Assembly: GCF_003594885.1 (NCBI RefSeq)
Contig: NZ_QZEZ01000007.1
Coordinates: 124,001 to 188,000 of the forward strand
DNA: 64,000 nt
Direction: 5' to 3'
Source of the DNA: Vallicoccus soli
GTDB lineage: Bacteria; Actinomycetota; Actinomycetes; Motilibacterales; Motilibacteraceae
Below the pieces are notes generated by a model. It had not been told where the DNA came from, did not search any database, and saw only the letters and a program-made list of their open reading frames with translations. The position numbers were made by a program, and so were the translations under genes. Shown here in pieces: positions 1 to 64,000 of the stretch. Every line of letters starts with the position of its first letter. Within the stretch, counting starts at the first letter, position 1.

Positions 1-217
1 CGTGGAGGAGGCGCGGCTCTACGGCCACGACCCGCACGACGGCGTCGGCGGCGACGGGGCGTTCTTCCTGCTGCTCGACGAGCCCGAGGTGTACGGCCTG
101 CCGCCGGACCCGGTCGTCACCACCCGCGACCTCGGGTCCATGTGGAAGCACGCCGGCATGGCCGCCGTCGGCATGCTCGGCGTGGCCCTCGCGGTCTTCG
201 CCGGGGGTGGCTCGTGA
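1..217 (+). CDS. Formate dehydrogenase iron-sulfur (beta) subunit, C-terminal end (partial)
   Basis: Only the last ~71 codons are inside the window; the gene starts upstream. The visible tail carries the phrase ARLYGHDPHDGVGGDGAFFLLLD cut here to its key parts (YGHDP, FFLLLDEPEVYGLP), typical of the C-terminus of four-cluster ferredoxin-like subunits of membrane formate dehydrogenases, and ends in a hydrophobic helix that would anchor it. The stop TGA overlaps the GTG of the next gene, a NrfD-type anchor, so the two are translationally coupled. The family passes electrons from the molybdopterin/selenocysteine catalytic subunit to the membrane. That subunit would lie further upstream. The identification rests on a short tail plus the neighbour and the nearby selenocysteine genes. 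Confidence 0.75.
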   Translation, partial: VEEARLYGHDPHDGVGGDGAFFLLLDEPEVYGLPPDPVVTTRDLGSMWKHAGMAAVGMLGVALAVFAGGGS

Positions 218-1308
218 GCATGGCGCCGGACGACGCCGGGCAGGGCACGCCCGGCACCCTGCGCGGCACGTCGGCGCGCGAGGCGCGGGTGCACGACCAG
301 GGCCGGGGCGGGGCCCGGCGCGGCAGTGGCGGGGGCGGCGGCGGGCTCGTCGGCGGCGGCGGCCCGCAGGTCCCCGAGGCGGACTTCCGCTCCTACTACG
401 GCCGGCCGATCCTCAAGGCCCCGGTGTGGGAGTGGGACATCCCCGCGTACCTCTTCACCGGCGGCCTGGCCGGCGGCTCGTCGCTGCTGGCGGCCGGGGC
501 GTCGGTGACCGGGCGCGACGACCTGCGCCGGGCGACCCGCAGCGCCGCGCTCGTCGGGATCGGGGCGAGCACGTACTTCCTCATCAACGACCTCGGCCGG
601 CCCGAGCGCTTCTACAACATGCTGCGCATCGTGCGGGTGACCTCGCCGATGTCGGTGGGCACCTGGATCCTCTCGGTGTACGGCCCCGCGGCCGGCGCCG
701 CCGCTGCGGCCGAGCTCGCGCCGCTGCTGCCCGAGCGCGGCGTCCTGGGCCTGGCCCGGCGGCTCGCCGGGCCCGTCGGGTCGCTCGCCGGCTGGGCCGC
801 GGCGGCGACGGCGCCGGCGCTCGCGACGTACACGGCGGTGCTGCTCGCCGACACCGCCGCCCCGGCGTGGCACGACGCCCACCGGCTGCTGCCGTTCGTC
901 TTCGGCGGCAGCGCGCTCGCCAGCGGCGGGGGCGTCGGGATGCTCGCGGCCCCCCTCGCCCAGGCCGGGCCGGCGCGGCGGATGGCGGTCGCCGGCGCCG
1001 CCGTCGAGCTCGTCGCGGAGCGCCTCGTCGAGACCCGCCTCGGCCTGTCCAGCGAGGCCTTCCACGAGGACGCGCCGCGGCGCAAGCTGCGGGCCAGCCA
1101 GGCGCTCACGGTCGCCGGCGCCGTCGGGGCCGTGCTGGGGCGGCGCAGCCGCGTCGTGTCCGCCCTGTCCGGGCTCGCCCTGCTCTCGGGGTCCGCCCTG
1201 ACCCGCTTCGGGGTGTTCGACGCCGGGGTGGCCAGCACGAAGGACCCCCGGTACGTCGTCGTGCCCCAGCGCGAGCGGGTCCGGCGGGGGGAGCCGGTCC
1301 GCGCCTGA
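214..1308 (+). CDS. nrfD: NrfD/PsrC-family membrane subunit of formate dehydrogenase
   Basis: The protein is about 364 residues. It has a Gly-rich, low-complexity cytoplasmic lead (about residues 1-50), then YYGRPILKAPVWEWDIPAY and a run of about eight hydrophobic helices. The motif FLINDLGRPERFYNML and the following TSPMSVGTW are hallmarks of NrfD/polysulfide-reductase membrane subunits, which exchange electrons between the Fe-S subunit and the quinone pool. The start is GTG 214, overlapping the previous stop (GTGA); ATG 220 is an alternative two codons in. Together with the preceding subunit it forms the tail of a formate dehydrogenase operon. Such enzymes often carry selenocysteine, matching the selD/selA/selB/tRNA-Sec genes downstream. 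Confidence 0.9.
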   Translation: MSMAPDDAGQGTPGTLRGTSAREARVHDQGRGGARRGSGGGGGGLVGGGGPQVPEADFRSYYGRPILKAPVWEWDIPAYLFTGGLAGGSSLLAAGASVTGRDDLRRATRSAALVGIGASTYFLINDLGRPERFYNMLRIVRVTSPMSVGTWILSVYGPAAGAAAAAELAPLLPERGVLGLARRLAGPVGSLAGWAAAATAPALATYTAVLLADTAAPAWHDAHRLLPFVFGGSALASGGGVGMLAAPLAQAGPARRMAVAGAAVELVAERLVETRLGLSSEAFHEDAPRRKLRASQALTVAGAVGAVLGRRSRVVSALSGLALLSGSALTRFGVFDAGVASTKDPRYVVVPQRERVRRGEPVRA

Positions 1309-1392
1309 CCCGCCGGGAGGGCTCCCGCAAAGCGGTGGCAGGCCTGCCGCGCGCACCCCTACGCTCACGCGCAGCGACGCGGGGAGGCGGCC

Positions 1393-3567
1393 ATGGCCAG
1401 CACCACGACCCAGCACGACACCGGCACGGGCGGTCCCGGCGGCCCGCGCGGACGGCGGGTGCACTGGCGCCGGGCGCTGCTGCCGGCGCTGGTGCTCGGC
1501 GTCTTCCTCCTCGTCGTCGCACCGGTGGCGGGCACCCTCTCGGGCAAGCTGACGAGCGTCACCGAGAACGACCAGGCGGCGTTCCTGCCGGACTCCGCGG
1601 AGTCGACGCGCTCGCTGGAGCTCGAGACGGCGTTCGCCGGCGACCAGGACATCCCGGCGCTGCTGGTGTGGGAGCGCCCGGGCGGGCTGGCGCCGGAGGA
1701 CCTCGCCGCGGTCGAGGAGGCCCTGGCGCGCGTCGCCGCGGTCGACGGGCTCGCGGGGCCGGTCAGCCCGCCGGTGCCCAGCGAGGACGGCGAGGCGGTG
1801 CAGGCGGTCGTCCCGCTGCCCGGGGACAACTCCGCCTTCGAGACCCTGCCCGGGGTCGTCGAGGACATCGCGGCGGCGGCCGCGGTCGACGGCCTGCCGA
1901 GCTACGTGACCGGACCCGGCGGGCAGTTCGCGGACTTCGCCGCCGCCTTCGAGGGCATCGACGGCCGGCTGCTCGTCACCACGGTGAGCGTCGTGCTGGT
2001 CATCCTGCTGCTCATCTACCGCAGCCCGGTCTTCGTGCCGGTGCTGCTGTCCGCCGGGATCGCGCTCGTCGTGGCGCAGGCGGTCGTCTACCTGCTCGCC
2101 GACGCCGACGTGCTCACGGTCGACGGGCAGAGCCAGGGCATCCTCTCGGTCCTCGTCCTCGGTGCCGGCACGGACTACGCCCTGCTGCTCATCAGCCGGT
2201 TCAAGGAGGAGCTGCACCGCGAGGACTCGTGGAGCCGCGCCATGCGCACCGCGCTGCGCGGGGCGTTCCCGCCGATCCTCGCCTCCGCCGCGACCGTCAT
2301 CCTCGGCCTGCTGTGCCTGCTGCTCTCCGACCTCAACAGCAACAAGTCGCTCGGCCCGGTCGGGGCCATCGGCATCGCCGCGTCGCTGCTCGCGATGACG
2401 GTCCTGCTGCCGGCGCTGCTCATGGTCGCGGGGCGCTACTGGTTCTTCCCCTTCGTGCCGCGCCACGACGAGGTCGTCGACCACGACCGCGGCTTCTGGG
2501 GCCGGGTCGCGGGGCTCGTCGGGCGCCGGGCCCGGGCCGTCGCGGCCGTGACGACCGTCGTCCTCGCCGGTGCGGCGCTGTTCACCACGCAGCTCGACGC
2601 GAGCGGCCTCACCACCGAGGAGCAGTTCACGACGGAGGTCGACTCCGTCGCCGGGCAGGAGGTGCTCGCGCGGCACTTCCCCGCCGGCACCGGCGTCCCG
2701 GTGAGCGTCATCGGGCCGCAGGAGGAGGCCGACCGGCTCGTCGACGTCGTCGCGGGCGTCCCGGGCGTCGCCCAGGCGGCGCTGCGCACGCCGTCGCCGG
2801 ACGGCACCGGCGAGCCGGTGGTCGTCGACGGGCAGGTCCAGGTGCAGGCGCTGCTCGAGGACGCCTCGGACAGCCCCGCCGCCGAGGGCACCGTGCTGCG
2901 GCTGCGCTCGGCCGTGGACGAGGTGGGCACCGACGTGCTCGTCGGCGGCGGCACGGCGGTGCTCTACGACGTGCAGCAGGAGAGCGCCCGCGACACCCGC
3001 GTCATCATCCCCGCGATCCTCGTCGTGGTGTTCCTGGTGCTCACCGTGCTGCTGCGCTCGCTGCTCGCGCCGCTGCTCCTCGTGGCGACGGTGGTGCTCT
3101 CGTTCCTCGCCACGCTGGGCGTGTGCGCGCTGGTCTTCGAGCACGTCTTCGGCTTCGCCGGCGCCGACCCGTCGTTCCCGCTGTTCGCCTTCGTCTTCCT
3201 CGTGGCGCTCGGCATCGACTACAACATCTTCCTCATGACCCGTGTGCGCGAGGAGTCCCAGGTCCTCGGCACGCGGCGCGGCACCCTCGTGGGCCTCGCG
3301 GTGACCGGCGGCGTCATCACCTCCGCGGGCGTCGTGCTCGCGGCGACGTTCTCGGCGCTGGGCGTGCTGCCGCTCGTCTTCCTCGCCGAGCTCGGCTTCG
3401 CCGTCGCCTTCGGCGTCCTGCTCGACACGCTCGTGGTGCGCTCGCTGCTCGTCCCGGCGCTCGTGCACGAGCTCGGGGACCGCACGTGGTGGCCGGTGGG
3501 GCTCCGGCGCGAGCCGGCCCCCGCCGTACCGCCGCTGCCGCGTCAGGCGGGGACGGGCAGCGCGTAG
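1393..3567 (+). CDS. MMPL/RND-family membrane transporter
   Basis: A 724-residue protein with the two-fold repeat of the MMPL family. Each half has one N-terminal helix, a large extracytoplasmic loop and a block of five helices. The paired motifs GAGTDYALLLISRFKEE (first half, about residue 258) and VALGIDYNIFLMTRVREE (second half, about residue 605) contain the Asp-Tyr pairs that carry the proton relay in this family. Members export lipids, siderophores or drugs in actinobacteria; the substrate cannot be told here. ATG 1393 follows a GGGGAGG ribosome site. Its 3' end overlaps the convergent GNAT gene by about 25 bp. It stands alone rather than in an operon with the formate dehydrogenase, 84 bp upstream. 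Confidence 0.88.
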   Translation: MASTTTQHDTGTGGPGGPRGRRVHWRRALLPALVLGVFLLVVAPVAGTLSGKLTSVTENDQAAFLPDSAESTRSLELETAFAGDQDIPALLVWERPGGLAPEDLAAVEEALARVAAVDGLAGPVSPPVPSEDGEAVQAVVPLPGDNSAFETLPGVVEDIAAAAAVDGLPSYVTGPGGQFADFAAAFEGIDGRLLVTTVSVVLVILLLIYRSPVFVPVLLSAGIALVVAQAVVYLLADADVLTVDGQSQGILSVLVLGAGTDYALLLISRFKEELHREDSWSRAMRTALRGAFPPILASAATVILGLLCLLLSDLNSNKSLGPVGAIGIAASLLAMTVLLPALLMVAGRYWFFPFVPRHDEVVDHDRGFWGRVAGLVGRRARAVAAVTTVVLAGAALFTTQLDASGLTTEEQFTTEVDSVAGQEVLARHFPAGTGVPVSVIGPQEEADRLVDVVAGVPGVAQAALRTPSPDGTGEPVVVDGQVQVQALLEDASDSPAAEGTVLRLRSAVDEVGTDVLVGGGTAVLYDVQQESARDTRVIIPAILVVVFLVLTVLLRSLLAPLLLVATVVLSFLATLGVCALVFEHVFGFAGADPSFPLFAFVFLVALGIDYNIFLMTRVREESQVLGTRRGTLVGLAVTGGVITSAGVVLAATFSALGVLPLVFLAELGFAVAFGVLLDTLVVRSLLVPALVHELGDRTWWPVGLRREPAPAVPPLPRQAGTGSA

Positions 3568-4400
3568 TAGTCCTCGCGCGCCACCGGGCGGAAGCCCAGC
3601 GAGGTGTAGAGCCCGAGCGCCCGGTCGTTGCCCACGGCGACCTCCAGGGCCACCCGCCGGGCGCCCTCCGCGCGCAGCAGGGCGCAGGCCCGGCGCAGCG
3701 CGTCGCGCCCGATGCCCCGGCCCTGCCGCCCGGGGTCGACGGCGAACCCGTAGACCCCGCCGGTCCCCTCGTACGAGGTCAGCCGCAGCGTCCCCACCGG
3801 CGCGCCGCGGTGCTCGACGAGCAGGGTGCGCTCGGCGGGGGACGCGAGCTGCGCGGCGAGCGCCGCCTCGTCCGGGGCGCCCTCGTCGAACGCCGCCGCC
3901 AGCAGCCGCGCCACGACCGCCGCGTCGGCGGGGCCGGCCGGGCGCAGGGCCAGCGCGGGGTCGGCCGGGCCCTCGGCCGGCGGGCCGTCGAGCACGAGCG
4001 CGTGCTCGGCGTGGTGCGGCACCCCGCCGCGGCGCCGCGCCAGGGCGTGCCCGGCCGCCGACCCGCCGGGGACGACGAGCAGCACGCGCGGCCACTCCCG
4101 GACGAGCGGGGTCGCCGCGTCGAGCAGCGCCGTCGCGACCCCGCGCCGCCGGTGCCCGGGGTCCACCATCCCCGCCAGCTCCACCGACGCCCGGCCGAAC
4201 GGGTAGAGCCCGAGGAACCCCACCAGCGCACCCCCCTCGTGCACGAGCAGGTCGAGCACCCGGTCCCCCGGCCGGCTCGCGAGCACGTCGTGCTCGAGCT
4301 TGAGCCGCCCGCCGTCCGCCGCGACCACCCGCCGCTCGAGCGCCGCGACCTCCTGCCGCTGCCGCTCCGCCAGCCCCTGCACCCGCTCCACGACGACCAC
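3543..4400 (-). CDS. Tandem GNAT-family N-acetyltransferase
   Basis: About 285 residues with two acetyltransferase halves. The N-terminal half has VDPGHRRRGVATALLDAA (an acetyl-CoA loop, R/Q-x-x-G-x-G/A like). The C-terminal half has VDPGRQGRGIGRDALRRA, followed by NDRALGLYTSLGFRPV, the usual end of a GNAT fold. The tandem layout resembles mycothiol synthase (MshD) and its relatives, but nothing specific enough is visible to assign that reaction. The start is uncertain: GTG 4400 is chosen because homologous sequence seems to begin nearby, GTG 4391 is also possible, and an upstream ATG at 4472 would read through the repeat array. It converges on the MMPL gene with overlapping 3' ends. Confidence 0.75.
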   Translation of the reverse strand: MVVVERVQGLAERQRQEVAALERRVVAADGGRLKLEHDVLASRPGDRVLDLLVHEGGALVGFLGLYPFGRASVELAGMVDPGHRRRGVATALLDAATPLVREWPRVLLVVPGGSAAGHALARRRGGVPHHAEHALVLDGPPAEGPADPALALRPAGPADAAVVARLLAAAFDEGAPDEAALAAQLASPAERTLLVEHRGAPVGTLRLTSYEGTGGVYGFAVDPGRQGRGIGRDALRRACALLRAEGARRVALEVAVGNDRALGLYTSLGFRPVAREDYYALPVPA

Positions 4401-4440
4401 GGGGCCAGTCCAGCACCCCCGCCGCCCGCCGCGCCCCCGG

Positions 4441-4580
4441 GTCCCGCCGCTGCCGGGGGACTGCATGATCACGGCCGGGGGACTGCATGATCACGGCCGG
4501 GGGACTGCATGATCGCGCCCGACCCGGCCGCGATCATGCGCCTCCCCGGCGGCGATCATGCGCCCCCCCGGCGGCGGCCG
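4441..4580. repeat. Family B intergenic repeat array (GCATGATC, 22-bp period)
   Basis: Three direct copies of a unit with the core ACTGCATGATC begin their GCATGATC at 4463, 4485 and 4507, exactly 22 bp apart. Two copies in the opposite orientation (GATCATGCGCC...CCCGGCGGC) follow at about 4532 and 4554. The array sits between the diverging starts of the GNAT gene (minus) and the antiporter gene (plus). The same core recurs at 11792-11811, 23955-24011 and 40081-40160. No open reading frame explains it. It may be a structural or nucleoid-protein site or a degenerate mobile repeat; function is unknown. Confidence 0.75.
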
Positions 4581-4689
4581 TGCGCTCGGGGCCGGGGGCG
4601 TACGGGCGGGTCCGTCCCCCGGTGGGAGGGTTGCGGACGACGTTCCGGGGGAACGCCCCTGCGACGCACCTGGCAGACCCGGAGGACCT

Positions 4690-6054
4690 ATGGCGGCCCT
4701 GTCGTTCCTCGACCGCGAGCACTCGGTCGCGGCCCCGACCTACAACCGGTGGCTCATCCCGCCGGCCGCGCTGGCGATCCACCTGTCCATCGGCCAGGTC
4801 TACGCGTTCAGCGTCTTCAAGACGCCGCTCGTGGAGCACTTCGGCTCCTCGGAGACCGCCATCGCGGTCATCTTCAGCATCGCGATCGTCATGCTCGGCC
4901 TGTCCGCCGCCTTCGGCGGCACGTGGATGGAGCGCAACGGCCCCCGCAAGGCGATGTTCCTGTCCGCGGTGTGCTGGACGACCGGCTTCCTCGTCGCCGC
5001 CCTCGGCGTGGCGACGGACCAGCTGTGGCTCGTCTACCTCGGGTACGGCGTCATCGGCGGCATCGGCCTCGGCATCGGCTACATCTCGCCGGTGTCGACG
5101 CTCATCAAGTGGTTCCCGGACCGCCCCGGCCTCGCGACGGGCCTGGCCATCATGGGCTTCGGCGGTGGCGCGCTCATCGCCTCGCCGCTGACCAACGAGC
5201 TGCTCGGCTTCTTCGCCGACGCCCCCGAGGACGCGATCGCGCAGTCGTTCCTGACGCTCGGCATCGTCTACTTCGTCTTCATGATGTTCGGCGTCTTCAC
5301 GGTGCGGGTCCCCCCGGCCGACTGGTCGCCCGCCGGGTACGACGCCTCGACGGCCCCGCGCGGCTCGATGCAGACGACCGGCAACGTCTCCGCGGCGAGC
5401 GCCATCCGCACGCCGCAGTTCTGGCTGCTGTGGACGGTCCTCTTCTGCAACGTCACCGCCGGCATCGGCATCCTCGAGCAGGCCTCGCCGATGATCCAGG
5501 ACTTCTTCGGCGACGTGACGCCGGCCGCGGCGGCGGGCTTCGTGGGGCTGCTGTCGATCGCGAACATGGCGGGCCGCTTCGTCTGGTCCTCGACGTCGGA
5601 CTTCATCGGCCGCAAGCCCACGTACATGCTCTACCTCGGCGTCGGCGCGGTCCTCTACTTCCTCGTGGCCACCGCGGGCTCGTCCGCCGTCTGGCTCTTC
5701 GTCCTGCTGACCGCGGTCATCCTCAGCTTCTACGGCGGCGGCTTCGCGACGATCCCCGCGTACCTGAAGGACATGTTCGGCAGCTACCAGGTCGGCGCCA
5801 TCCACGGCCGCCTGCTCACCGCGTGGTCCGCTGCGGGCGTGGCCGGCCCGCTCATCGTCAACGTCATCACCGAGTCGCAGCGCGAGGGCGGCGCGGAGGG
5901 CGCCGCGGCGTACCGGCCGTCGCTGCTCGTCATGGTCGGCGTCCTCGTCGTCGGCTTCGTGGCGAACCTCCTCGTGCGCGAGGTCGACCGCCGTCACCAC
6001 GAGCGCCCGGAGGTCGTCGACGCGGCCAAGGTCGGCGCGGGAGAGGGGCACTGA
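4690..6054 (+). CDS. oxlT: OxlT-like oxalate/formate antiporter (MFS)
   Basis: A 454-residue major-facilitator protein with twelve predicted helices. The N-terminus has WLIPPAALAIHLSIGQVYAF, then VFKTPL, and the first-half loop WMERNGPRKAM (MFS motif A-like, G-x-R-K). The central phrase GYISPVSTLIKWFPDRPGLATG and the later SSTSDFIGRKPTYM match the oxalate:formate antiporter subfamily. Family members exchange oxalate for formate, or carry other small carboxylates. ATG 4690 has GGAGG four bases upstream. A one-helix protein follows 2 bp after the stop, as is usual for this subfamily. Formate dehydrogenase genes 3.4 kb upstream make formate or oxalate a reasonable substrate, but this is inference. 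Confidence 0.82.
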   Translation: MAALSFLDREHSVAAPTYNRWLIPPAALAIHLSIGQVYAFSVFKTPLVEHFGSSETAIAVIFSIAIVMLGLSAAFGGTWMERNGPRKAMFLSAVCWTTGFLVAALGVATDQLWLVYLGYGVIGGIGLGIGYISPVSTLIKWFPDRPGLATGLAIMGFGGGALIASPLTNELLGFFADAPEDAIAQSFLTLGIVYFVFMMFGVFTVRVPPADWSPAGYDASTAPRGSMQTTGNVSAASAIRTPQFWLLWTVLFCNVTAGIGILEQASPMIQDFFGDVTPAAAAGFVGLLSIANMAGRFVWSSTSDFIGRKPTYMLYLGVGAVLYFLVATAGSSAVWLFVLLTAVILSFYGGGFATIPAYLKDMFGSYQVGAIHGRLLTAWSAAGVAGPLIVNVITESQREGGAEGAAAYRPSLLVMVGVLVVGFVANLLVREVDRRHHERPEVVDAAKVGAGEGH

Positions 6055-6056
6055 GG

Positions 6057-6218
6057 ATGAGCACCAGCACGAGCACCCGGGGGACCGGCGGGTCGCCGGC
6101 GCCGCACGGCGGTGGCGGTACGGGACGCGTCGTCCTCGCGTGGGCCTTCGTCGGGATACCGCTTGCCTACGGGATCAGCCAGACGCTGAACCGGGCCAGC
6201 CAGCTCTTCACCGGCTGA
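6057..6218 (+). CDS. MFS transporter small subunit (one-helix partner of the antiporter)
   Basis: A 53-residue protein with a Ser/Thr/Gly-rich N-terminus of about 22 residues, then a single hydrophobic stretch VVLAWAFVGIPLAYGISQTL and the tail NRASQLFTG. Short proteins of this form (hydrophobic AW-x-x-VGIPL-x-YG core, ending near LF) regularly follow OxlT-like antiporters in actinobacteria and are annotated as small subunits. The ATG lies two bases after the antiporter stop, and GAGGGG near the end of the antiporter gene serves as ribosome site, so the pair is one translational unit. Its role in assembly or stability is inferred, not shown. Confidence 0.72.
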   Translation: MSTSTSTRGTGGSPAPHGGGGTGRVVLAWAFVGIPLAYGISQTLNRASQLFTG

Positions 6219-6222
6219 CGCG

Positions 6223-6516
6223 GTGCGGTCCCTCGACCCGGTCGCCGACGTGGCGGCCGTCGCGGAGGACTGCGCCCGGCGCGAGATCGAGCGCGAGGGC
6301 GTCCCGGTCGTCCTCGCGATGCCGGACCGGCGGGAGGCGCCCGTCCCCGTCGTCGACCCCCGCGCGCTGGCCGAGGGCGGGCGCTTCGCCGCGCTGCTCG
6401 ACGCGTACGGCGAGGAGCTCGCCCCCGGCGCGGCCGACGACGACGTGGCGGCCCTCTACGCCGTCGTCGAGGTGATGGGGCGGGCCCACGTGGGACCCGG
6501 CACGGACGGCGCGTGA
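6223..6516 (+). CDS. Hypothetical protein, 97 aa
   Basis: No family is recognised. The 97-residue product is acidic, with no signal peptide or membrane helix. It reads SLDPVADVAAVAEDCARREI at the start and has an Ala/Asp-rich end. It starts at GTG 6223, four bases after the small antiporter subunit stop. Its TGA overlaps the GTG of the next gene (GTGA), so it is very likely translated and coupled to the deacetylase-like gene. Its codon use matches the neighbours. The position in a run of four tightly packed plus-strand genes suggests it serves the same process as the antiporter or the deacetylase-like protein. Confidence 0.55.
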   Translation: MRSLDPVADVAAVAEDCARREIEREGVPVVLAMPDRREAPVPVVDPRALAEGGRFAALLDAYGEELAPGAADDDVAALYAVVEVMGRAHVGPGTDGA

Positions 6517-7184
6517 GCTGGCGGCGCCAGCGGGAGGCGTACGCCCAGGGCCGGGCGCTGCGGGTCGTCAACTGGCACGCGACGCCGCGCGCGGTCGAGG
6601 GCGTCCTGCGCGCGGAGCTCGCCGGGCTGCTGCGCGACCACGTGCCCGCGACGCTCGAGGACCTCGACGCCTTCCACGACACCGGGCGCTGGCCCTCGCA
6701 GGCCCCTCGGGTGCTCGTCGCGCTCTACGACGGCTACCGCGACAACGTCGAGGTCGCGGTGCCGGTGTGCGAGGAGCTCGGCGTCACCGCCTGGTTCTTC
6801 CCGCCGACCGGCTTCCTCGACGCCGCGCCCGAGGACCAGCGGGCCTTCGCGGCGGCGTACGACGTCGACCTCGTGCCGGAGCACGAGGGCGCGGACCGGA
6901 TCGCGATGACGTGGGACGAGCTCGCGCGCGTCGGCGAGCGCCACGTCGTCGCCGCGCACACCGCGCGGCACAGCACCGGGCTCGACCTCGTGACGCGCGA
7001 GGACGTCGAGCGCGAGGTGCTCGGCCCCTGCCGGGCCATCGAGCGCGCCGTCGGGCGGGCGCCCGCCGCCTTCGCCTTCTACAGCGGCACGCCGTACGAC
7101 CCGTCCTCGGTCGCCGGCCGGGCCCTGCTGGAGGCGGGCGTGCGCTACGCCGTCACCGCGACGACGTGGGAGCGGATCCGCTAG
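6513..7184 (+). CDS. Polysaccharide deacetylase-like protein with altered catalytic motif
   Basis: A 223-residue NodB-type fold. The second motif is clear: AAHTARHSTGLD matches H-(S/T)-x-x-H-x-x-x, whose two histidines bind the metal. The first motif, normally TFDDG, reads ALYDGYRDN, so the metal-binding second Asp is kept but the first Asp (the catalytic base in the family) is Tyr. The C-terminal block AFAFYSGTPYDPSS resembles the usual F-(R)-x-P-x-G region. There is no signal peptide, so it acts in the cytoplasm. It overlaps the upstream hypothetical gene by four bases and converges on selD with 3' ends overlapping by four bases (6513-7184 against 7181). It may be inactive or act on a different C-N bond. 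Confidence 0.65.
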   Translation: MSWRRQREAYAQGRALRVVNWHATPRAVEGVLRAELAGLLRDHVPATLEDLDAFHDTGRWPSQAPRVLVALYDGYRDNVEVAVPVCEELGVTAWFFPPTGFLDAAPEDQRAFAAAYDVDLVPEHEGADRIAMTWDELARVGERHVVAAHTARHSTGLDLVTREDVEREVLGPCRAIERAVGRAPAAFAFYSGTPYDPSSVAGRALLEAGVRYAVTATTWERIR

Positions 7185-8212
7185 CGCACCACGAGGGTGC
7201 GCCCGTCGCGGGCCGGGACGAGCTCGCCCACGACGGGGTGCCCGGGCACCTCGCCGGCGACGAGCAGGCCGCCCGAGGTCTGCGCGTCGGCGAGCAGCAG
7301 CAGCTCGTCCTCGCCCACGGACGCCTCGAGGTGCGGGCGCACCCAGTCGAGGTTGCGCCGCGTCCCGCCGCTGACGAAGCCGTCGGCGAGCGCGCGCCGC
7401 GCCCCGTCGAGGTAGGGCACCGCGGCCGCGTCGACCACGGCGGTCACGCCGCTGGCCCGGGCCAGCTTGTGCAGGTGGCCGAGCAGGCCGAAGCCGGTGA
7501 CGTCGGTGGCGCAGCGCAGGCCGGCGGCCACGGCGGCCTCCGAAGCGGCGCGGTTGAGGGCCGTCATCGACGCGACGGCCTCGGCGAAGACCTCGCCGGT
7601 GGCCTTGAGCCGGCTGTTGAGCACGCCGACGCCCAGCGGCTTGGTGAGGGTGAGCGGCAGCCCGGCGGCGCCCGCGTCGTTGCGCAGCAGCCGGTCGGGG
7701 TCGGCGACGCCGGTGACGGCCATGCCGTACTTGGGCTCGGGGTCGTCGACGCTGTGCCCCCCGGCGACGTGGCAGCCGGCCTGCGCCGCGACGTCGACCC
7801 CGCCGCGCAGGACCTCCGCGGCGAGCTCCATCGGCAGCACGTCGCGCGGCCAGCCGAGGAGGTTGACCGCGACGACGGGGCGCCCGCCCATGGCGTACAC
7901 GTCCGACAGCGCGTTGGCCGCCGCGATGCGGCCCCAGTCGTAGGCGTCGTCGACGACGGGGGTGAAGAAGTCGGCGGTCGCGACGACCGCGAGGCCGTCG
8001 CGCACGGTGACGACGGCCGCGTCGTCGCCGTCGTCGAGGCCGACGACGAGCGGACCGGCCGGGTCCGCCGGCCCGCGGCCCACGAGGCCGGCGACGACCC
8101 CCTCGAGCTCGCCCGGCGGGATCTTGCAGGCGCACCCCCCGCCGTGCGCGTACGACGTCAGCCGCCGCCCCGCCCCGACCCGCCCGTCCCCGTCCCGCTG
8201 CGCGACCGTCAC
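7181..8212 (-). CDS. selD: Selenide, water dikinase (selenophosphate synthetase)
   Basis: A 343-residue enzyme that makes selenophosphate from selenide and ATP, the selenium donor for Sec-tRNA. The N-terminal active site reads HGGGCACKIPP, matching the GC-x-CK motif with catalytic Cys and Lys; it uses Cys, not selenocysteine, at that spot. Downstream are VVGLDDGDDAAV (metal/ATP Asp residues), TADFFTPVVDDAYDWGRIAAANALSD and VAGGHSVDDPEPKYG, all signature blocks. GTG 8212 is chosen as start because it leaves 47 bp to the divergent nuclease gene; a further GTG/ATG at 8251 would leave eight. selA follows on the same strand beyond the nuclease, so the sel genes are split over both strands here. 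Confidence 0.92.
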   Translation of the reverse strand: MTVAQRDGDGRVGAGRRLTSYAHGGGCACKIPPGELEGVVAGLVGRGPADPAGPLVVGLDDGDDAAVVTVRDGLAVVATADFFTPVVDDAYDWGRIAAANALSDVYAMGGRPVVAVNLLGWPRDVLPMELAAEVLRGGVDVAAQAGCHVAGGHSVDDPEPKYGMAVTGVADPDRLLRNDAGAAGLPLTLTKPLGVGVLNSRLKATGEVFAEAVASMTALNRAASEAAVAAGLRCATDVTGFGLLGHLHKLARASGVTAVVDAAAVPYLDGARRALADGFVSGGTRRNLDWVRPHLEASVGEDELLLLADAQTSGGLLVAGEVPGHPVVGELVPARDGRTLVVR

Positions 8213-8259
8213 CCGGCGAGCCTCGCACCCTGTCGGAGCCGGGTGCTGCACTGGGGTCC

Positions 8260-9132
8260 GTGGACGAGGACCGGGACGACGGGCTGGACGGGCTGGACGG
8301 GCGCGGCGGGTACGACCCCGCCTTCCTCGGGGTCGACGTGCCCCTGCCGGTGCCGACGGACGGGGCGGGGCTCGTCGAGCTGGCGTACGAGCACTTCACC
8401 GTGCTGCTGCGCCCCGACCGGCGGCTGGCCGCGGCGACGGCGGTCGGGATCGACGGGGCCTCGCTGCGCGACGTGCCCCGCGGGGACGACTGGCGGCTCG
8501 ACCCGCGGGTCCCGGCCGAGCACCAGGCCGACGACGCGCTCTACCGGCGCAACGACCTCGACCGCGGCCACCTCGTGCGCCGGCGCGACCCGGTGTGGGG
8601 CGAGGAGGCGGTGGCGCGGCGGGCGAACGCCGACACCTTCCACTTCACCAACGCCGCACCGCAGCACGCGGGCTTCAACCAGTCCAAGGAGCTGTGGGTC
8701 GGCCTCGAGGACCACCTGCTGGAGCACGCGGCGGCCTACGACCGCCGGCTCGTCGTGCTGACCGGGCCGGTGCTCGCCCCGGACGACCCGGTCCACCGGG
8801 GCGTCGGCGTGCCGCTGCGGTTCTGGAAGGTCGCGGCGGCGCTCGACGGCGAGGGCGCGCTGACCTCGACGGCGTACGTCCTCGACCAGTCGCCGCTGGT
8901 GGAGGACCTGCCGCGGGCGCTGCGGGCGGCGCAGGAGCGCGGCGACCCGCCGCCGCTCGGCCCCTTCCGCACCTTCCAGGTGCCGGTCGCGCAGGTCGCC
9001 GCGCTCACGGCCCTCGACCTCGGGCCGCTCCCCGCGGCCGACCTGCTCCCCGTGCCCGCGGGGCTGCGCGACCGGGCCGACGTGCCGTGGGTGCCGCTGG
9101 GGTCGTACGGGGACGTGGTGCTGCGGCGCTGA
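8260..9132 (+). CDS. DNA/RNA non-specific endonuclease (NUC1 family)
   Basis: A 290-residue beta-beta-alpha-metal nuclease. The catalytic motif is RRNDLDRGHLVRRRDPVWG, with the DRGH box whose His is the general base. An Asn is present in the downstream block TFHFTNAAPQHAGFNQSKELW, the usual metal-ligand position (N-x-x-P-Q). The rest (VVLTGPVLAPDDP, VPLRFWKVAA) follows the family pattern. No signal peptide is seen, unusual for secreted members, so a cytoplasmic or non-classically exported role is possible. It starts at GTG 8260, divergent from selD, and converges on selA with an 18-bp gap. It interrupts what would otherwise be a selDA unit. Confidence 0.85.
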   Translation: MDEDRDDGLDGLDGRGGYDPAFLGVDVPLPVPTDGAGLVELAYEHFTVLLRPDRRLAAATAVGIDGASLRDVPRGDDWRLDPRVPAEHQADDALYRRNDLDRGHLVRRRDPVWGEEAVARRANADTFHFTNAAPQHAGFNQSKELWVGLEDHLLEHAAAYDRRLVVLTGPVLAPDDPVHRGVGVPLRFWKVAAALDGEGALTSTAYVLDQSPLVEDLPRALRAAQERGDPPPLGPFRTFQVPVAQVAALTALDLGPLPAADLLPVPAGLRDRADVPWVPLGSYGDVVLRR

Positions 9133-9150
9133 CCGCCGCCGGCCGTGGCC

Positions 9151-10443
9151 TCAGCGGGGCAGGTCGAGGACCGCGCGGGCGAGCGCGTCGTCGTCGGCCG
9201 GGTCGACGGCGCGCAGGTCGAGCAGGCACTGCCCGCGCTCGGTCCGCCCGACGACGGGCACGGCGCCGGTGCGCAGCGGCCCGGCGCAGGCCTCGGGCAG
9301 GGCGACCGCCCAGCTCGCGAGCTCCACGCCGGGGGCCCCACCGCCGCCGACCCGGGCCGACGAGGGCACCGCCCGGGCGGGGAGCCCGGCGGCGGCCAGG
9401 CGCGCCGCGAGCGCCTCGGCGCGCGGGCGCAGCTCGTCGTCGGCGTGCACCGCGAGGGCGCGGGCCACCGGCGGGGCGGGCCCCCGGAGCGTCGCCTCGA
9501 GCGCGGCGAGCGTCAGCTTGTCGACGCGCACCGCCCGTGCCGCGGGGTGCCGCCGGAGCCGATCGACGAGGCCGGCCTGCCCGAGCAGCAGCCCGCACTG
9601 CGGCCCGCCGAGCAGCTTGTCGCCGCTGGCGGTGACGAGGGCCGCCCCGGCGCGCAGGGCGCTGTCCGCGTCCGGCTCGTCCGGCAGGAGCGGGTGCGGC
9701 GCCAGCAGGCCCGAGCCGATGTCGGCGACGACGGGGACGCCCAGGCCGGTGAGCGCCTCGACGGGCACCTCCGCGGTGAAGCCCTCGACCCGGTAGTTCG
9801 ACGTGTGCACCTTGAGCACGAACGCGGTCGCGGGCCCCACGGCGGCCTCGTAGTCGCGCAGGTGCGTGCGGTTCGTCGTCCCGACCTCGCGCAGCCGGGC
9901 CCCCGCGCTCTCGAGGAGCTCGGGGATGCGGAACCCGTCGCCGATCTCCACCAGCTCGCCGCGGCTGACGACGACCTCGCGGCCGGGGGCGAGCGCCAGC
10001 GCGCAGAGCAGCAGCGCCGCGGCGGTGTTGTTGACCACGTGGACTCCGCCGGCGGCCGGCACGGCGGCGGCCAGCGCGGCGAGCGCGCCCCGGCCGCGCC
10101 GCGCGCGCTGCCCGGTCGCCAGGTCGAACTCGACGTCCGTGGTGCCGGCCGCGTCGGCGACGGCCCGACGGGCCGCGGCCGACAGCGGCGCCCGGCCGAG
10201 GTTGGTGTGCACGACGACGCCGGTGGCGTTGAGGACCGGGCGCAGCCCCGGCGGCGCGGCGAGCGCGGCGAGCGCGGCGTCGGCCACCCGCTCGGGGGCG
10301 ACCTCGCCCGCCCGCGCGCGCTGCTGGGCGTCGAGCACCGCGGCCTTCACGGCCTCCCGCCCGCGCTCGCCGACGTACGGCGCGAGGCGCGGGTCCGCGA
10401 GGAGGGCGTCGGTGCGGGGGATGCGGCGGCGGGGGTCGTCCAC
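9151..10443 (-). CDS. selA: L-seryl-tRNA(Sec) selenium transferase
   Basis: A 430-residue PLP enzyme that converts Ser-tRNA(Sec) to Sec-tRNA(Sec) with selenophosphate. Clear family blocks are PVLNATGVVVHTNLGRAPLS near residue 70, VVNNTAAALLLCALALAPGREVVVSRGELVEIGDGFRIP, VGTTNRTHLRDY and ADIGSGLL. The PLP lysine is in SGDKLLGGPQCG. GTG 10443 preceded by GGGAGG is taken as the start. selD lies downstream on the same strand, separated by the oppositely oriented nuclease. The M42 peptidase gene diverges 158 bp away. The full-length gene with all key residues implies a working selenocysteine pathway. Confidence 0.94.
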   Translation of the reverse strand: MDDPRRRIPRTDALLADPRLAPYVGERGREAVKAAVLDAQQRARAGEVAPERVADAALAALAAPPGLRPVLNATGVVVHTNLGRAPLSAAARRAVADAAGTTDVEFDLATGQRARRGRGALAALAAAVPAAGGVHVVNNTAAALLLCALALAPGREVVVSRGELVEIGDGFRIPELLESAGARLREVGTTNRTHLRDYEAAVGPATAFVLKVHTSNYRVEGFTAEVPVEALTGLGVPVVADIGSGLLAPHPLLPDEPDADSALRAGAALVTASGDKLLGGPQCGLLLGQAGLVDRLRRHPAARAVRVDKLTLAALEATLRGPAPPVARALAVHADDELRPRAEALAARLAAAGLPARAVPSSARVGGGGAPGVELASWAVALPEACAGPLRTGAVPVVGRTERGQCLLDLRAVDPADDDALARAVLDLPR

Positions 10444-10601
10444 GTGCGCCTCCCGCCCTCGTCGTCCGCCCGGTGCTGCCGGGGCCAGCACAGCACACGC
10501 CCGCGCCCGGGGCGCGGCGGGCCACCGGCCGCATGGGCGGCGTGGGCCGGGGCAGGCGGGGGCGGGCGGCGCGCGGGCGCCGCGCGACGGGGAGGCGACC
10601 G

Positions 10602-11678
10602 GTGGACGAGCAGGACCGCGCAGCGCTGCAGGAGCTGCTCCGTGCGTACGGGCCCGTCGGGCAGGAGGACGAGGTCCGCGAGGTCGCCCGGCGCCGGCTC
10701 GAGCCGTCCGTCGACCGCTGCTGGCAGGACCCCGCGGGCAACGTCGTGGGCCTCGTCCGCGGGACGGACCCTGACGCCCCGGCGGTGCGCGTCACCGCGC
10801 ACCTCGACGAGCTGTCGATGCTCGTCAAGCGGGTCGAGCCGGACGGCAGCCTGCACGTCACCCCGCTCGGCACGATGTACCCGGGCAACTTCGGGCTCGG
10901 CCCCGTCGCGGTGCTCGGCGACGGTCGGCACCTGCCCGGTGTGCTCGCGCTCGGCTCCGAGCACACCACGCAGGAGACGCCACGGGTGTGGCAGACCAAG
11001 CCCGACGGGGGCGACCAGGCGCTGGACTGGACGCACGTCAGCGTCTTCACCGGCCGCTCGCCCGCGGACCTGGCGGACGCCGGCGTGGGCCCGGGGACGC
11101 GGGTGTGCGTGGACCGCAGCAAGCGCGGCCTCTTCGACGTCGGGGGCTTCGTCGGGTCGTACTTCCTCGACGACCGGGCCGCCGTCGCCGCCCTGCTCCG
11201 GGCCGCCCGCGAGCTCCGCGGCGGCACCCGGCCCCGCGCCGACACGTACCTGGTGCTCAGCGTCGCCGAGGAGATCGGCGGCGTCGGGGCCTCGTACGCC
11301 TGCCGCACCCTCCCCGGCGACCTCGTCGTCGCGCTCGAGGTCGGCCCCGCCGAGGCGGAGTACGGGACGAGCGTCCACGGCGGTCCCGTCGTGGGCTACA
11401 GCGACGCGGCGGGCGTGTACGACAAGCGCGTCGCGGACCGGCTCTGCGCCGCGGCCCGGGCCCGCGGCGTCGTCGCGCAGCCCGCCGTCCTCGGCGCCTT
11501 CGAGTCCGACGCGTCGCACGCCACGGCGGCCGGGCTCTCCGCGCGCGCCGGGCTGCTGTGCCTGCCGACCCTGAGCACCCACGGGTACGAGGTCATGCCC
11601 GCCACCGCCGTCACGGACGTCGCCGCGGTGCTCGTGGAGTTCCTGCGGCAGCCGGCGGAGCGCGAGGGGCCGGTCTGA
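10602..11678 (+). CDS. M42-family glutamyl aminopeptidase/endoglucanase-like metallopeptidase
   Basis: A 358-residue metallopeptidase of the M42 (tetrahedral aminopeptidase/FrvX) type. Visible metal and catalytic sites are TAHLDELSMLV (first His ligand), YFLDDRAAVAALL (bridging Asp), SVAEEIGGVGA (Glu base plus Glu ligand), ALEVGPAE (acidic ligand) and LSTHGYE (last His ligand). GTG 10602 has GGGGAGG seven bases upstream. The enzyme would remove N-terminal residues from cytoplasmic peptides. It is placed between selA and tRNA-Sec but has no known role in selenocysteine synthesis; the link may be positional only. The stop is followed by about 195 bp of non-coding sequence leading to tRNA-Sec. 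Confidence 0.85.
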   Translation: MDEQDRAALQELLRAYGPVGQEDEVREVARRRLEPSVDRCWQDPAGNVVGLVRGTDPDAPAVRVTAHLDELSMLVKRVEPDGSLHVTPLGTMYPGNFGLGPVAVLGDGRHLPGVLALGSEHTTQETPRVWQTKPDGGDQALDWTHVSVFTGRSPADLADAGVGPGTRVCVDRSKRGLFDVGGFVGSYFLDDRAAVAALLRAARELRGGTRPRADTYLVLSVAEEIGGVGASYACRTLPGDLVVALEVGPAEAEYGTSVHGGPVVGYSDAAGVYDKRVADRLCAAARARGVVAQPAVLGAFESDASHATAAGLSARAGLLCLPTLSTHGYEVMPATAVTDVAAVLVEFLRQPAEREGPV

Positions 11679-11689
11679 CCCCACCCTGC

Positions 11690-11822
11690 CGTGATCGTGC
11701 GGGGTGGTGCGGCGACCCCTCCCTGCCGCGGTCATGCCCAGCCGCGGGGGCGCTGCCCGTCCCCGGCCTGCCGTCCGCGCAGCGGGAGGAGCGCCATCCC
11801 CGCATGATCGCGGCGGGGAGGG
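11690..11822. repeat. Family B repeat remnants before tRNA-Sec
   Basis: This intergenic stretch holds degenerate copies (GTGATCGTGCGGGG near 11692, GCGGTCATGCCC near 11730) and one good copy. The 20 bp CGCCATCCCCGCATGATCGC at 11792-11811 is identical to the reverse complement of 23992-24011, more than 12 kb away. Such identity between two non-coding sites shows a dispersed repeat, not chance. It lies downstream of the M42 peptidase stop and so could end transcription before the tRNA-Sec promoter. Confidence 0.65.
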
Positions 11823-11855
11823 TGGCCCCGGGGGCGCGCTGCCCGGGGGCCGGGG

Positions 11856-11861
11856 TAGCGT
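11856..11861 (+). promoter_or_regulatory. Possible -10 element of the tRNA-Sec/selB promoter
   Basis: TAGCGT fits the actinobacterial TANNNT consensus and ends 12 bases before the first base of tRNA-Sec, a suitable distance for a transcript starting just upstream of the mature end. No convincing -35 box is visible. It is a weak, single-motif call. Confidence 0.3.
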
Positions 11862-11873
11862 CGGCGGCTGCGG

Positions 11874-11968
11874 GGAGGCGTTCCCAGGCTGGTGCCTGGC
11901 GCGGTCTTCAACACCGTTGTGGCCCGGGACCCGGGTCAGGCGGGTTCGATTCCCGTCCGCCTCCGCCA
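11874..11968 (+). tRNA. selC: tRNA-Sec (anticodon UCA)
   Basis: The 95-nt gene folds as a bacterial selenocysteine tRNA. The acceptor is GGAGGCGT paired with CCGCCTCC (seven pairs plus one T-C mismatch at the eighth position). The long D stem is CCAGGC/GCCTGG with a TGGT loop. The anticodon arm has loop CTTCAAC, with TCA at 11908-11910. A long variable arm (about seven pairs) and the T arm GCGGG-TTCGATT-CCCGT follow. Discriminator G and an encoded CCA end the gene at 11968. The UCA anticodon reads UGA. selB starts 34 bp downstream, and the two are probably co-transcribed. Confidence 0.95.
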
Positions 11969-12002
11969 CCCCGCCCGCGCAGCACGCCCGCAGGAGGCCC
12001 CG

Positions 12003-13748
12003 ATCCACGTCGTCGCGACCGCGGGGCACGTCGACCACGGCAAGTCCACGCTCGTCCGCGCGCTGACCGGCATGGAGCCGGACCGCTTCGAGGAGGAGCG
12101 CCGGCGCGGGATGACCATCGAGCTGGGGTACGCCTGGACGGACCTGCCCGGCGGCGAGCGGCTCGCGCTCGTCGACGTCCCCGGGCACGAGCGGTTCGTC
12201 CCGACGATGCTCGCCGGGGTCGGCCCGGTGCCGGCGGTGCTGCTCGTCGTGGCCGCCGACGGCGGCTGGATGCCGCAGTCGACCGAGCACCTCGAGGCCC
12301 TCGACGCGCTCGGCGTGCGCCACGGCGTCCTCGCCGTCACGCGCTGCGACCTGGCCGACCCCGGACCGGCCACGGCCGAGGCCCGCGAGCGCCTGCGCGG
12401 CACCGGGCTGGAGGGCGTCGAGGCGGTCGCGGTGAGCGGCGCGACCGGGGCCGGGCTGGACGACCTGCGCGCCGCCCTGGGCCGCCTGCTCGCGTCGCTG
12501 CCCGCGCCCGACCGCGCCGCTCCCGTCCGGCTGTGGGTCGACCGCTCCTTCTCCGTCCGCGGCAGCGGCACCGTGGTCACCGGGACGCTGCCCGCCGGCT
12601 CCGTCGGCGCGGGCGACGAGCTCCGGCTGGGCGAGCGCACCGTGCGGGTCCGCGGCGTGCAGGCCCTCGGCGCGCCGGCCGAGCGCGTCGGCGCCGTCGC
12701 CCGGGTCGCGCTCAACCTGCGGGGCGTCGAGCGCGAGGAGGTCGGCCGCGGCGACGCGCTGACGACCCCGGGGGCGTACCTCACCACCGACGTGGTCGAC
12801 GTCCGCGTCCACGCCGACGCGGCGGGGCTGCCCGAGCGCCTCGTGCTGCACGTCGGCTCGGCGGCCCTCGCGGTGCGGGTGCGCCCGCTCGGCGCGGCCG
12901 CGGCCCGCCTCGCGCTGCCGTCGCCGCTGCCGCTGCGCGTGGGCGACCGGATGCTGCTGCGCGACCCGGGGCGGCACCGGGTGGCGGCGGGGGTGGACGT
13001 GCTGGACGTACGGCCCCCGCGCCTCGCCCGCCGCGGCGCCGCCGCCCGCCGCGCCGAGGTGCTGGCCGATCTGGGGCCGCGCCCGGACGTGGCGTCCGAG
13101 CTGCGCCGCCGGGGCCTGGCCCGCGCCGCGGACCTGCGGGCCATGGGCGTCGAGGTCGGCGGGACGCCGGTGGCCGGGGACTGGCTGGCCGACCCGGCGC
13201 ACTGGGCGCGGCTGCGCGAGCGGCTCGGCGCGCTCGTCGACGAGCACGCCCGGGAGCACCCGCTGCAGCCGGCGGTGCCCGTCGACGACCTGCGCCGGCG
13301 GCTCGGCCTGCCCGACCGGTCGCTCGTCGCGGCGCTCGTCGGGCCGCCGTACGCGCTGCGCGAGGGCCGGGTCGGGCGGCCCGCCGCCGGCCCCGCGCTG
13401 CCCCCGCCGGTGCAGCGCGCGGTCGACGCCGTCCGCGCCGACCTCGCGGGCGCCCCCTTCGCGGCGCCCGACGCGGACCGGCTGGCCGCACTCGGCCTCG
13501 GCCCGCGCGAGCTGGCCGCCGCCGTGCGCGCGGGCGCGCTGCTCAAGGTCGCCGAGGGCGTGGTGCTGGCGCCCGACGCGCTCGACCGGGCCGGCGCGGT
13601 GCTGGCGGGCGTCGAGCAGCCGTTCACGCTGTCGCAGGCCCGCCAGGCGCTCGGCACGAGCCGACGGGTCGCCGTACCCCTGCTGGAGCTCCTCGACCGC
13701 CGCGGCACGACGCGGCGGCTGCCGGACGACCGGCGCACCGTGCGCTGA
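12003..13748 (+). CDS. selB: Selenocysteine-specific elongation factor, apparent AUC start
   Basis: A 581-residue GTPase that brings Sec-tRNA to UGA codons next to a SECIS hairpin. The G domain shows GHVDHGKSTLVRALTG (P loop), RGMTIELGYA (switch I), DVPGHERF (switch II) and VTRCDLAD (NKxD variant). EF-Tu-like domains 2-3 follow, then a long winged-helix C-terminal part for mRNA binding. Homologues begin M-H-V-I/V-A-T-A-G-H-V-D-H-G, and here that first position is an ATC codon at 12003. AGGAGG sits at 11992-11997, five bases upstream. There is no in-frame ATG, GTG or TTG between the tRNA-Sec 3' end and the P loop. The only upstream in-frame start, a GTG at 11892, lies inside the tRNA gene. Confidence 0.9.
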   Translation: MHVVATAGHVDHGKSTLVRALTGMEPDRFEEERRRGMTIELGYAWTDLPGGERLALVDVPGHERFVPTMLAGVGPVPAVLLVVAADGGWMPQSTEHLEALDALGVRHGVLAVTRCDLADPGPATAEARERLRGTGLEGVEAVAVSGATGAGLDDLRAALGRLLASLPAPDRAAPVRLWVDRSFSVRGSGTVVTGTLPAGSVGAGDELRLGERTVRVRGVQALGAPAERVGAVARVALNLRGVEREEVGRGDALTTPGAYLTTDVVDVRVHADAAGLPERLVLHVGSAALAVRVRPLGAAAARLALPSPLPLRVGDRMLLRDPGRHRVAAGVDVLDVRPPRLARRGAAARRAEVLADLGPRPDVASELRRRGLARAADLRAMGVEVGGTPVAGDWLADPAHWARLRERLGALVDEHAREHPLQPAVPVDDLRRRLGLPDRSLVAALVGPPYALREGRVGRPAAGPALPPPVQRAVDAVRADLAGAPFAAPDADRLAALGLGPRELAAAVRAGALLKVAEGVVLAPDALDRAGAVLAGVEQPFTLSQARQALGTSRRVAVPLLELLDRRGTTRRLPDDRRTVR

Positions 13749-13772
13749 CGGCGCGCCTGGCAGAGTGGTCGG

Positions 13773-14555
13773 GTGCGCACCGCCCTGCTGCAGCTGGCCA
13801 CCGACCTCGACCAGCCGCTCGCGGCGCGCGTCGAGCGCGCCGCCGCGCTCGTGCGCGAGCAGCGCGGGGCCGACCTCGTCGTCCTGCCGGAGCTGTGGCC
13901 GGTGGGCGCGTTCGGGTACGACGGCTGGGCCGACGCCGCGGAGCCGCTCGACGGCCCCACCGTGCGGGCGATGGCGGACGCGGCGCGCGACACCGGCGCG
14001 CACGTGCACATGGGCTCCTTCGTCGAGCGCGACGGCGACCGGCTGCACAACACCTCCGTGGTGCTGGGACCCGACGGGGAGGTCGCGGCGACGTACCGGA
14101 AGGTGCACCTGTTCGGCCTGCACTCCCCGGAGCGCGGCGAGCCGTCCCTGCTGAGCCCCGGCGAGGGGCCGGTCGTGTGGGACGCGCCGTGGGGGCCGAC
14201 CGGGCTGGCGACCTGCTACGACCTGCGCTTCCCGGAGCTGTTCCGCGCGCTCGTCGACCGCGGGGCCCGCACCCTGCTGCTCGTCGCCGGCTGGCCCGAG
14301 CCGCGCATCGCGCACTGGTCGCTGCTCGTGCGCGCCCGCGCCGTCGAGGACCAGCTGCTCGTCGTGGCCTGCAACGCTGCCGGCCGGCAGGGGTCGACGG
14401 CGCTCGGCGGGCGCTCGCTCGTCGTCGACGCCTGGGGGGCGCTGCACGGCGAGGCGTCCCCCTCCGAGCAGGTCCTGGAGGTGGACGTCGACCCGGCGGC
14501 GACCGACGGGGTGCGCGAGCGGTTCCCGGTGCTCGACGACCGCGTCCTGCGGTGA
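13773..14555 (+). CDS. Carbon-nitrogen hydrolase (nitrilase superfamily, omega-amidase-like)
   Basis: A 260-residue hydrolase with the intact Glu-Lys-Cys triad of the family: Glu in VVLPELWPVGAF, Lys in YRKVHLFG and the nucleophile Cys in LATCYDLRFPELFR. The length and the DLRFPELFR block resemble omega-amidase/Nit2-like members that hydrolyse small amides. Substrate specificity cannot be read from sequence. The start is GTG 13773, 24 bp after selB stops. The next gene starts four bases after this one ends, so selB, this gene and the thioredoxin-NHL gene may form one transcript. Confidence 0.87.
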   Translation: MRTALLQLATDLDQPLAARVERAAALVREQRGADLVVLPELWPVGAFGYDGWADAAEPLDGPTVRAMADAARDTGAHVHMGSFVERDGDRLHNTSVVLGPDGEVAATYRKVHLFGLHSPERGEPSLLSPGEGPVVWDAPWGPTGLATCYDLRFPELFRALVDRGARTLLLVAGWPEPRIAHWSLLVRARAVEDQLLVVACNAAGRQGSTALGGRSLVVDAWGALHGEASPSEQVLEVDVDPAATDGVRERFPVLDDRVLR

Positions 14556-14559
14556 GCGC

Positions 14560-16248
14560 GTGAGGGTCCGCGCGCCGCGCCTCGCGGGCCGCGGGTGGGT
14601 GGGTGCGGAACGGCTCGACCTGCCCGACCTGCGCGGTCGGGTCGTCGTGCTGCACTTCTGGACCGCGGGGTGCGTCAACTGCCTGCACGTGCTCGACGAG
14701 CTCCGGCCGCTGGAGGCCGCGCACCCCGACGTCGTCGTCGTGCTCGGCGTGCACTCGCCGAAGTTCCCGCACGAGGCGGACCCGGCGGCGGTCCGCGACG
14801 CCGTGTCCCGGCACGGGGTCGCCCACCCGGTCCTCGACGACGCGGACCGGGCGACCTGGGGGGCGTACGCGGTCTCGGCCTGGCCCACGCTCGTCGTCGT
14901 CGACCCGCGCGGCTACGTCGCGGCGACGTACGTCGGCGAGGGCCACGCCGCCGAGCTCGCCGGCACCGTCGAGCGGCTCCTCGACGAGCAGCGCGCGCAC
15001 CTGCGCCCCGGCCCGCCGCCGGGCGTCGCCCCGCCCGGGGACCCCGGGGGGCTGCGCTTCCCCGCCGGGCTGCTGCGCCTGCCCGACGGCGGGCTGCTCG
15101 TCGCCGACACCGGCCACCACGCGCTCGTCCGGCCCGACGGCACCCGCGTCGCCGGCGACGGCACCCGCGGCCCCGGCCCGCACCGCCTGGCAGAGCCGCG
15201 GGGGCTGCTCCTGCTCCCGCCCGGCGTCGCCGCGCGGGCCGGCTACGACGTCGTCGTCGCCGACACCGGCAACCACGCCCTGCGCGGGCTCCGGCTCGCC
15301 GACGGGTCGCTGCGCACCCTGCTCGTCGTCCCGCGCTCGTCGCCCTGGGACGTCGCCTGGCACGAGGGGCGGGTGGTCGTCGCGGCGGCGGGGCTGCACC
15401 GGCTGCTCGCGTACGACCCGCTCGGCGGGACCGTCGCCGACCTCGCCGGCACCGGGCGCGAGGGGCTCGTCGACGGCGCGCTGGCGGACGCGTGGTTCGC
15501 GCAGCCGTCGGGGCTCGCGGTGGTGGGCGGGGACCTGTGGGTGGCCGACGCGGAGTCCTCGGCGCTGCGCCGGGTCCGGGGCGGGCGGGTGGCGACGGCG
15601 GTGGGCCAGGGGCTCTTCGCGCACGGTCACCGCGACGGGCCGGGCGAGGAGGCGCTGCTGCAGCACCCGCAGGGGCTCGTGGCGCTGCCGGACGGCGCGG
15701 TCGGCGTCCTCGACACGTACGACGGCGCCGTCCGCCGCTACGACCCGGCGTCGGGCCGGGTCACCACCCTCGCGACGGGGCTCGCCGAGCCGGTCGCCGC
15801 GGTCGTCGACGGCGGCGCGCTGCTCGTGGTGGAGTCCGCGGCCCACGCGCTGCGGCGGGTGCCGCTCGGGCCGGGCACGCAGGTCGGGGTGCGGCAGGAG
15901 CAGCGGCGCGCGCCGCAGCCGGTCGCGCCCGCCGCCCGCCTCGAGGTGCGCTTCGCCCCGCCCGAGGGCGAGGCGCTCGACGAGCGGTACGGCCCCGCCA
16001 CCCGCCTCGCCGTCGCCGCCGCGCCCGCCGCTCTGCTGCGCGGGGGAGCGGGGCGCGCCCCGGGCCTCGTACGGGACCTCGAGCTGGACCCCGCCGTCGG
16101 CGAGGGCGTGCTGCTCGTGTCGGCGTCGGCCGCCTCCTGCGGCGCCGGTGAGGACGCCGTGTGCCGCGTCCACCAGGGGGAGTGGGAGCTGCCGGTGCGC
16201 GTCGACCCGTCCGGCGGGCCCCGCATCGTCACCGACCTGCGTCCCTGA
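14560..16248 (+). CDS. Thioredoxin-like plus NHL-repeat protein (NHLRC2-like)
   Basis: A 562-residue two-part protein. Residues 1-150 form a thioredoxin-like domain with HFWTAGCVNCLHVLDEL, the C-x-x-C pair at about 38 and 41. Residues 165-440 hold NHL-type beta-propeller repeats, seen as recurring LLVADTGHHALV, VVVADTGNHALRGL, LWVADAESSALRRV and VGVLDTYDGAVRRY. A C-terminal beta-rich region has three Cys. The same architecture is found in NHLRC2 homologues. No signal peptide is visible, so it is probably cytoplasmic. GTG 14560 is placed four bases after the hydrolase stop. Thiol-disulfide chemistry could relate to selenium metabolism nearby, but this is only suggestive. Confidence 0.85.
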   Translation: MRVRAPRLAGRGWVGAERLDLPDLRGRVVVLHFWTAGCVNCLHVLDELRPLEAAHPDVVVVLGVHSPKFPHEADPAAVRDAVSRHGVAHPVLDDADRATWGAYAVSAWPTLVVVDPRGYVAATYVGEGHAAELAGTVERLLDEQRAHLRPGPPPGVAPPGDPGGLRFPAGLLRLPDGGLLVADTGHHALVRPDGTRVAGDGTRGPGPHRLAEPRGLLLLPPGVAARAGYDVVVADTGNHALRGLRLADGSLRTLLVVPRSSPWDVAWHEGRVVVAAAGLHRLLAYDPLGGTVADLAGTGREGLVDGALADAWFAQPSGLAVVGGDLWVADAESSALRRVRGGRVATAVGQGLFAHGHRDGPGEEALLQHPQGLVALPDGAVGVLDTYDGAVRRYDPASGRVTTLATGLAEPVAAVVDGGALLVVESAAHALRRVPLGPGTQVGVRQEQRRAPQPVAPAARLEVRFAPPEGEALDERYGPATRLAVAAAPAALLRGGAGRAPGLVRDLELDPAVGEGVLLVSASAASCGAGEDAVCRVHQGEWELPVRVDPSGGPRIVTDLRP

Positions 16249-16333
16249 CCCCCGTTTCGCCCCGGGTCGTACGGGGGACCGCCCTCCGTGCGCGCGGGCA
16301 ACGAACGCTCCGTGCCGGGTGAGAGGAGCACGG

Positions 16334-18013
16334 ATGCTGGTCTCCGCGGAGGAGCTCCGCCTGGACGCGGTCGCCGTCGACTACGCGATCGTCGCGATCT
16401 TCTTCGTCTTCGTGCTGGGCATCGGGTTCCTCGCCCGCCGGGCCGTGTCGACGAGCCTGGACTTCTTCCTGTCGGGGCGCTCGCTGCCCGCGTGGGTGAC
16501 GGGCCTGGCCTTCATCTCGGCCAACCTCGGCGCCATCGAGATCGTCGGCATGTCGGCGAACGGCGCGCAGTACGGCATGGCGACGATGCACTACTTCTGG
16601 ATCGGCGCGGTCCCGGCCATGCTGTTCCTCGGCATCGTCATGATGCCCTTCTACTACGGCTCCGGGGTGCGCAGCGTCCCCGAGTTCATGCTGCGCCGCT
16701 TCGGCCCCGGCGCCCACCTCGTCAACGCGATCAGCTTCGCGCTGGCGCAGGTGCTCATCGCGGGCGTGAACCTGTTCCTGCTCGGCTCGGTCGTCGAGGT
16801 GCTGCTGGGCTGGCCGCTGTGGCTGTCGGTCGTCGTCGCCGCCGCCATCGTGCTGACGTACACCTTCCTCGGCGGGCTCTCGGCGGCCATCTACAACGAG
16901 GTCCTGCAGTTCTTCGTCATCGTCGCGGCGCTGCTGCCGCTGACCCTCGTCGGCCTGCACCGCGTCGGCGGCTGGGGCGGCCTCGTGGACGAGGTGAGCG
17001 CGAGCCCCGGCGGCGCCGAGCAGCTGTCGGCCTGGCCCGGGAACGCCCTGTCCGGCTTCGGCTCCGACGTCCTGTCGGTCATCGGCATCGTCTTCGGCCT
17101 CGGCTTCGTCCTCTCGTTCGGCTACTGGACGACGAACTTCGTCGAGGTGCAGCGCGCCATGGCGACGAAGAACATGAGCGCCGCGCGCCGCACCCCGATC
17201 ATCGGGTCGTTCCCGAAGATCTTCATCCCCTTCATCGTCGTCATCCCCGGGATGATCGCCGCGGTCGAGGTCTCCGAGCTCGTGCAGTTCAAGGCCGAGG
17301 GCACCGGCAGCGTCGACTACAACGACGCGCTGCTGCTCCTCATTCGCGACCTGCTGCCCAACGGCCTGCTGGGCCTCGCGCTCACCGGCCTGCTCGCCGC
17401 GTTCATGGCGGGCATGGCGGCGAACGTCAGCTCGCTCAACACCGTCTTCAGCTACGACATCTGGCAGACGTACATCAGGAAGGACCGCCCCGACGCGTAC
17501 TACCTGCGGGTCGGCCGGGTCGTGACGGTGGTCGGGACCGTCGGCGCCATCGGCACGGCGTTCGTGGCCTCGGGCTACGCGAACCTCATGGACTACCTGC
17601 AGCAGCTGTTCTCCTTCTTCAACGCGCCGCTGTTCGCCACGTTCATCCTCGGCATGTTCTGGAAGCGGATGACGCCGACGGCCGGCTGGGTCGGCCTCGT
17701 CGCCGGCACCCTCTCCGCGGTCACGGTCTTCGTGCTCTCCGAGACCGGTGTGCTAGACCTGCCCGGCCAGGGCGCGGCGTTCCTCGCGGCCGGCGTCGCG
17801 TTCGCCGTCGACATCGTGCTCAGCGTGCTCGTCACCCTGCGGACGCAGCCGAAGCCGGACTCCGAGCTGCGCGGCCTCGTCTACTCGCTGACGCCCAAGG
17901 AGCAGCGGACCGAGCAGCCCGTCGGCGAGGACGCGGTGTGGTGGCGGCGCCCCACGCTCCTCGCGGGGATCTCCTTCGCCCTCATCGTCGTCCTCAACAT
18001 CGTCTTCGCCTGA
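16334..18013 (+). CDS. Sodium:solute symporter (SSS/SGLT family)
   Basis: A 559-residue carrier with about 13-14 helices. SGRSLPAWVTGLAFISANLGAIEIVGM near residue 50 is the SSS signature region, including the unwound first core helix. Later blocks TYTFLGGLSAAIYNEVLQFF and LTGLLAAFMAGMAANVSSLNTVFSYDIWQTYIRKD hold the Ser/Thr residues of the sodium site. The ending resembles sugar/inositol (SGLT) rather than proline or acetate types, but the substrate is not certain. ATG 16334 follows GAGAGGAG. A small two-helix protein follows 12 bp after the stop, a pairing common in actinobacteria. Confidence 0.88.
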   Translation: MLVSAEELRLDAVAVDYAIVAIFFVFVLGIGFLARRAVSTSLDFFLSGRSLPAWVTGLAFISANLGAIEIVGMSANGAQYGMATMHYFWIGAVPAMLFLGIVMMPFYYGSGVRSVPEFMLRRFGPGAHLVNAISFALAQVLIAGVNLFLLGSVVEVLLGWPLWLSVVVAAAIVLTYTFLGGLSAAIYNEVLQFFVIVAALLPLTLVGLHRVGGWGGLVDEVSASPGGAEQLSAWPGNALSGFGSDVLSVIGIVFGLGFVLSFGYWTTNFVEVQRAMATKNMSAARRTPIIGSFPKIFIPFIVVIPGMIAAVEVSELVQFKAEGTGSVDYNDALLLLIRDLLPNGLLGLALTGLLAAFMAGMAANVSSLNTVFSYDIWQTYIRKDRPDAYYLRVGRVVTVVGTVGAIGTAFVASGYANLMDYLQQLFSFFNAPLFATFILGMFWKRMTPTAGWVGLVAGTLSAVTVFVLSETGVLDLPGQGAAFLAAGVAFAVDIVLSVLVTLRTQPKPDSELRGLVYSLTPKEQRTEQPVGEDAVWWRRPTLLAGISFALIVVLNIVFA

Positions 18014-18025
18014 CCGGAGGGCACC

Positions 18026-18406
18026 ATGGCGCACACCCCGTCCACCTCCCCCTCCTCCGGCGGCCCGTCGGGCCCGTCCTCCGGCCGGCGCGAGAAGGCC
18101 GGCGCGTTCGACGTCCGCACGGTCATCGGCGCGCTGCTCGTCGTCTACGGCGTGATCCTCACGGTCATGGGGCTGTTCTTCACCACCGAGGAGCAGCTCG
18201 CGAAGGCCGACGACCTCAACATCAACCTGTGGACCGGCCTGGGCCTGCTCGTGGTCGGCGGCCTCTTCCTGCTCTGGGTGCGGCTGCGGCCCATCCTCGT
18301 GCCCGTCGACGAGGTCGAGCAGCAGCGCGACGGCCAGGACGCGCACGGCGTCGGGGAGCCCGGGGCGTCGCGGCGCACCACGGGGACGGGCGGCGGGGAG
18401 GCCTGA
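18026..18406 (+). CDS. Small two-helix membrane protein paired with the symporter
   Basis: A 126-residue protein with a Ser/Pro/Gly-rich cytoplasmic N-terminus of about 30 residues, helix 1 (TVIGALLVVYGVILTVMGLFF), a short acidic loop with NINLWTG, helix 2 (GLGLLVVGGLFLLWVRL) and a hydrophilic tail. No enzymatic motif is present. The gene starts at ATG 18026 after GGAGG, directly behind the SSS symporter, and proteins of this form are repeatedly found next to such symporters. It may be an accessory subunit. Its stop codon is the first TGA of the large family A palindrome that follows. Confidence 0.65.
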   Translation: MAHTPSTSPSSGGPSGPSSGRREKAGAFDVRTVIGALLVVYGVILTVMGLFFTTEEQLAKADDLNINLWTGLGLLVVGGLFLLWVRLRPILVPVDEVEQQRDGQDAHGVGEPGASRRTTGTGGGEA

Positions 18407-18571
18407 CGCGTCGCCCATGAGGGGCACCCCCAGGCGGACGCTGCGCCCATGAGGGGCACCCCGAGGCGGGATCTGCGCGTGAGGGGCACCCCCAGCAGAG
18501 TCGAGTCTGCTGAGGGGCACCCTCAGGGGCCGTGAGCGCCTGGGGGTGCCCCTCATGGGGACGCGTCAGGC
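18401..18571. repeat. Family A palindromic element, copy 1 (bidirectional terminator-like)
   Basis: The element lies between the converging ends of the small membrane-protein gene and the GGDEF-EAL gene. The outer arms GCCTGACGCGTC (18401-18412) and GACGCGTCAGGC (18560-18571) are exact inverses and include both stop codons. Inside, TGAGGGGCACCC recurs at 18418, 18450, 18480 and 18511 (spacing 30-32 bp), with an inverted copy near 18545. A 20-bp mini-palindrome sits at 18493-18512 (CAGCAGA...TCTGCTG). That 20-mer is the exact reverse complement of 59538-59557 in copy 2. It likely forms strong RNA structure in both directions; whether it is also a mobile repeat is unknown. Confidence 0.8.
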
Positions 18572-20959
18572 GCTGGGGCGCAGCGCGTACGGCCCCGGGC
18601 GCGGCACCGGCACGGCCGCTGCGGCGACCGCGGGCACCGGCGCGACCGGCGCACGCTCCAGCGACCGGCGGAACTCGGCGGCGGGCACGGGCCGGCCCAG
18701 CAGGTACCCCTGGCCGACCTCGACGCCGGCCGCCAGCAGGGCGGCGCGCTGCGCCGGCTCCTCGATGCCCTCGGCGACGACCACGAGCCCCGAGCCGCGG
18801 GCGAGCTCGACGGTGGCGCGCACGACGGCCGCGTCGGTGGGGCGGCCGAGCATGCCGGCGACGAAGCGCCGGTCGATCTTCACCTCGTGCAGCGCGGTGC
18901 GGGACAGGAACGTCATGGACGACCACCCCGTGCCGAAGTCGTCGACGCTGAGGTGCACCCCGAGCGCGTGCAGGCCGCGCAGCACGCGGTCGACGACCTC
19001 GAGCTCGCTCTTGGCGACGGTCTCGGTGACCTCGAGGACGAGCGCGTCGGGGGCGAGGCCGTGGCGGGCGAGCCGGTCGGCGACCCGTACGGGCAGGTCG
19101 GCGTCGAGCAGCAGCCGCGCGGACAGGTTCACGGCGACCGGCACGTCGTGGCCCTCGCGGCGCCAGGTGGCAGCCTCGGCGAGCGCGAGGTCGAGCACGT
19201 GGAGCGTGAACTCGCCGACGAGCGAGCTGGCCTCGACCTGCGGCACGAAGGCGCCCGGCCCGAGCAGGCCCCGCTCGGGGTGCCGCCACCGCACGAGGGC
19301 CTCGGCGCCCACGACGCGCCCGGTGCGCAGGCACTCCTTGCGCTGGTAGTGCAGCACCAGCTCGCCGCGCCGCATCGCCCCGCGCAGCTCGCCGAGCACG
19401 CCGAGCGCCTGCGCGGTCGAGCCGTCGCGCGCCGGGTCGTACGCCTCCACGACCGTCCCGCCGCTCTTGGCGACGTACATGGCGACGTCGGCCCGGCGCA
19501 CCAGCTCGCCGACGCCGGGGTGGTCGCCGCGGCGGGCGTACGCGACGCCGACGCTCGGCTCCACCCGCACGGCCATGCCGGCGAGGGGCAGCGGGTCCTC
19601 GAGGGCGTCGACGAGGTCGCGGACGCGCCGCTCCCCCTCCGCCTCGTCCGCGAGCCCCTGCAGCAGGACCGCGAACTCGTCGCCGCCGAGCCGGGCGACG
19701 AGCCCGTCGCCGGCGGCCGCGACGAGCCGCTCCGCCACGAGCACGAGCAGCTCGTCGCCCGCGGTGTGCCCGAGGCCGTCGTTGACCTGCTTGAAGTGGT
19801 CGAGGTCGAGCAGCGCCAGCGCCACCACGGGCGAGCCGCCCGCCGGCGCGAGGGCGTCGGCCATGGCCCGGCCGAGCAGCACGCGGTTGCCGAGGCCGGT
19901 CAGCGGGTCGTGCTCGGCCTCGTGGGCGCGGCGCCGGTGGGTGGCCGCGTTGCGGACCGCGGTGGTCAGGGCGCTGAGGTACGTCGTGAGGCTCGCCTCC
20001 TCCCGCGGCGTCAGCGCGACCGCGCCGCCGAAGTGCAGGCGCACCTCGCCGACGGTGCCCGACCCGTCCCGCAGGGGGCGCACCACCTCGGCCCGGCCGT
20101 CGCCACCTCCCGCCCGCACGGGGCCCAGGGCCGCGTCGGTCACCTCGACCACGACCTGCTCGGCGCGGAAGAGCGCCGCCAGGTCCGCCACCGCCCGCTC
20201 GGCCACGGCCTGCGGGTCGAGCACCGCGAGGCGGGACGTCGCCTCGGACAGGCCCTCCCAGGTCTCGCGCTCGAGGCGCGCGTCGAGGCGGTTCCGGTAC
20301 GCGGACTGCAGCGCCAGCAGCAGCGGGGGCAGGGCGAGCAGGAGCTTGGGCTCCCACTGCAGCAGGGCTAGCACGCCGAGGGCGGCGAGGACGTTGCCGA
20401 GCGTCGTGAGGACGGTGAGACCGATCCCCTCGCGCATCAGGTCGCGGACGCGGAGGCCCTGCGAGAGCGCGACGGCGAGGGACACGACGACGTCGCTCAC
20501 GACGGTGAAGACGACGGCGGCGAGGACAGCTCCCATGGCGACCAGGCCTGCGCCCGCGGAGGCCAGGGGGCCGTAGACGGCGCTGGCGAGGCCGGCGCCC
20601 ACAGTGGCGCTGGCCGCGTTGACGAGCACCTTCGGACGCGGGAGTCCCTCGATGCGCTGGGCGAGGAGCATGGCGGCGCAGGCGCACAGGGTGACCCACG
20701 CGCCGGGCAGCACGAACACGGCGAGGACGATCGCGGCCTCGAGCCACGTGGTGCGGACACGGTGGCTCCCCACGCGCACATCCAGGCGCAGGAAGATCGC
20801 GCAGAGCATCGTGGTCGCGCACGCTAGGACGTCGATCGCCCTGGGCGCGGGGTGGGCCGCCGCGATGGCGATGGCGATGGCGACGGTGAGGACGACGGCC
20901 GCCGCGCATCCCGCGACCAGCAGGCGGAGCGGGTCCCGCCCACGGGTGCCGGCGTCCAC
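18566..20959 (-). CDS. Membrane GGDEF-EAL cyclic-di-GMP protein
   Basis: A 797-residue protein. The N-terminal ~230 residues form about six to seven helices, a likely sensor, followed by a GAF-like linker. Near residue 400, a GGDEF domain with intact RLGGDEFAVLL makes c-di-GMP; the inhibitory RxxD site is absent (AAGD at that place). The C-terminal EAL domain is complete: GAEALVRW, AVNLSA, LEVTET, SVDDFGTGW, EVKIDR, VAEGIE and QGYLLGRP supply the metal and catalytic residues. GTG 20959 is the start, with AGGAGG four bases upstream. Net activity, synthesis or breakdown, cannot be told. A structurally distinct GGDEF-EAL protein is encoded at 29784-32480. Confidence 0.9.
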   Translation of the reverse strand: MDAGTRGRDPLRLLVAGCAAAVVLTVAIAIAIAAAHPAPRAIDVLACATTMLCAIFLRLDVRVGSHRVRTTWLEAAIVLAVFVLPGAWVTLCACAAMLLAQRIEGLPRPKVLVNAASATVGAGLASAVYGPLASAGAGLVAMGAVLAAVVFTVVSDVVVSLAVALSQGLRVRDLMREGIGLTVLTTLGNVLAALGVLALLQWEPKLLLALPPLLLALQSAYRNRLDARLERETWEGLSEATSRLAVLDPQAVAERAVADLAALFRAEQVVVEVTDAALGPVRAGGGDGRAEVVRPLRDGSGTVGEVRLHFGGAVALTPREEASLTTYLSALTTAVRNAATHRRRAHEAEHDPLTGLGNRVLLGRAMADALAPAGGSPVVALALLDLDHFKQVNDGLGHTAGDELLVLVAERLVAAAGDGLVARLGGDEFAVLLQGLADEAEGERRVRDLVDALEDPLPLAGMAVRVEPSVGVAYARRGDHPGVGELVRRADVAMYVAKSGGTVVEAYDPARDGSTAQALGVLGELRGAMRRGELVLHYQRKECLRTGRVVGAEALVRWRHPERGLLGPGAFVPQVEASSLVGEFTLHVLDLALAEAATWRREGHDVPVAVNLSARLLLDADLPVRVADRLARHGLAPDALVLEVTETVAKSELEVVDRVLRGLHALGVHLSVDDFGTGWSSMTFLSRTALHEVKIDRRFVAGMLGRPTDAAVVRATVELARGSGLVVVAEGIEEPAQRAALLAAGVEVGQGYLLGRPVPAAEFRRSLERAPVAPVPAVAAAAVPVPRPGPYALRPSA

Positions 20960-21034
20960 GTCCCCTCCTGTCCTTCGCGTCGTCGTCCACCGGGCCCTTC
21001 GGCCCTCGTCGCCTGCACCTGAGGTCCCGGCACG

Positions 21035-21069
21035 ACGAAGGGGCGGTGCTCGGCGCACCGCCCCTTCGT
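21035..21069. terminator. Strong 15-bp hairpin
   Basis: A perfect inverted repeat: ACGAAGGGGCGGTGC (21035-21049) and GCACCGCCCCTTCGT (21055-21069) around a five-base loop. There is no following T run on either strand, but such T-less stems are common terminators in very GC-rich genomes. It lies downstream of the possible micro-gene at 21093-21176 on the minus strand and upstream of the GGDEF-EAL gene. Confidence 0.65.
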
Positions 21070-21092
21070 GACTCCTGGTTCGAGCTCGCGGC

Positions 21093-21176
21093 TCAGGCCC
21101 ACATCTTGCTCATCCCGCGCACCTCCCCCGGCTCCCGCCGGGGGCCGGGGCCCGCCGCGCGCTGTGTCGTCGTCAT
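21093..21176 (-). CDS. Possible micro-gene, 27 aa (or internal hexapeptide MSKMWA)
   Basis: This is a tentative call. Starting at ATG 21176 the frame codes 27 residues beginning MTTTQRAAG and ending MSKMWA. A TAACGT -10-like box lies seven bases before that ATG, which would fit a leaderless transcript. Inside it, an ideal ribosome site GGGGGAGG sits seven bases before an in-frame ATG that codes only MSKMWA before TGA (21093-21095). A 15-bp hairpin follows at 21035-21069. Promoter-like box, ribosome site, short frame and hairpin occur in the order expected for a small gene. No homologue is recalled. It could instead be a leader peptide for the GGDEF-EAL gene. Confidence 0.35.
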   Translation of the reverse strand: MTTTQRAAGPGPRREPGEVRGMSKMWA

Positions 21177-21252
21177 GCACACAACGTTAGGAATCCGGGG
21201 ATGTGGCGCGCGACGGCCACGCTGCGTAACTTCTCAGGGGCTGTGTGACCCG

Positions 21253-22509
21253 CTAGTCGCTCAGCGTGACCGATCCAGGGCTCATGGTCACTGCAGGTGA
21301 GGCGGAGGTCCCGGGCGCACCGGGCCGGAGGACCCGCAGGGCGACGAGGCAGCCGAGCGCCCCCGCGAGGGCCATGACGGTCCCCGGCGCGAGGTGCTCG
21401 GCGAGGGCCCCGGCGAGCACGAGGGCGAGGCCCTGCCCGCCGGCCATGCCGGCGCCGACGACGCCGAAGGCCGTACCGCGCAGCCGGTCGGGCACCGCGG
21501 CGACGAACGCGGCGCTGGCCGGCAGGTTGTAGGACGAGCCCAGGCCGGACAGCACGAGCAGCGCCGCGACCACCGGCCACGGCGGCGACGCCAGGCACGC
21601 CACGAGCGGCAGGCACGCGAGCAGCGCGAGCGGGCCCATGAGGCGCAGCCGGGTCGCGGCCGGCACGAGCCGGGCCAGCAGCACCGAGCCGACGACCGTG
21701 CCGAGCGGGTTCGCCGCGAGCAGGAGGCCGACGGCGACGCCGCCGGCCGCGCCCGCGTACGGGACCGCGAGGGCCTCGGGCACCACGTAGGCGGCCGACA
21801 GCCAGGCGAGCGTCGCCAGGCGGCGCAGCGCGGGGTCGCCGAGGACGAGGCGCCCGCCCTCGCGCAGCCCGCCGAGGTGCCGGGCCAGCGCGCCGGAGCC
21901 GGGGGCGCCGCCGCCCGCGGCGGGGCGGGGGGCGAGGGAGCGGAGCAGGAGCGCGGACAGCGCGTACGTCCCCGCGTTGGCCAGCAGCGCCCCCTGGGTG
22001 CCGAGGAGCAGCACGCCGAGCCCGCCGAGGAGGAAGCCGAGCACCTGCGCGGCCTCGCCGGTGACGGTGACGACGGCGGCGCCGACGACGTACCGCTCGC
22101 CGGTGAGGATCGCGGCGGTCGTCGCCGCGCGGGCGGCCGTGAAGGGGGCGTCGAGCAGCGCGACGAGGAAGAGCAGGACGAGGAGCACCGCCACCGGCAC
22201 CCCCGGCAGCGCCATCGCCGCCACGAGCAGGGCGCGGGCGACGTCGCAGCCGACCATGAGCTCGCGGCGGGGCAGGGCGTCGGCGAGCCCGGCGAGGAGC
22301 GGGGCGCCGACGAGGACGGGCAGGAAGGTGACCGCGTACGTCGCCGCCGTCAGCAGCGGTGACCCGGTCCGCTCGTACACGAGCAGCGACAGCGCCACCG
22401 CCGCGAGCTGGTCGCCGAGCCGGCTCAGGAGCAGCGCCCCCCACAGCGCGCGGAACTCGCGCACGCGGAGGACCTCGCCGTACGACACCACGCGCCCGTC
22501 GCCGTCCAC
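21253..22509 (-). CDS. MFS exporter (MFS_3/EntS-like)
   Basis: A 418-residue major-facilitator protein with about twelve helices. LRVREFRALWGALLLSRLGDQLAAVALSLLVY at the N-terminus and the cytoplasmic loop GLADALPRRELMVGCDVARALL are typical of the MFS_3 exporter group (DitE/EntS-like, drugs or siderophores). The second half has VPDRLRGTAFGVVGAGM, another group feature. The substrate is unknown and no biosynthetic gene is beside it. The start is GTG 22509. The stop is about 75 bp before the possible micro-gene. It diverges from the small secreted or anchored protein gene at 22715, with ~205 bp between them. Confidence 0.84.
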   Translation of the reverse strand: MDGDGRVVSYGEVLRVREFRALWGALLLSRLGDQLAAVALSLLVYERTGSPLLTAATYAVTFLPVLVGAPLLAGLADALPRRELMVGCDVARALLVAAMALPGVPVAVLLVLLFLVALLDAPFTAARAATTAAILTGERYVVGAAVVTVTGEAAQVLGFLLGGLGVLLLGTQGALLANAGTYALSALLLRSLAPRPAAGGGAPGSGALARHLGGLREGGRLVLGDPALRRLATLAWLSAAYVVPEALAVPYAGAAGGVAVGLLLAANPLGTVVGSVLLARLVPAATRLRLMGPLALLACLPLVACLASPPWPVVAALLVLSGLGSSYNLPASAAFVAAVPDRLRGTAFGVVGAGMAGGQGLALVLAGALAEHLAPGTVMALAGALGCLVALRVLRPGAPGTSASPAVTMSPGSVTLSD

Positions 22510-22714
22510 GGTCCTCCGCCCGCCGGGGTGCGGCGCCCCCGCGGGGGCGCCCGGTCCCTGCTCCCTCGGCAGCCGGACGGAGCGGCCTTAGCCCGGACGG
22601 GGGACCCGTACCGGTCCACAGCGGACGCACAGGGGCACGGCAGCCGCGGCACAGGGCCGGGGCCGAGCCTCTGTCCTACCGGCGCCGCAGGGGCGCCGCG
22701 GGAGAGGAGCGACC

Positions 22715-23062
22715 ATGAGCGAGAGCACGCCCACCCCCCGGGTCCGCCGCGCGGAGGGCGCCGCCTGGTGGCGCGCGAACCTGGGCCGCCTGGGCGCGGC
22801 GACCGCCCTCAGCGCGGGCCTCGTGCTCGGCGGCTACGGCATCGCGGCGGCCACGACGTCCGACGCCGGGTCGGGGACGGGGACCAGCACGAGCGGGCGG
22901 GGGTACGTCCCGGCGGCCGCCGACGGCGCGGTGCCCCCGGCCGAGGACTGCCCCGGCGGACGGGGCGGCGGCGTGCCGCCGGAGGGCGTGGTGCCCGAGG
23001 GCACGGCGCCCGAGGCCACCGCGCCGGAGAGCGGCGCGGCGGCGTCGTACGGGACCGTCTGA
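22715..23062 (+). CDS. Small membrane-anchored/secreted low-complexity protein
   Basis: A 115-residue protein without a recognised family. Residues 1-23 are basic and polar, then LGRLGAATALSAGLVLGGYGIAAAT forms a signal-anchor helix. The rest is an outside tail rich in Gly, Pro, Ala, Thr and Glu with repeated PEG/PEA units (PPEGVVPEGTAPEATAPES), and it has one Cys near CPGG. ATG 22715 has GGAGAGGAG upstream. The tail looks disordered and might span the cell wall. The 205 bp before it holds a GC-rich hairpin near 22680-22698 but nothing else recognised. Confidence 0.6.
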   Translation: MSESTPTPRVRRAEGAAWWRANLGRLGAATALSAGLVLGGYGIAAATTSDAGSGTGTSTSGRGYVPAAADGAVPPAEDCPGGRGGGVPPEGVVPEGTAPEATAPESGAAASYGTV

Positions 23063-23149
23063 CCGGGCGGCCGCGCGGGCGGGGGTGCCCGCCCGCGCCC
23101 GCGGGTAGGCCCGCCCCGGAGCGGAGGCAGCGGGTCCCGAGGAGGCAGC

Positions 23150-23944
23150 GTGCAGATCGACCTGAGCGGGCGCACGGCCCTGGTCACCGGCTCGACGCAG
23201 GGCATCGGCCGGGCCGTCGCCGTCGGGCTCGCCCGGGCCGGTGCCACGGCGGTCGTCAACGGGCGCGACCCCGACCGCGTCGCGGCGGTCGTGCGCGAGC
23301 TCGAGCAGGAGGTGCCGGGGGGCGCGTTCCGCGGGGTCGCCGCCGACGTCGCCACGGCCGAGGGCGCGCGCACGGTCCTCGAGGCGGAGCCGGTGGTGGA
23401 CGTGCTCGTCAACAACCTGGGGATCTTCGGCGCCAAGCCGGTGCTCGAGGTGGACGACGACGAGTGGCGCCGCTACTTCGAGGTCAACGTGCTGTCGGGG
23501 GTGCGGCTCGCGCGGGAGTACCTGCCCGGCATGGTCGAGCGGGGCTGGGGGCGCGTGCAGTTCGTCGCGAGCGACTCCGCGGTCGCGATCCCCGCGGAGA
23601 TGGTGCACTACGGCGTCACCAAGACCGCGCTGCTCGCGGTGTCCCGCGGCTACGCCAAGGCCGTCGCCGGCACCGGCGTCACCGTCAACACGGTCATGGC
23701 CGGCCCCACGCACACCGGCGGCGTGGAGGACTTCGCCCGCTCGCTCGTCGGCGAGGACCTGCCGTGGGACGAGGCGCAGCGGCGGTTCATGCGCGAGCAC
23801 CGCCCCCAGTCGCTCCTGCAGCGGCTCATCGAGCCCGAGGAGATCGCGAGCATGTGCACCTACCTCGCCTCCGACGCCGCGTCCGCCACCACCGGCGGCG
23901 CCCTGCGGGTCGACGGGGGCTACGTGGACGCGATCCTGCCGTGA
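23150..23944 (+). CDS. Short-chain dehydrogenase/reductase
   Basis: A 264-residue SDR oxidoreductase. The cofactor site is TGSTQGIGRAVAVGLA (T-G-x3-G-x-G). A basic pair NGRDPDR after strand 2 suggests NADP(H). The structural motif is NNLG rather than the usual NNAG. The catalytic Ser-Tyr-Lys are in VASDSAV and HYGVTKTALLAVSRG. The C-terminal ASATTGGALRVDGGY is typical. This variant (PTHTGGV loop, FMREHRPQSLLQRLIEPEEIA) matches actinobacterial SDRs of unknown substrate. GTG 23150 has GAGGAGG upstream. It stands alone; the convergent gene is the amine oxidase, with a family B palindrome between them. Confidence 0.86.
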   Translation: MQIDLSGRTALVTGSTQGIGRAVAVGLARAGATAVVNGRDPDRVAAVVRELEQEVPGGAFRGVAADVATAEGARTVLEAEPVVDVLVNNLGIFGAKPVLEVDDDEWRRYFEVNVLSGVRLAREYLPGMVERGWGRVQFVASDSAVAIPAEMVHYGVTKTALLAVSRGYAKAVAGTGVTVNTVMAGPTHTGGVEDFARSLVGEDLPWDEAQRRFMREHRPQSLLQRLIEPEEIASMCTYLASDAASATTGGALRVDGGYVDAILP

Positions 23945-23954
23945 GCGGCGGCTC

Positions 23955-24011
23955 CGCCATCTCCGCATGATCGCCGCAGGGAACGGCCGCCGCGATCATG
24001 CGGGGATGGCG
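23955..24011. repeat. Family B inverted pair between convergent genes
   Basis: Two 20-bp arms (23955-23974 and 23992-24011) are inverse copies with one mismatch, built on CCGCATGATCGC and GCGATCATGCGG. They span the gap between the SDR stop and the amine oxidase stop and would form a long hairpin in transcripts from either side. The right arm, read on the minus strand, is identical over 20 bp to 11792-11811. It is likely a bidirectional terminator made from the dispersed family B unit. Confidence 0.72.
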
Positions 24012-24022
24012 GCGACGCGCGG

Positions 24023-25744
24023 TCAGTCGGCCTGGTCGGGCAGGACGAGGGGGGCGATGGCGTCGAAGGCGTCGCCGGGCCCGGGGTTGTCGGGGTGGGT
24101 GCGCCCGCCGAAGTGGGTCATGACGCCCCAGACGGCGTTGAGGGCGGTCTGCACGGCGCCCTCGGCCCAGCCGGCGGTCCAGGACACGTCGTCGCCGGCG
24201 AGGAACAGCCCGCGGTAGCGCTCGGGCAGGCGGTCCTGCTTGAAGTGGGTGAAGAGCCGCTCCTGGTAGCGGTAGTGGCCCGGCAGGTTGGCCTTGAACG
24301 CGCCCATGAAGTCGCGCTCGGCCTCCCACGAGATCGTCACGGGGGTGGCGATGATGTGCCGGCGCAGGTCGACCTTGGGGTAGACCTCCTTCAGCGACGC
24401 GAGCATCACCTCGAGCCGCTCCTCGGCCGAGAGCGGCAGCCACTTCAGCGAGTCGTCCGACCACGTGTACGACAGGCAGACCAGGCCCGGGCGGTCGGGC
24501 CCGTGGTCGAGGAGGTACGTCCCCCGCGTCATCCGGTCGGTGAGCGTCATCGACATGACGTCGCGGCCGGTCTCGGGGTCGGTGTCGCGCCAGAACGGGC
24601 GGTCCACGAGGGCGAAGAGCTTCGACGAGCCCATGTAGTGGGTGCGCTCGATCGCCGTCCAGTGGTCGATGGGGAACAGCGCGTCGTCGCACTGGATGCG
24701 GCTGAGCAGCATCCAGCTCTGGGCGGTGAACACGGCCGCGGGGTACGTGCGGATCTCGCCGCCCGCGTCGGTCACCGTGATGCTGCCCGGGTGCGTCCGG
24801 CGCAGGTGCGTGACCGCGGGCCGCGGCTGCCCGAGCGGGTGCAGGTCCGCGAGCGTGGTGCCGGCGGGCCAGTGGGCCATCCGCTCCGGAGAGCGCTTCC
24901 ACAGGCGCAGCGGCAGCTGCTGGCTGCCGCCGACGATGCTGCGGTGCTCGTCGTCGAGGCCGGTGTAGACGACGCGCAGGATCTCGAGGATGGAGTTCGG
25001 GAAGTCCGTGTCCCAGCCGCCCGTGCCGAACCCGACCTGCCCGAAGATCTCGCGGTGCCGGAACGAGCGGAACGACGGCTGCTGCGACAGGAACCCGTAG
25101 AACGTCTGGTCGTCGAGCCGGCGCACCAGGTCGTTCCAGATCTCCTTGACGCGCGCGGCGTCGCGGTCGCGGATCGCCTCCTGCATCTCGTCGTAGCGCG
25201 CCCCGCTGACGAGGGCGGCGTGCCAGGCGTCGGCGACCTCGCGGTAGACCTTGGGCAGGTCGTCGAGGGTGCGCGCGTAGTGCGACTCGCCCTTGAGGTC
25301 GATGACGGTGCTCGGGGTGGCGATGTCGAGCGGGTTGGGGAACGGCTTCGTGGTCAGCCCGACGGCGTCGACGTAGTGCCAGAACGCCGTCGAGGACGGC
25401 GGGAAGCGCATCGCGCCCATCTCCGCGACGACGCCCGGGTGGCCCTCGAACCCGACCGAGCGCAGCCGGCCGCCGATCTGGTGCGCCTCGTAGACGACGG
25501 GCTTGAGCCCGAGCCGCATGAGCTCGTACGCCGTGACGACGCCGGCGAGCCCGCCGCCGACGACCGCGACCTCGGTGCCGACCGCGGAGGCCGGGATGGT
25601 GCCGAGGCCCGCCGGGTGGCGCAGGTAGTCGTCGTACGCGAAGGGGAAGTCCGGCCCGAAGGCGGTGAGCGGGCGGGCCGCCCGGTCGGCCCGGTCGGCG
25701 TCGTACGGCTCGTCGTGGGCGGCGACGGGGACGGCGGAGGTCAC
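24023..25744 (-). CDS. Flavin monoamine oxidase family protein
   Basis: A 573-residue FAD enzyme. The dinucleotide site is VAVVGGGLAGVVTAYELMRLG near residue 55, followed by VYEAHQIGGRLRS, the conserved GG-R of amine oxidases. The C-terminal FAD block is GLFLAGDDVSWTAGWAEGAVQTALNAV. The GAMRFPPSSTAFWHYVDAVGL region matches the group of bacterial tryptophan/phenylalanine-2-monooxygenase and related amine oxidases. It would oxidise an amine or amino acid to an aldehyde, imine or amide with peroxide. GTG 25744 has AGGAG upstream. It diverges from a GABA transaminase, so a polyamine or GABA-pathway amine is a fair guess. Confidence 0.85.
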   Translation of the reverse strand: MTSAVPVAAHDEPYDADRADRAARPLTAFGPDFPFAYDDYLRHPAGLGTIPASAVGTEVAVVGGGLAGVVTAYELMRLGLKPVVYEAHQIGGRLRSVGFEGHPGVVAEMGAMRFPPSSTAFWHYVDAVGLTTKPFPNPLDIATPSTVIDLKGESHYARTLDDLPKVYREVADAWHAALVSGARYDEMQEAIRDRDAARVKEIWNDLVRRLDDQTFYGFLSQQPSFRSFRHREIFGQVGFGTGGWDTDFPNSILEILRVVYTGLDDEHRSIVGGSQQLPLRLWKRSPERMAHWPAGTTLADLHPLGQPRPAVTHLRRTHPGSITVTDAGGEIRTYPAAVFTAQSWMLLSRIQCDDALFPIDHWTAIERTHYMGSSKLFALVDRPFWRDTDPETGRDVMSMTLTDRMTRGTYLLDHGPDRPGLVCLSYTWSDDSLKWLPLSAEERLEVMLASLKEVYPKVDLRRHIIATPVTISWEAERDFMGAFKANLPGHYRYQERLFTHFKQDRLPERYRGLFLAGDDVSWTAGWAEGAVQTALNAVWGVMTHFGGRTHPDNPGPGDAFDAIAPLVLPDQAD

Positions 25745-25803
25745 GGGCGGGCTCCTGGGGTCGTCTGGGGCGGGCGCGCGGGCCCTCGTCGGAGGATCAC
25801 CTC

Positions 25804-25824
25804 GGGTTGCTCCTCTGTCAACCC
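25804..25824. promoter_or_regulatory. Possible operator/promoter in the amine oxidase-gabT divergent region
   Basis: GGGTTG (25804-25809) and CAACCC (25819-25824) form an inverted repeat. On the minus strand TTGACA (25816-25821) overlaps it and is a -35 candidate for the amine oxidase gene; the -10 is not clear. The 198-bp gap between the two divergent genes holds no reading frame of note. A regulator binding here could control both genes. Confidence 0.35.
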
Positions 25825-25942
25825 TGGTTTCATGGTGGCGGTGGCGACTACCGTGGTCGTGCCGGGACGCTGCCCGCAGCGGCGGCCCGGGCACCCCCTG
25901 CAGAGCACCCGAGCACCACCCCGAGCAGCCCCTGGAGGCACC

Positions 25943-27295
25943 GTGACCGGCACCGCGACGGAGAGGGCGACGGGCGCGCCCGCGCAGGAGCGCCGGCTGG
26001 TCACCGCCCTGCCGGGCCCCCGCTCGCAGGCGCTCCTCGAGCGGCGCCGCGCCGTGGTCTCGGCCGGCGTCGGCACCACGCTGCCGGTGTTCGTCGAGCG
26101 GGCCGGGGGCGGGGTGCTCGTCGACGTCGACGGCAACTCGCTCATCGACTTCGGCGCCGGCATCGCCGTGGTCAACGTCGGCAACGCCGCGCCGCGGGTC
26201 GTCGACGCGGTGCAGGCGCAGGTCGCCGACTTCACGCACACGTGCTTCATGGTGACGCCCTACGAGGGGTACGTCGCGGTCTGCGAGCGGCTCGCCGAGG
26301 TGACCCCGGGCTCGTACGAGAAGCGCTCGGCGCTGTTCAACTCGGGGTCCGAGGCCGTCGAGAACGCCGTGAAGATCGCGCGGCACGCGACCGGGCGCCA
26401 GGCGGTCGTGGTGTTCGACCACGCGTACCACGGGCGCACCAACCTCACGATGGCGCTGACGGCGAAGAGCATGCCGTACAAGCACCGCTTCGGGCCGTTC
26501 GCCGGCGAGGTCTACCGGGTGCCGATGTCGTACCCGTTCCGCGACCCCGAGGGCATGACGGGCGCCGAGGCGGCCGAGCGCGCGCTGCGCCAGGTGGAGG
26601 TGCAGGTCGGCGCCGGGAACGTCGCCGCGGTGCTCATCGAGCCGGTGCAGGGCGAGGGCGGCTTCGTCGTGCCGGCGCCCGGCTTCCTGCCGGCGGTGTC
26701 CGCCTGGTGCCGCGAGAACGGCGCGCTCTTCGTCGCCGACGAGATCCAGACCGGCTTCTGCCGCACCGGCGACTGGTTCGCCTGCGAGGACGAGGACGTC
26801 GTGCCCGACCTCGTCACCACCGCCAAGGGCATCGCCGGCGGCCTGCCGCTCGCCGCCGTCACCGGGCGGGCCGAGGTCATGGACGCGGTGCACGCGGGCG
26901 GCCTCGGGGGGACGTACGGCGGCAACCCGCTGGCCTGCGCCGCGGCGCTCGCCAGCATCGAGACGATGCGCGAGCTCGACCTGGCCGGTGCCGCGCGCGC
27001 GATCGGCGCCGCGATGCTGCCGCGGCTGCGCGCCCTGCAGGAGCGGCACCCGGTCGTCGGCGACGTCCGCGGCCGCGGCGCGATGGTCGCCCTCGAGCTG
27101 GTCCGCCCCGGCACGCTCGAGCCGGACGCCGAGACCACGCAGCGGGTCGCCCGGGCCTGCCACGCCGAGGGGCTCGTCGTCCTCACCGCCGGGACGTACG
27201 GCAACGTGCTGCGCTTCCTGCCGCCGCTCGTCATGCCCGAGCACCTGCTCGAGGAGGGTCTCGGCATCCTCGAGGGGGCCTTCGCCGCGCTCTGA
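25943..27295 (+). CDS. gabT: 4-aminobutyrate--2-oxoglutarate transaminase
   Basis: A 450-residue class III PLP aminotransferase converting GABA plus 2-oxoglutarate to succinate semialdehyde plus glutamate. Blocks include DGNSLIDFGAGIAVVNVGN, LFNSGSEAVENAVKIAR (phosphate-binding SG-S/A), VVVFDHAYHGRTNLTMALT, IEPVQGEGGFVVP, FVADEIQTGFCRTG (Asp to the PLP ring) and the Schiff-base Lys in TTAKGIAGGLPLAAVTG. Length and motifs fit actinobacterial GabT well. GTG 25943 follows GGAGG. It diverges from the amine oxidase and fits an agmatine-putrescine-GABA route with the aldehyde dehydrogenase and agmatinase genes 5-8 kb on. Confidence 0.92.
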   Translation: MTGTATERATGAPAQERRLVTALPGPRSQALLERRRAVVSAGVGTTLPVFVERAGGGVLVDVDGNSLIDFGAGIAVVNVGNAAPRVVDAVQAQVADFTHTCFMVTPYEGYVAVCERLAEVTPGSYEKRSALFNSGSEAVENAVKIARHATGRQAVVVFDHAYHGRTNLTMALTAKSMPYKHRFGPFAGEVYRVPMSYPFRDPEGMTGAEAAERALRQVEVQVGAGNVAAVLIEPVQGEGGFVVPAPGFLPAVSAWCRENGALFVADEIQTGFCRTGDWFACEDEDVVPDLVTTAKGIAGGLPLAAVTGRAEVMDAVHAGGLGGTYGGNPLACAAALASIETMRELDLAGAARAIGAAMLPRLRALQERHPVVGDVRGRGAMVALELVRPGTLEPDAETTQRVARACHAEGLVVLTAGTYGNVLRFLPPLVMPEHLLEEGLGILEGAFAAL

Positions 27296-27440
27296 GCGCG
27301 GACCGCCACCCCCGGCCCCGTGCCGCCTGGGGGTTGACAAAGGGCCGCTGATCTGCGACCGCCCGTTTCGGGGGCGGCGGCGCGGGGAGCCTCCGTGGCG
27401 GACGCGCCGGACCGTGGCGCTGCGAACGAGGAGGGGACGC

Positions 27441-28172
27441 ATGGCCACGAACGAGAACGGTGCGACGTCGATCGGCCGCACCGGCGGCACGACCGGCACG
27501 GGGGACGACCGCATCGAGGTGCGCCACGCCGACGGGCGGACCGAGCGCTCCGGCGGGATGCGCGACCGGCTCGACCGCGACGGCGACGGCCGCCTCGACA
27601 AGGACGACGTGCGCGGGCGCGACACCGACCACGGCACGGCCCACCAGGGCGGCGGCGTGCGCGACCGGCTCGACCGCGACGGCGACGGCCGCCTCGACAA
27701 GGACGACGTGCGCGGGCGCGACACCGACCACGGGCGCGGGGGCTACCCGCCGGCGTACCAGCGGGCCGGCTACGACCCCCGCGTCGGGGACGACGTGGAG
27801 CACCGCGTCTCGCACAAGCCCGCCAAGACGAGCGCGGCGGCGGTCTTCGCCCTCGTGTTCGGCCTCGCGGCGCTGCTGTCGGTGCTCACCGTCATCCTCA
27901 GCCCGCTCGGCCTCGTGCTCGGCATCATCGGCATCGTGCTCGGCATCGTCGGCATGAAGATGGCCGGGCGGGTCGGCGTCACCGGCAAGGGCGTGGCCAT
28001 CGGGGGTCTCGTGCTGAGCATCCTCGCGGTGCTCCTGGCCGCCGTGCTCGCCGCCGGCGTCACCACGTTCCTCAACGACGAGGGCGCCGTGGACCGACTC
28101 GAGCAGCGCATCGAGAACCTGCGCGACGACCTGCCGCAGGACGTCGAGGTGCCGGAGTCCGTCACCCCCTGA
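27441..28172 (+). CDS. DUF4190-like membrane protein with duplicated EF-hand-like loop
   Basis: A 243-residue protein. The N-terminal half carries two copies of DRLDRDGDGRLDKDD, a D-x-D-x-D-G-x-L-x-x-x-D loop like EF-hand/dockerin calcium sites. At DNA level 27559-27634 and 27658-27733 are identical over 76 bp, a recent 99-bp tandem duplication. The C-terminal half has KTSAAAVFALVFGLAALLSVLTVIL and GLVLGIIGIVLGIVGMKMAG, then a further helix, as in DUF4190 proteins, followed by an acidic tail with a short coiled coil (VDRLEQRIENLRDDL). ATG 27441 follows GAGGAGGGG. The acidic repeats face the side opposite the tail or the cytoplasm; calcium binding is inferred. Confidence 0.78.
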   Translation: MATNENGATSIGRTGGTTGTGDDRIEVRHADGRTERSGGMRDRLDRDGDGRLDKDDVRGRDTDHGTAHQGGGVRDRLDRDGDGRLDKDDVRGRDTDHGRGGYPPAYQRAGYDPRVGDDVEHRVSHKPAKTSAAAVFALVFGLAALLSVLTVILSPLGLVLGIIGIVLGIVGMKMAGRVGVTGKGVAIGGLVLSILAVLLAAVLAAGVTTFLNDEGAVDRLEQRIENLRDDLPQDVEVPESVTP

Positions 28173-28184
28173 CCGACCCGCCCC

Positions 28185-28217
28185 AGGGCCCCCACCCGCA
28201 CGCCGGGTGGGGGCCCT
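28185..28217 (+). terminator. Rho-independent-type hairpin
   Basis: AGGGCCCCCACCCG (28185-28198) and CGGGTGGGGGCCCT (28204-28217) pair perfectly over 14 bp around the loop CACGC, 12 bases after the stop of the DUF4190-like gene. There is no T run. It most likely ends that transcript before the SGNH hydrolase promoter. Confidence 0.75.
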
Positions 28218-28328
28218 CGCGCGTCGGGGTCGCGGTGCGTGAGGGGTCCGGGGCTTCCCGTGACGGTACGGGGGGTGGTAGACCTGCCCCGCTCGTCCGG
28301 TCCCTCCCCGTCGTCGTGGAGCGTGCGC

Positions 28329-29687
28329 ATGCGTCCCGAGCCCCCCGCCCCGCCGTCCACGCTGCGCCGCCTGCTCGGCGCCGCCGCCGCGACCGCCACC
28401 GCCGTCGCCCTGCTCGTCGCGCCGCAGGCGCAGGCCGCGCCCGACCCGGCGGGCGGCGGCGCCGGCGCGTCCGCCGCGGCCCGCGCCGGGACGACGTACG
28501 CCGGCGTCTGGGGGTCGAGCCTGCAGGGCGTGCACGGGACCGCCCCCGACGCCACCGTGCGCCAGATCGCCAAGGTCTCGGTCGACGTCACGAGCGTCCG
28601 CGTGCGCTTCGGCAACCCGCACGGCGACGCCCCGGTGCGGGTGCGCGAGGCCTGGGTCGGGCGGCCGGTCGCCGACGGCTCCGCCCGCCTGGTCCCCGGC
28701 TCGAACCACCGCCTCACCTTCGACGGCCGGCGCTCGGTGAGCATCCGGCCCGGCGGGCAGGCCTGGAGCGACCCGGTCCCGCTGCGCGTCGCGGGCGGGC
28801 GCGACGTGGCGGTGAGCGTGTACGCGCCCGGCAGCCCGGTCAACGACCACACGTTCCCGCCGTTCCCCGCGGACCCGCCCGCGTCGTACATCGGCACCGG
28901 CGGCAACACCGCCGCCGAGGAGTCCGACCGGTCCTTCCCCGCGTACCCCGTGCTGCCCGGCGACGCGCCCAGCACGGAGACCGGCTACCACCCGGGGCAG
29001 ACCTGGTGGGTGGACGTGGTCGCGGGGCGCGCGGCCGCCCGCGGCGCGCTGGTCACGCTCGGCGACTCCATCACCGACGGGTACCAGGCGGTGGGCCCGC
29101 CCGGGCGCCGCTGGACCGACGTGCTGGCCGAGCGGCTGCGCGCCGTGCCCGCGCGGCACCGGCTCTCCGTCGTCAACGCCGGCATCTCCGGCAACACGGT
29201 GAGCCGCCAGCCCAACCCGTACGACCCCACCGGCCAGTGCTGCGGCGAGCCCGCGCCGGTCCGGCTCCAGCGCGACGTCCTGTCGGTGCCCGGCGTGCGC
29301 ACCGTGATGCTGCTCGAGGGCACGAACGACATCGGGGGCGGCGAGAACGCCGAGCCCGCGGCGGCGCGGCAGGTCATCGGGGGGATGCAGGAGGTCGTGC
29401 GCCGCGCCGAGGCGCGGGGGCTGCGCACGGTCGGCGCGACGGTCCTGCCGATGTGCAACCCGGCCGGCAGCGCGAAGGAGCGCGTGCGCCTGGCGGTCAA
29501 CCGCTGGATCCGCACCAGCGGCGCCTTCGACGCGGTCGTCGACTTCGACCGGGTCCTGCGCGACCCCGAGGACCCCACGGTCATGCGGGAGGACCTGCGC
29601 CACGACTGCTACCACCCCAACGCCGCCGGTGACGCGCTGCTCGGCGCGGCCGTCCCCCTCGCGGCGCTCGGGGTGCGCGGCGGCTGA
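28329..29687 (+). CDS. Secreted SGNH/GDSL hydrolase
   Basis: A 452-residue secreted esterase/lipase-type protein. Residues 1-38 are a signal peptide (RR, then AAAATATAVALLVAPQAQA and cleavage before APDPAG). A beta-rich region of about 190 residues follows. The catalytic domain has block I LVTLGDSITDGYQ (Ser nucleophile), block II GISGN, block III EGTNDIG and block V DCYHPNAAGDALLG (Asp/His). The order S-G-N-H is complete. ATG 28329 is preceded by GGAG at seven bases; GTG 28323 is an alternative. It probably cleaves ester bonds on carbohydrate or lipid outside the cell. Confidence 0.88.
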   Translation: MRPEPPAPPSTLRRLLGAAAATATAVALLVAPQAQAAPDPAGGGAGASAAARAGTTYAGVWGSSLQGVHGTAPDATVRQIAKVSVDVTSVRVRFGNPHGDAPVRVREAWVGRPVADGSARLVPGSNHRLTFDGRRSVSIRPGGQAWSDPVPLRVAGGRDVAVSVYAPGSPVNDHTFPPFPADPPASYIGTGGNTAAEESDRSFPAYPVLPGDAPSTETGYHPGQTWWVDVVAGRAAARGALVTLGDSITDGYQAVGPPGRRWTDVLAERLRAVPARHRLSVVNAGISGNTVSRQPNPYDPTGQCCGEPAPVRLQRDVLSVPGVRTVMLLEGTNDIGGGENAEPAAARQVIGGMQEVVRRAEARGLRTVGATVLPMCNPAGSAKERVRLAVNRWIRTSGAFDAVVDFDRVLRDPEDPTVMREDLRHDCYHPNAAGDALLGAAVPLAALGVRGG

Positions 29688-29694
29688 GCGGTCC

Positions 29695-29765
29695 CCCGGG
29701 AACCGCAGAAGGCGCCCCTCTCGCGGACTAGCCGCCAGAAGGGCGCCTTCTGCGGTACCCCGGGT
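29695..29765. repeat. Family C hairpin between convergent genes
   Basis: The 15-bp arms ACCGCAGAAGGCGCC (29702-29716) and GGCGCCTTCTGCGGT (29742-29756) are exact inverses, extended outward by CCCGGG pairs with a bulge. It lies between the converging ends of the SGNH hydrolase and GGDEF-EAL genes. A close relative occurs at 37145-37195. It probably acts as a bidirectional terminator. Confidence 0.75.
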
Positions 29766-29783
29766 GCCGCAGCGCGGGCGGGA

Positions 29784-32480
29784 TCAGGACGCGCCGGCGC
29801 GGGCGGGCCCCTGCGCGAGCACGGCCGCCGGGGGCATCGGGCGGGCGATGAGGAACCCCTGCGCCTCGTCGCAGCCGACCTCGCGCAGGGCGCTGAGCTG
29901 GTGGGACTCCTCGACGCCCTCGGCGACGACGCGCAGCCCGAAGGTGTGGGCGGCGCTGACGATGAGGTGCACGAGCTCGCGGTAGCGCGGCTCGGTGGAG
30001 GCGACGAAGCTCCGGTCGATCTTGAGCGTGTCGACGGGGAGCCGCTGCAGCTGGCCGATCGAGGTGTAGCCCGTGCCGAAGTCGTCGATGGCGACGGACA
30101 CCCCGAGCCGGCGCAGCGCGGCGAGCCGCTCGACGGCGACGGGGTCGTCGACGACGGTCGTCTCGGTGATCTCCAGGACGAGGCGCCGCGGGTCGAGCCC
30201 CGAGGCGGCGAGCGCGTCCTGCACGTCCTCCACGACGTGCCCGCCGGCGAGGTGGTGGCCGGACACGTTGACCGCGACCGTGACGTCGTCGCCGACGAGC
30301 CCCCCGCCGGTCCACGCCACGAGCTGGCGGGTCGCCTCGGCGAGCGCGAAGCGCCCGAGGTCCGCGACGAGGCTGCTCTTCTCCGCCACCGGGATGAACG
30401 CGTCGGGGGCGACCAGGCCGTGCCCGCGTCGCTCCCAGCGCATGAGCGCCTCGAAGCCGCGCACCGCCCCGCTCGGGACGTCGACGACCGGCTGGTAGTG
30501 CAGCAGGAACTCCCCGGCCCGCAGGCCGGAGCGGATGGCGTCCTCCAGCTCCGTGCGGTGCTGCAGCTCGCTGCGCAGCGCGTCGTCGAAGAGCTCGGCG
30601 CCGCCGCGACCGCCGGCCTTGGCGCGGTACGCCGCCGCGTCGGCCTCGGCGAGCAGGCGGCTGGCGGACCCGTCGCCGTCGCGGGCCACGGCGATGCCGA
30701 CGCTCGCCCCGACGGTGACGTCGCGCCCGTGGGTGCGGACCGGCGCCGAGACCGCGGCGATGGTGCGGTGGGCCAGGTCGAGCAGCGCGCGCGGGTCGTC
30801 GTCGACCCGCTCGAGCAGCACGACGAACTCGTCCCCGCCGAGCCGGCACACCACGTCTCCGGAGCGTACGACCTGCTCCATGCGGTGCGAGACCTCCTGC
30901 AGCACCTGGTCGCCGGCGGCGTGCCCCAGGCTGTCGTTGACCCGCTTGAAGTGGTCGAGGTCGACGAAGAGCAGGCCGACGGCGGTGCCGGCGCGCCGGC
31001 CGCGGTGCAGGGCCCCCTCGATGAGGCGCAGCGCCTGGGCCCGGTTCGGCAGGGAGGTGAGCTGGTCGTGCGCCGCCTGGTGGGCGAGGGTCGACTGCAG
31101 CTCCTCGCGCTGGCGGATCGCGTGGACGATGCCGAGCAGCGAGGCGTGCACGGCGGCGCCGAGGGGGCCGGGCAGCGGGCGGGAGGTGGCGACGTCGCCG
31201 AGGTCGCCGCGCGCGACGCGCCGCGCCTGCTCCTCGACCTGGCGCAGCGCCGCGACGGTGGTGCCCAGCGCGCGTGCCGCCGTGCGCACCTCGCGCGGGC
31301 CGGACTCGCCGACGTCGACCAGGCGGCCCTCGCTGACGTCGCGCGCGTCCTGGGCGAGCCGCCCGAGCGAGCGGGTGAGCCCGCGCCCCACGAGGACGAC
31401 GAGGAGCAGCGCGAGCAGCGCGGTGAGGGCGCACAGGGCGACGGTGGCGAGCAGCGCCGCGTGCGCATCGGCGCGCCGCTGGGCAGCGAGCCGCACGGCC
31501 TGGTCGGTCGCGGTGCGCTGCACCGCGGCCAGCGCGCTGTCCCGGGCGCCGGACTGCAGCTGCAGCCGCAGGACCTCCGGCACGCTGAGGACGTCGGCGC
31601 CGGTGCCGGCACCGGCCGCCCGCTCGCTGAAGGCGTCGAAGGCGCGCAGCGCGGGGTCTGCTGCCGCCCGCTCCCAGGCGGCCCGGACCAGCGGGGTGCC
31701 GAGGCCGTCCGTCTGCAGCCGTGCCGACCGGTAGGCGCCCCAGTACGTCAGCCAGCGGCTGCGGTTGGCCTCGAGGCCGGTGCCGAGCGGCACCCGGGTG
31801 CTGAGGAAGAGCGGGAGCTCGGTGTTCGCCGCCTGCGTCGTCGTGCTCACCACCTGCAGGTCGGAGATCGCGCGGAGCATGAGCGGGTCGAGCCCGTTGC
31901 TCAGCGCGACCGCCACCTCGGTGCGCTCCTCGCGCGCGAGGCGGTGCACCAGCGCGTCGTAGTCGTCGTAGAGCGCGACGAGGTCCGGGTCCTCGGCGTC
32001 GCGCAGCCGCCGCAGCTCGGCGGCGACCTCCCGGACCACGGCGCCGGCGCGGGTCCCCTGGGGCACGGCGGCCAGCGCCGCGTCGGTGCCCCGACGGGTG
32101 GCCCCCAGCTGCAGGCCGGTGACCACGCTCAGCCGGGTGGCGGCCCCCGCGTCGACGCCGCTGGCGCGCGCGAGCTCGGGGTCCTCGACGATGAGCTGGG
32201 TGAACGCGGGCAGGACCTCGCGGACCACCGCCGTGCGGGCCGCGCTCAGGGCGTCCACCGAGCGCAGGGCGGCCTCGGCCCGCGCAGCTGCCTCCACGTC
32301 GGCGTGCCGGTCGGCGACGAGGCCGCCCGAGGCCGCGACGCCAGCGGTCAGCGGCAGCAGGACGAGGGCGAGCAGCCGCCGGCGCAGGGAGCCGCCGTGG
32401 GGGGCGAGGGGGCTGGGCACCTCCGCCCATCGGCAGCGGCGGCCCGGACCTGCGGGGTCCCGGGCCGCCGCTGACGTCAC
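29784..32480 (-). CDS. NIT-like sensor, HAMP, GGDEF-EAL protein
   Basis: About 898 residues. A transmembrane helix (LLALVLLPLTAGVAASGGLVAD) is followed by a ~270-residue outside domain with the look of a nitrate/nitrite-sensing (NIT) domain (NGLDPLMLRAISDLQVVSTTTQAANTELPLFL). A second helix, HAMP, a GGDEF domain (CRLGGDEFVVLL) and an EAL domain (RGFEALMRW, AVNVSG, LEITET, AIDDFGTGY, TLKIDR, VAEGVE, QGFLIARP) come next. Five residues before GGDEF is RSGD, an RxxD inhibitory site. The start is either GTG 32480, overlapping the aldehyde dehydrogenase stop (GTGA), or GTG 32420, which has no well-spaced ribosome site. If coupled, c-di-GMP turnover is tied to the catabolic operon. Confidence 0.87.
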   Translation of the reverse strand: MTSAAARDPAGPGRRCRWAEVPSPLAPHGGSLRRRLLALVLLPLTAGVAASGGLVADRHADVEAAARAEAALRSVDALSAARTAVVREVLPAFTQLIVEDPELARASGVDAGAATRLSVVTGLQLGATRRGTDAALAAVPQGTRAGAVVREVAAELRRLRDAEDPDLVALYDDYDALVHRLAREERTEVAVALSNGLDPLMLRAISDLQVVSTTTQAANTELPLFLSTRVPLGTGLEANRSRWLTYWGAYRSARLQTDGLGTPLVRAAWERAAADPALRAFDAFSERAAGAGTGADVLSVPEVLRLQLQSGARDSALAAVQRTATDQAVRLAAQRRADAHAALLATVALCALTALLALLLVVLVGRGLTRSLGRLAQDARDVSEGRLVDVGESGPREVRTAARALGTTVAALRQVEEQARRVARGDLGDVATSRPLPGPLGAAVHASLLGIVHAIRQREELQSTLAHQAAHDQLTSLPNRAQALRLIEGALHRGRRAGTAVGLLFVDLDHFKRVNDSLGHAAGDQVLQEVSHRMEQVVRSGDVVCRLGGDEFVVLLERVDDDPRALLDLAHRTIAAVSAPVRTHGRDVTVGASVGIAVARDGDGSASRLLAEADAAAYRAKAGGRGGAELFDDALRSELQHRTELEDAIRSGLRAGEFLLHYQPVVDVPSGAVRGFEALMRWERRGHGLVAPDAFIPVAEKSSLVADLGRFALAEATRQLVAWTGGGLVGDDVTVAVNVSGHHLAGGHVVEDVQDALAASGLDPRRLVLEITETTVVDDPVAVERLAALRRLGVSVAIDDFGTGYTSIGQLQRLPVDTLKIDRSFVASTEPRYRELVHLIVSAAHTFGLRVVAEGVEESHQLSALREVGCDEAQGFLIARPMPPAAVLAQGPARAGAS

Positions 32481-33916
32481 ACGTCGATGCCGGTGAGCAC
32501 GAGGACCCGCTCCTCGGTGAGGTCGAGCATCGCCGCGCGCACGCCCTCGCGGCCGACCCCGGAGTCCTTGACGCCGCCGTAGGGCATCTGGTCCGCGCGG
32601 AAGCTCGGCACGTCCCCCACGACGACGCCGCCCACCTCGAGCACGCGGCCCGCGCGGAAGGCGGTCTGCAGGTCGTGCGTGAAGACGCCGGCCTGCAGGC
32701 CGAAGTCCGAGGCGTTGACCCGGGCGAACGCCTCGTCGACGTCGTCGTACGGCCCCACGACGACGACCGGGCCGAAGACCTCCTCGCAGGCCACCTTCAC
32801 GTCGTCCGGGGCGCCGGTCAGGACGGTCGGCGCGAACGAGGCCCCCTCGCGCGTCCCGCCCGTGACGACCGTGGTCCCACGGGAAACCGCCTCGGCGACC
32901 CACTCCTCGACCCGGCGCGCGGCCCGCTCGTCGACGAGCGGGCCGACGTCGGTCGCCTCGTCGCGCGGGTCCCCGGTGCCGAGGGCCTCGACCTCGGCGA
33001 CGAGCCGCTCCAGGAAGGCGTCGTACGAGGAGCGGTGCACCAGCACGCGCTGCACGGCGATGCACGACTGGCCGGCCTGGTACATCGCGAAGGTGGCCGT
33101 GCGCCGCGCGGCGACGGCGAGGTCCTCCGCGGAGGACCAGTCGGGGGCGACGACCACCGCCGCGTTGCCGCCGAGCTCGAGGGTGACGTGCTTGCGCGGC
33201 GCGGCCTCCTTGATGCCCCACCCGACGGGGACCGAGCCGGTGAAGGAGACGACCGGCAGGCGCGGGTCCTGCACGAGGGCGGCGGCCGCCTCGTTCGGCA
33301 TGGGCAGCACCGACCAGGCGCCCGCGGGCAGGTCGGTCTCGGCGAGCAGCTCGCCGAGCAGCAGCGCCGTGAGGGGCGTCGCGGGGGCGGGCTTGACGAC
33401 GATCGGCGCGCCCGCCGCCAGCGCGGGGGAGACCTTGTGCGCCACGAGGTTGAGCGGGAAGTTGAACGGCGCGATGCCGAGCACCGGCCCGCGGGGCGCG
33501 CGGCGCACCAGCGCCATGCGCCCCGTCGCGGCCGGGTCGGTGTCGAGGCGCTGCAGCTCGCCGGACCAGCGGCGGGCCTCCTCGGCCCCCCAGCGGAACG
33601 TCGACACCGCCCGGGCCACCTCGAGGCGGGCCCACCTCAGGGGCTTGCCGTTCTCGGCGGTGATGAGCGCGGCGACCTCCTCGCGGCGCTCGTGCAGGCG
33701 GCGGGACACGTGGTCGAGGGCGGCGGCGCGCACGTGGGCGGGGGTCGCCGCGAGCTCGTGGCGCACGGCGTGGGCGGCGGCCACCGCCTCCTCCACGTGC
33801 GCCGGGGTCGCGTCCCACGTCGCGCCGGCGAGGCCGTCGTCGTACGGGTGGCGCACCTCGACGACGTCGTCGCCGGTGGCCGTCCGGCCGGCGACCCAGT
33901 ACGGCTGCGGGTTCAT
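32477..33916 (-). CDS. NAD(P)-dependent aldehyde dehydrogenase
   Basis: A 479-residue aldehyde dehydrogenase. Cofactor and catalytic sites: [23 protein letters not shown] with [10 protein letters not shown] (Lys), [11 protein letters not shown], the Glu base in [11 protein letters not shown], and the nucleophile Cys in [27 protein letters not shown] and [16 protein letters not shown] close the domain. The layout fits the succinate-semialdehyde/glyceraldehyde-3-phosphate or betaine aldehyde type. Its ATG (33916) overlaps the stop of the Xre-cupin regulator (ATGA). With the divergent agmatinase, it fits oxidation of an aldehyde from polyamine or GABA breakdown; the exact substrate is inferred. 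Confidence 0.9.
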
Positions 33917-34560
33917 GCGGGCTCCTCGGGGTCGTGCGGGGCAGGGGCGGGAGGACCAGGGGTGCGAGCACCAGGGGGCAGGTCCGGGGTCCGGTCGTCC
34001 GGCAGTGCCGGCGCCAGGACCCAGAGGACCCGGGTCGGGCCGTCGGGGCGCAGGGACCGGAAGCTGTGCGGCGCCGCGGGGTCGAAGGTCAGCGCGTCGC
34101 CGGGCCCGAGCGCGGTGGCGCCGTCGTCGAAGCGCACCTCGAGCGCGCCCTCGAGCACGAGGGCCAGCTCGACCTGCGCCGGGAGGGCGTACCGCTCGTC
34201 GCCGCTGCCCCCGCCCGGGGCGACCTCGCCGAGGATGGCCTGCAGCCGCCGCTCGCCGCGCGGGGTGAGGAGGCGCTCGACCATCCCGCTGCCGCCGAAG
34301 GCGATCGCGGGCGCCTCGCCCGCTCGCACCACCTGGCCCGGCGGGGCCTGCTCGAAGAGGCTGCCGACGGCGATCCCGAGCGCGTCGCAGACCCGGACCA
34401 ACGCGGCGACCGACGCCGTGGCCAGGTCGCGCTCGAGGCGCGACAGGAAGCCCTTGGTGAGCCCGCTGGCCGCGGCGAGCTCGGTGAGGGTCATGCGCCG
34501 GGCGAGGCGCACCGCGCGCAGCCGGGCCCCCACCTGGGCGTCCTGCGCGACGTCCGGCAC
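33913..34560 (-). CDS. Xre-family regulator with cupin domain (PuuR-like)
   Basis: A 215-residue regulator. The N-terminal helix-turn-helix is [28 protein letters not shown]. Residues ~100-185 form a cupin, with [24 protein letters not shown] and [21 protein letters not shown] Pro-rich tail follows. Xre-cupin proteins such as PuuR commonly repress polyamine or amino-acid catabolic genes and sense the substrate in the cupin. GTG 34560 has GAGGGGG upstream. It overlaps the aldehyde dehydrogenase gene and diverges from agmatinase, so it probably controls both. A matching double GGAAAC box lies in the intergenic gap. Confidence 0.87.
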
Positions 34561-34578
34561 GGGACCCCCTCGAGCGGC

Positions 34579-34607
34579 GGGAAACTCCTCGACGCCCCCA
34601 GGAAACC
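34579..34607. promoter_or_regulatory. Candidate operator: two GGAAAC boxes 21 bp apart
   Basis: GGGAAACT at 34579-34586 and GGAAACC at 34601-34607 are direct repeats two helical turns apart in the 87-bp gap between the Xre-cupin regulator and agmatinase. This stretch is locally AT-richer than its surroundings. A -35-like TTGACC (34612-34617) follows on the plus strand. Binding by the adjacent regulator is a prediction. Confidence 0.45.
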
Positions 34608-34647
34608 ACAGTTGACCGACCGCGGGGAGGCGGTGGACCCTGGGCGC

Positions 34648-35625
34648 ATGAGCGAGCTCCCGCCCCTGCCGCGGACCACCACCGCCGCCGGCGTCGTCGG
34701 CCCCGTCGACGCGACGCAGGTCCCGCGCTACGCCGGGCCGGCGACCTTCGCCCGGCTGCCGCGCACCGACGAGGTCTCCCGCGCGGACGTGGCGGTGCTC
34801 GGCGTCCCGTTCGACAGCGGGGTGAGCTACCGCCCGGGCGCCCGGTTCGGCCCCGCGCACGTGCGCGCCGCGTCCAAGCTGCTGCGCCCGTTCAACCCGG
34901 CCAACGGCGCCCACCCGTTCGGGGACCAGCAGGTCGCCGACGCCGGCGACGTCGGCGTCAACCCGTTCGACCTGGGCGAGGCCATCGACGCCGTGGAGCG
35001 CGCCGCCACCGCGGTCCGCGCCGACGGCGCCAGGCTGCTCACCCTCGGCGGCGACCACACCATCGCGCTGCCGCTCCTGCGCTCGCTGGCCAAGGACCAC
35101 GGCCCGGTCGCGGTGCTGCACTTCGACGCGCACCTGGACACGTGGGACACGTACTTCGGGGCGCCGTACACGCACGGCACGCCCTTCCGGCGGGCCGCGG
35201 AGGAGGGCCTCGTCGACCCCGAGCGCTGCCTGCACATGGGCACCCGCGGGCCGCTCTACAGCGCCCAGGACCTCGAGGACGACCGGACGCTGGGCTTCCA
35301 GGTCATCCGCTCGGACGACTACGAGGTCGACGGCGTGGCCTCGCTGGTCGAGCGGATGCGCCGCCGGCTCGGCGACGGCCCGGTCTACGTCTCCGTCGAC
35401 ATCGACGTGCTCGACCCGGCGCACGCCCCGGGCACCGGCACGCCCGAGGCGGGCGGCCTCACGAGCCGCGAGCTGCTGCAGACCCTGCGCGGGCTCGCCG
35501 GGCTGGACGTCGTCGGTGCCGACGTCGTCGAGGTGGCCCCGGCGTACGACCACGCCGAGATCACCGGCATCGCGGCGGCGCACGTCGCGTACGAGCTGCT
35601 CTCGGTCCTCGCCCTGCGCGGGTGA
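34648..35625 (+). CDS. speB: Agmatinase (ureohydrolase family)
   Basis: A 325-residue ureohydrolase, which would split agmatine to putrescine and urea (guanidinobutyrase is the main alternative). Manganese-site motifs are complete: [14 protein letters not shown] (His), [16 protein letters not shown] (three Asp and a His), and [29 protein letters not shown] (two Asp, substrate Glu). [22 protein letters not shown] is the usual N-terminal block. ATG 34648 has GGGGAGG upstream. It diverges from the Xre-cupin regulator, and its TGA overlaps the next gene's GTG (GTGA). Together with the aldehyde dehydrogenase and gabT it supports guanidine-amine catabolism. Confidence 0.9.
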
Positions 35626-36311
35626 GCGGGGCGGGGCTCGCCGCGGGGGCGGCGCTGCTCGCCGTCCTCGTCGTCGCGGACCTGCTGCTGAGCCCCGGGT
35701 ACGTCGCCCGGGTGCGCACCGCCGTGGCCGCCGGCGACCCGTTCGCGCGGACGCGGATGTACCGGCTCACGGTGGCCGTGTCGTGGACCGCGGCGCTCGC
35801 CGCGCTGGCCGTCCTCCTCGCCGGCGGGGCGACCTGGGCCGAGGTCGGGTTCGGCGCCCCGCGCGAGGGGTCCCTGCAGCGGTACGCCGGGGTCCTCGTC
35901 GGCCTCGCCGGCGGGCTCGTCGCCGTCCTCGTCGCGGTGCGGTCGGGCCGCGGCGCGCCGCAGCGCACCGTCGGCGACATCGACGTGCTCGTCCCCCGCA
36001 CCCGCCGGGAGCGCCGCTGGTTCGCCGCGGTCGCCGTCACCGCCGGCACCACCGAGGAGGTCGTCTACCGGGCGCTGGCGCTCACCGTGCTCCTCGCGGT
36101 GCTCCCCGGCCGCCTGCTGCCCGTCGTGGTGGGGGCGGCCCTGTTCGGCCTGGCGCACCTCTACCAGGGCCGGGCGGGCGTGCTCGTCACCGCGGTGCTC
36201 GCCCTCGCGCTGGGCTGGCTGTACGTCGACACCGGCTCGCTCTGGCCGGGGATGGTGCTCCACGTGCTCCTCGACCTGCGCGTCCTGCTCCTGCCCCCGC
36301 CCGCCCCGTAG
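35622..36311 (+). CDS. CPBP-family intramembrane metalloprotease (Rce1-like)
   Basis: A 229-residue membrane protein with about six to seven helices. The family motifs are present: [12 protein letters not shown] (E-E-x-x-x-R), [10 protein letters not shown] (F-x-x-x-H) and [12 protein letters not shown] (H-x-x-x-D). Bacterial members cleave prenylated or hydrophobic peptides or protect against bacteriocins. GTG 35622 overlaps the agmatinase stop by four bases, so it is translated with agmatinase although no functional tie is evident. Confidence 0.85.
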
Positions 36312-36322
36312 GCTGCTGCGCC

Positions 36323-36688
36323 GTGGTGACGGACCGGGACGTGGAGCGGCTCGAGCGGGCGGACCGCGTCGAGCTGGTGGCCCTGCTCGCCCTGCTGGGC
36401 GCGGCGGTGGTGCTCGCCGTGGCGACGCTCGCCGCGGGCGGCGGCTGGGTCGCGGCCGTGCCGGCCGCCCTCGTCCTCTGGCAGCTCGCGCTGCTGCGCC
36501 GACGGCCCACCCGCCGGGCGCGCTCGGCCGCGGCGCTGGCCCGGTGGGACGACGCGCGGGTGCGCGCGACCGTGTGCTCCGGGCAGGACGAGGTCGCCGC
36601 CGTGCGCACCGTGCGCCGGGCCGACCCCGACCTGTCGCTGCAGGACGCCGTGCGGCTCGTCCGGGCGTCGCGCTCCGCTCAGCCCTGA
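36323..36688 (+). CDS. Hypothetical protein with two membrane helices
   Basis: 121 residues, no recognised family. An acidic start ([17 protein letters not shown]) is followed by two hydrophobic stretches ([21 protein letters not shown] and [17 protein letters not shown]), a basic [10 protein letters not shown] stop-transfer, and a soluble tail in which [24 protein letters not shown] looks like a short helix-rich module. The start is GTG 36323 (GTG 36326 also possible). It follows the protease gene by 11 bp, and its end overlaps the convergent aroQ gene by 10 bp. Confidence 0.65.
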
Positions 36689-37116
36689 GCGGCCCGCCCG
36701 GCCAGCCAGCGCAGCGCCAGCAGGTAGCCGTCGGTGCCGAGCCCGGCGACGACCCCGGTGGCCACGCCCGAGACGTACGAGTGCGCCCGGAACGGCTCGC
36801 GGGCGTGCACGTTGCTGATGTGCACCTCGACGAGCGGGGCGGTGAGCGCCGCGCAGGCGTCGCGCAGGGCCACGGACGTGTGGGTCCACGCCGCCGGGTT
36901 GAGCACCACCGCCGCGCCGTCGTCGGCGGCCTCGTGCAGCCAGCCGAGCATCTCGTGCTCCGCGTCGGTCTGGCGCACCTCGACGTCGAGCCCCAGCGCG
37001 GCCCCCGTCGCCCGGCACTGCTCGGCGAGCTCGGCGTGGGTCGTGCGGCCGTACACCGCGGGCTCGCGCGTGCCGAGCCGGCCGAGGTTGGGGCCGTTGA
37101 GGACGAGGACCTTCAC
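36679..37116 (-). CDS. aroQ: Type II 3-dehydroquinate dehydratase
   Basis: A 145-residue enzyme of the shikimate pathway (3-dehydroquinate to 3-dehydroshikimate). Key sites: [19 protein letters not shown] (catalytic Arg and Tyr), [17 protein letters not shown] (Asn and His) and [32 protein letters not shown] (His/Arg). The length matches the dodecameric type II family. GTG 37116 is used as the start because homologues begin with [11 protein letters not shown] 37125 is three codons earlier. It is monocistronic, with no other aro gene nearby. Confidence 0.92.
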
Positions 37117-37144
37117 GCGCGGCACCGTAGCGGCCCCGCCGTGC

Positions 37145-37195
37145 CGCAGAAGGCGCCCTTCTCGCGCTTCTAGCGCGAGAAGGGCGCCTTCTGCG
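37145..37195. repeat. Family C perfect 22-bp hairpin
   Basis: The arms at 37145-37166 and 37174-37195 are exact inverses over 22 bp with the loop CTTCTAG; the core is CAGAAGGCGCCCTTCTCGCG. It lies between the acyl-CoA dehydrogenase stop and the aroQ start, both on the minus strand, where it can end the dehydrogenase transcript. It shares the GCAGAAGGCGCC core with 29702-29756. Confidence 0.8.
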
Positions 37196-37251
37196 CTACC
37201 CGGAGGCGCCGGAGGGGCGCCCCCTGCGCTGACCGCGGGCCCCGCAGCCCG

Positions 37252-39096
37252 TCAGAACGCCGCCTCCGGCAGGTCCATCACCGCGAGGTCCGTGGCCTCG
37301 GCGACGGCCCGCTGGGCGCGCAGCGGCGGCAGCGCCTGGCGGCAGAACCACTGCGCCGCGGCGACCTTGCCCTCGTAGAAGTCCCGGTCCGCCCCGGCGT
37401 CGCCCGCGTCGAGCCGGGCGACCGCGACCTCGGCGCCGCGCAGCAGCAGCCAGGCGACGACCACGTCGCCGACGGCCAGCAGCAGGCGGGTGGTGTTGAG
37501 CCCGACCTCGTACACGCGCCGCGGGTCCTGCCGGGACGCCTGCAGCGAGGCCGCCATGGTCGCGACGATGCCCTGCACGTCCTCGAGCGCCCGCCCGAGC
37601 AGCTCGCGGTCGCGGGCGAGCCGGCCGTTGCCGACGTCGCCCTTCACCGTCTCGGCGACCCGGCCGGCGAGGTCGGCGAGCGCGCGGCCCTCGTCGCGCA
37701 CCACCTTGCGGAAGAACAGGTCCTGGCCCTGGATCGCGGTCGTGCCCTCGTACAGGGTGTCGATCTTGCTGTCGCGGACGTACTGCTCCAGCGGGTGGTC
37801 CTGCAGGTACCCCGACCCGCCGAACGTCTGCAGCGCCTCGGAGCCGAGGAGGGCGTACGAGCGCTCCGAGCCGTAGCCCTTGACCACCGGCAGCAGCAGG
37901 TCGTTGAGCCGCGCCGCGGCGGACGCGTCCGTGCCCTCGGCGCGCGCCAGGGCCACCTCGTCCTGCAGGGACGCGGTGAACAGGACCAGCGCGCGCATCC
38001 CCTCGGCGTGCGCCTTCTGGGTCATGAGGCTGCGGCGCACGTCGGGGTGGTGGGTGATGGTGACGCGCGGCGCGGTGGCGTCGCCGAGGTGCGTCATGTC
38101 CGGGCCCTGCACGCGCTCCTTCGCGTACGCCAGCGCGTTGAGGTAGCCCGTCGACAGCGTCGCGATGGCCTTGGTGCCGACGAGCATCCGCGCCGACTCG
38201 ATGACCCTGAACATCTGCCGGATGCCGTCGTGCACCTCGCCGACCAGCCAGCCCACTGCGGGCTCGCGCTCGCCGAACGCCATCTCGCACGTCGTCGAGA
38301 CCTTCAGGCCCATCTTGTGCTCGACGTGGGTGGCGCGCACGCCGTTGCGCGCACCGAGCTCGCCGGTCTCCCAGTCCACGAGGTGCTTGGGCACGACGAA
38401 GAGCGAGAGGCCCTTGGTGCCCGGGCCGCCCGCCCCGGGGACGCCCTCGGGGCGGGCGAGGACGAGGTGGACGATGTTCTCGGTGAGGTCGTGCTCGCCG
38501 CTGGTGATGAAGCGCTTGGTCCCGACGAGGTGCCAGGAGCCGTCGGGCTGCGGGTGCGCGCGGGTGCGCCCCGCGCCGACGTCGGAGCCGGCCTCCGGCT
38601 CCGTGAGCACCATCGTCGAGGCCCAGCCGCGCTCGGCCCAGGTCCGGGCCCAGCGCCTCTGCTCCGGGGTGCCCAGCTCGTGGAAGACGTTCACCGAGCC
38701 GGCCCCGGACGCGTACATGTGCACGGCGGGGTTCGCCCCGAGGACCATCTCGGCGACCGCCCAGCGCAGCGACGGCGGCACCGCGCCGCCGCCGAGCTCG
38801 GCCGGGAGGTCGAGCTGGGACCAGCCGGAGTCGACGTACGCGCGGTAGGCGCGCTTGAAGGACGCGGGCAGGGTCACGCTCCCGGTCGCCGGGTCGAAGA
38901 CCGGCGGGTGGCGGTCGGCGTCGGCGAACGGCTCGGCGAGCGGGCCCGTCGCGAGCGCCTCGACCTCGGACAGGACGGCCTGCGCGGTGCCCCGGTCGAC
39001 GTCCTCGTACGGTCCGCGCCCCAGCACCTCCCCGCGCCCGAGGACCTCGAAGAGCTGGAACTCGATGTCGCGCAGGTTGCTCCGGTAGTGCCCCAC
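37252..39096 (-). CDS. Acyl-CoA dehydrogenase (FadE5-like, long form)
   Basis: A 614-residue flavin dehydrogenase for the first step of fatty-acid beta-oxidation. The N-terminus [18 protein letters not shown] matches mycobacterial FadE5. [22 protein letters not shown] and [20 protein letters not shown] line the FAD/substrate pocket, and [39 protein letters not shown] contains the catalytic Glu (YEGTT). An extra C-terminal domain of about 150 residues is normal for this long group, which accepts a broad range of chain lengths. GTG 39096 has GAGGAGG six bases upstream. A double-box operator lies just before it. Confidence 0.93.
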
Positions 39097-39136
39097 GTCG
39101 CCCTCCTCGGCGCCCGCGGACCGCACCGTCCGCTGT

Positions 39137-39179
39137 GGTTACCCGTCAGTAGCCCCCATGGTGCTACTCGTGGGTAACC
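39137..39179. promoter_or_regulatory. Double operator upstream of the acyl-CoA dehydrogenase
   Basis: Two 14-bp boxes, TTACCCGTCAGTAG (39139-39152) and CTACTCGTGGGTAA (39164-39177), are near-inverse copies, each itself a loose TTAC...GTAA palindrome, inside outer arms GGTTACCC/GGGTAACC. The form is like TetR-family fatty-acid regulator sites. It sits 41-83 bp before the dehydrogenase start, in the promoter zone. No TetR gene is adjacent, so a regulator elsewhere is expected. Confidence 0.65.
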
Positions 39180-39207
39180 CGGCGCAACCGGTTCGCGGGA
39201 CGGGGGC

Positions 39208-40041
39208 TCAGCCCGCCTCGGTGGCGTCCTCGGGCTGGTCCTTGAGGTACAGGTACCAGTACGTCGTGGCGACGAAGACCACCGCGCCGACGAGGTTGCC
39301 GATCCCGGCCAGGCCCCAGTTGCGCAGCACGTCGCCCCAGCCGAGGTCGGGCACGCCGGCCCAGACCGCCGCCGGCAGGAAGAACATGTTCGCCACGACG
39401 TGGTCGAAGCCCATGGCGACGAACGCCATGACCGGCAGGAACAGGCCGATGACCTTGCTGCCGACCGACTCCGCGCCGAGCGCCACCCAGACGGCCAGGC
39501 ACACGAGCCAGTTCGCCCCGACCGCCCGCAGGAACACCTGGTACGCGGTCTCGTCGAGCGCCTTCGTCTCGGCGATGCCCGCCAGGCGCTCGTACGTCAT
39601 CGCGGCGGACGTCCCGTCGGCGCTGCCCGGCCCGCCGATGACCCCGGTCTCGGTGGCGAGGAAGAACGCGACGAGCAGCGCCCCGGCGACGTTGCCGAGG
39701 AGCACCAGGCCCAGGTTGCGCGCGACGTCGCCCAGCCCGATGCGCCCGGACATGGCGCTCAGCGGCACCAGCAGCATGTTGCCGGTGAGCAGGCTCGACC
39801 CGGCCAGGAGGACGAGCACCAGCCCCAGCGTGAACGCGACGCCCGTGAACAGGGTCGGCAGGGTGCCCCAGACCTCCGGGTCCAGTCCGCTCGACACGAC
39901 GACGGCCACGAGTCCGCCCAAGGCGATGTACGCGCCGGCCAGGAACGACGCGACGAGCGTCTTGTCCCAGGACGTGCGCGCCTTCTGCGCGCCGGTGCGC
40001 ACGGCCGCGCGGGCGATCTCGTCGGGCTGCTTCGCGGACAT
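39208..40041 (-). CDS. Formate/nitrite transporter (FNT family)
   Basis: A 277-residue channel-like carrier with six helices. FNT signatures include ASFLAGAYIALGGLVAVVV, LLAGSSLLTGNMLLVPLS (the omega-loop SLLTGN) and FVAMGFDHVVANMFFLPAAVW, holding the central pore His. ANWLVCLAVW is another family block. It would move formate or nitrite across the membrane. ATG 40041 has GAGGGG upstream. The formate dehydrogenase and antiporter at the left of the window make formate likely, although the genes are 33 kb apart. Confidence 0.9.
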   Translation of the reverse strand: MSAKQPDEIARAAVRTGAQKARTSWDKTLVASFLAGAYIALGGLVAVVVSSGLDPEVWGTLPTLFTGVAFTLGLVLVLLAGSSLLTGNMLLVPLSAMSGRIGLGDVARNLGLVLLGNVAGALLVAFFLATETGVIGGPGSADGTSAAMTYERLAGIAETKALDETAYQVFLRAVGANWLVCLAVWVALGAESVGSKVIGLFLPVMAFVAMGFDHVVANMFFLPAAVWAGVPDLGWGDVLRNWGLAGIGNLVGAVVFVATTYWYLYLKDQPEDATEAG

Positions 40042-40080
40042 GGGCGGGCCCCTCTCGCCGGGTCGGTGCGCGACCCGTAC

Positions 40081-40160
40081 CCGCCGGGGAGGCGCATGAT
40101 CGCCGCCGGGGAGGCGCATGATCGCCGCCGGCGAGGCGCATGATCGCCGCCGGGGAGGGG
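40081..40160. repeat. Family B repeat array (three to four 22-bp units)
   Basis: Direct units CGCCGCCGGGGAGGCGCATGAT stand at 40101-40122 and 40123-40144 (one base changed), with flanking partial units at 40081-40100 and 40145-40160. Each core is GCGCATGATC, the period is exactly 22 bp, the same as at 4463-4507. The array lies upstream of the FNT gene (minus) and directly after the coiled-coil gene stop (minus), so in a tandem gap. Uniform units without unique spacers exclude CRISPR. Confidence 0.8.
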
Positions 40161-41609
40161 TCAGGCGGCCCGGTCCTCGCCGGTGCCGGGCCGGGCGGCG
40201 CCCTCGGGGTCGCCGGCGCCGAGCAGGCGGGGCGCGGTCACGGCCCGGTCGGAGCGGGCCCGGTCCGCGTCGGCCCGGTCGGCGTCGCGGCGCTGCGCGT
40301 CGGCCCGGTCCGCGTCGGCCCGGTCGGCGTCGCGGCGCTGCGCGTCGGCCCGGTCGGCGGTGGCCCGGGCGGCGGCTCGCTCGCCCCGGGCGAGGTCCTC
40401 GGCGCGCAGGCGGTCCGTGCGCTCGGCGCGCTCGCGGTCCTCGGACCGGCTCCGGTCGCCGGCGGCGGCCCGCTCGAGCAGGGCGGCGCGGGCGAGCGCG
40501 TCGGCCCGCTCGGCCCGGGCCGCCTCGTCGGCCCGCGCCTCGCGGCGCGCCCCGGTGCGCGCCTCCTCGGCGCGCGCGGCGTCCTGCGCCGCGCGGTCCT
40601 CGCGCGCCCCGTCCGCTCGCCGGGAGGCTGCGTCCAGGGCCGCGCCCCGGGCCGGGGCCCGGTCGGCCCCGCGCTCGGCCGCCTGCTCGACGGCCCGCTC
40701 GGCCGCCCGCTCGGCGGCCCGTCCCGCACCGGGGGAGCGCTCGAGCCGCTCGGCCTCCTCGAGGCGGCGCACCGACCGCTCGTACGCCTCGCGCGCCACG
40801 GCGACGGCGGGCGCGTCGTCGCCCGTCGCGCGGCCCGGGCCGGCGAGCCCGAGCCTGCCGGCGACGAGCTGCTCGCGCGCGGCGGCTGCGGCGCGCTCGT
40901 CGCGGGCGCCGCGGCCCTGCCCGGCCCCCTCCGCGCCCGGGCCGCCGGCGTCCGCGGCGGGGGAGCGCACCGGTGCGCTCGTGACCCGCTGCTGCGCGTC
41001 CGCGAGGGCGGCGGCCAGCGCCACGCGTCCGGCCTGCACCTGGGCGAGGGCCGCCTCGACCCGGCTCACGGCGTCGCCGTCCTCGGCCCGCCAGTCGAGC
41101 AGCTCGGCCGCCGGCGGCACGCCCGGCACCTCGACGGCCTCGGGGGCCGCCCCCGGCGGGCGGACCACGGCGAAGCCGGGGACGGGGCGCGCCGCGAGGG
41201 CCGCCCCGCCCCCCGGGCGACCGGCGACCGGACCGTCCCCGGCCCCGCCCGGCCCCCCGGCCGCGTCGAGGGCCTCGCTGCGCATCCGGCGCAGCGTCGC
41301 GGTGACGCCGTCCAGGACGCCGAGGGCGGTGGTGACGGCGACGCGCAGGTGGTCGACGGCCCGCGCCGCCTCGAGGGGGCTCGGGCGCGCGGGCCCGGCC
41401 GGCGCGGCGGCGCTCGCCCCGCCCACCGCACCGGCCGGGCCGTCCGTGGCGACGGGCAGGGGGCCCGTCGCGGGGGACGCGGCAGCCCCGGCGGGCGGGG
41501 GCGGCAGCGCCCCGCGCCCGACGGCGTCGTCGACCCGCGGCACGGGAAGGACGCGGTGCGCCCGCAGCGGCACCGCGGCCGGCGCCGGGCCGGCGGCGGC
41601 CGCGCTCAC
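40161..41609 (-). CDS. Ala/Arg/Asp-rich repetitive coiled-coil protein
   Basis: About 482 residues, no recognised family. The first ~100 residues are Pro/Ala/Gly-rich. A helical part (ARAVDHLRVAVTTALGVLDGVTATLRRMR) follows, then a second (DGDAVSRVEAALAQVQAGRVALAAALADAQQRV). The last 250 residues are charged Ala/Arg/Asp/Glu repeats, including several AERAAERAVEQAAERG-like and DADRADAQRRDADRAD units, suggesting a long helix. The start is uncertain: GTG 41609 is the best guess. Frequent in-frame absence of stops in this GC-rich code makes a false frame possible, but the amphipathic helical pattern and the codon use argue for a real protein. Confidence 0.5.
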   Translation of the reverse strand: MSAAAAGPAPAAVPLRAHRVLPVPRVDDAVGRGALPPPPAGAAASPATGPLPVATDGPAGAVGGASAAAPAGPARPSPLEAARAVDHLRVAVTTALGVLDGVTATLRRMRSEALDAAGGPGGAGDGPVAGRPGGGAALAARPVPGFAVVRPPGAAPEAVEVPGVPPAAELLDWRAEDGDAVSRVEAALAQVQAGRVALAAALADAQQRVTSAPVRSPAADAGGPGAEGAGQGRGARDERAAAAAREQLVAGRLGLAGPGRATGDDAPAVAVAREAYERSVRRLEEAERLERSPGAGRAAERAAERAVEQAAERGADRAPARGAALDAASRRADGAREDRAAQDAARAEEARTGARREARADEAARAERADALARAALLERAAAGDRSRSEDRERAERTDRLRAEDLARGERAAARATADRADAQRRDADRADADRADAQRRDADRADADRARSDRAVTAPRLLGAGDPEGAARPGTGEDRAA

Positions 41610-41871
41610 GACGGCCGCCCCGTGCCGCGCAGCGCCGCGCGGGCGGCGCCCGTGCGCCCCCCGCTCCCCGCCCCGCCGCTGCCGCACCGTCCTGGTGCCC
41701 CCGCGCACGTCCTCATGACGACCGTCCCCGACTGCTGGGCCGCGCCGTGTGCACGCCCAGGGCCAGCGTCGGTCCCCGCGCACGACCGTGCCACGCTCCG
41801 GAGCCGGAACCACCCGCCCGGCGTACGTCCGGCGGCTTGAGCCCACCCGTACGGGCGCCGATGCATCCTCC

Positions 41872-42333
41872 GTGGACCAGCACCTGCCGCGCACCGCCGG
41901 CACCCGGGCACGGGTGCTCCTCGCCGCGCCCGCCGGCGACGGCCGCGCCGCGCTCGAGCGCGCCCTGGTGCGCAGCTGGCTCGCCGTCGACGCCGTCGAG
42001 CACGGGGCCGCCGCGCTCGACGCGCTGCGCGGGGGCGCGTACGACGCCGCGGTCCTCGCCGCGGACCTGCCCGGCCTCAGCGGCACGGCGGTCTGCCGCT
42101 GGGTCCGCGAGCACGGCGCGGACCGGGACCTGCCGGTGCTCGTCCTCGTGGGCGACGACCCCGGCAGCGGGGCCGACGAGGCCGCCGCCGCGGGCGCGAG
42201 CGGCACGCTGCCCCTCGACGCGCGCCCGCGCCTCGTCGCGCACCGCGTCGTCGCCCTGCTGCGCCACGCGCACGTGCCCCTGCCCCGCCAGCGCGGCATC
42301 GCGCGCGCCCTGCCGTTCCTGCGCGGGGCCTGA
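41872..42333 (+). CDS. Degenerate receiver-domain (pseudo-receiver) protein
   Basis: A 153-residue protein following the CheY-like fold: beta1 RVLLAAPAGD, YDAAVLAADLPGLSGTAVCRWVRE, LPVLVLVGDDPGS and GASGTLPLDARPRLVAHRVVALL. The LPGLSG and GAS blocks match response regulators. The three functional positions are changed, however: the acidic pair after beta1 is missing, the phospho-Asp site (D-x-x-LP) is Ala, and the conserved Lys after beta5 is missing. It has no output domain. GTG 41872 is the chosen start; an ATG at 41749 would add 41 residues. It diverges from the coiled-coil gene. Confidence 0.6.
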   Translation: MDQHLPRTAGTRARVLLAAPAGDGRAALERALVRSWLAVDAVEHGAAALDALRGGAYDAAVLAADLPGLSGTAVCRWVREHGADRDLPVLVLVGDDPGSGADEAAAAGASGTLPLDARPRLVAHRVVALLRHAHVPLPRQRGIARALPFLRGA

Positions 42334-42432
42334 GCCCCGAGCCGCCCCCCACCCCCACCGGCGCCCTCCGCGCATGACCGCGGTGGGGCTCCGGCGGGCG
42401 TCGTGGGTCAGGATCGCCTCGGGGTGCCCCCC

Positions 42433-43821
42433 TCACCAGTCCGTCGGCTTGCCCGTCCCGTACAGCCAGGTGCGGAAGAAGCCGTCGAGCTGGCGGCCCG
42501 ACACCCGCTCGGCGAGGCGGGTGAAGTCGGCGGTGGAGGCGTTGGCGTCGCGGTGGTCGCGGTACCACGTGCGCACGAGCCGCCAGAACGCCCGCTCGCC
42601 GATGCGCTCGCGCAGCGCCTGCAGCGTCATCGCCGCCTTGTCGTAGACCGACCGCGAGAACAGCGTCTCCGCGCCGGGGTCGGCGACCGCGGGGGCCCAC
42701 AGCGACGACGTGGCCGGCTCGGCGTAGAGCTCGTCGAACTGCTCGGCGGGGGTCGGGCCGCCGGTGTGCTCGGCCCAGAGCCACTCCGCGTACGTCGCGA
42801 ACCCCTCGTTGAGCCAGAGGTCGTCCCACTGCTCCGGGCTGACGCTGTTGCCGAACCACTGGTGCGACAGCTCGTGCGCGACCGTCGACTCCGACGGCGG
42901 GCCGGAGTAGATCGGGCGGGTCTGCGTCTCCAGCGCGTAGCCCGCGTCCTCGTCGTCGTCGACGATCGCGCCGTACGCCTCGAAGGGGTACGGCCCGAAC
43001 AGGCCGGTGAAGAGGTCGATCATCTCCGCGGTGCGCCGGGTGCCCTCGGCCGCGTCGTCGCCGAGGTCGCGGTCGACCGCGTCGATGACGGGCAGCCCCT
43101 GCGCCGTGCGCGCGATCGTGAGGTCGTAGTCGCCGACCGACGCGGTGGACAGGTAGCTCGCCATGGGGTCGCGGGCCTCCCAGACCCACGTCGTCCACCC
43201 GCCGCGGGTGCGCTGCGACACCAGCTGGCCGTTGGCGACCGCGGTCGTCCCCTCCGGCACGGTGACCCGGAAGCGGTACGTCGCCTTGTCCGTCGGGGTG
43301 TCGTTGACCGGGTACCAGGTCGAGGCGCCCTCGGGCTCGTTGGCGACGAACGCGCCGTCCGGGGTGGAGACCCAGCCGTAGAGCGCGCCGCCGGAGTCCG
43401 TCGGGCGGCCGGTGGTGCCGTCGTACTCCACGACGACGGTGAAGCGCTCGCCGCGCTCGAGCCCGCCCCGCGGGCGCACCCGCAGCTCCTGGCGGTCGCG
43501 GTCGAAGCGCGCCGGGCGCCCGTCGACGCGCACCGAGCGCACCGCGAAGCCGCGCAGGTCGAGGTTGAACCGCGACAGGTCCTGCGTCGCCCGCGCGCGC
43601 AGCACCGCCGTGCCGTCGAAGGCCCTGGTCGAGGGCTCGTAGCGGATCCGCAGGTCGTACTGCCCGACGTCGTAGCCGCCGTTGCCGGCGAGCGGGAAGT
43701 ACGGGTCGCCGACGCCCGGCGCGCCGGCGGCGGCCGCCCCGGCGGGGGAGGTCGCGAGGCCGAGGGCGACGAGCGCGGTGACGGCGGTCGAGGTGGCGCG
43801 GCGCAGGGCGGGGCGGCTCAT
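42433..43821 (-). CDS. Secreted M1-family metallopeptidase
   Basis: A 462-residue peptidase with a signal peptide (ALRRATSTAVTALVALGLATSPAGAAAAG). The beta-sandwich N-domain is followed by the zinc site VAHELSHQWFGNSV (H-E-x-x-H) and, 18 residues on, the third ligand Glu in WLNEGFATYAEWLW. The GxMEN-like substrate loop is replaced by DAGYALETQTRPIY, typical of the smaller actinobacterial M1 group. The protein lacks the large C-terminal domain of aminopeptidase N. ATG 43821 diverges from the glycosyltransferase gene by 150 bp. It acts outside the cell on peptides. Confidence 0.9.
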   Translation of the reverse strand: MSRPALRRATSTAVTALVALGLATSPAGAAAAGAPGVGDPYFPLAGNGGYDVGQYDLRIRYEPSTRAFDGTAVLRARATQDLSRFNLDLRGFAVRSVRVDGRPARFDRDRQELRVRPRGGLERGERFTVVVEYDGTTGRPTDSGGALYGWVSTPDGAFVANEPEGASTWYPVNDTPTDKATYRFRVTVPEGTTAVANGQLVSQRTRGGWTTWVWEARDPMASYLSTASVGDYDLTIARTAQGLPVIDAVDRDLGDDAAEGTRRTAEMIDLFTGLFGPYPFEAYGAIVDDDEDAGYALETQTRPIYSGPPSESTVAHELSHQWFGNSVSPEQWDDLWLNEGFATYAEWLWAEHTGGPTPAEQFDELYAEPATSSLWAPAVADPGAETLFSRSVYDKAAMTLQALRERIGERAFWRLVRTWYRDHRDANASTADFTRLAERVSGRQLDGFFRTWLYGTGKPTDW

Positions 43822-43971
43822 GGCCCGCACCGTAGACCCCGCCCGCGGGCTCCGGCAGCGGTTCGGCGCGACGACCCCGGCGCGGCGGGTCACGGAGCGT
43901 TCGCCGGACGTTCCGCGGGCCGCCGCGCCGCGCTTCCCCGCGCCGCACCCGACCCGCCGCACCGTGGCGGT

Positions 43972-45075
43972 GTGCGCGTCGCCGTCGTCACCGAGTCCTT
44001 CCTGCCGCAGGTCAACGGCGTCACCGGCTCCGTCCTGCGGGTCTGCGAGCACCTCGTCCGCCAGGGCCACGAGGCCCTCGTCGTCGCCCCCGGCCCGGGC
44101 CCGGACGCCTGGGGCGGGGTCCCCGTGCTGCGGGTCCCCGCCCTGCCGCTGCCCTTCTACTCCGGGCACCGCCTCGCCGCGCCCTGGCCCGACCTGGCCC
44201 CGGCGCTGCGGGCCTTCGCCCCCGACGTCGTCCACCTCGCGTCGCCCACGCTGCTCGGCGCGCAGGCCGCCGGCGTCGCCCGCCGCCTCGGCGTCCCCGG
44301 GGTCGCGGTCTACCAGACCGACCTGCCCGGGTACGCCGCCCGCTACGGCGTGCCCGCCGCCTCCCGCGCCGCGTGGCGGTGGCTCCGCCGGGTGCACGCC
44401 GCCGCCGAGCGCACCCTCGCCCCCAGCCGGCACGCCTGCGCCGCCCTGCGCGCGCACGGGGTGCCGCGGGTGGCCCGCTGGCCCCGCGGCGTGGACCTCG
44501 AGCGGTTCTCGCCGGTGCGGCGGGACGAGGGGCTGCGCGCGCGGCTCGCGCCCGGCGGCGAGGTCCTCCTCGGGTACGTCGGCCGCCTCGCCCGGGAGAA
44601 GCAGCTCGACCTGCTCGCCGCCGTGCAGGACCTGCCGGGGACCCGGCTCGTCGTCGTGGGCGAGGGCCCGCAGGGGGCGGCGCTGCGGGCCCGGCTGCCC
44701 CGGGCGGCCTTCCTCGGCCGGCTCGACGGGGACGAGCTGGGCGCGCTCGTCGCCTCGCTCGACGTCTTCGTGCACACGGGTGCGCACGAGACGTTCTGCC
44801 AGGCCGCGCAGGAGGCGCTCGCCGCGGGGGTGCCGGTCGTCGCGCCCGCCGCGGGCGGGCTGCTGGACCTCGTCGAGCCGGGTGCCACCGGCGGGCTGTT
44901 CGCGCCGGGCTCGGCCGCGGGCCTGCGCCGGTGCACCGAGGTGCTCGCCCGCGACCCGGCGCTGCGCGCGGCGCAGGGGGCGGCGGCGCGCCGCTCGGTC
45001 GCGGGCCGGGACTGGGCGTCGGTGGGCGACGAGCTGGTCGCGCACTACCGGGACGCGCTGGGGAGCGCCGCATGA
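43972..45075 (+). CDS. mgtA: GT4 glycosyltransferase (MgtA-like GDP-mannose-dependent)
   Basis: A 367-residue GT-B enzyme of family 4. The N-domain starts VAVVTESFLPQVNGVTGSVLRVCEHLVRQGHEALVVAPG, the form seen in GDP-mannose:glucuronic-acid-lipid mannosyltransferases of actinobacteria. The C-domain has WPRGVDLERFSP, YVGRLAREKQLDLL and, in the donor site, FVHTGAHETFCQAAQEALAAGVPVVAP (the E-x7-E motif). It probably transfers mannose to a membrane glycolipid or glycan. GTG 43972 begins the homologous region. Its stop overlaps the ATG of the second glycosyltransferase, so they are coupled. Confidence 0.87.
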   Translation: MRVAVVTESFLPQVNGVTGSVLRVCEHLVRQGHEALVVAPGPGPDAWGGVPVLRVPALPLPFYSGHRLAAPWPDLAPALRAFAPDVVHLASPTLLGAQAAGVARRLGVPGVAVYQTDLPGYAARYGVPAASRAAWRWLRRVHAAAERTLAPSRHACAALRAHGVPRVARWPRGVDLERFSPVRRDEGLRARLAPGGEVLLGYVGRLAREKQLDLLAAVQDLPGTRLVVVGEGPQGAALRARLPRAAFLGRLDGDELGALVASLDVFVHTGAHETFCQAAQEALAAGVPVVAPAAGGLLDLVEPGATGGLFAPGSAAGLRRCTEVLARDPALRAAQGAAARRSVAGRDWASVGDELVAHYRDALGSAA

Positions 45076-46226
45076 GGATCGTCCAGGTCGCCACGTTCGT
45101 CGGCCCGCGCTCGGGCGGGATCCGCACCGTCCTGCGCCACCTCGCCGAGGGGTACGCGGCCGCGGGCCACGACGTCGTGCAGGTCGTGCCGGGCCCGCAG
45201 CCGGCGCTGGAGCACCGCCCCTGGGGCGCGGTCGTCACCGTCCCCGCACCGCCGGTGCCCGGCACGGGCTACCGCGTCGTCGTGCGCCCCGCCGCGGTCG
45301 AGCGGCTGCTCGAGCGGCTGGCCCCCGACCGGGTCGAGGTGCACGACCGCACGACGCTGCGCGGGCTCGGGGACTGGGCCCGCGGCCACGGCGCCCGCTC
45401 CCTGGTCGTGAGCCACGAGCGGCTCGACCGGGTGCTGCGCCAGTGGGTCCCGGCCCTGCCCGTCCCGGCCGCGGAGCGCGCCGCCGACCGGTCCAACGCG
45501 TCCCTGGCGGCCTCGTACGACCGGGTGGTCTGCACGACCCGCTGGGCGGGGGAGGAGTTCGCCCGTCTCGGCGTCCCCCCGGCCACGGTGCCGCTGGGCG
45601 TCGAGCTGGACCGCTTCCACCCGGACCGCGCCTCGCGCGAGGTGCGCGCCGTGGCGGCGCCCGCCGGGGAGGCGCTGCTGCTCACCGCGAGCCGGCTGTC
45701 CCGCGAGAAGCGGCCCGACCTGGCGGTCGACGCCGCGGCCGAGCTCGCCCGGCGCGGGCGCCCGGTGCGCCTCGTCGTCGCCGGCGACGGCGCGTGCCGG
45801 CGCGCCCTCGCCCGGCGGGCCCGGGGCCTGCCGGTGCGCCTCGTCGGCTTCCTCGACGACCGCGACGCGCTCGCGCGCCTGCTCGCGACGGCCGACGTCG
45901 TGCTCGCCCCCGGTCCGGTCGAGACCTTCGGCCTCGCCGCGCTCGAGGCGCTGGCCAGCGGCACCCCGGTCGTCGCGCACGAGGCGTCCGCCGTCGGGGA
46001 GGTGCTGGCCGCCGGGGCCGGGCTCACCGCGGCGGGCACCCCCTCCGCGCTCGCGGACGCGGTCGAGGCGGTGCTCGACGGCGCCGCCTCGGGCGCGGCG
46101 GCCCGCGCCCGTGCCGAGGCGTTCCCGTGGGAGCGGACCGTGGCCGGCTTCCTCGACCTGCACCGGGAGCACGGGCTGCCCGCCCCGGTGCCGGCACCCC
46201 GACCCGCTCCCGTGCCCGTCCGCTGA
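45072..46226 (+). CDS. Second GT4-family glycosyltransferase
   Basis: A 384-residue GT-B protein. The start reads MRIVQVATFVGPRSGGIRTVLRHLAEGYAAAGHDVV. The donor half has VPLGVELDRFHPD, TASRLSREKRPDLAVDA, VVAGDGACR and VLAPGPVETFGLAALEALASGTPVVAHEASAVGEVL (E-x7-E). It pairs with the preceding MgtA-like enzyme (ATGA overlap). The two probably act in succession on one glycolipid or wall polymer. The acceptor is unknown. A P450 gene follows 32 bp on, perhaps in the same transcript. Confidence 0.85.
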   Translation: MRIVQVATFVGPRSGGIRTVLRHLAEGYAAAGHDVVQVVPGPQPALEHRPWGAVVTVPAPPVPGTGYRVVVRPAAVERLLERLAPDRVEVHDRTTLRGLGDWARGHGARSLVVSHERLDRVLRQWVPALPVPAAERAADRSNASLAASYDRVVCTTRWAGEEFARLGVPPATVPLGVELDRFHPDRASREVRAVAAPAGEALLLTASRLSREKRPDLAVDAAAELARRGRPVRLVVAGDGACRRALARRARGLPVRLVGFLDDRDALARLLATADVVLAPGPVETFGLAALEALASGTPVVAHEASAVGEVLAAGAGLTAAGTPSALADAVEAVLDGAASGAAARARAEAFPWERTVAGFLDLHREHGLPAPVPAPRPAPVPVR

Positions 46227-46258
46227 CAGCGGGTCGCCGGCGGGTGCACGATGGCGGG

Positions 46259-47635
46259 GTGCCCGCCGGCGTGCAGCCCGTGCCGACCCTGCGGGGCGCG
46301 CCGGTGCTCGGCGCGGCCCCCGCGCTGCGCCGCGACGTGCTCGGGACCCTGGAGCGGGCGCACCGCGAGCACGGCGCCGTGGTCCGCCTCGTCGCCGGCC
46401 CGCCGGGGTGGCGCCACGTGCTGCACGGCGTCTTCAGCCCGGAGGGCGTCGAGCAGGTCCTCGTCGACGGGGCGGGGCGCACGTCCAAGCGCAGCAGCGG
46501 GTACGAGGAGCTGCGCGCGGTCCTCGGCGACGGGGTCCTGACCAGCGAGGGCGAGCGGTGGCGCCGCCAGCGCCGCGCGGTCGCCCCCGCCCTCACGCGG
46601 CGGCGGACCACCGGCCCGTACGCCGCGGCGGCCGTGGAGGAGGCGCAGCGGGTCGCGGCGGAGTGGGAGGGCCCGGCGGCCAGCGGCCGCCCGGTCGACG
46701 TGCACCGGGCGATGGTCGGCTTCACCGCGCGCTTCGTCGGCCGCGTGCTCCTCGGCGCCGACGTCGCGGACGCGGTGCCGCGGCTCATGGCGGTCGCGCC
46801 GGACTTCAACCGGGAGGTGCTGCGGCGCGGGCAGCAGCCGCACCCGGTGCCGCGCTCGTGGCCGACCCCGGCGAACCGGCGCCTCGCGGCGGCGGTCGCG
46901 GAGCAGCGGGACGTGGTCGACGGCCTGCTCGCCCAGCGGCTGGCCCGCGGCGCGGACGGCGACGGCGGCGGCGGCGAGGACCTGCTCGGCCTGCTCCTGC
47001 AGGGCCGGGCGCGCGGCGGGGAGGACCTCGACGACCGCGAGCTCGCCGACCAGGTGCTGGTCTTCCTCCTGGCCGGGCACGAGACGACGGCGACGGCGCT
47101 CGCACTGGCCCTGGTGGAGCTCGCCCGCTCGCCGCGGTGGCAGGGCGCCCTGCAGGACGAGGTCGACGCGGTGCTCGGCGACCGGCCGCCCGGCGGCGCG
47201 GACCTGCCGCGGCTCGTCCTCGCCGAGCGGGTCGTGCGCGAGGTGCTGCGGCTCTACCCGTCGGCCCCGGCGGTGCCGCGGCTCGCGCCCGAGGGCCTGC
47301 GGGTCTGCGGCCACGACCTGCCGCCGGGCGCCACCGTGGTGGTCTCGCCCTGGGTCGTGCACCGCGACCCGGCGCTGTGGCCGCACCCGCTGCGGTTCGA
47401 CCCGTCGCGGTTCGAGGCGGCGCTGCCCGGCGGGCACCGCTGCGCCTGGTTCCCGTTCGGCGCGGGGCCGCGGGCGTGCGTCGGCATGCAGCTCGCCCTG
47501 GCCGAGGCGGTCCTGGCCCTCGCGACGCTGCTGCGGCGCTACCGGCTGAGCACCCACCTCGACGCGGTGCCGCTGGTCGCCGGGATCGCGCTGCGCCCCG
47601 ACGGCCCGCTGCCGGTGCGGGTCCACCGGCGCTGA
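46259..47635 (+). CDS. Cytochrome P450
   Basis: A 458-residue P450 monooxygenase of the class with a CYP4/CYP102-like heme domain. The oxygen-activating I helix is LVFLLAGHETTATAL, the K helix ERVVREVLRLYPSAPAVPR (E-x-x-R), and the heme loop FPFGAGPRACVGMQLALAE with the thiolate Cys. An N-terminal membrane anchor is absent. No ferredoxin gene is adjacent, so electron partners are elsewhere. The start GTG 46259 gives the expected N-terminal PVLGAAPALRRD region. It would hydroxylate a lipid-like substrate; the real one is unknown. It ends 20 bp before the convergent patatin gene. Confidence 0.92.
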   Translation: MPAGVQPVPTLRGAPVLGAAPALRRDVLGTLERAHREHGAVVRLVAGPPGWRHVLHGVFSPEGVEQVLVDGAGRTSKRSSGYEELRAVLGDGVLTSEGERWRRQRRAVAPALTRRRTTGPYAAAAVEEAQRVAAEWEGPAASGRPVDVHRAMVGFTARFVGRVLLGADVADAVPRLMAVAPDFNREVLRRGQQPHPVPRSWPTPANRRLAAAVAEQRDVVDGLLAQRLARGADGDGGGGEDLLGLLLQGRARGGEDLDDRELADQVLVFLLAGHETTATALALALVELARSPRWQGALQDEVDAVLGDRPPGGADLPRLVLAERVVREVLRLYPSAPAVPRLAPEGLRVCGHDLPPGATVVVSPWVVHRDPALWPHPLRFDPSRFEAALPGGHRCAWFPFGAGPRACVGMQLALAEAVLALATLLRRYRLSTHLDAVPLVAGIALRPDGPLPVRVHRR

Positions 47636-47655
47636 GGGCGCCGCGCCGGGCCGGG

Positions 47656-48654
47656 TCAGGCCGGGACGGCGCTGCCGCTCGAGGCCCCGAGCCACGCGGT
47701 GGCCGCGGCGGCGCCGGCGTCGACGAGCGCGGCGGTCGCGCCGAGGTCGCGCGGGCCGGCGGGCAGCCGCTCGAGCAGGCCCGCCGCCCAGGCGTCGGCC
47801 ACGTGCGGCAGCACGTGCACGCGCGGGTCGCCGAGGGCCGCGGCGACGGCGGCCCGGTTCGCGACCGCCCGGGCCACGGTGAAGGAGCGCAGGACCACCT
47901 CGACGAGCCCCCGCGCGGTCTCGACCGGCGGGACGTACGCGCCGCGCGACGGCCCGAGCGGCAGGCCGCAGGCCTCCTCGGCGAGCTCGCGCGGCGTGGG
48001 GTCCGCGGCGCAGGCGCCGGGGCGGCCGGTGACGGGCGCGAGGCCGCAGTCCAGCACGAGGACCCGGTCGTCGGGGCCCGCGTCGGCGAGCGCGCGCTCG
48101 ACGGGGACGCCGCACACCACCCCGCCGTCCACGTGCAGGTGCCCGTCGCCGAGGCGCACCGGGCCGAAGAGGCCGGGCAGCGCGCAGCTCGCGGCGAGGA
48201 CGTCGTCGACCGGCCCCGCCGCGTGGTGCTCGGCGGCGCCGCAGTCCAGGCAGGTGGTCGTGACGACGAGCGGCACCGGCAGCGCCGCGAGGTCGCCGCC
48301 GGGCACGTGCTCGGCGACGAGCCGGCGCAGCGGGCGCGCGTCGTGCAGGGCCAGGCCCCGGGTGGTGAGCAGGGCGGTGGCGCCGCGCAGCCGGGCCCAG
48401 CCGGTCGGGGCCAGCACCGCGCGGGTGCGCGGGTCGGACCACCAGCCGGTGAGGGCGGCGGCCCGCTCCGGGGTCGGCTCGGCGGCGAGGAACGCGCCGT
48501 TGAGGGCGCCCGCGGAGCAGCCGTAGAGGGCGTCGGGCACGACCCCGGCCCGCAGCAGCGCGCGCACCGCCCCCGCCTGGTACGCCCCGAGCGCCCCCCC
48601 GCCGCCGAGGACGAGGAGGGTCCGCCCGGCGGGGCGTGCGTCGGCGGTGCTCAC
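47656..48654 (-). CDS. Patatin-like phospholipase
   Basis: A 332-residue hydrolase. The oxyanion loop LVLGGGGALGAYQAG is followed by the nucleophile elbow YGCSAGALNGAF (G-x-S-x-G; Ser about residue 47) and the catalytic Asp in HVDGGVVCGVP (D-G-G). It has no signal peptide or transmembrane segment, so it acts in the cytoplasm or at the membrane face. The last ~80 residues are helical and Ala-rich. The start GTG 48654 has AGGAGG four bases upstream. It cleaves acyl ester bonds of lipids. Confidence 0.9.
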   Translation of the reverse strand: MSTADARPAGRTLLVLGGGGALGAYQAGAVRALLRAGVVPDALYGCSAGALNGAFLAAEPTPERAAALTGWWSDPRTRAVLAPTGWARLRGATALLTTRGLALHDARPLRRLVAEHVPGGDLAALPVPLVVTTTCLDCGAAEHHAAGPVDDVLAASCALPGLFGPVRLGDGHLHVDGGVVCGVPVERALADAGPDDRVLVLDCGLAPVTGRPGACAADPTPRELAEEACGLPLGPSRGAYVPPVETARGLVEVVLRSFTVARAVANRAAVAAALGDPRVHVLPHVADAWAAGLLERLPAGPRDLGATAALVDAGAAAATAWLGASSGSAVPA

Positions 48655-48824
48655 GGGTCCTCCTGCGGGGGTCGGACCCTCCATGGTGCCGCACCCGCGG
48701 CGCGCGGGCGGCCCGAGCGGCGGGCAGTGGTGCGTTCCGCCCCCCGCGGGGGCGGGACGCACCTACGCTGCCGCTGACCCGGTGGCGGACGACCGGTCAC
48801 CGGGACGAGGGCAGGAGGCCAGGC

Positions 48825-50087
48825 GTGGCGACGGACGAGGGTCCCGCGGCAGCGGCGTCCGCGCCGTCCGCGCCGTCCCCGCCCCCCGCGCCCGGCGCCG
48901 CCGACCCGCAGCTGGACCGGGTCGCCGCGCTCGCCGCCCGGGTGCTCGACGCCCCGGTGGGGCTCGTCAGCCTGCTCGAGGGCGAGGTCGAGCTGCTGCC
49001 CGGCGTCGCAGGGCTGCCCGAGCCGTGGGCGACCACGCGCACCGTCGCGCGCGAGCACGCGATCTGCCGGCACGTGGTGGCCGGCGGGCGGGCGCTCGCC
49101 GTCCCCGACGCGCGCGAGCACCCGCTGATGAGCGGCAGCCGCGCGGTGCAGGCGCTCGGGCTCGTCGGCTACCTCGGGCTGCCGGTCACCGACGACCACG
49201 GACGGGTGCTCGGCGCGGTGTGCGTGGGGGACCGCCGCCGCCGGGACTGGACCCCGGAGGAGACGGCGCTGCTCGCGGACCTCACCTCGCTCGGCGCCGA
49301 CCGCGTGCGCCTCGTCGCGCTGCGCACCGCGGCGGACGCGCTGCGCCGTGGCGACGCCGCGGGGCGGGTCCTGCAGCGCAGCCTGCTCACCGAGCTGCCC
49401 GCGCACCCGCTGCCCGGGGTGGCCCTCGCGGTCGACTACCGCCCGGCGCAGGGGTCGCTGCAGGTCGGCGGCGACTGGTACGACGCCTTCCCCCTGCCGG
49501 ACGGGCGCCTCGCGCTGGTCGTCGGCGACGTCGTCGGGCACGACGTCGAGGCCGCGGCGGTCATGGGCCAGATGCGCAGCCTGCTGCGCGGGGCCGCGTA
49601 CCACCCGCACGACCGGCCCTCGCAGGTGCTGGAGCGGCTCGACACCTCCTCGACGGGGCTGGGGCTGGACACGCTCGCGACCTGCGTGTACGCCGAGCTG
49701 GACGTGACGGGCGCGGCCCCGGAGCTGCACCTGTCCAACGCCGGGCACCCGCCGCCGCTGCTCGTGCGGTCCGACGGCAGCTGCGCCTTCCTCGCGGCCC
49801 GCGACACCGACGTGCTCCTCGGCCTGGGCCGCGGCCGGCGCCAGGACCTCGGGGTGCCGCTGGGGCCCGGCGACCGGGTGCTCCTCTACAGCGACGGGCT
49901 CGTCGAGGCCCGCGACCGCACCCTCGACGAGGGGCTGGCCCGCCTCCTGCGCGCGGCGCCGGCGGGCGCCCGCGGCCCGCTCGCCGCCTGGGTCCGCGGC
50001 GTCGCCGGGCGGCTGCTCGCGCCGCAGCCGGTCGACGACGCGGTGCTGCTGGCCGTGGGCCTGGAGCGCCCCGCCGGGGCCCGCTGA
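48825..50087 (+). CDS. GAF plus SpoIIE-type PP2C serine phosphatase
   Basis: A 420-residue protein. An Ala/Pro-rich lead is followed by a GAF domain (about residues 30-180; ICRHVVAGGRALAVPDAREHPLMSGSRAVQALGLVGYLGLPV). Residues 200-415 form a PP2C/SpoIIE domain, with VGGDWYDAFPLPDGRLALVVGDVVGHDVEAAAVMGQ (metal Asp), SNAGHPPPLLV and the final acidic DDAVLLAVG. Such proteins act in partner-switching systems that control sigma factors by dephosphorylating an anti-anti-sigma factor. GTG 48825 has AGGAGG upstream. A second phosphatase gene lies convergent, 9 bp away. Confidence 0.9.
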   Translation: MATDEGPAAAASAPSAPSPPPAPGAADPQLDRVAALAARVLDAPVGLVSLLEGEVELLPGVAGLPEPWATTRTVAREHAICRHVVAGGRALAVPDAREHPLMSGSRAVQALGLVGYLGLPVTDDHGRVLGAVCVGDRRRRDWTPEETALLADLTSLGADRVRLVALRTAADALRRGDAAGRVLQRSLLTELPAHPLPGVALAVDYRPAQGSLQVGGDWYDAFPLPDGRLALVVGDVVGHDVEAAAVMGQMRSLLRGAAYHPHDRPSQVLERLDTSSTGLGLDTLATCVYAELDVTGAAPELHLSNAGHPPPLLVRSDGSCAFLAARDTDVLLGLGRGRRQDLGVPLGPGDRVLLYSDGLVEARDRTLDEGLARLLRAAPAGARGPLAAWVRGVAGRLLAPQPVDDAVLLAVGLERPAGAR

Positions 50088-50096
50088 GCCCCGCGC

Positions 50097-52685
50097 TCAG
50101 GCGGGGTCGTCGGGCACCCGCGCGGGCACCCGGTTGGGCCCCGCGACGGCCGGCCGCGGCCGGTCCTGCGGGTAGAGCCGCACCGCCACGAGGGCCACGT
50201 CGTCGGCCCGCTCCGGCGGCAGCATCCGCGCCAGGGTCTCGTCGCACAGCGCGTCGAGGTCGAGCCCGCGCGGGGCGAGGTCCTCGAGGGTGCGCCGCAG
50301 CAGGTCCATGCCCTCGTCGAGCGACTGGCCCCGGCGCTCGACGAGCCCGTCGGTGTAGAGCAGCACGGTCGACCCGCGGGGCAGCTCGACGGCGGCCTCG
50401 TGGCGCGGGCCGTCGGGCACGACCCCGAGGAGCAGGTCGGTCACCGGCTGCGCGAGCAGCTCCACGGAGCCGTCGGGGCGCAGCACGAACGGCGGCGGGT
50501 GGCCCGCGTTGGACCACCGGACCACGCTCGTCCCCTCCTGGCGCTGGCGCGCGTCCTGCTCGACCCGCGCCACCACGGCGCTCGCGCTCGTGCCGACCTG
50601 CAGCAGGTCCATCGCGCGGTCGAGCCGGCGCAGCACGGCGGCCGGGCCCTCGCCGGTGGTGGCCGCGATGCCCCGCAGCAGCCCGCGCACCTGGCCCATC
50701 GCGGCGGCGGCCGCGGTGTCGTGGCCGATGACGTCGCCGATGACGAGCACGGTGGCGCCGTCCTCCTGCAGGAACGCGTCGTACCAGTCGCCGCCGACCT
50801 TGGCCGCCTCGGCGGCCGCGGCGTAGCGCACGACGACGTGCACGTGGTCCGGCTCCGGCGGCTTCGAGAGCAGGGAGCGCTGCAGGCCCTCGGCGAGGTC
50901 GCGCTGCTGGCGGTAGAGGCGCGCGCTGTCCAGCGCCAGGCCGGCCCGCGAGGCGACCTCCTGCAGGGTGCGCAGGTCGTCCCCGTCGACCGGCGCCCGG
51001 CCCGGTCCGCGGAAGACGGAGAGCAGCCCGGTGGTGCGCCCGCGCCCGGCGAGGGGCAGGAAGACCGCCGACGCCGGGTCGAGCGCGTCGAGCAGGTCGC
51101 GCGCCTCGCCCTCGCGCAGCACCCCGCGGATCGCCCGGGCCGCCCGCTCGCGCACCTGGACGGGGCGCCCGGCGCGCAGGGTGCGGGCGAGGAAGGACTC
51201 GTCGGTGAGGGCGCCGAGGCGCACCCGGCTGTACGCGGTGACGACCGGGCGCTGCGCGGGGTCGGCGTGCCACGCGCCGACGTCGCGCAGCCCGCGGTAC
51301 GACCCGGCCGCGTGGTCGTCGTCCACGAGGGTGACGAGGCACCAGTCGCCCAGCGCCGGCGCGACGAGCCGGGCGAGCCGGCCGACCGCCTCCTCGGCGT
51401 CGAGGGTGCCGGTGAGCTCCGCGGTCACCTCGGCGAGCAGCGCCACCCGCCGCGCCGCGGCGGCGGCGGCCTCCTGGGCGCGGCGGCGCTCGGTCACGTC
51501 CAGGAAGTAGACGCTCAGCCCGTCCGGGCCCGGCCAGGCGCGGACCTCGTACCAGGCGTCGAGGGGTGCCGGGTAGTGGGCGTCGAAGGCGACCGGCTGC
51601 CCGGTCTGCGCGGCGTGCCGGTACTGCGCCTCGAAGTCCGAGCCGACGGCGGCGGGGAACAGCTCCCACACGACGCCGCCGAGCAGCTCGTCGCGCGGGC
51701 GGCCGAGCACCCGCTCGGCCTGCGGGTTGACGTAGGTGAACCGCCAGTCGTGGTCGAGGGCGTAGAAGGCCGTCGACATCGTCTCGAGCACCCGCGCGAC
51801 CCGGGCCTCGCCCTCGCGGACCCCGGAGACGTCGTGGGCCGCGCCGAGCACGCGCTCCGCGGTCCCGTCCTCGCCCGCGAGGGCCCGCCCGGCCGCCGCG
51901 ACCCAGCGCATCCGCCCGTCGGGCAGCACGACGCGGTACTCCGCCTCGTAGGTGCCGCAGGTGTCGATGGCCTCCTGCAGCGCCCGGGTCACCCGCGCGA
52001 CGTCGTCCGGGTGGACCCGCTCGTTGAACGCCTCGATGCGCCCGCCGAAGCCGGCGCGGTCGAAGCCGAACATGCGCAGCAGCCGGTCGTCCCAGCGCAG
52101 CTCGCCGGTGCGCAGGTCCCAGTCGAAGGTGCCGACCCCGGCCGCGTCGATCGCCAGCTCCCACACCACCCGGTCGTGGTGGTACTCCGTGCTCAGCGCC
52201 GACAGCTCGAGCTCGGCCACGGCGCTCGCGGCGAGCTGCTCGAGCAGGGCGACGTCCGCGGGCGACCACGTGCGCGGGCGCCGGTCGAAGGCGCACATGG
52301 CGCCGACGAGGTCGCCCGCGCTGCTCGTGAGCGGCACGCCGAGGTACGAGCCCACCCGCCCGCTCGTCACCGGCGGCAGGTCGCGCACCCGGGCGTCGGC
52401 GACGGCGTCCGGCACGACGAGCGGGGCGCCGGACACCGCGGTCACGGTGCACAGGGACTCCTCGCGCGGGCCCTCGCTGCCCACCGCCCCGGGGGCCAGG
52501 CCGCTCCCGCCGGCGACCGTCTGCACGTCGGCGACGAGCGAGACCTGGGCCGCCGTCGTGCCCAGCAGGCGCGCGGCGAGGGCCGAGAGCCGGTCGAGCG
52601 CGGGGTTGCCGCCGGGTGCGGGGCGCAGGCGGCGGGCGGCGGCGTCCGCCGCCCGCGCGGTCCCGGAGGTCGGCGACGTCTCCAT
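50097..52685 (-). CDS. GAF-PAS-PAS-GAF-SpoIIE phosphatase
   Basis: An 862-residue sensor phosphatase. Domains in order: GAF (about 30-170; DVQTVAGGSGLAPG, SYLGVPLTSSAGDLVGAMCAFD), PAS (about 180-305; GTFDWDLRTGELRWDDRLLRMFG and EYRVVLPDGRMRWV), PAS (about 320-430; FYALDHDWRFTYVNPQAERVLGR), GAF (about 450-610) and PP2C/SpoIIE (about 620-850; VGGDWYDAFLQEDGATVLVIGDVIGHDTAAAAAMGQ, SNAGHPPPFVL, DDVALVAVR). It senses an unknown signal and probably feeds a sigma-factor partner switch. ATG 52685 is chosen because GAGG lies nine bases upstream; ATG 52694 lies three codons before it. Confidence 0.9.
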   Translation of the reverse strand: METSPTSGTARAADAAARRLRPAPGGNPALDRLSALAARLLGTTAAQVSLVADVQTVAGGSGLAPGAVGSEGPREESLCTVTAVSGAPLVVPDAVADARVRDLPPVTSGRVGSYLGVPLTSSAGDLVGAMCAFDRRPRTWSPADVALLEQLAASAVAELELSALSTEYHHDRVVWELAIDAAGVGTFDWDLRTGELRWDDRLLRMFGFDRAGFGGRIEAFNERVHPDDVARVTRALQEAIDTCGTYEAEYRVVLPDGRMRWVAAAGRALAGEDGTAERVLGAAHDVSGVREGEARVARVLETMSTAFYALDHDWRFTYVNPQAERVLGRPRDELLGGVVWELFPAAVGSDFEAQYRHAAQTGQPVAFDAHYPAPLDAWYEVRAWPGPDGLSVYFLDVTERRRAQEAAAAAARRVALLAEVTAELTGTLDAEEAVGRLARLVAPALGDWCLVTLVDDDHAAGSYRGLRDVGAWHADPAQRPVVTAYSRVRLGALTDESFLARTLRAGRPVQVRERAARAIRGVLREGEARDLLDALDPASAVFLPLAGRGRTTGLLSVFRGPGRAPVDGDDLRTLQEVASRAGLALDSARLYRQQRDLAEGLQRSLLSKPPEPDHVHVVVRYAAAAEAAKVGGDWYDAFLQEDGATVLVIGDVIGHDTAAAAAMGQVRGLLRGIAATTGEGPAAVLRRLDRAMDLLQVGTSASAVVARVEQDARQRQEGTSVVRWSNAGHPPPFVLRPDGSVELLAQPVTDLLLGVVPDGPRHEAAVELPRGSTVLLYTDGLVERRGQSLDEGMDLLRRTLEDLAPRGLDLDALCDETLARMLPPERADDVALVAVRLYPQDRPRPAVAGPNRVPARVPDDPA

Positions 52686-52767
52686 GCTGCCCATCCTCGC
52701 CGCGTGGCGCTCGGTGCTGCCGGAGCCGGCGGCGGGCTCGCCGCGGGTGCGGCGGCGATCGGGTCGG

Positions 52768-52838
52768 AGCGGGCGACGAGAATCGAACTCGCACTGTCAG
52801 CTTGGGAAGCTGATGTTCTGCCATTGAACTACGCCCGC
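52768..52838 (-). tRNA. tRNA-Gly (anticodon CCC)
   Basis: The 71-nt gene on the minus strand starts GCGGGCG and pairs with CGCCCGC. It has a D arm GTTC-AATGGCA-GAAC, anticodon arm TCAGC-TTCCCAA-GCTGA (anticodon CCC), variable loop CAGTG and T arm CGAGT-TCGATTC-TCG region. Discriminator T; CCA is not encoded. A tRNA-Gly beside dcd is a common actinobacterial arrangement. Confidence 0.95.
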
Positions 52839-52902
52839 CGGCGCCCTCGTCCGAGGGCGACCGCGCCAGAGCATACCTGCTCGAGCCGCTAGGGTCCGCC
52901 CC

Positions 52903-53481
52903 ATGCTCCTCTCGGACCGCGACATCCGGGCCGCGCTGGACGACGGGCGGCTCTCCCTCGCGCCGTACGACCCGGCGATGGTGCAGCCCTCGAGCGTGGA
53001 CGTGCGCCTCGACCGGCTGTTCCGGGTGTTCGAGAACCACCGCTACCCGCACATCGACCCGGCCGAGGAGCAGCCCGACCTCACGCGGGTCGTCGAGCCC
53101 GGGCCGGACGAGCCGTTCATCCTGCACCCGGGCGAGTTCGTCCTGGCCTCGACGTACGAGGTCGTGACCCTGCCCGACGACCTGGCCGCCCGGCTCGAGG
53201 GCAAGTCCTCGCTCGGCCGGCTCGGGCTGCTGACCCACTCCACCGCCGGGTTCATCGACCCGGGGTTCAGCGGGCACGTCACGCTCGAGCTGTCCAACGT
53301 GGCGACGCTGCCGATCAAGCTGTGGCCGGGCATGAAGATCGGCCAGCTCTGCATCTTCCGCCTGAGCAGCCCCGCCCAGGACCCGTACGGCTCCCAAGTC
53401 CACGGCTCGCGCTACCAGGGCCAGCGGGGGCCGACCCCGTCGCGCTCCTACCTCTCCTTCCACCGCACCGACGTCTCGTGA
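52903..53481 (+). CDS. dcd: dCTP deaminase (likely dUMP-forming)
   Basis: A 192-residue nucleotide enzyme, usual family length 190-191. [35 protein letters not shown] is the standard start. Active-site blocks are [34 protein letters not shown] (Ser, Arg, catalytic Glu) and [14 protein letters not shown]. The actinobacterial type is often bifunctional, deaminating dCTP and hydrolysing dUTP to give dUMP for thymidylate synthesis. ATG 52903 lies 64 bp from the divergent tRNA-Gly. The stop overlaps the next gene's GTG (GTGA). Confidence 0.95.
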
Positions 53482-53957
53482 CCCCGCCGGGCGGGCAGCG
53501 CGAGGTGCTCGACTGGGCGACGTACGGCGTGGCGGCGCGCGAGCTCGCGCGGCAGGTGGCCGACGCCGGGTACCGCCCCGACCTCGTCCTCGGCATCGCC
53601 CGCGGCGGGCTCGTGGCGGCGACCTCGGTCGCGTACGCGCTGTCGGTGAAGAACCTGTTCACGATGAACGTGGAGTTCTACACCGGCGTCGACGAGCGCC
53701 TGCCGGTGCCGATCGTGCTCCCACCGGTCCCCGACGTCGTCGACCTCGCGGGGGCGCGGGTGCTCGTGGTGGACGACGTGGCCGACACCGGGCGCACGCT
53801 CGAGCTGGTGCTGCGGTTCTGCGCGGGCCACGTCGCCGAGGCGCGCTCGGCGGCCCTCTACGAGAAGCCGGGGTCGGTGGTCCGCTGCGACTGGGTGTGG
53901 CGGCGCACGGACCGCTGGATCGAGTTCCCGTGGTCCGCGGAGGAGCCCCTCGCCTGA
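53478..53957 (+). CDS. Phosphoribosyltransferase-family protein
   Basis: A 159-residue type I PRTase. The start [26 protein letters not shown] is followed by [17 protein letters not shown] and the PRPP-binding loop [18 protein letters not shown]. It resembles small xanthine/guanine/hypoxanthine-type PRTases, with salvage of a purine base the likely role. It overlaps dcd by four bases (GTGA), linking two nucleotide-metabolism genes. Confidence 0.85.
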
Positions 53958-53966
53958 CCTTCCTGT

Positions 53967-53996
53967 ACGCTCGTACCAGAAATCCCGTACGAGCGT
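53967..53996. promoter_or_regulatory. Perfect 10-bp inverted-repeat operator before the SMR-TetR pair
   Basis: ACGCTCGTAC (53967-53976) and GTACGAGCGT (53987-53996) are exact inverses around ten bases (CAGAAATCCC), 17 bp before the exporter start. Position and form suit a TetR-family repressor, and a TetR gene is the second gene of this operon. It probably represses both. The half-sites are 20 bp apart, two helical turns. Confidence 0.7.
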
Positions 53997-54012
53997 CCAA
54001 GGAGCGTGCCCG

Positions 54013-54336
54013 ATGGCCTGGGCCTACCTGATCGTCGCCGGCTTCCTCGAGACCGCCTTCGCCGTGAGCCTCAAGGCCAGCGAGGGCTTCACCCGGCTCG
54101 TCCCGTCGGTGCTCTTCGCCGTCTTCTCCGTCAGCTCGTTCGGCCTGCTCACCCTCGCCCTGCGCGACCTGCCGGTGGGCACGGCGTACGCGGTGTGGAC
54201 CGGCATCGGCGCGGCCGGCACGGCGGTCGTCGGCATGGTGTGGCTCGGCGACCCCGCCTCGGTGCTGCGCATCGTCTCGATCGTGCTCATCGTCGCGGGC
54301 GTGGTCGGGCTCAACCTCAGCAGCGCGGCGCACTGA
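54013..54336 (+). CDS. sugE: SMR-family exporter, SugE/Gdx type
   Basis: A 107-residue four-helix small multidrug-resistance protein. The membrane-embedded Glu is in LIVAGFLETAFAVSLKASEGFTRLVPS. The K-x-S-x-GFTRL-x-PS phrase and GTAYAVWTGIGAAGTAVVGMVWLGDP fit the SugE/Gdx branch, which exports guanidinium, rather than the EmrE branch (GT-x-YA-(V/I)-WSG). Only one subunit is present, so it would act as a homodimer. ATG 54013 has AAGGAG upstream. The TetR gene follows with TGATG overlap. Agmatinase elsewhere in the window also handles a guanidine-group substrate. Confidence 0.87.
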   Translation: MAWAYLIVAGFLETAFAVSLKASEGFTRLVPSVLFAVFSVSSFGLLTLALRDLPVGTAYAVWTGIGAAGTAVVGMVWLGDPASVLRIVSIVLIVAGVVGLNLSSAAH

Positions 54337-54899
54337 TGGCGGGCACCGCCGGCTCCACGCCCAAGGGGGAGCGGCGGCGCGAGGCGATCGCCGCCGCCGC
54401 CGCGGACCTCGCGCTCGAGGAGGGCTTCGGCGCCGTCACGCACCGCGCCGTCGCCGCGCGCTGCGGGGTGCCCCTGGGCGCCATGACGTACTACTTCCCC
54501 GACCGCCCGGCCCTCGCGCTCGCCGCGCTCGAGCGGGGCGCCGCCCTCGACGTCGAGCGGGCCCGCGCCGCGGCCGCGGGCCCCGGCGACCTCGCCGAGG
54601 TGCTCGTCGCGGTCGTCACCGGCGACCGGCCCGGCGACGCCCCCCGCCTCGCCGCGCTCTACGAGCGCGTCCTCGAGGTCGCCCGCACCCCGGCCCTCGC
54701 CGCGGCCGCCGCCCGCTGGCAGGACGAGCTGCTCGCCGCCGTCGCCGGCGCCCTCGCCCGCCACGGCGCCCCCCTGCCCCCGCGCACCGCCCTCGCCCTC
54801 GTCGACGGCAGCGCCGTGCAGGCCCTCACCGACGGGCGCCCCGACCGTGAGCACCTCGTGGGCCTCGTGCGGGCGGGGCTGGCCGCGCTGACCACGTGA
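54336..54899 (+). CDS. TetR-family regulator of the SMR exporter
   Basis: A 187-residue TetR protein. The DNA-binding domain is at residues 10-55: RRREAIAAAAADLALEEGFGAVTHRAVAARCGVPLGAMTYYFPDRPAL. The C-terminal ligand domain is Ala-rich and has no named family. The ATG overlaps the SMR stop, so the regulator and exporter are one unit, and the inverted repeat at 53967-53996 is the probable binding site. The inducer may be the exporter's substrate. Confidence 0.88.
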   Translation: MAGTAGSTPKGERRREAIAAAAADLALEEGFGAVTHRAVAARCGVPLGAMTYYFPDRPALALAALERGAALDVERARAAAAGPGDLAEVLVAVVTGDRPGDAPRLAALYERVLEVARTPALAAAAARWQDELLAAVAGALARHGAPLPPRTALALVDGSAVQALTDGRPDREHLVGLVRAGLAALTT

Positions 54900-54968
54900 G
54901 GCACCCGCACGGGGTGCCTGACGAGGATGCGAGGCCGCGCGAGGGACCCGTACGCCTGCCTCGCGCGG
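54899..54968. terminator. Two hairpins between convergent TetR genes
   Basis: Hairpin 1 has AGGCACCC (54899-54906) paired with GGGTGCCT (54912-54919), beginning inside the stop codon of the SMR-operon TetR. Hairpin 2 has CCGCGCGAGG (54935-54944) and CCTCGCGCGG (54959-54968), exact over 10 bp. Together they can end transcription from both sides between the converging TetR genes. Confidence 0.65.
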
Positions 54969-54984
54969 TCGTCGCGGGACCCCC

Positions 54985-55626
54985 TCAGGGCGCGAGGACC
55001 GCGTCGGCCATCGCCCGACCGACCCAGTCGGCGTACTCCTGGGGCGACCAGCCGCGCCGCTGCACGAGGTGCTCCCAGACGGCGAGGCTGTTGAGCGTCC
55101 ACAGGGCGTCGCGGGCCCGCTCGACGTCCACGCCAGGGCGCAGCGCTCCGAGCTCGTCGAGCCGGGCGGCCACCCCGGCGGTGCCGACCAGGCGCTGGGC
55201 GTCCATGCGCTCGAGGAGCGCGCGCAGGTCGGGGTCGCCGGCGGCGGCGCCCGCCGTGACGACGGCGAGCAGCGGGCCGAGCCGGGTGAGCAGGACCAGG
55301 CCCAGTCCGGCGTAGCCGTGCAGCAGCGCGCGCGGGTCGGTGCGCCCCATGACCTCGACGGTCGCGGGCCGCTGCGCGAAGGGCACCGGCTCGTCGTCGC
55401 CGACGAGGGTGACGTCGAACAGCCGGGTGAGCAGGCCCGCCTTGCTGCCGAACGCGTTGTAGACGGTCTGCCCCGACACCCCGGCCTCGCGGGCCACCGC
55501 CGCCACCGTCGTCCCCGCGTAGCCGTCGCGCAGGAACAGCGTCCGGGCGGCCTCGAGCACGAGCCGCCGGGTCAGCCGGGCCTGCTCGGCCCGCACCGCG
55601 CTCGCGTACGGCCTCCGGTCGCCCAC
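54985..55626 (-). CDS. TetR-family transcriptional regulator
   Basis: A 213-residue TetR protein. The helix-turn-helix part is at residues ~15-62: RRLVLEAARTLFLRDGYAGTTVAAVAREAGVSGQTVYNAFGSKAGLL. The C-terminal domain has no recognised family. GTG 55626 diverges from the glycosyltransferase gene at 55723, with an AT-rich 96-bp gap (TTGACTTTGACT, TATTTAA). It probably represses that neighbour and itself. The ligand is unknown. Confidence 0.87.
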   Translation of the reverse strand: MGDRRPYASAVRAEQARLTRRLVLEAARTLFLRDGYAGTTVAAVAREAGVSGQTVYNAFGSKAGLLTRLFDVTLVGDDEPVPFAQRPATVEVMGRTDPRALLHGYAGLGLVLLTRLGPLLAVVTAGAAAGDPDLRALLERMDAQRLVGTAGVAARLDELGALRPGVDVERARDALWTLNSLAVWEHLVQRRGWSPQEYADWVGRAMADAVLAP

Positions 55627-55643
55627 CGGAGCACCCTAACCGC

Positions 55644-55667
55644 TTGACTTTGACTCCAGTGTATTTA
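55644..55667. promoter_or_regulatory. AT-rich promoter/operator zone in the divergent TetR-glycosyltransferase gap
   Basis: TTGACTTTGACT at 55644-55655 is a doubled -35-like hexamer and TATTTA at 55662-55667 is AT-rich, both unlike the surrounding GC-rich sequence. The spacing between a single hexamer and TATTTA (12 or 6 bp) does not make a normal promoter. They are therefore best seen as a control region for both divergent genes, not as assigned boxes. Confidence 0.35.
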
Positions 55668-55722
55668 ACGTGGTTCCAACGGACTCTCCGGTCCGTCCCT
55701 GCCACCTCCCCAGGAGCCCGCC

Positions 55723-57057
55723 GTGGCGACCTTCCTCCTCGCGAGCATCCCGGTGCCCGCGCACACCACCAACCCGCTGCCCTTCGCCGCGCGCCTCGTC
55801 GAGCGCGGGCACCGCGTCCTCTGGTACGCCGGGCGCGCCTTCCACGACCGCCTCGCCGCGGTCGGTGCCGAGCCGCTGCCGTACGCCCGCGCCGACGACT
55901 TCGGCGGCGAGGAGCTCGACGAGCACTTCCCGCAGTTCGCCGGCCGCTCGGGCGTGCGGCTCATCGCGCGCGCCTTCGACGAGGTCTTCGTCGGCCAGGC
56001 CCCGGCACGGGTCGCCGACCTGCGCCCGGTCCTCGCCGCGCACCGGGTCGACGCGATGCTCTGCGACGAGCTCATGTACGGCGTCGGCCTGCTCTCGGAG
56101 CTCACCGGGGTGCCGTGGGCCACGTTCGGCGACGGGCCGCTGCCGTTCCCGGAGCCGGACGTCCCGCCGTTCGGGCCCGGCCTGCTGCCGGTGGGAGGTC
56201 CCCTCGGCCGGCTGCGCAACCGGGTCGTCGGGCTCGCCGCCCGCCGCGTCGTGTTCCGCGCGGCGCAGCGGCGGTACGACCGCGTCCGCGCCGACCTCGC
56301 CCTGCCGCCGGCCGCCGGCGGGGTGCTCGACGCGTCGACCTCGCCCTACCTGCACCTGCACGGGGCGGTTCCCTCGTTCGAGTACCCGAGGCGCCGGCTG
56401 CCGGGGCACGTGCACTGGGTCGGCGCCCTGCGCCCGGACCCGCCGGCCGCGTGGTCGCCACCGCCCTGGTGGGACGAGGTCGTCGGGGCCCGGCGGCCCG
56501 TCGTGGCGGTGACGCAGGGGAGCATCCGCCCCGACGTCACCGAGCTGCTCCTGCCGGCGGTGCGCGCCCTGGCCGACGAGGACGTCCTCGTCGTCGTCAC
56601 GACCGGGGCGGCGGCGCCGGAGGACCTCGTCGGCGCGTACGGCGGCCCGCTGCCGGCGAACGTGCGGGTCGCGCCCTTCGTCCCGTACGACCTGCTCCTG
56701 CCGCACGCCGCCGCCTTCGTCACCAACGGCGGCTACACGGGGGTGACCCTCGCCCTGGCGCACGGCGTGCCGCTGGTGCACGCCGGCTCGACGGAGGAGA
56801 AGGCGGAGATCGGCGCGCGGGTGCAGTGGTCCGGCGTCGGCGTGCGCCTCGGCACCACCTGGCCCTCGGACCGCGCGGTCCGCGAGGGGGTGCGGCGGGT
56901 GCTGCGCGACCCCGCGCACCGCGCCGCGGCCGCCCGGGTCCGCGACGAGATGGCCCGGCACGACGCGGGCACCGAGGGCGCCCTGCTGCTCGAGCGGCTC
57001 GCTGCGACGCGGGCGCCGGTGCTGCGGGGGGAGGTGCCGCTGCCGGTCCCGCGGTGA
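55723..57057 (+). CDS. MGT-type UDP-sugar glycosyltransferase (GT1)
   Basis: A 444-residue GT-B enzyme. The N-domain starts FLLASIPVPAHTTNPLPFAARLVERGHRVLWYAG, as in macrolide-inactivating and natural-product glycosyltransferases. The donor half has VTQGSIRPDVTELLLPAVRALA and FVTNGGYTGVTLALAHGVPLVHAG, the GT1 signature with the usual HGGxG as NGGYTG. The gene diverges from a TetR regulator. A role in inactivating or decorating an aromatic or macrolide compound is likely, with UDP-glucose the probable donor; specificity is unknown. GTG 55723 is the start. Confidence 0.87.
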   Translation: MATFLLASIPVPAHTTNPLPFAARLVERGHRVLWYAGRAFHDRLAAVGAEPLPYARADDFGGEELDEHFPQFAGRSGVRLIARAFDEVFVGQAPARVADLRPVLAAHRVDAMLCDELMYGVGLLSELTGVPWATFGDGPLPFPEPDVPPFGPGLLPVGGPLGRLRNRVVGLAARRVVFRAAQRRYDRVRADLALPPAAGGVLDASTSPYLHLHGAVPSFEYPRRRLPGHVHWVGALRPDPPAAWSPPPWWDEVVGARRPVVAVTQGSIRPDVTELLLPAVRALADEDVLVVVTTGAAAPEDLVGAYGGPLPANVRVAPFVPYDLLLPHAAAFVTNGGYTGVTLALAHGVPLVHAGSTEEKAEIGARVQWSGVGVRLGTTWPSDRAVREGVRRVLRDPAHRAAAARVRDEMARHDAGTEGALLLERLAATRAPVLRGEVPLPVPR

Positions 57058-57152
57058 CCGCACGAGGGGCCCCACGGGGCGCCCGACGGGGCCTCGCCGC
57101 CCCGCGGGGCACCCTCCCGCCTGGTGCGCGCGGTCCTCGCGGACCCGCGGGC

Positions 57153-59396
57153 TCAGCCCTCGCGCCCGCCCTCGGCGCCCGCGCTGGCCCCGTCGACCGC
57201 GTCGGGGTGCCCCGCGCCCACGGCGACCGGGTCGGCGGGCTGCACCGAGCGCAGCAGGACCTGCGCGACGTCGAGGACCTCGGTGCCCTCGTCGGCGTCG
57301 CGGGCGGTCACGCCGTCGCCGACCATGACGCGGCAGAACGGGCAGGCGACGGCGACGGTGTCCGGCTGCAGGGCCAGGGCCTCGTCGACCCGGTCGAGGT
57401 TGATCCGGGTGCCGATCGTCTCCTCCATCCACAGGCGCGCCCCGCCGGCGCCGCAGCAGAACGACCGCTCCCGCGAGCGCTGCAGCTCGGTCAGCTCCAG
57501 GCCGGGGACGGCGCCGAGGAGCTCGCGCGGGGGCTCGTACACCTGGTTGTGCCGGCCCAGGAAGCACGGGTCGTGGTAGGTGATCGACTGCTCGACCCGC
57601 TGCACGGGCACGAGGCGCCGCTCGCGCACGAGGCGGTTGAGCAGCTGCGTGTGGTGCACGACGGCGTAGTGGCCGCCGAGCTGCGGGTACTCCCGGCCGA
57701 TCGTCGTGAAGCAGTGCGGGCAGGTGACGACGATCTTCGTGCCGGTCCCCTCCGCCGCACCCGCCGCGTCGAGCGCCTCGACGTTGGCCGCCGCGAGCAT
57801 CTGGAACAGGAACTCGTTGCCCGAGCGGCGGGCCGGGTCGCCGGTGCAGCCCTCGCCGCTGCCGAGCACCGCGAAGCGCACCCCCGCGGTGTGCAGCAGC
57901 TCGGCGACGGCCCGCGTGGTGCGCTTCGCCCGGTCCTCGAAGGCGCCCGCGCAGCCCACCCAGAACAGGTAGTCGTACCCCTCCAGGGACTCCGTCGTCT
58001 CCCCGACGACGGGCACCTCGAACGGCAGCCCCTTGGCCCAGTCCATCCGCCCGGCCGCCGGCGCGCCCCACGGGTTGCCCGAGCGCTCGAGGTTGCGGAA
58101 CAGCCCGCCGAGCTCGTTGGGGAACGCCGACTCCACGAGCACCTGGTAGCGGCGCATGTCCATGATGTGGTCGACGTGCTCGATGTCGACCGGGCACTGC
58201 TCGACGCAGGCGCCGCACGAGGTGCACGACCACAGGACGTCGGGGTCGATGACGCCGCCCTCGTCCCCGGGCGCGACGAGGGGGCGCTCGGCCTCGGCCC
58301 GGGCCTGCTCGGGGACGCGGGCCAGCGCCGCCGGGTCGGCGTCGTCGCCGCCCGCCAGCAGGTACGGCGCCTTGGCGTGCGCGTGGTCGCGCAGCGCGGT
58401 GACGACGAGCTTCGGCGACAGCGGCTTCTGCGTGTTCCACGCCGGGCACTGCGACTGGCAGCGCCCGCACTCGGTGCAGGTGGAGACGTCGAGCAGGCCC
58501 TTCCACGTGAGGTCCTCGACCCTGCCGACGCCGAAGACGTCGTCCTCGCCCGGGTCCTCGAAGTCGATCTCCACGCCGCGGCTGCGCATCGGCTCGAGCG
58601 GGCCGAGGGCCACGCTCGACGTGCCCTCCTCGCGCGTGGTCACCGGCGTGCGCTTGAGCCAGATGTTGGGGAACGCGGTGAAGCGGTGCCAGGCCACGCC
58701 CATCGTCGTGTGCAGCGCGATGACGACGAACCACAGCATCGACGCCACGACCTTGACCGTCGCCACGGCGAGCACGAGGTCCCGTACGGTCCCCGCCCCC
58801 AGCCCGTCGAGCGCCGGCACGAGCAGCCCCGACACCGGGTGCGCCGCGTCCCAGCCGGTCGCCCCGTCGTGCACCGCCTCGAGCGCGCGCAGGACCAGCA
58901 CGCACAGCGCGATCGTGACGATCGTCCACTCGACGTAGTAGCCCTGCCACATCGTCGAGCCCGCGAAGCGCGAGCGGCGGCCGAGGCGCGAGGGCCGCTG
59001 GCGCAGCCGCGTGGCGATGAGGACGAGGACGCCGAGCAGGGTGGCGAGCGCGACGAGCTCGACGAAGGCCCCGTACGGCGCCCAGCCCCCGATCACCGGC
59101 AGCCGCCAGCCGTCGACGAACAGCTCGCCGTACGCCTGCACCAGCGTCCCCGCCAGCGCGCCGAACCCCACGAACACGAACCAGTGGGCCGCCCCGACGA
59201 CCGACCACTTCAGCATCCGGGTGTGCCCGAGGGTCTCGCGGAGCATCGTCGCGGTACGCGTCGCGGGCCGGTCGGTGCGCCCGGCCACCGGCTGCCCCAG
59301 GCGCACCGTCGCGACGATGCGCGCCGCGGCCTGCGCCACGAGCGCCAGCGCGACCGCCGTCACGGCGAGCGAGACCACGATGGCCAGGACCTGCAT
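57153..59396 (-). CDS. Membrane Fe-S oxidoreductase with CCG domains
   Basis: A 747-residue protein. Residues 1-240 hold about five helices resembling a NarI-type heme b anchor (several His in the helices). Two 4Fe-4S ferredoxin sites follow: STCTECGRCQSQCPAWN near residue 298 and WSCTSCGACVEQCPVDIEH near 384. Two cysteine-rich CCG-type domains then appear, with GEGCTGDPARRSGNE, CPHCFTT, YHDPCFLGRHN, SFCCGAGGARLWMEE and CPFCRVM. This architecture occurs in actinobacterial reductases often linked to electron-transfer flavoprotein or heterodisulfide-type chemistry. The partner is unknown. ATG 59396 opens the gene, divergent from the BenE-type gene. Confidence 0.88.
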   Translation of the reverse strand: MQVLAIVVSLAVTAVALALVAQAAARIVATVRLGQPVAGRTDRPATRTATMLRETLGHTRMLKWSVVGAAHWFVFVGFGALAGTLVQAYGELFVDGWRLPVIGGWAPYGAFVELVALATLLGVLVLIATRLRQRPSRLGRRSRFAGSTMWQGYYVEWTIVTIALCVLVLRALEAVHDGATGWDAAHPVSGLLVPALDGLGAGTVRDLVLAVATVKVVASMLWFVVIALHTTMGVAWHRFTAFPNIWLKRTPVTTREEGTSSVALGPLEPMRSRGVEIDFEDPGEDDVFGVGRVEDLTWKGLLDVSTCTECGRCQSQCPAWNTQKPLSPKLVVTALRDHAHAKAPYLLAGGDDADPAALARVPEQARAEAERPLVAPGDEGGVIDPDVLWSCTSCGACVEQCPVDIEHVDHIMDMRRYQVLVESAFPNELGGLFRNLERSGNPWGAPAAGRMDWAKGLPFEVPVVGETTESLEGYDYLFWVGCAGAFEDRAKRTTRAVAELLHTAGVRFAVLGSGEGCTGDPARRSGNEFLFQMLAAANVEALDAAGAAEGTGTKIVVTCPHCFTTIGREYPQLGGHYAVVHHTQLLNRLVRERRLVPVQRVEQSITYHDPCFLGRHNQVYEPPRELLGAVPGLELTELQRSRERSFCCGAGGARLWMEETIGTRINLDRVDEALALQPDTVAVACPFCRVMVGDGVTARDADEGTEVLDVAQVLLRSVQPADPVAVGAGHPDAVDGASAGAEGGREG

Positions 59397-59487
59397 CGGA
59401 CGAGCCTCCCTGCGCAGCGCCCGGCGCCGTCGCCGGGGGGCCGGGTCATGTTACCGAGCGGTAGGCCGGGTGCGCGGCTGCGCTGCG

Positions 59488-59607
59488 TGACCCATGAGGG
59501 GCACCCCCAGGCGCGCGCCGCCCCTGGGGGTGCCCCTCAGCAGACTCGACTCTGCTGAGGGTGCCCCTCAGGCGTCCCGTGCGCCTGGGGGTGCCCCTCA
59601 TGGGTCA
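59488..59607. repeat. Family A palindromic element, copy 2 (perfect 27-bp arms)
   Basis: The 27-bp arms at 59488-59514 and 59581-59607 are exact inverses (beginning TGACCCATGAGGGG). Within are TGCCCCTCAG/TGAGGGTGCCCC units and the 20-bp mini-palindrome at 59538-59557 that is the exact reverse complement of 18493-18512 in copy 1. The element sits in the ~280-bp gap between two divergent genes, not between convergent ones, so it is not only a 3'-end terminator here. Nothing else is visible in the gap. Confidence 0.85.
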
Positions 59608-59676
59608 GCGCAGGGGCGGCCTCCCCGCGCCCGAACCCCCGCGCGCCCGGCGGGCCGCCGTCCCTAGGCTGCGCGC

Positions 59677-60849
59677 GTGCTCCAGCGCCTGCGCTCCCTG
59701 CCCGCCCAGGCGGTGGGGGCGGGGGTGGTGGCGGCCGTGCTGGGCTACGCGAGCTCGGTGGCCGTGGTGGTGGCGGGGCTGACGGCGGCGGGCGCCTCGA
59801 CCGCGCAGGTCGGCAGCGGCCTCGCCGCGGTGGGCGTGGCGATGGGCGTGCTGAGCATCGCGCTGAGCGTGACGACGCGCGTGCCCGTCGCGGTGGTGTG
59901 GTCGACGCCGGGGCTGGCGCTGCTGGCGGCGGTGGGGCCGGTCGCGGGCGGCTTCCCCGCGGTGCTCGGTGCGCTGGCGCTGGCCGGCGGGCTCATCGCC
60001 CTCACCGGCCTGGTGCGCCCGCTGTCCCGGCTGCTGCAGCGCCTGCCCGCCCCGGTCACCTCGGCGGTGCTCGCCGGGATCCTCCTGCCGTTCTGCCTGG
60101 CGCCGGCCCGCGCGCTCGAGCCGTTCCCCGTCCAGGCGGGGGTCGTCTGCCTCGTCTGGGTGGCGGCGCTGCGCCTCGCCCCGCGGTACGCCGCCCCGGC
60201 CGCCCTCGCCGCCCTGCTCGCGGTCGTCGCGGTCGACGGCGGCGTGGTGCTGCCCGGTGGCGGCGACGCGCTGCCCTCGCTCGTCGCGACCGCGCCGACG
60301 CTGTCGTGGCAGGCGGTGACCGCGATCGCCCTGCCGCTGTACGTCGTCACCATGGCCGCGCAGAACCTCGTCGGCGCCGCGGTGCTGTCCTCGTACGGCT
60401 ACCGCACCCCCGTCGGGCGCGTCCTCGTCGGCACCGGCCTCGCCTCGGCGGCGACGGCCCCGCTGGCCGCGCCGACCGCGAACCTCGCCGCGATCACCGG
60501 GGCGCTGACCGCCGGCCCGGCCGCGCACCCGGACCCGCGCCGGCGCTGGGTGGCGGCCGCGGTGTCCGGCGTCGGGCACCTCGTGCTGGCGGCCGTCGCG
60601 CCGTTCACCGCCGCGCTCGTCGCGCAGGTCGACCCCCGGCTCGTCGCCACGGCGGCGGGCCTGGGCCTGCTCGGCGCCTTCGTCGGCGCGGCGACGGCGG
60701 CCCTCGCCGACGAGGACCTGCGCCTGCCGGCGGCGGTGACCCTGCTCGTCACGGCCTCCGGCGTCGACGTGCTGGGGCTCGGCTCGGCGCCCCTCGGCCT
60801 CGCCGCGGGGCTGGTCCTCGCCCGGCTGCTGCGGCCCGCGCGCGGCTGA
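59677..60849 (+). CDS. benE: BenE-family benzoate/H+ symporter-like transporter
   Basis: A 390-residue membrane protein with about twelve helices. ALALAGGLIALTGLVRPLSRLLQRLPAPVTSAVLAGILLPFCLAPA and QNLVGAAVLSSYGYRTPVGRVLVGTGLASAATAPLAAPTANLAAITGAL are matching BenE blocks. The family takes up benzoate and related aromatic acids with protons. No benzoate dioxygenase genes are in the window, so the substrate is assigned by family only. GTG 59677 is the start. It ends in a small family A-like region, convergent with the NRPS-like gene. Confidence 0.87.
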   Translation: MLQRLRSLPAQAVGAGVVAAVLGYASSVAVVVAGLTAAGASTAQVGSGLAAVGVAMGVLSIALSVTTRVPVAVVWSTPGLALLAAVGPVAGGFPAVLGALALAGGLIALTGLVRPLSRLLQRLPAPVTSAVLAGILLPFCLAPARALEPFPVQAGVVCLVWVAALRLAPRYAAPAALAALLAVVAVDGGVVLPGGGDALPSLVATAPTLSWQAVTAIALPLYVVTMAAQNLVGAAVLSSYGYRTPVGRVLVGTGLASAATAPLAAPTANLAAITGALTAGPAAHPDPRRRWVAAAVSGVGHLVLAAVAPFTAALVAQVDPRLVATAAGLGLLGAFVGAATAALADEDLRLPAAVTLLVTASGVDVLGLGSAPLGLAAGLVLARLLRPARG

Positions 60850-60924
60850 CGCGCCCGAGGGTGCCCCTCAGCGGTGCCCCGCTGAGGGTGCCCCTCAGCG
60901 GTGCGTGCCCCAGGGGGCCCCTCA
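60847..60924. repeat. Family A-like element, copy 3
   Basis: Between converging genes, GAGGGTGCCCCTCAGCGGTG occurs twice (about 60858-60877 and 60885-60904), with GGGGCCCCTCAG at the right end. The first and last bases fall in the stop codons of the BenE-like and NRPS-like genes, as in copy 1. It lacks the 27-bp perfect arms and the 20-bp centre. It probably works as a bidirectional terminator. Confidence 0.65.
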
Positions 60925-63579
60925 GCGCCCGTCGAGCGCGTCCAGCTCCTCGGCGACCGCCGCGGCGAGCGGGGCGACGTTGGGCTCGTGCAGCAGCGAC
61001 AGGTGCTCGCCGGGCACGCGCACCAGGCGCCACGGCCCCGTGAGGAAGCGGTCCCAGCCGCCGGCGCGGTCGACGCCGTCCTCCGGGTCGCCCACGACGA
61101 CGAGCGTGCGCCCGCCCCACGGCCGGCCCCGGTAGCGGCGCAGGAGGTGGTCCCCCTGCAGCCAGAAGCGGTGGAAGTGCCCCCGGCCGCTGCCGTCCTC
61201 GCGCAGCCCGGTGAGCCACAGCTTGGCCCGGGTGCGCACCCGCCCGTGGGGGCTCGGCGGCGCCGGCGCGAGGTGCTCCGGCGCGGGGGCGTAGCCGTCG
61301 AGCGCGACGAGCAGCTCCACCTCCTCGCCGCGGTCGGCGAGCTGCTGGGCCATCTCGTACGCGACCGTGGACCCGAAGGAGAACCCGGCCAGCCGGTACG
61401 GCCCGTGCGGCTGCACGGTCCGCAGGGCCGCGAGGTGCCGGCGGGCGTGGGCGCGCACCGACCAGTCCGGCAGGCCGCCCTCCTCCAGCCCCTTGGCCTG
61501 CACGGCCCACACCGGCTGGTCCGGCCCGAGGCGGCGGGCGAGGAAGACGAAGCCCAGGGCGACGCCGCCCGCGCCGGCGACGCAGAACAGCGGGGTGCGG
61601 GTGCCCGACGGCTGCACGGGGACGAGGGTGGGGTGCCGCTCGTCGCGGGTGCTCGTCACCTGCCGGGCGAAGGCGGCGAGGGTCGGCGCGGCGACGAGGA
61701 CGTCCGTCGTCACCTCGACGCCGGTCGAGGCCTGCAGCCGCTCCAGCAGCTCCTGCGTGGCCAGCGAGTCGCCGCCGAGCTCGAAGAAGTCGTCGTCGCG
61801 CCCGACCGGCCCCACCTGGAGCACCTCGGACCACAGCGCGGCGAGCACCCGCTCCCAGTCGGTGCGCGGCGCGGCGTACGCGGCGCTGGAGCCGGTCGGC
61901 ACCGGCGCGAGCGCGGCGCGGTCGACCTTGCCGCGCTCGTTGCGGGGCAGCGCGTCGAGCACGGCGAAGGCCTCGGGGACCATGTGCCCGGGCAGTGTCC
62001 GGCGCAGCTGGGCGCGCAGGGCCGTGGTCCGGGCCGGCGCCGAGCGGTCCAGCACGAGGTGGGCGACGAGCCGTACGGGGCGCCCCTCGTCCTGCTGGCC
62101 GACGACGACCGCCTCGACGACACCCGGGCAGGCGAGCAGGGCGCGCTCGACCTCGGCGGGCTCGACGCGGTAGCCGCGGACCTTGACGGCGAGGTCGCCG
62201 CGGCCGAGCAGCTCGAGCGCGCCGTCGGGGAGCGTCCGGGCCAGGTCGCCGGTGCGGACGGTCACCGTGCCGTCCTCGTCCAGCGCGAAGCGCTCCGCCG
62301 TGAGCGCGGGGTCGCGCCAGTAGGCGACGGGCAGCCACCGCGACACGACGTGCACCCAGCCCGTGGCGCCCGGGGCGACCGGGACGCCGTCCTCGTCGAG
62401 CAGCCGGACCTCGCGCCCGGCCACCGGGCGCCCGGCCGGCACCGGCGCCGTGCCCCGCGCGTCCTCGGGGCGCACGGCGTGCGCGGCGTAGAGGCAGGTC
62501 TCGGAGGAGCCGACGAGGTTGAGCAGCCGGGCGCCCCGCGGGAGCCGGTCGAGGACCGCGCCGGCGAGCCGGCCCGGCAGCGCCTCGCCGGTGCTCATGA
62601 CCAGGCGCAGCGGCGCGGGGAGCACCTCCCCGGCGGGCAGGTCCTCGTCGACCGCCCGCAGCAGCGACGGGGTCGCGACGAGGGCCGTCGCGGCGCGGGT
62701 GCGCAGCCAGGCGGCGAGCCCGCCCACCCCGACGGCGCGGGGGTCGTGGAAGTGCGCGGTGGCGCCGCTGAGCAGGGTGGTGAGCATGACGGCGAAGCCG
62801 CCGGCGAACGCGACGGGCAGCAGCAGCGCCACCTGGTCGCCGGGGGAGGACCACCCGGCGTCGGCGCGCAGGGCGCAGTCCTGCAGGACCGCGCGCTGGG
62901 TCTGCACGACGCCCTTGGGCGCACCGGTCGAGCCGGACGTGAAGGCGAGCAGCGCGGGGGCGCCCGCGGGCGGCGCGGCGCGCTCGGCGGCGGGCAGCGA
63001 CGGCGCGTCCGGCGCGGCGAGGGCGTCCACGTCGAGCACCGGCAGCCCGAGCGCGTCGGCGTGGGCGCGGGTGCCCTCGTCGGCCAGCACCGCGCGGGCG
63101 CCGGCGGCGTCGAGCACGGCGGCGCTGCGCCCGGGCGGCGCCGCCGCGTCGAGCACGACGAGCGGGCGCCCGGTCGCGAGCACGCCGAGCACGGCGGCCG
63201 CCGCGCGCTCGTCGTGGGAGGCGAGCACGGCCAGCGGCGCGTCGCCGCCGGGCAGCCCGCGGGCGGCCGCGGCGACGGCCCCGGCCCAGCGGTCCAGCGC
63301 GGCCCGGTCCAGGGCCCGGCCGTCGGCGCGCACCAGCGCCGCGGCCGACGGGTCGGCGGCCACGACGCCCGCCCAGCGCGCCGCGACCGGCGCCTCGAGG
63401 TCCCAGCCGGGCAGGTCGCGGCCCGGCAGGTCACGGCCCGGCAGGCCCCGCGTGGGGGAGTCCGGCAGGTCCCGGCCCGCGCGGGCCTGCGCCGGGGCGC
63501 CCGCGCGCGCGGCGGGCACCGCGCCGGACGCGGTCCGCGGGTCGGGGGGCGTGCGCGGGCCGGGGGCCGGGAGCGTCAC
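60922..63579 (-). CDS. NRPS-like A-T-TE enzyme
   Basis: An 885-residue protein with no condensation domain. Residues 1-65 are low complexity with a repeated GRDLPG. The adenylation domain (~70-540) has A3 LAFTSGSTGAPKGVV, A5 LVGSSETCLYAAH, A7 RTGDLARTL, A8 GRGDLAVKVRGYRVEPAEVE and A10 LPRNERGKVD (catalytic Lys). The T domain has DDFFELGGDSLATQELLERL (Ser for phosphopantetheine). The thioesterase has AGFSFGSTVAYE (Ser) and the late His in GEHLSLL. At the usual amino-acid Asp235 region the sequence reads LPVAFAGGF, without Asp, so the substrate is probably not an alpha-amino acid. Its GTG overlaps the VOC gene stop. Confidence 0.9.
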   Translation of the reverse strand: MTLPAPGPRTPPDPRTASGAVPAARAGAPAQARAGRDLPDSPTRGLPGRDLPGRDLPGWDLEAPVAARWAGVVAADPSAAALVRADGRALDRAALDRWAGAVAAAARGLPGGDAPLAVLASHDERAAAAVLGVLATGRPLVVLDAAAPPGRSAAVLDAAGARAVLADEGTRAHADALGLPVLDVDALAAPDAPSLPAAERAAPPAGAPALLAFTSGSTGAPKGVVQTQRAVLQDCALRADAGWSSPGDQVALLLPVAFAGGFAVMLTTLLSGATAHFHDPRAVGVGGLAAWLRTRAATALVATPSLLRAVDEDLPAGEVLPAPLRLVMSTGEALPGRLAGAVLDRLPRGARLLNLVGSSETCLYAAHAVRPEDARGTAPVPAGRPVAGREVRLLDEDGVPVAPGATGWVHVVSRWLPVAYWRDPALTAERFALDEDGTVTVRTGDLARTLPDGALELLGRGDLAVKVRGYRVEPAEVERALLACPGVVEAVVVGQQDEGRPVRLVAHLVLDRSAPARTTALRAQLRRTLPGHMVPEAFAVLDALPRNERGKVDRAALAPVPTGSSAAYAAPRTDWERVLAALWSEVLQVGPVGRDDDFFELGGDSLATQELLERLQASTGVEVTTDVLVAAPTLAAFARQVTSTRDERHPTLVPVQPSGTRTPLFCVAGAGGVALGFVFLARRLGPDQPVWAVQAKGLEEGGLPDWSVRAHARRHLAALRTVQPHGPYRLAGFSFGSTVAYEMAQQLADRGEEVELLVALDGYAPAPEHLAPAPPSPHGRVRTRAKLWLTGLREDGSGRGHFHRFWLQGDHLLRRYRGRPWGGRTLVVVGDPEDGVDRAGGWDRFLTGPWRLVRVPGEHLSLLHEPNVAPLAAAVAEELDALDGR

Positions 63580-64000
63580 GCCCCGGCCTCGCCGTCGCCC
63601 GCGGCCACCGCCTCGTCCTGGGGTGCCCCCAGGGGCCGCGGCACCCAGCGGCGCAGCGGCGTCATGAGCTCGTACGGCGCCGGGGACGGCCAGGTGATGA
63701 GCTCGATGAGGCTGCCCCAGGGGGCCCGGCAGTAGACGAACCGGTTCCCCTCGCCGGACTCCCAGCCCGGCAGCGGGTGGGGCTCGCTGAGCGGCTCGCC
63801 CCCCGCGAGCACGAGGTCGAGCAGCGCCGCGTCGAGGTCGTCCACGTAGAGCGCGAGGTGCTGCAGGCCCACGTCGCAGGCCCGCGCGGGCGGGCGCTGG
63901 CCGTCCACGACGTACTCGAACAGCTCGATGCCCGGCCCGTCGGGCAGCCGGACCATCCGGATGGCCACCTGCACGGTGCCGGGCGGCACCCCCAGGCGCG
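63576..64000 (-). CDS. VOC/glyoxalase-fold protein (5' end outside the window)
   Basis: At least 141 residues are visible; the gene continues past the right edge of the window, since the reading frame runs to the edge and the visible part starts mid-domain. The motifs IRMVRLPDGPGIELFEYV, VGLQHLALYVDDLDAALLDLVLAGGEP (metal His) and FVYCRAPWGSLIELITW (metal Glu) mark the vicinal-oxygen-chelate fold. Such enzymes act on 2-oxo acids, lactoylglutathione or aromatic diols. Its stop overlaps the NRPS-like gene's GTG (GTGA), so the two are coupled and probably serve one small pathway. Confidence 0.82.
   Translation of the reverse strand, partial: RLGVPPGTVQVAIRMVRLPDGPGIELFEYVVDGQRPPARACDVGLQHLALYVDDLDAALLDLVLAGGEPLSEPHPLPGWESGEGNRFVYCRAPWGSLIELITWPSPAPYELMTPLRRWVPRPLGAPQDEAVAAGDGEAGA

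Follow-up and report, generated by a model that had tools for sequence, protein, structure and literature searches.

The selB gene of Vallicoccus soli is probably translated from an AUC codon. We analysed a stretch of 64,000 nucleotides (the window; positions 124001–188000 of contig C7 in a draft genome of 4.04 Mb and 20 contigs) in which ATC occupies the position of SelB residue 1, as aligned with relatives, and is preceded by a Shine-Dalgarno sequence with a spacer of CCCCG. An AUC start is the best reading of this locus because no other start would yield an ordinary SelB and because AUC is also the apparent infC start codon of the clade. Coordinates of the features are given in the table.

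Features of the selenocysteine locus in the window
Feature	Position in window	Strand	Evidence and remarks
selD	7181–8251	−	TIGR00476, 384 bits
selA	9151–10491	−	TIGR00474, 417 bits; opposite strand, unlike family relatives
tRNA-Sec, anticodon TCA	11874–11968	+	ARAGORN; Rfam RF01852, 74.9 bits; CCA encoded at 11966–11968
34-nt leader, tRNA-Sec to selB	11969–12002	+	Canonical start codons absent from all frames
Shine-Dalgarno sequence AGGAGG	11992–11997	+	Spacer of 5 nt; −10.3 kcal/mol against the 16S tail
ATC, proposed selB start codon	12003–12005	+	Homologous to the GTG/ATG starts of relatives
selB frame, 581 codons plus stop	12003–13748	+	TIGR00475, SelB-wing_3, GTP_EFTU

The frame opened by this codon encodes a SelB protein. 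It scored 286 bits against TIGR00475 (cut-off 242.25), contains the SECIS-reading C-terminal winged helix at residues 538–578 (PF09107 SelB-wing_3, 59.3 bits), has no internal stop and is 58–71% identical to SelB of four family relatives. The genome also encodes tRNA-Sec, SelA and SelD, the latter two exceeding their family cut-offs, and a selenoprotein substrate, a formate dehydrogenase alpha frame with one in-frame TGA at G000:C7:120270, approximately 3.7 kb before the window. This TGA lies in the context NQARI-U-HSATVPGLGASFGRGG; directly behind it is a strong hairpin (GGTCCCC-GGTCT-GGGGGCC) of the kind that a bacterial SECIS should form. The neighbours of the formate dehydrogenase (L089, G000:C7:117001-125000) run toward the window start. 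Judged by these genes, the selenocysteine (Sec) system is intact and selB is needed. SelB dN/dS was 0.38, 0.36 and 0.56 against G004, G003 and G001, respectively, and 0.55 (G003 vs G001) and 0.51 (G004 vs G001) between relatives, which indicates a protein under constraint, with the reservation that high G+C saturates dN/dS and that a very recent loss is invisible to it. We rejected a selB pseudogene, as dN/dS is no higher than among relatives.

The preliminary description had placed an ATC exactly at the SelB start and AGGAGG five bases upstream of it, and both placements were borne out. The + strand of the window contains 33 copies of AGGAGG, so that one is expected by chance 4–9 nt from any given site in about 0.3% of cases. 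A scripted codon listing of positions 11969–12035 returned no ATG, GTG, TTG, CTG, ATT or ATA in any frame and a single ATC, in the selB frame; this stretch thus holds no hidden start in another frame that a frameshift could link to selB. The claim that no in-frame ATG, GTG or TTG lies between the end of tRNA-Sec and the P loop also held. Downstream, the first canonical codon is an ATG at 12072, 23 codons in and past GHVDHGKS, and initiation there would delete the P loop. The site therefore combines two marks of an AUH start, the lack of a canonical in-frame start able to yield the conserved protein and a strong, properly spaced Shine-Dalgarno sequence. A scan of positions 11600–12300 for promoter and terminator consensus sequences found none, and none were expected.

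Upstream of ATC, the selB frame is open as far as a TAG at 11856 and contains GTG codons at 11892 and 11919, both within the tRNA-Sec gene; a single such GTG had been described earlier, correctly located but undercounted. Initiation at either GTG would give SelB a tRNA-encoded N-terminal extension and make tRNA maturation and SelB synthesis mutually exclusive. The frame is indeed open from 11859 through tRNA-Sec, and for Alphaproteobacteria a tRNA-Sec nested in the selB 3' end has been predicted (PMC8124441), but an open frame of such length is unremarkable at this G+C, neither GTG has a Shine-Dalgarno sequence at the usual distance, a message of this kind would be severed by tRNA processing, relatives have their start codons at the ATC position and a perfect AGGAGG precedes ATC instead. 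We consider a GTG start within the tRNA gene highly improbable.

Comparison with relatives set the proposed AUC start apart from the other selB genes sampled. Our sample of the family, which here equals the order, consists of five genomes, all with SelB. The codon homologous to ATC is GTG in G001, G003 and G004 and ATG in G002, where GATGCACGTCGTCGCGACCGCG stands at the site of GATCCACGTCGTCGCGACCGCG in V. soli, a single base change between GATG and GATC. Sixty-eight sources were given for a broader comparison of SelB starts, five of which lacked the P-loop motif; the 63 loci with the motif, our own included, have ATG (n = 34), GTG (n = 25) or ATC (n = 1, our own) at this position, and the other three have a different codon there but ATG or GTG one to six codons upstream. 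An exact pattern run on 393 genomes of the class found ATH at the selB start in one (our own) and DTG in 86, with every start among the DTG matches listed being ATG or GTG, and a looser pattern run on 296 genomes of the phylum returned our own and one further match, these counts being pattern matches and not all SelBs, since SelBs whose N-termini differ escape the patterns. The further match (G470) was rejected as a second ATC-start selB, because its ATC is preceded by TAG-ATG-ACC-GAG, with ATG three codons upstream. One genome of the class, G274, gave two matches to the selB start pattern, one ATG and one GTG (C1:117171, C100:11821), and probably has two selB copies.

As far as sampled, the selB ATC is private to this genome. 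Conservation in relatives, which supports an AUH start and is not strictly required for one, was absent: the ATC or ATT in close relatives that the preliminary description had named as support was found neither by alignment in the four family relatives (GTG or ATG in 4/4) nor by pattern in the other class genomes (0/392). Within the family of five, no selB Shine-Dalgarno sequence is stronger than that of V. soli, but it ranks 22nd of the 63 SelB loci, by which rank we rejected the idea that an extra-strong Shine-Dalgarno sequence compensates for ATC.

Because ATC is conserved in no relative, a sequencing or assembly error has to be weighed, in which case selB would in truth have an ordinary start at ATG (or GTG); the earlier caveat that such an error would need to hit this very codon is one we share. 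All family relatives have GTG or ATG at the position, G002 has GATGCACGTCGTCGCGACCGCG in place of GATCCACGTCGTCGCGACCGCG, the assembly is a draft and the genus is sampled by this genome alone. Yet the error must strike one particular base in a frame that is otherwise intact, and by usual experience a miscalled consensus at any particular codon is rarer still than switches to AUH starts. Among close relatives, such switches are very rare, with 1/61,358 for AUG and 1/5,080 for GUG, both to AUU, and AUC does not occur in the accessible text of that study (PMC5622118). Four mycobacteria have 4–43 annotated AUH starts per genome (26/6466, 14/4872, 4/3844 and 43/2263 among genes not in the highly expressed set, the annotation being itself error-prone; PMC11052298 Table 3), which is above the number of start-codon base errors to be expected in a good draft. 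Overall, an error at this codon seems unlikely to us.

The infC gene provided a control. Its start is ATC in this genome (L102) and in all four family relatives, within ATC-AGC-ACN-GAG-CCC-CGC-ATC-AAC. Across the class, the infC start is ATH in 82 of 118 genomes, invariably ATC, and DTG in none; the other 36 match neither infC start pattern. We read 25 infC leaders, five from the family and 20 chosen among the remaining 77 matches, and every one of them has a Shine-Dalgarno sequence right before ATC. Eight leaders contain an in-frame stop, as near as four codons, and no canonical start before ATC, while 17 have an in-frame ATG, GTG or TTG somewhere upstream, five of them without a stop in the stretch read. 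The duplex energy of infC (median −10.2 kcal/mol) compares with −10.3 kcal/mol for selB, and some infC leaders (AGGAGGCCCC-ATC) are one base away from the selB leader (AGGAGGCCCCG-ATC). Since a Shine-Dalgarno sequence was present in 25/25 leaders and 8/25 had a stop and no other start, AUC initiation is very probably ordinary on infC in this clade. A start-codon model that allows NTG only would misplace the infC start in the class. That infC starts at ATC in the same genome, its relatives and its class makes the selB ATC credible. The earlier proposal that selB starts at AUC is thereby strengthened by the infC parallel and by the lack of an alternative start, and weakened by the codon not being conserved in relatives.

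The infC start also bears on the possibility that ATC is real and marks a recent start loss, with selB being lost or nearly silent in this strain. The change is private to this genome, and loss of selenocysteine use is frequent in bacteria. However, selA, selD and tRNA-Sec are intact, as is the formate dehydrogenase frame with its UGA and hairpin, and selB runs through 581 codons without a stop at a dN/dS no higher than between relatives. Because infC of this genome seems to be initiated at AUC, the mutation would lower and not abolish selB expression. We judge a start loss improbable.

The gene order around selB is also peculiar to this genome. G001 and G002 have the order tRNA-Sec, selA, selB, in which selB adjoins the end of selA, and G003 and G004 have tRNA-Sec 2.5 kb before selB with selA in between. 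In V. soli, selA is on the other strand and selB follows 34 nt behind tRNA-Sec, whereas at none of 67 loci (L010–L076) did ARAGORN call a tRNA-Sec in the 300 nt preceding selB. A peptidase-like frame (approximately 10602–11678, labelled by eye) lies between the inverted selA and tRNA-Sec. At three Geodermatophilus loci (L047, L049, L051), ARAGORN reported a 'tRNA-Pyl' with a CTA anticodon at the site upstream of selB that tRNA-Sec occupies elsewhere; we take it to be probably a tRNA-Sec reading UAG, which is a known variant. The changed order relative to the family points to a rearrangement that uncoupled selB from selA and gave selB its own leader, and we infer that ATC arose together with this rearrangement.

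Under the preferred reading, initiation at AUC, selB translation is probably low and sensitive to IF3, as far as its start site indicates. AGGAGG five bases upstream would hold the 30S subunit at the codon, and fMet-tRNA would pair with AU and be mismatched at the third base; this mismatch predicts weak initiation that should depend on the IF3 level as for infC. Poor start codons are rejected by IF3, whose own gene in E. coli begins with AUU (PMC1780047). Codons that pair weakly at the third base are excluded by IF3 in vitro, with AUC and the normal CAU anticodon not among the cases in the accessible part of that work (PMC10158994). As a start codon in E. coli, AUC is described as weak and among the seven strongest codons, at >100-fold over the control (PMC12350097, citing Hecht 2017), in poor medium AUU and AUA sites of S. 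aureus are reported to reach about 10% of the AUG level (PMC13009471), and a lacZ fusion in B. subtilis with an AUC start mutation reportedly kept expression at a much reduced level (PMC10303841). By analogy with such genes, selB expression would be low or controlled. The likely use of a weak AUC start would be to limit the amount of SelB, since an excess of it has been proposed to sequester Sec-tRNA (PMC8124441).

The order of events may have been that selB was first separated from selA and placed downstream of tRNA-Sec, with which it is probably co-transcribed, and that the weak start arose afterwards. We tentatively extend this to a control of the infC type, with AUC behind AGGAGG, that the class would otherwise keep for infC, for which the odds are rather against: the IF3 level would set SelB supply, this control would have come with the move behind tRNA-Sec, and the weak start would offset the tRNA promoter and keep SelB and Sec-tRNA balanced. 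The comparison with IF3 control draws on the likeness of the selB and infC start sites at the sequence level.

Several known systems resemble the proposed selB start. Like selB, infC (AUU in E. coli, AUA in S. aureus, ATC in Actinomycetes) is a translation-factor gene in which a strong Shine-Dalgarno sequence precedes a weak AUH codon; its codon is conserved, whereas the selB ATC is private. Because infC encodes the factor that inspects the codon, its loop is autoregulation, and an effect of IF3 on selB would be cross-control. Non-canonical starts limit expression, as proposed for selB, in pcnB of E. coli (AUU) and in cvfC1 (AUU), ccpN and citZ (both AUA) of S. aureus; these codons are AUU or AUA and not AUC and were established experimentally, while the selB start is proposed from sequence, and the cvfC1 and ccpN starts are conserved, unlike the selB ATC. 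Extended Shine-Dalgarno motifs are described for infC, cvfC1 and ccpN of S. aureus (PMC13009471). The lepA genes of Borrelia burgdorferi and Bacillus licheniformis, with an inferred AUU start, parallel selB in encoding a translational GTPase whose full length needs an AUH codon (PMC1780047); subfamily and codon differ, and both starts were deduced from sequence. In Alphaproteobacteria, the nested tRNA-Sec is read together with selB and has been proposed to hold SelB low (PMC8124441), but there it lies inside the selB 3' end, whereas here it lies 34 nt upstream and the conserved frame is not overlapped. A shallow survey, in which subscription literature was thinly covered, returned no report of an AUC-start selB and none naming AUC as the infC start of Actinomycetes; an arXiv paper on bacterial genes preferring non-AUG starts is cited in PMC9845219.

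Few natural AUC starts for which a reason is evident are on record, and genes that have them are dropped or mis-started by gene finders. If used, the selB AUC would be an AUH start that limits a translation factor, a known principle in a new gene, and V. soli, with its AUC infC, would have a second translation-factor gene starting with AUC. The case offers a simple test of how SelB stays low when read with tRNA-Sec. It would be of real interest if confirmed, and selenocysteine supply would then be linked to the start-codon proofreading of IF3.
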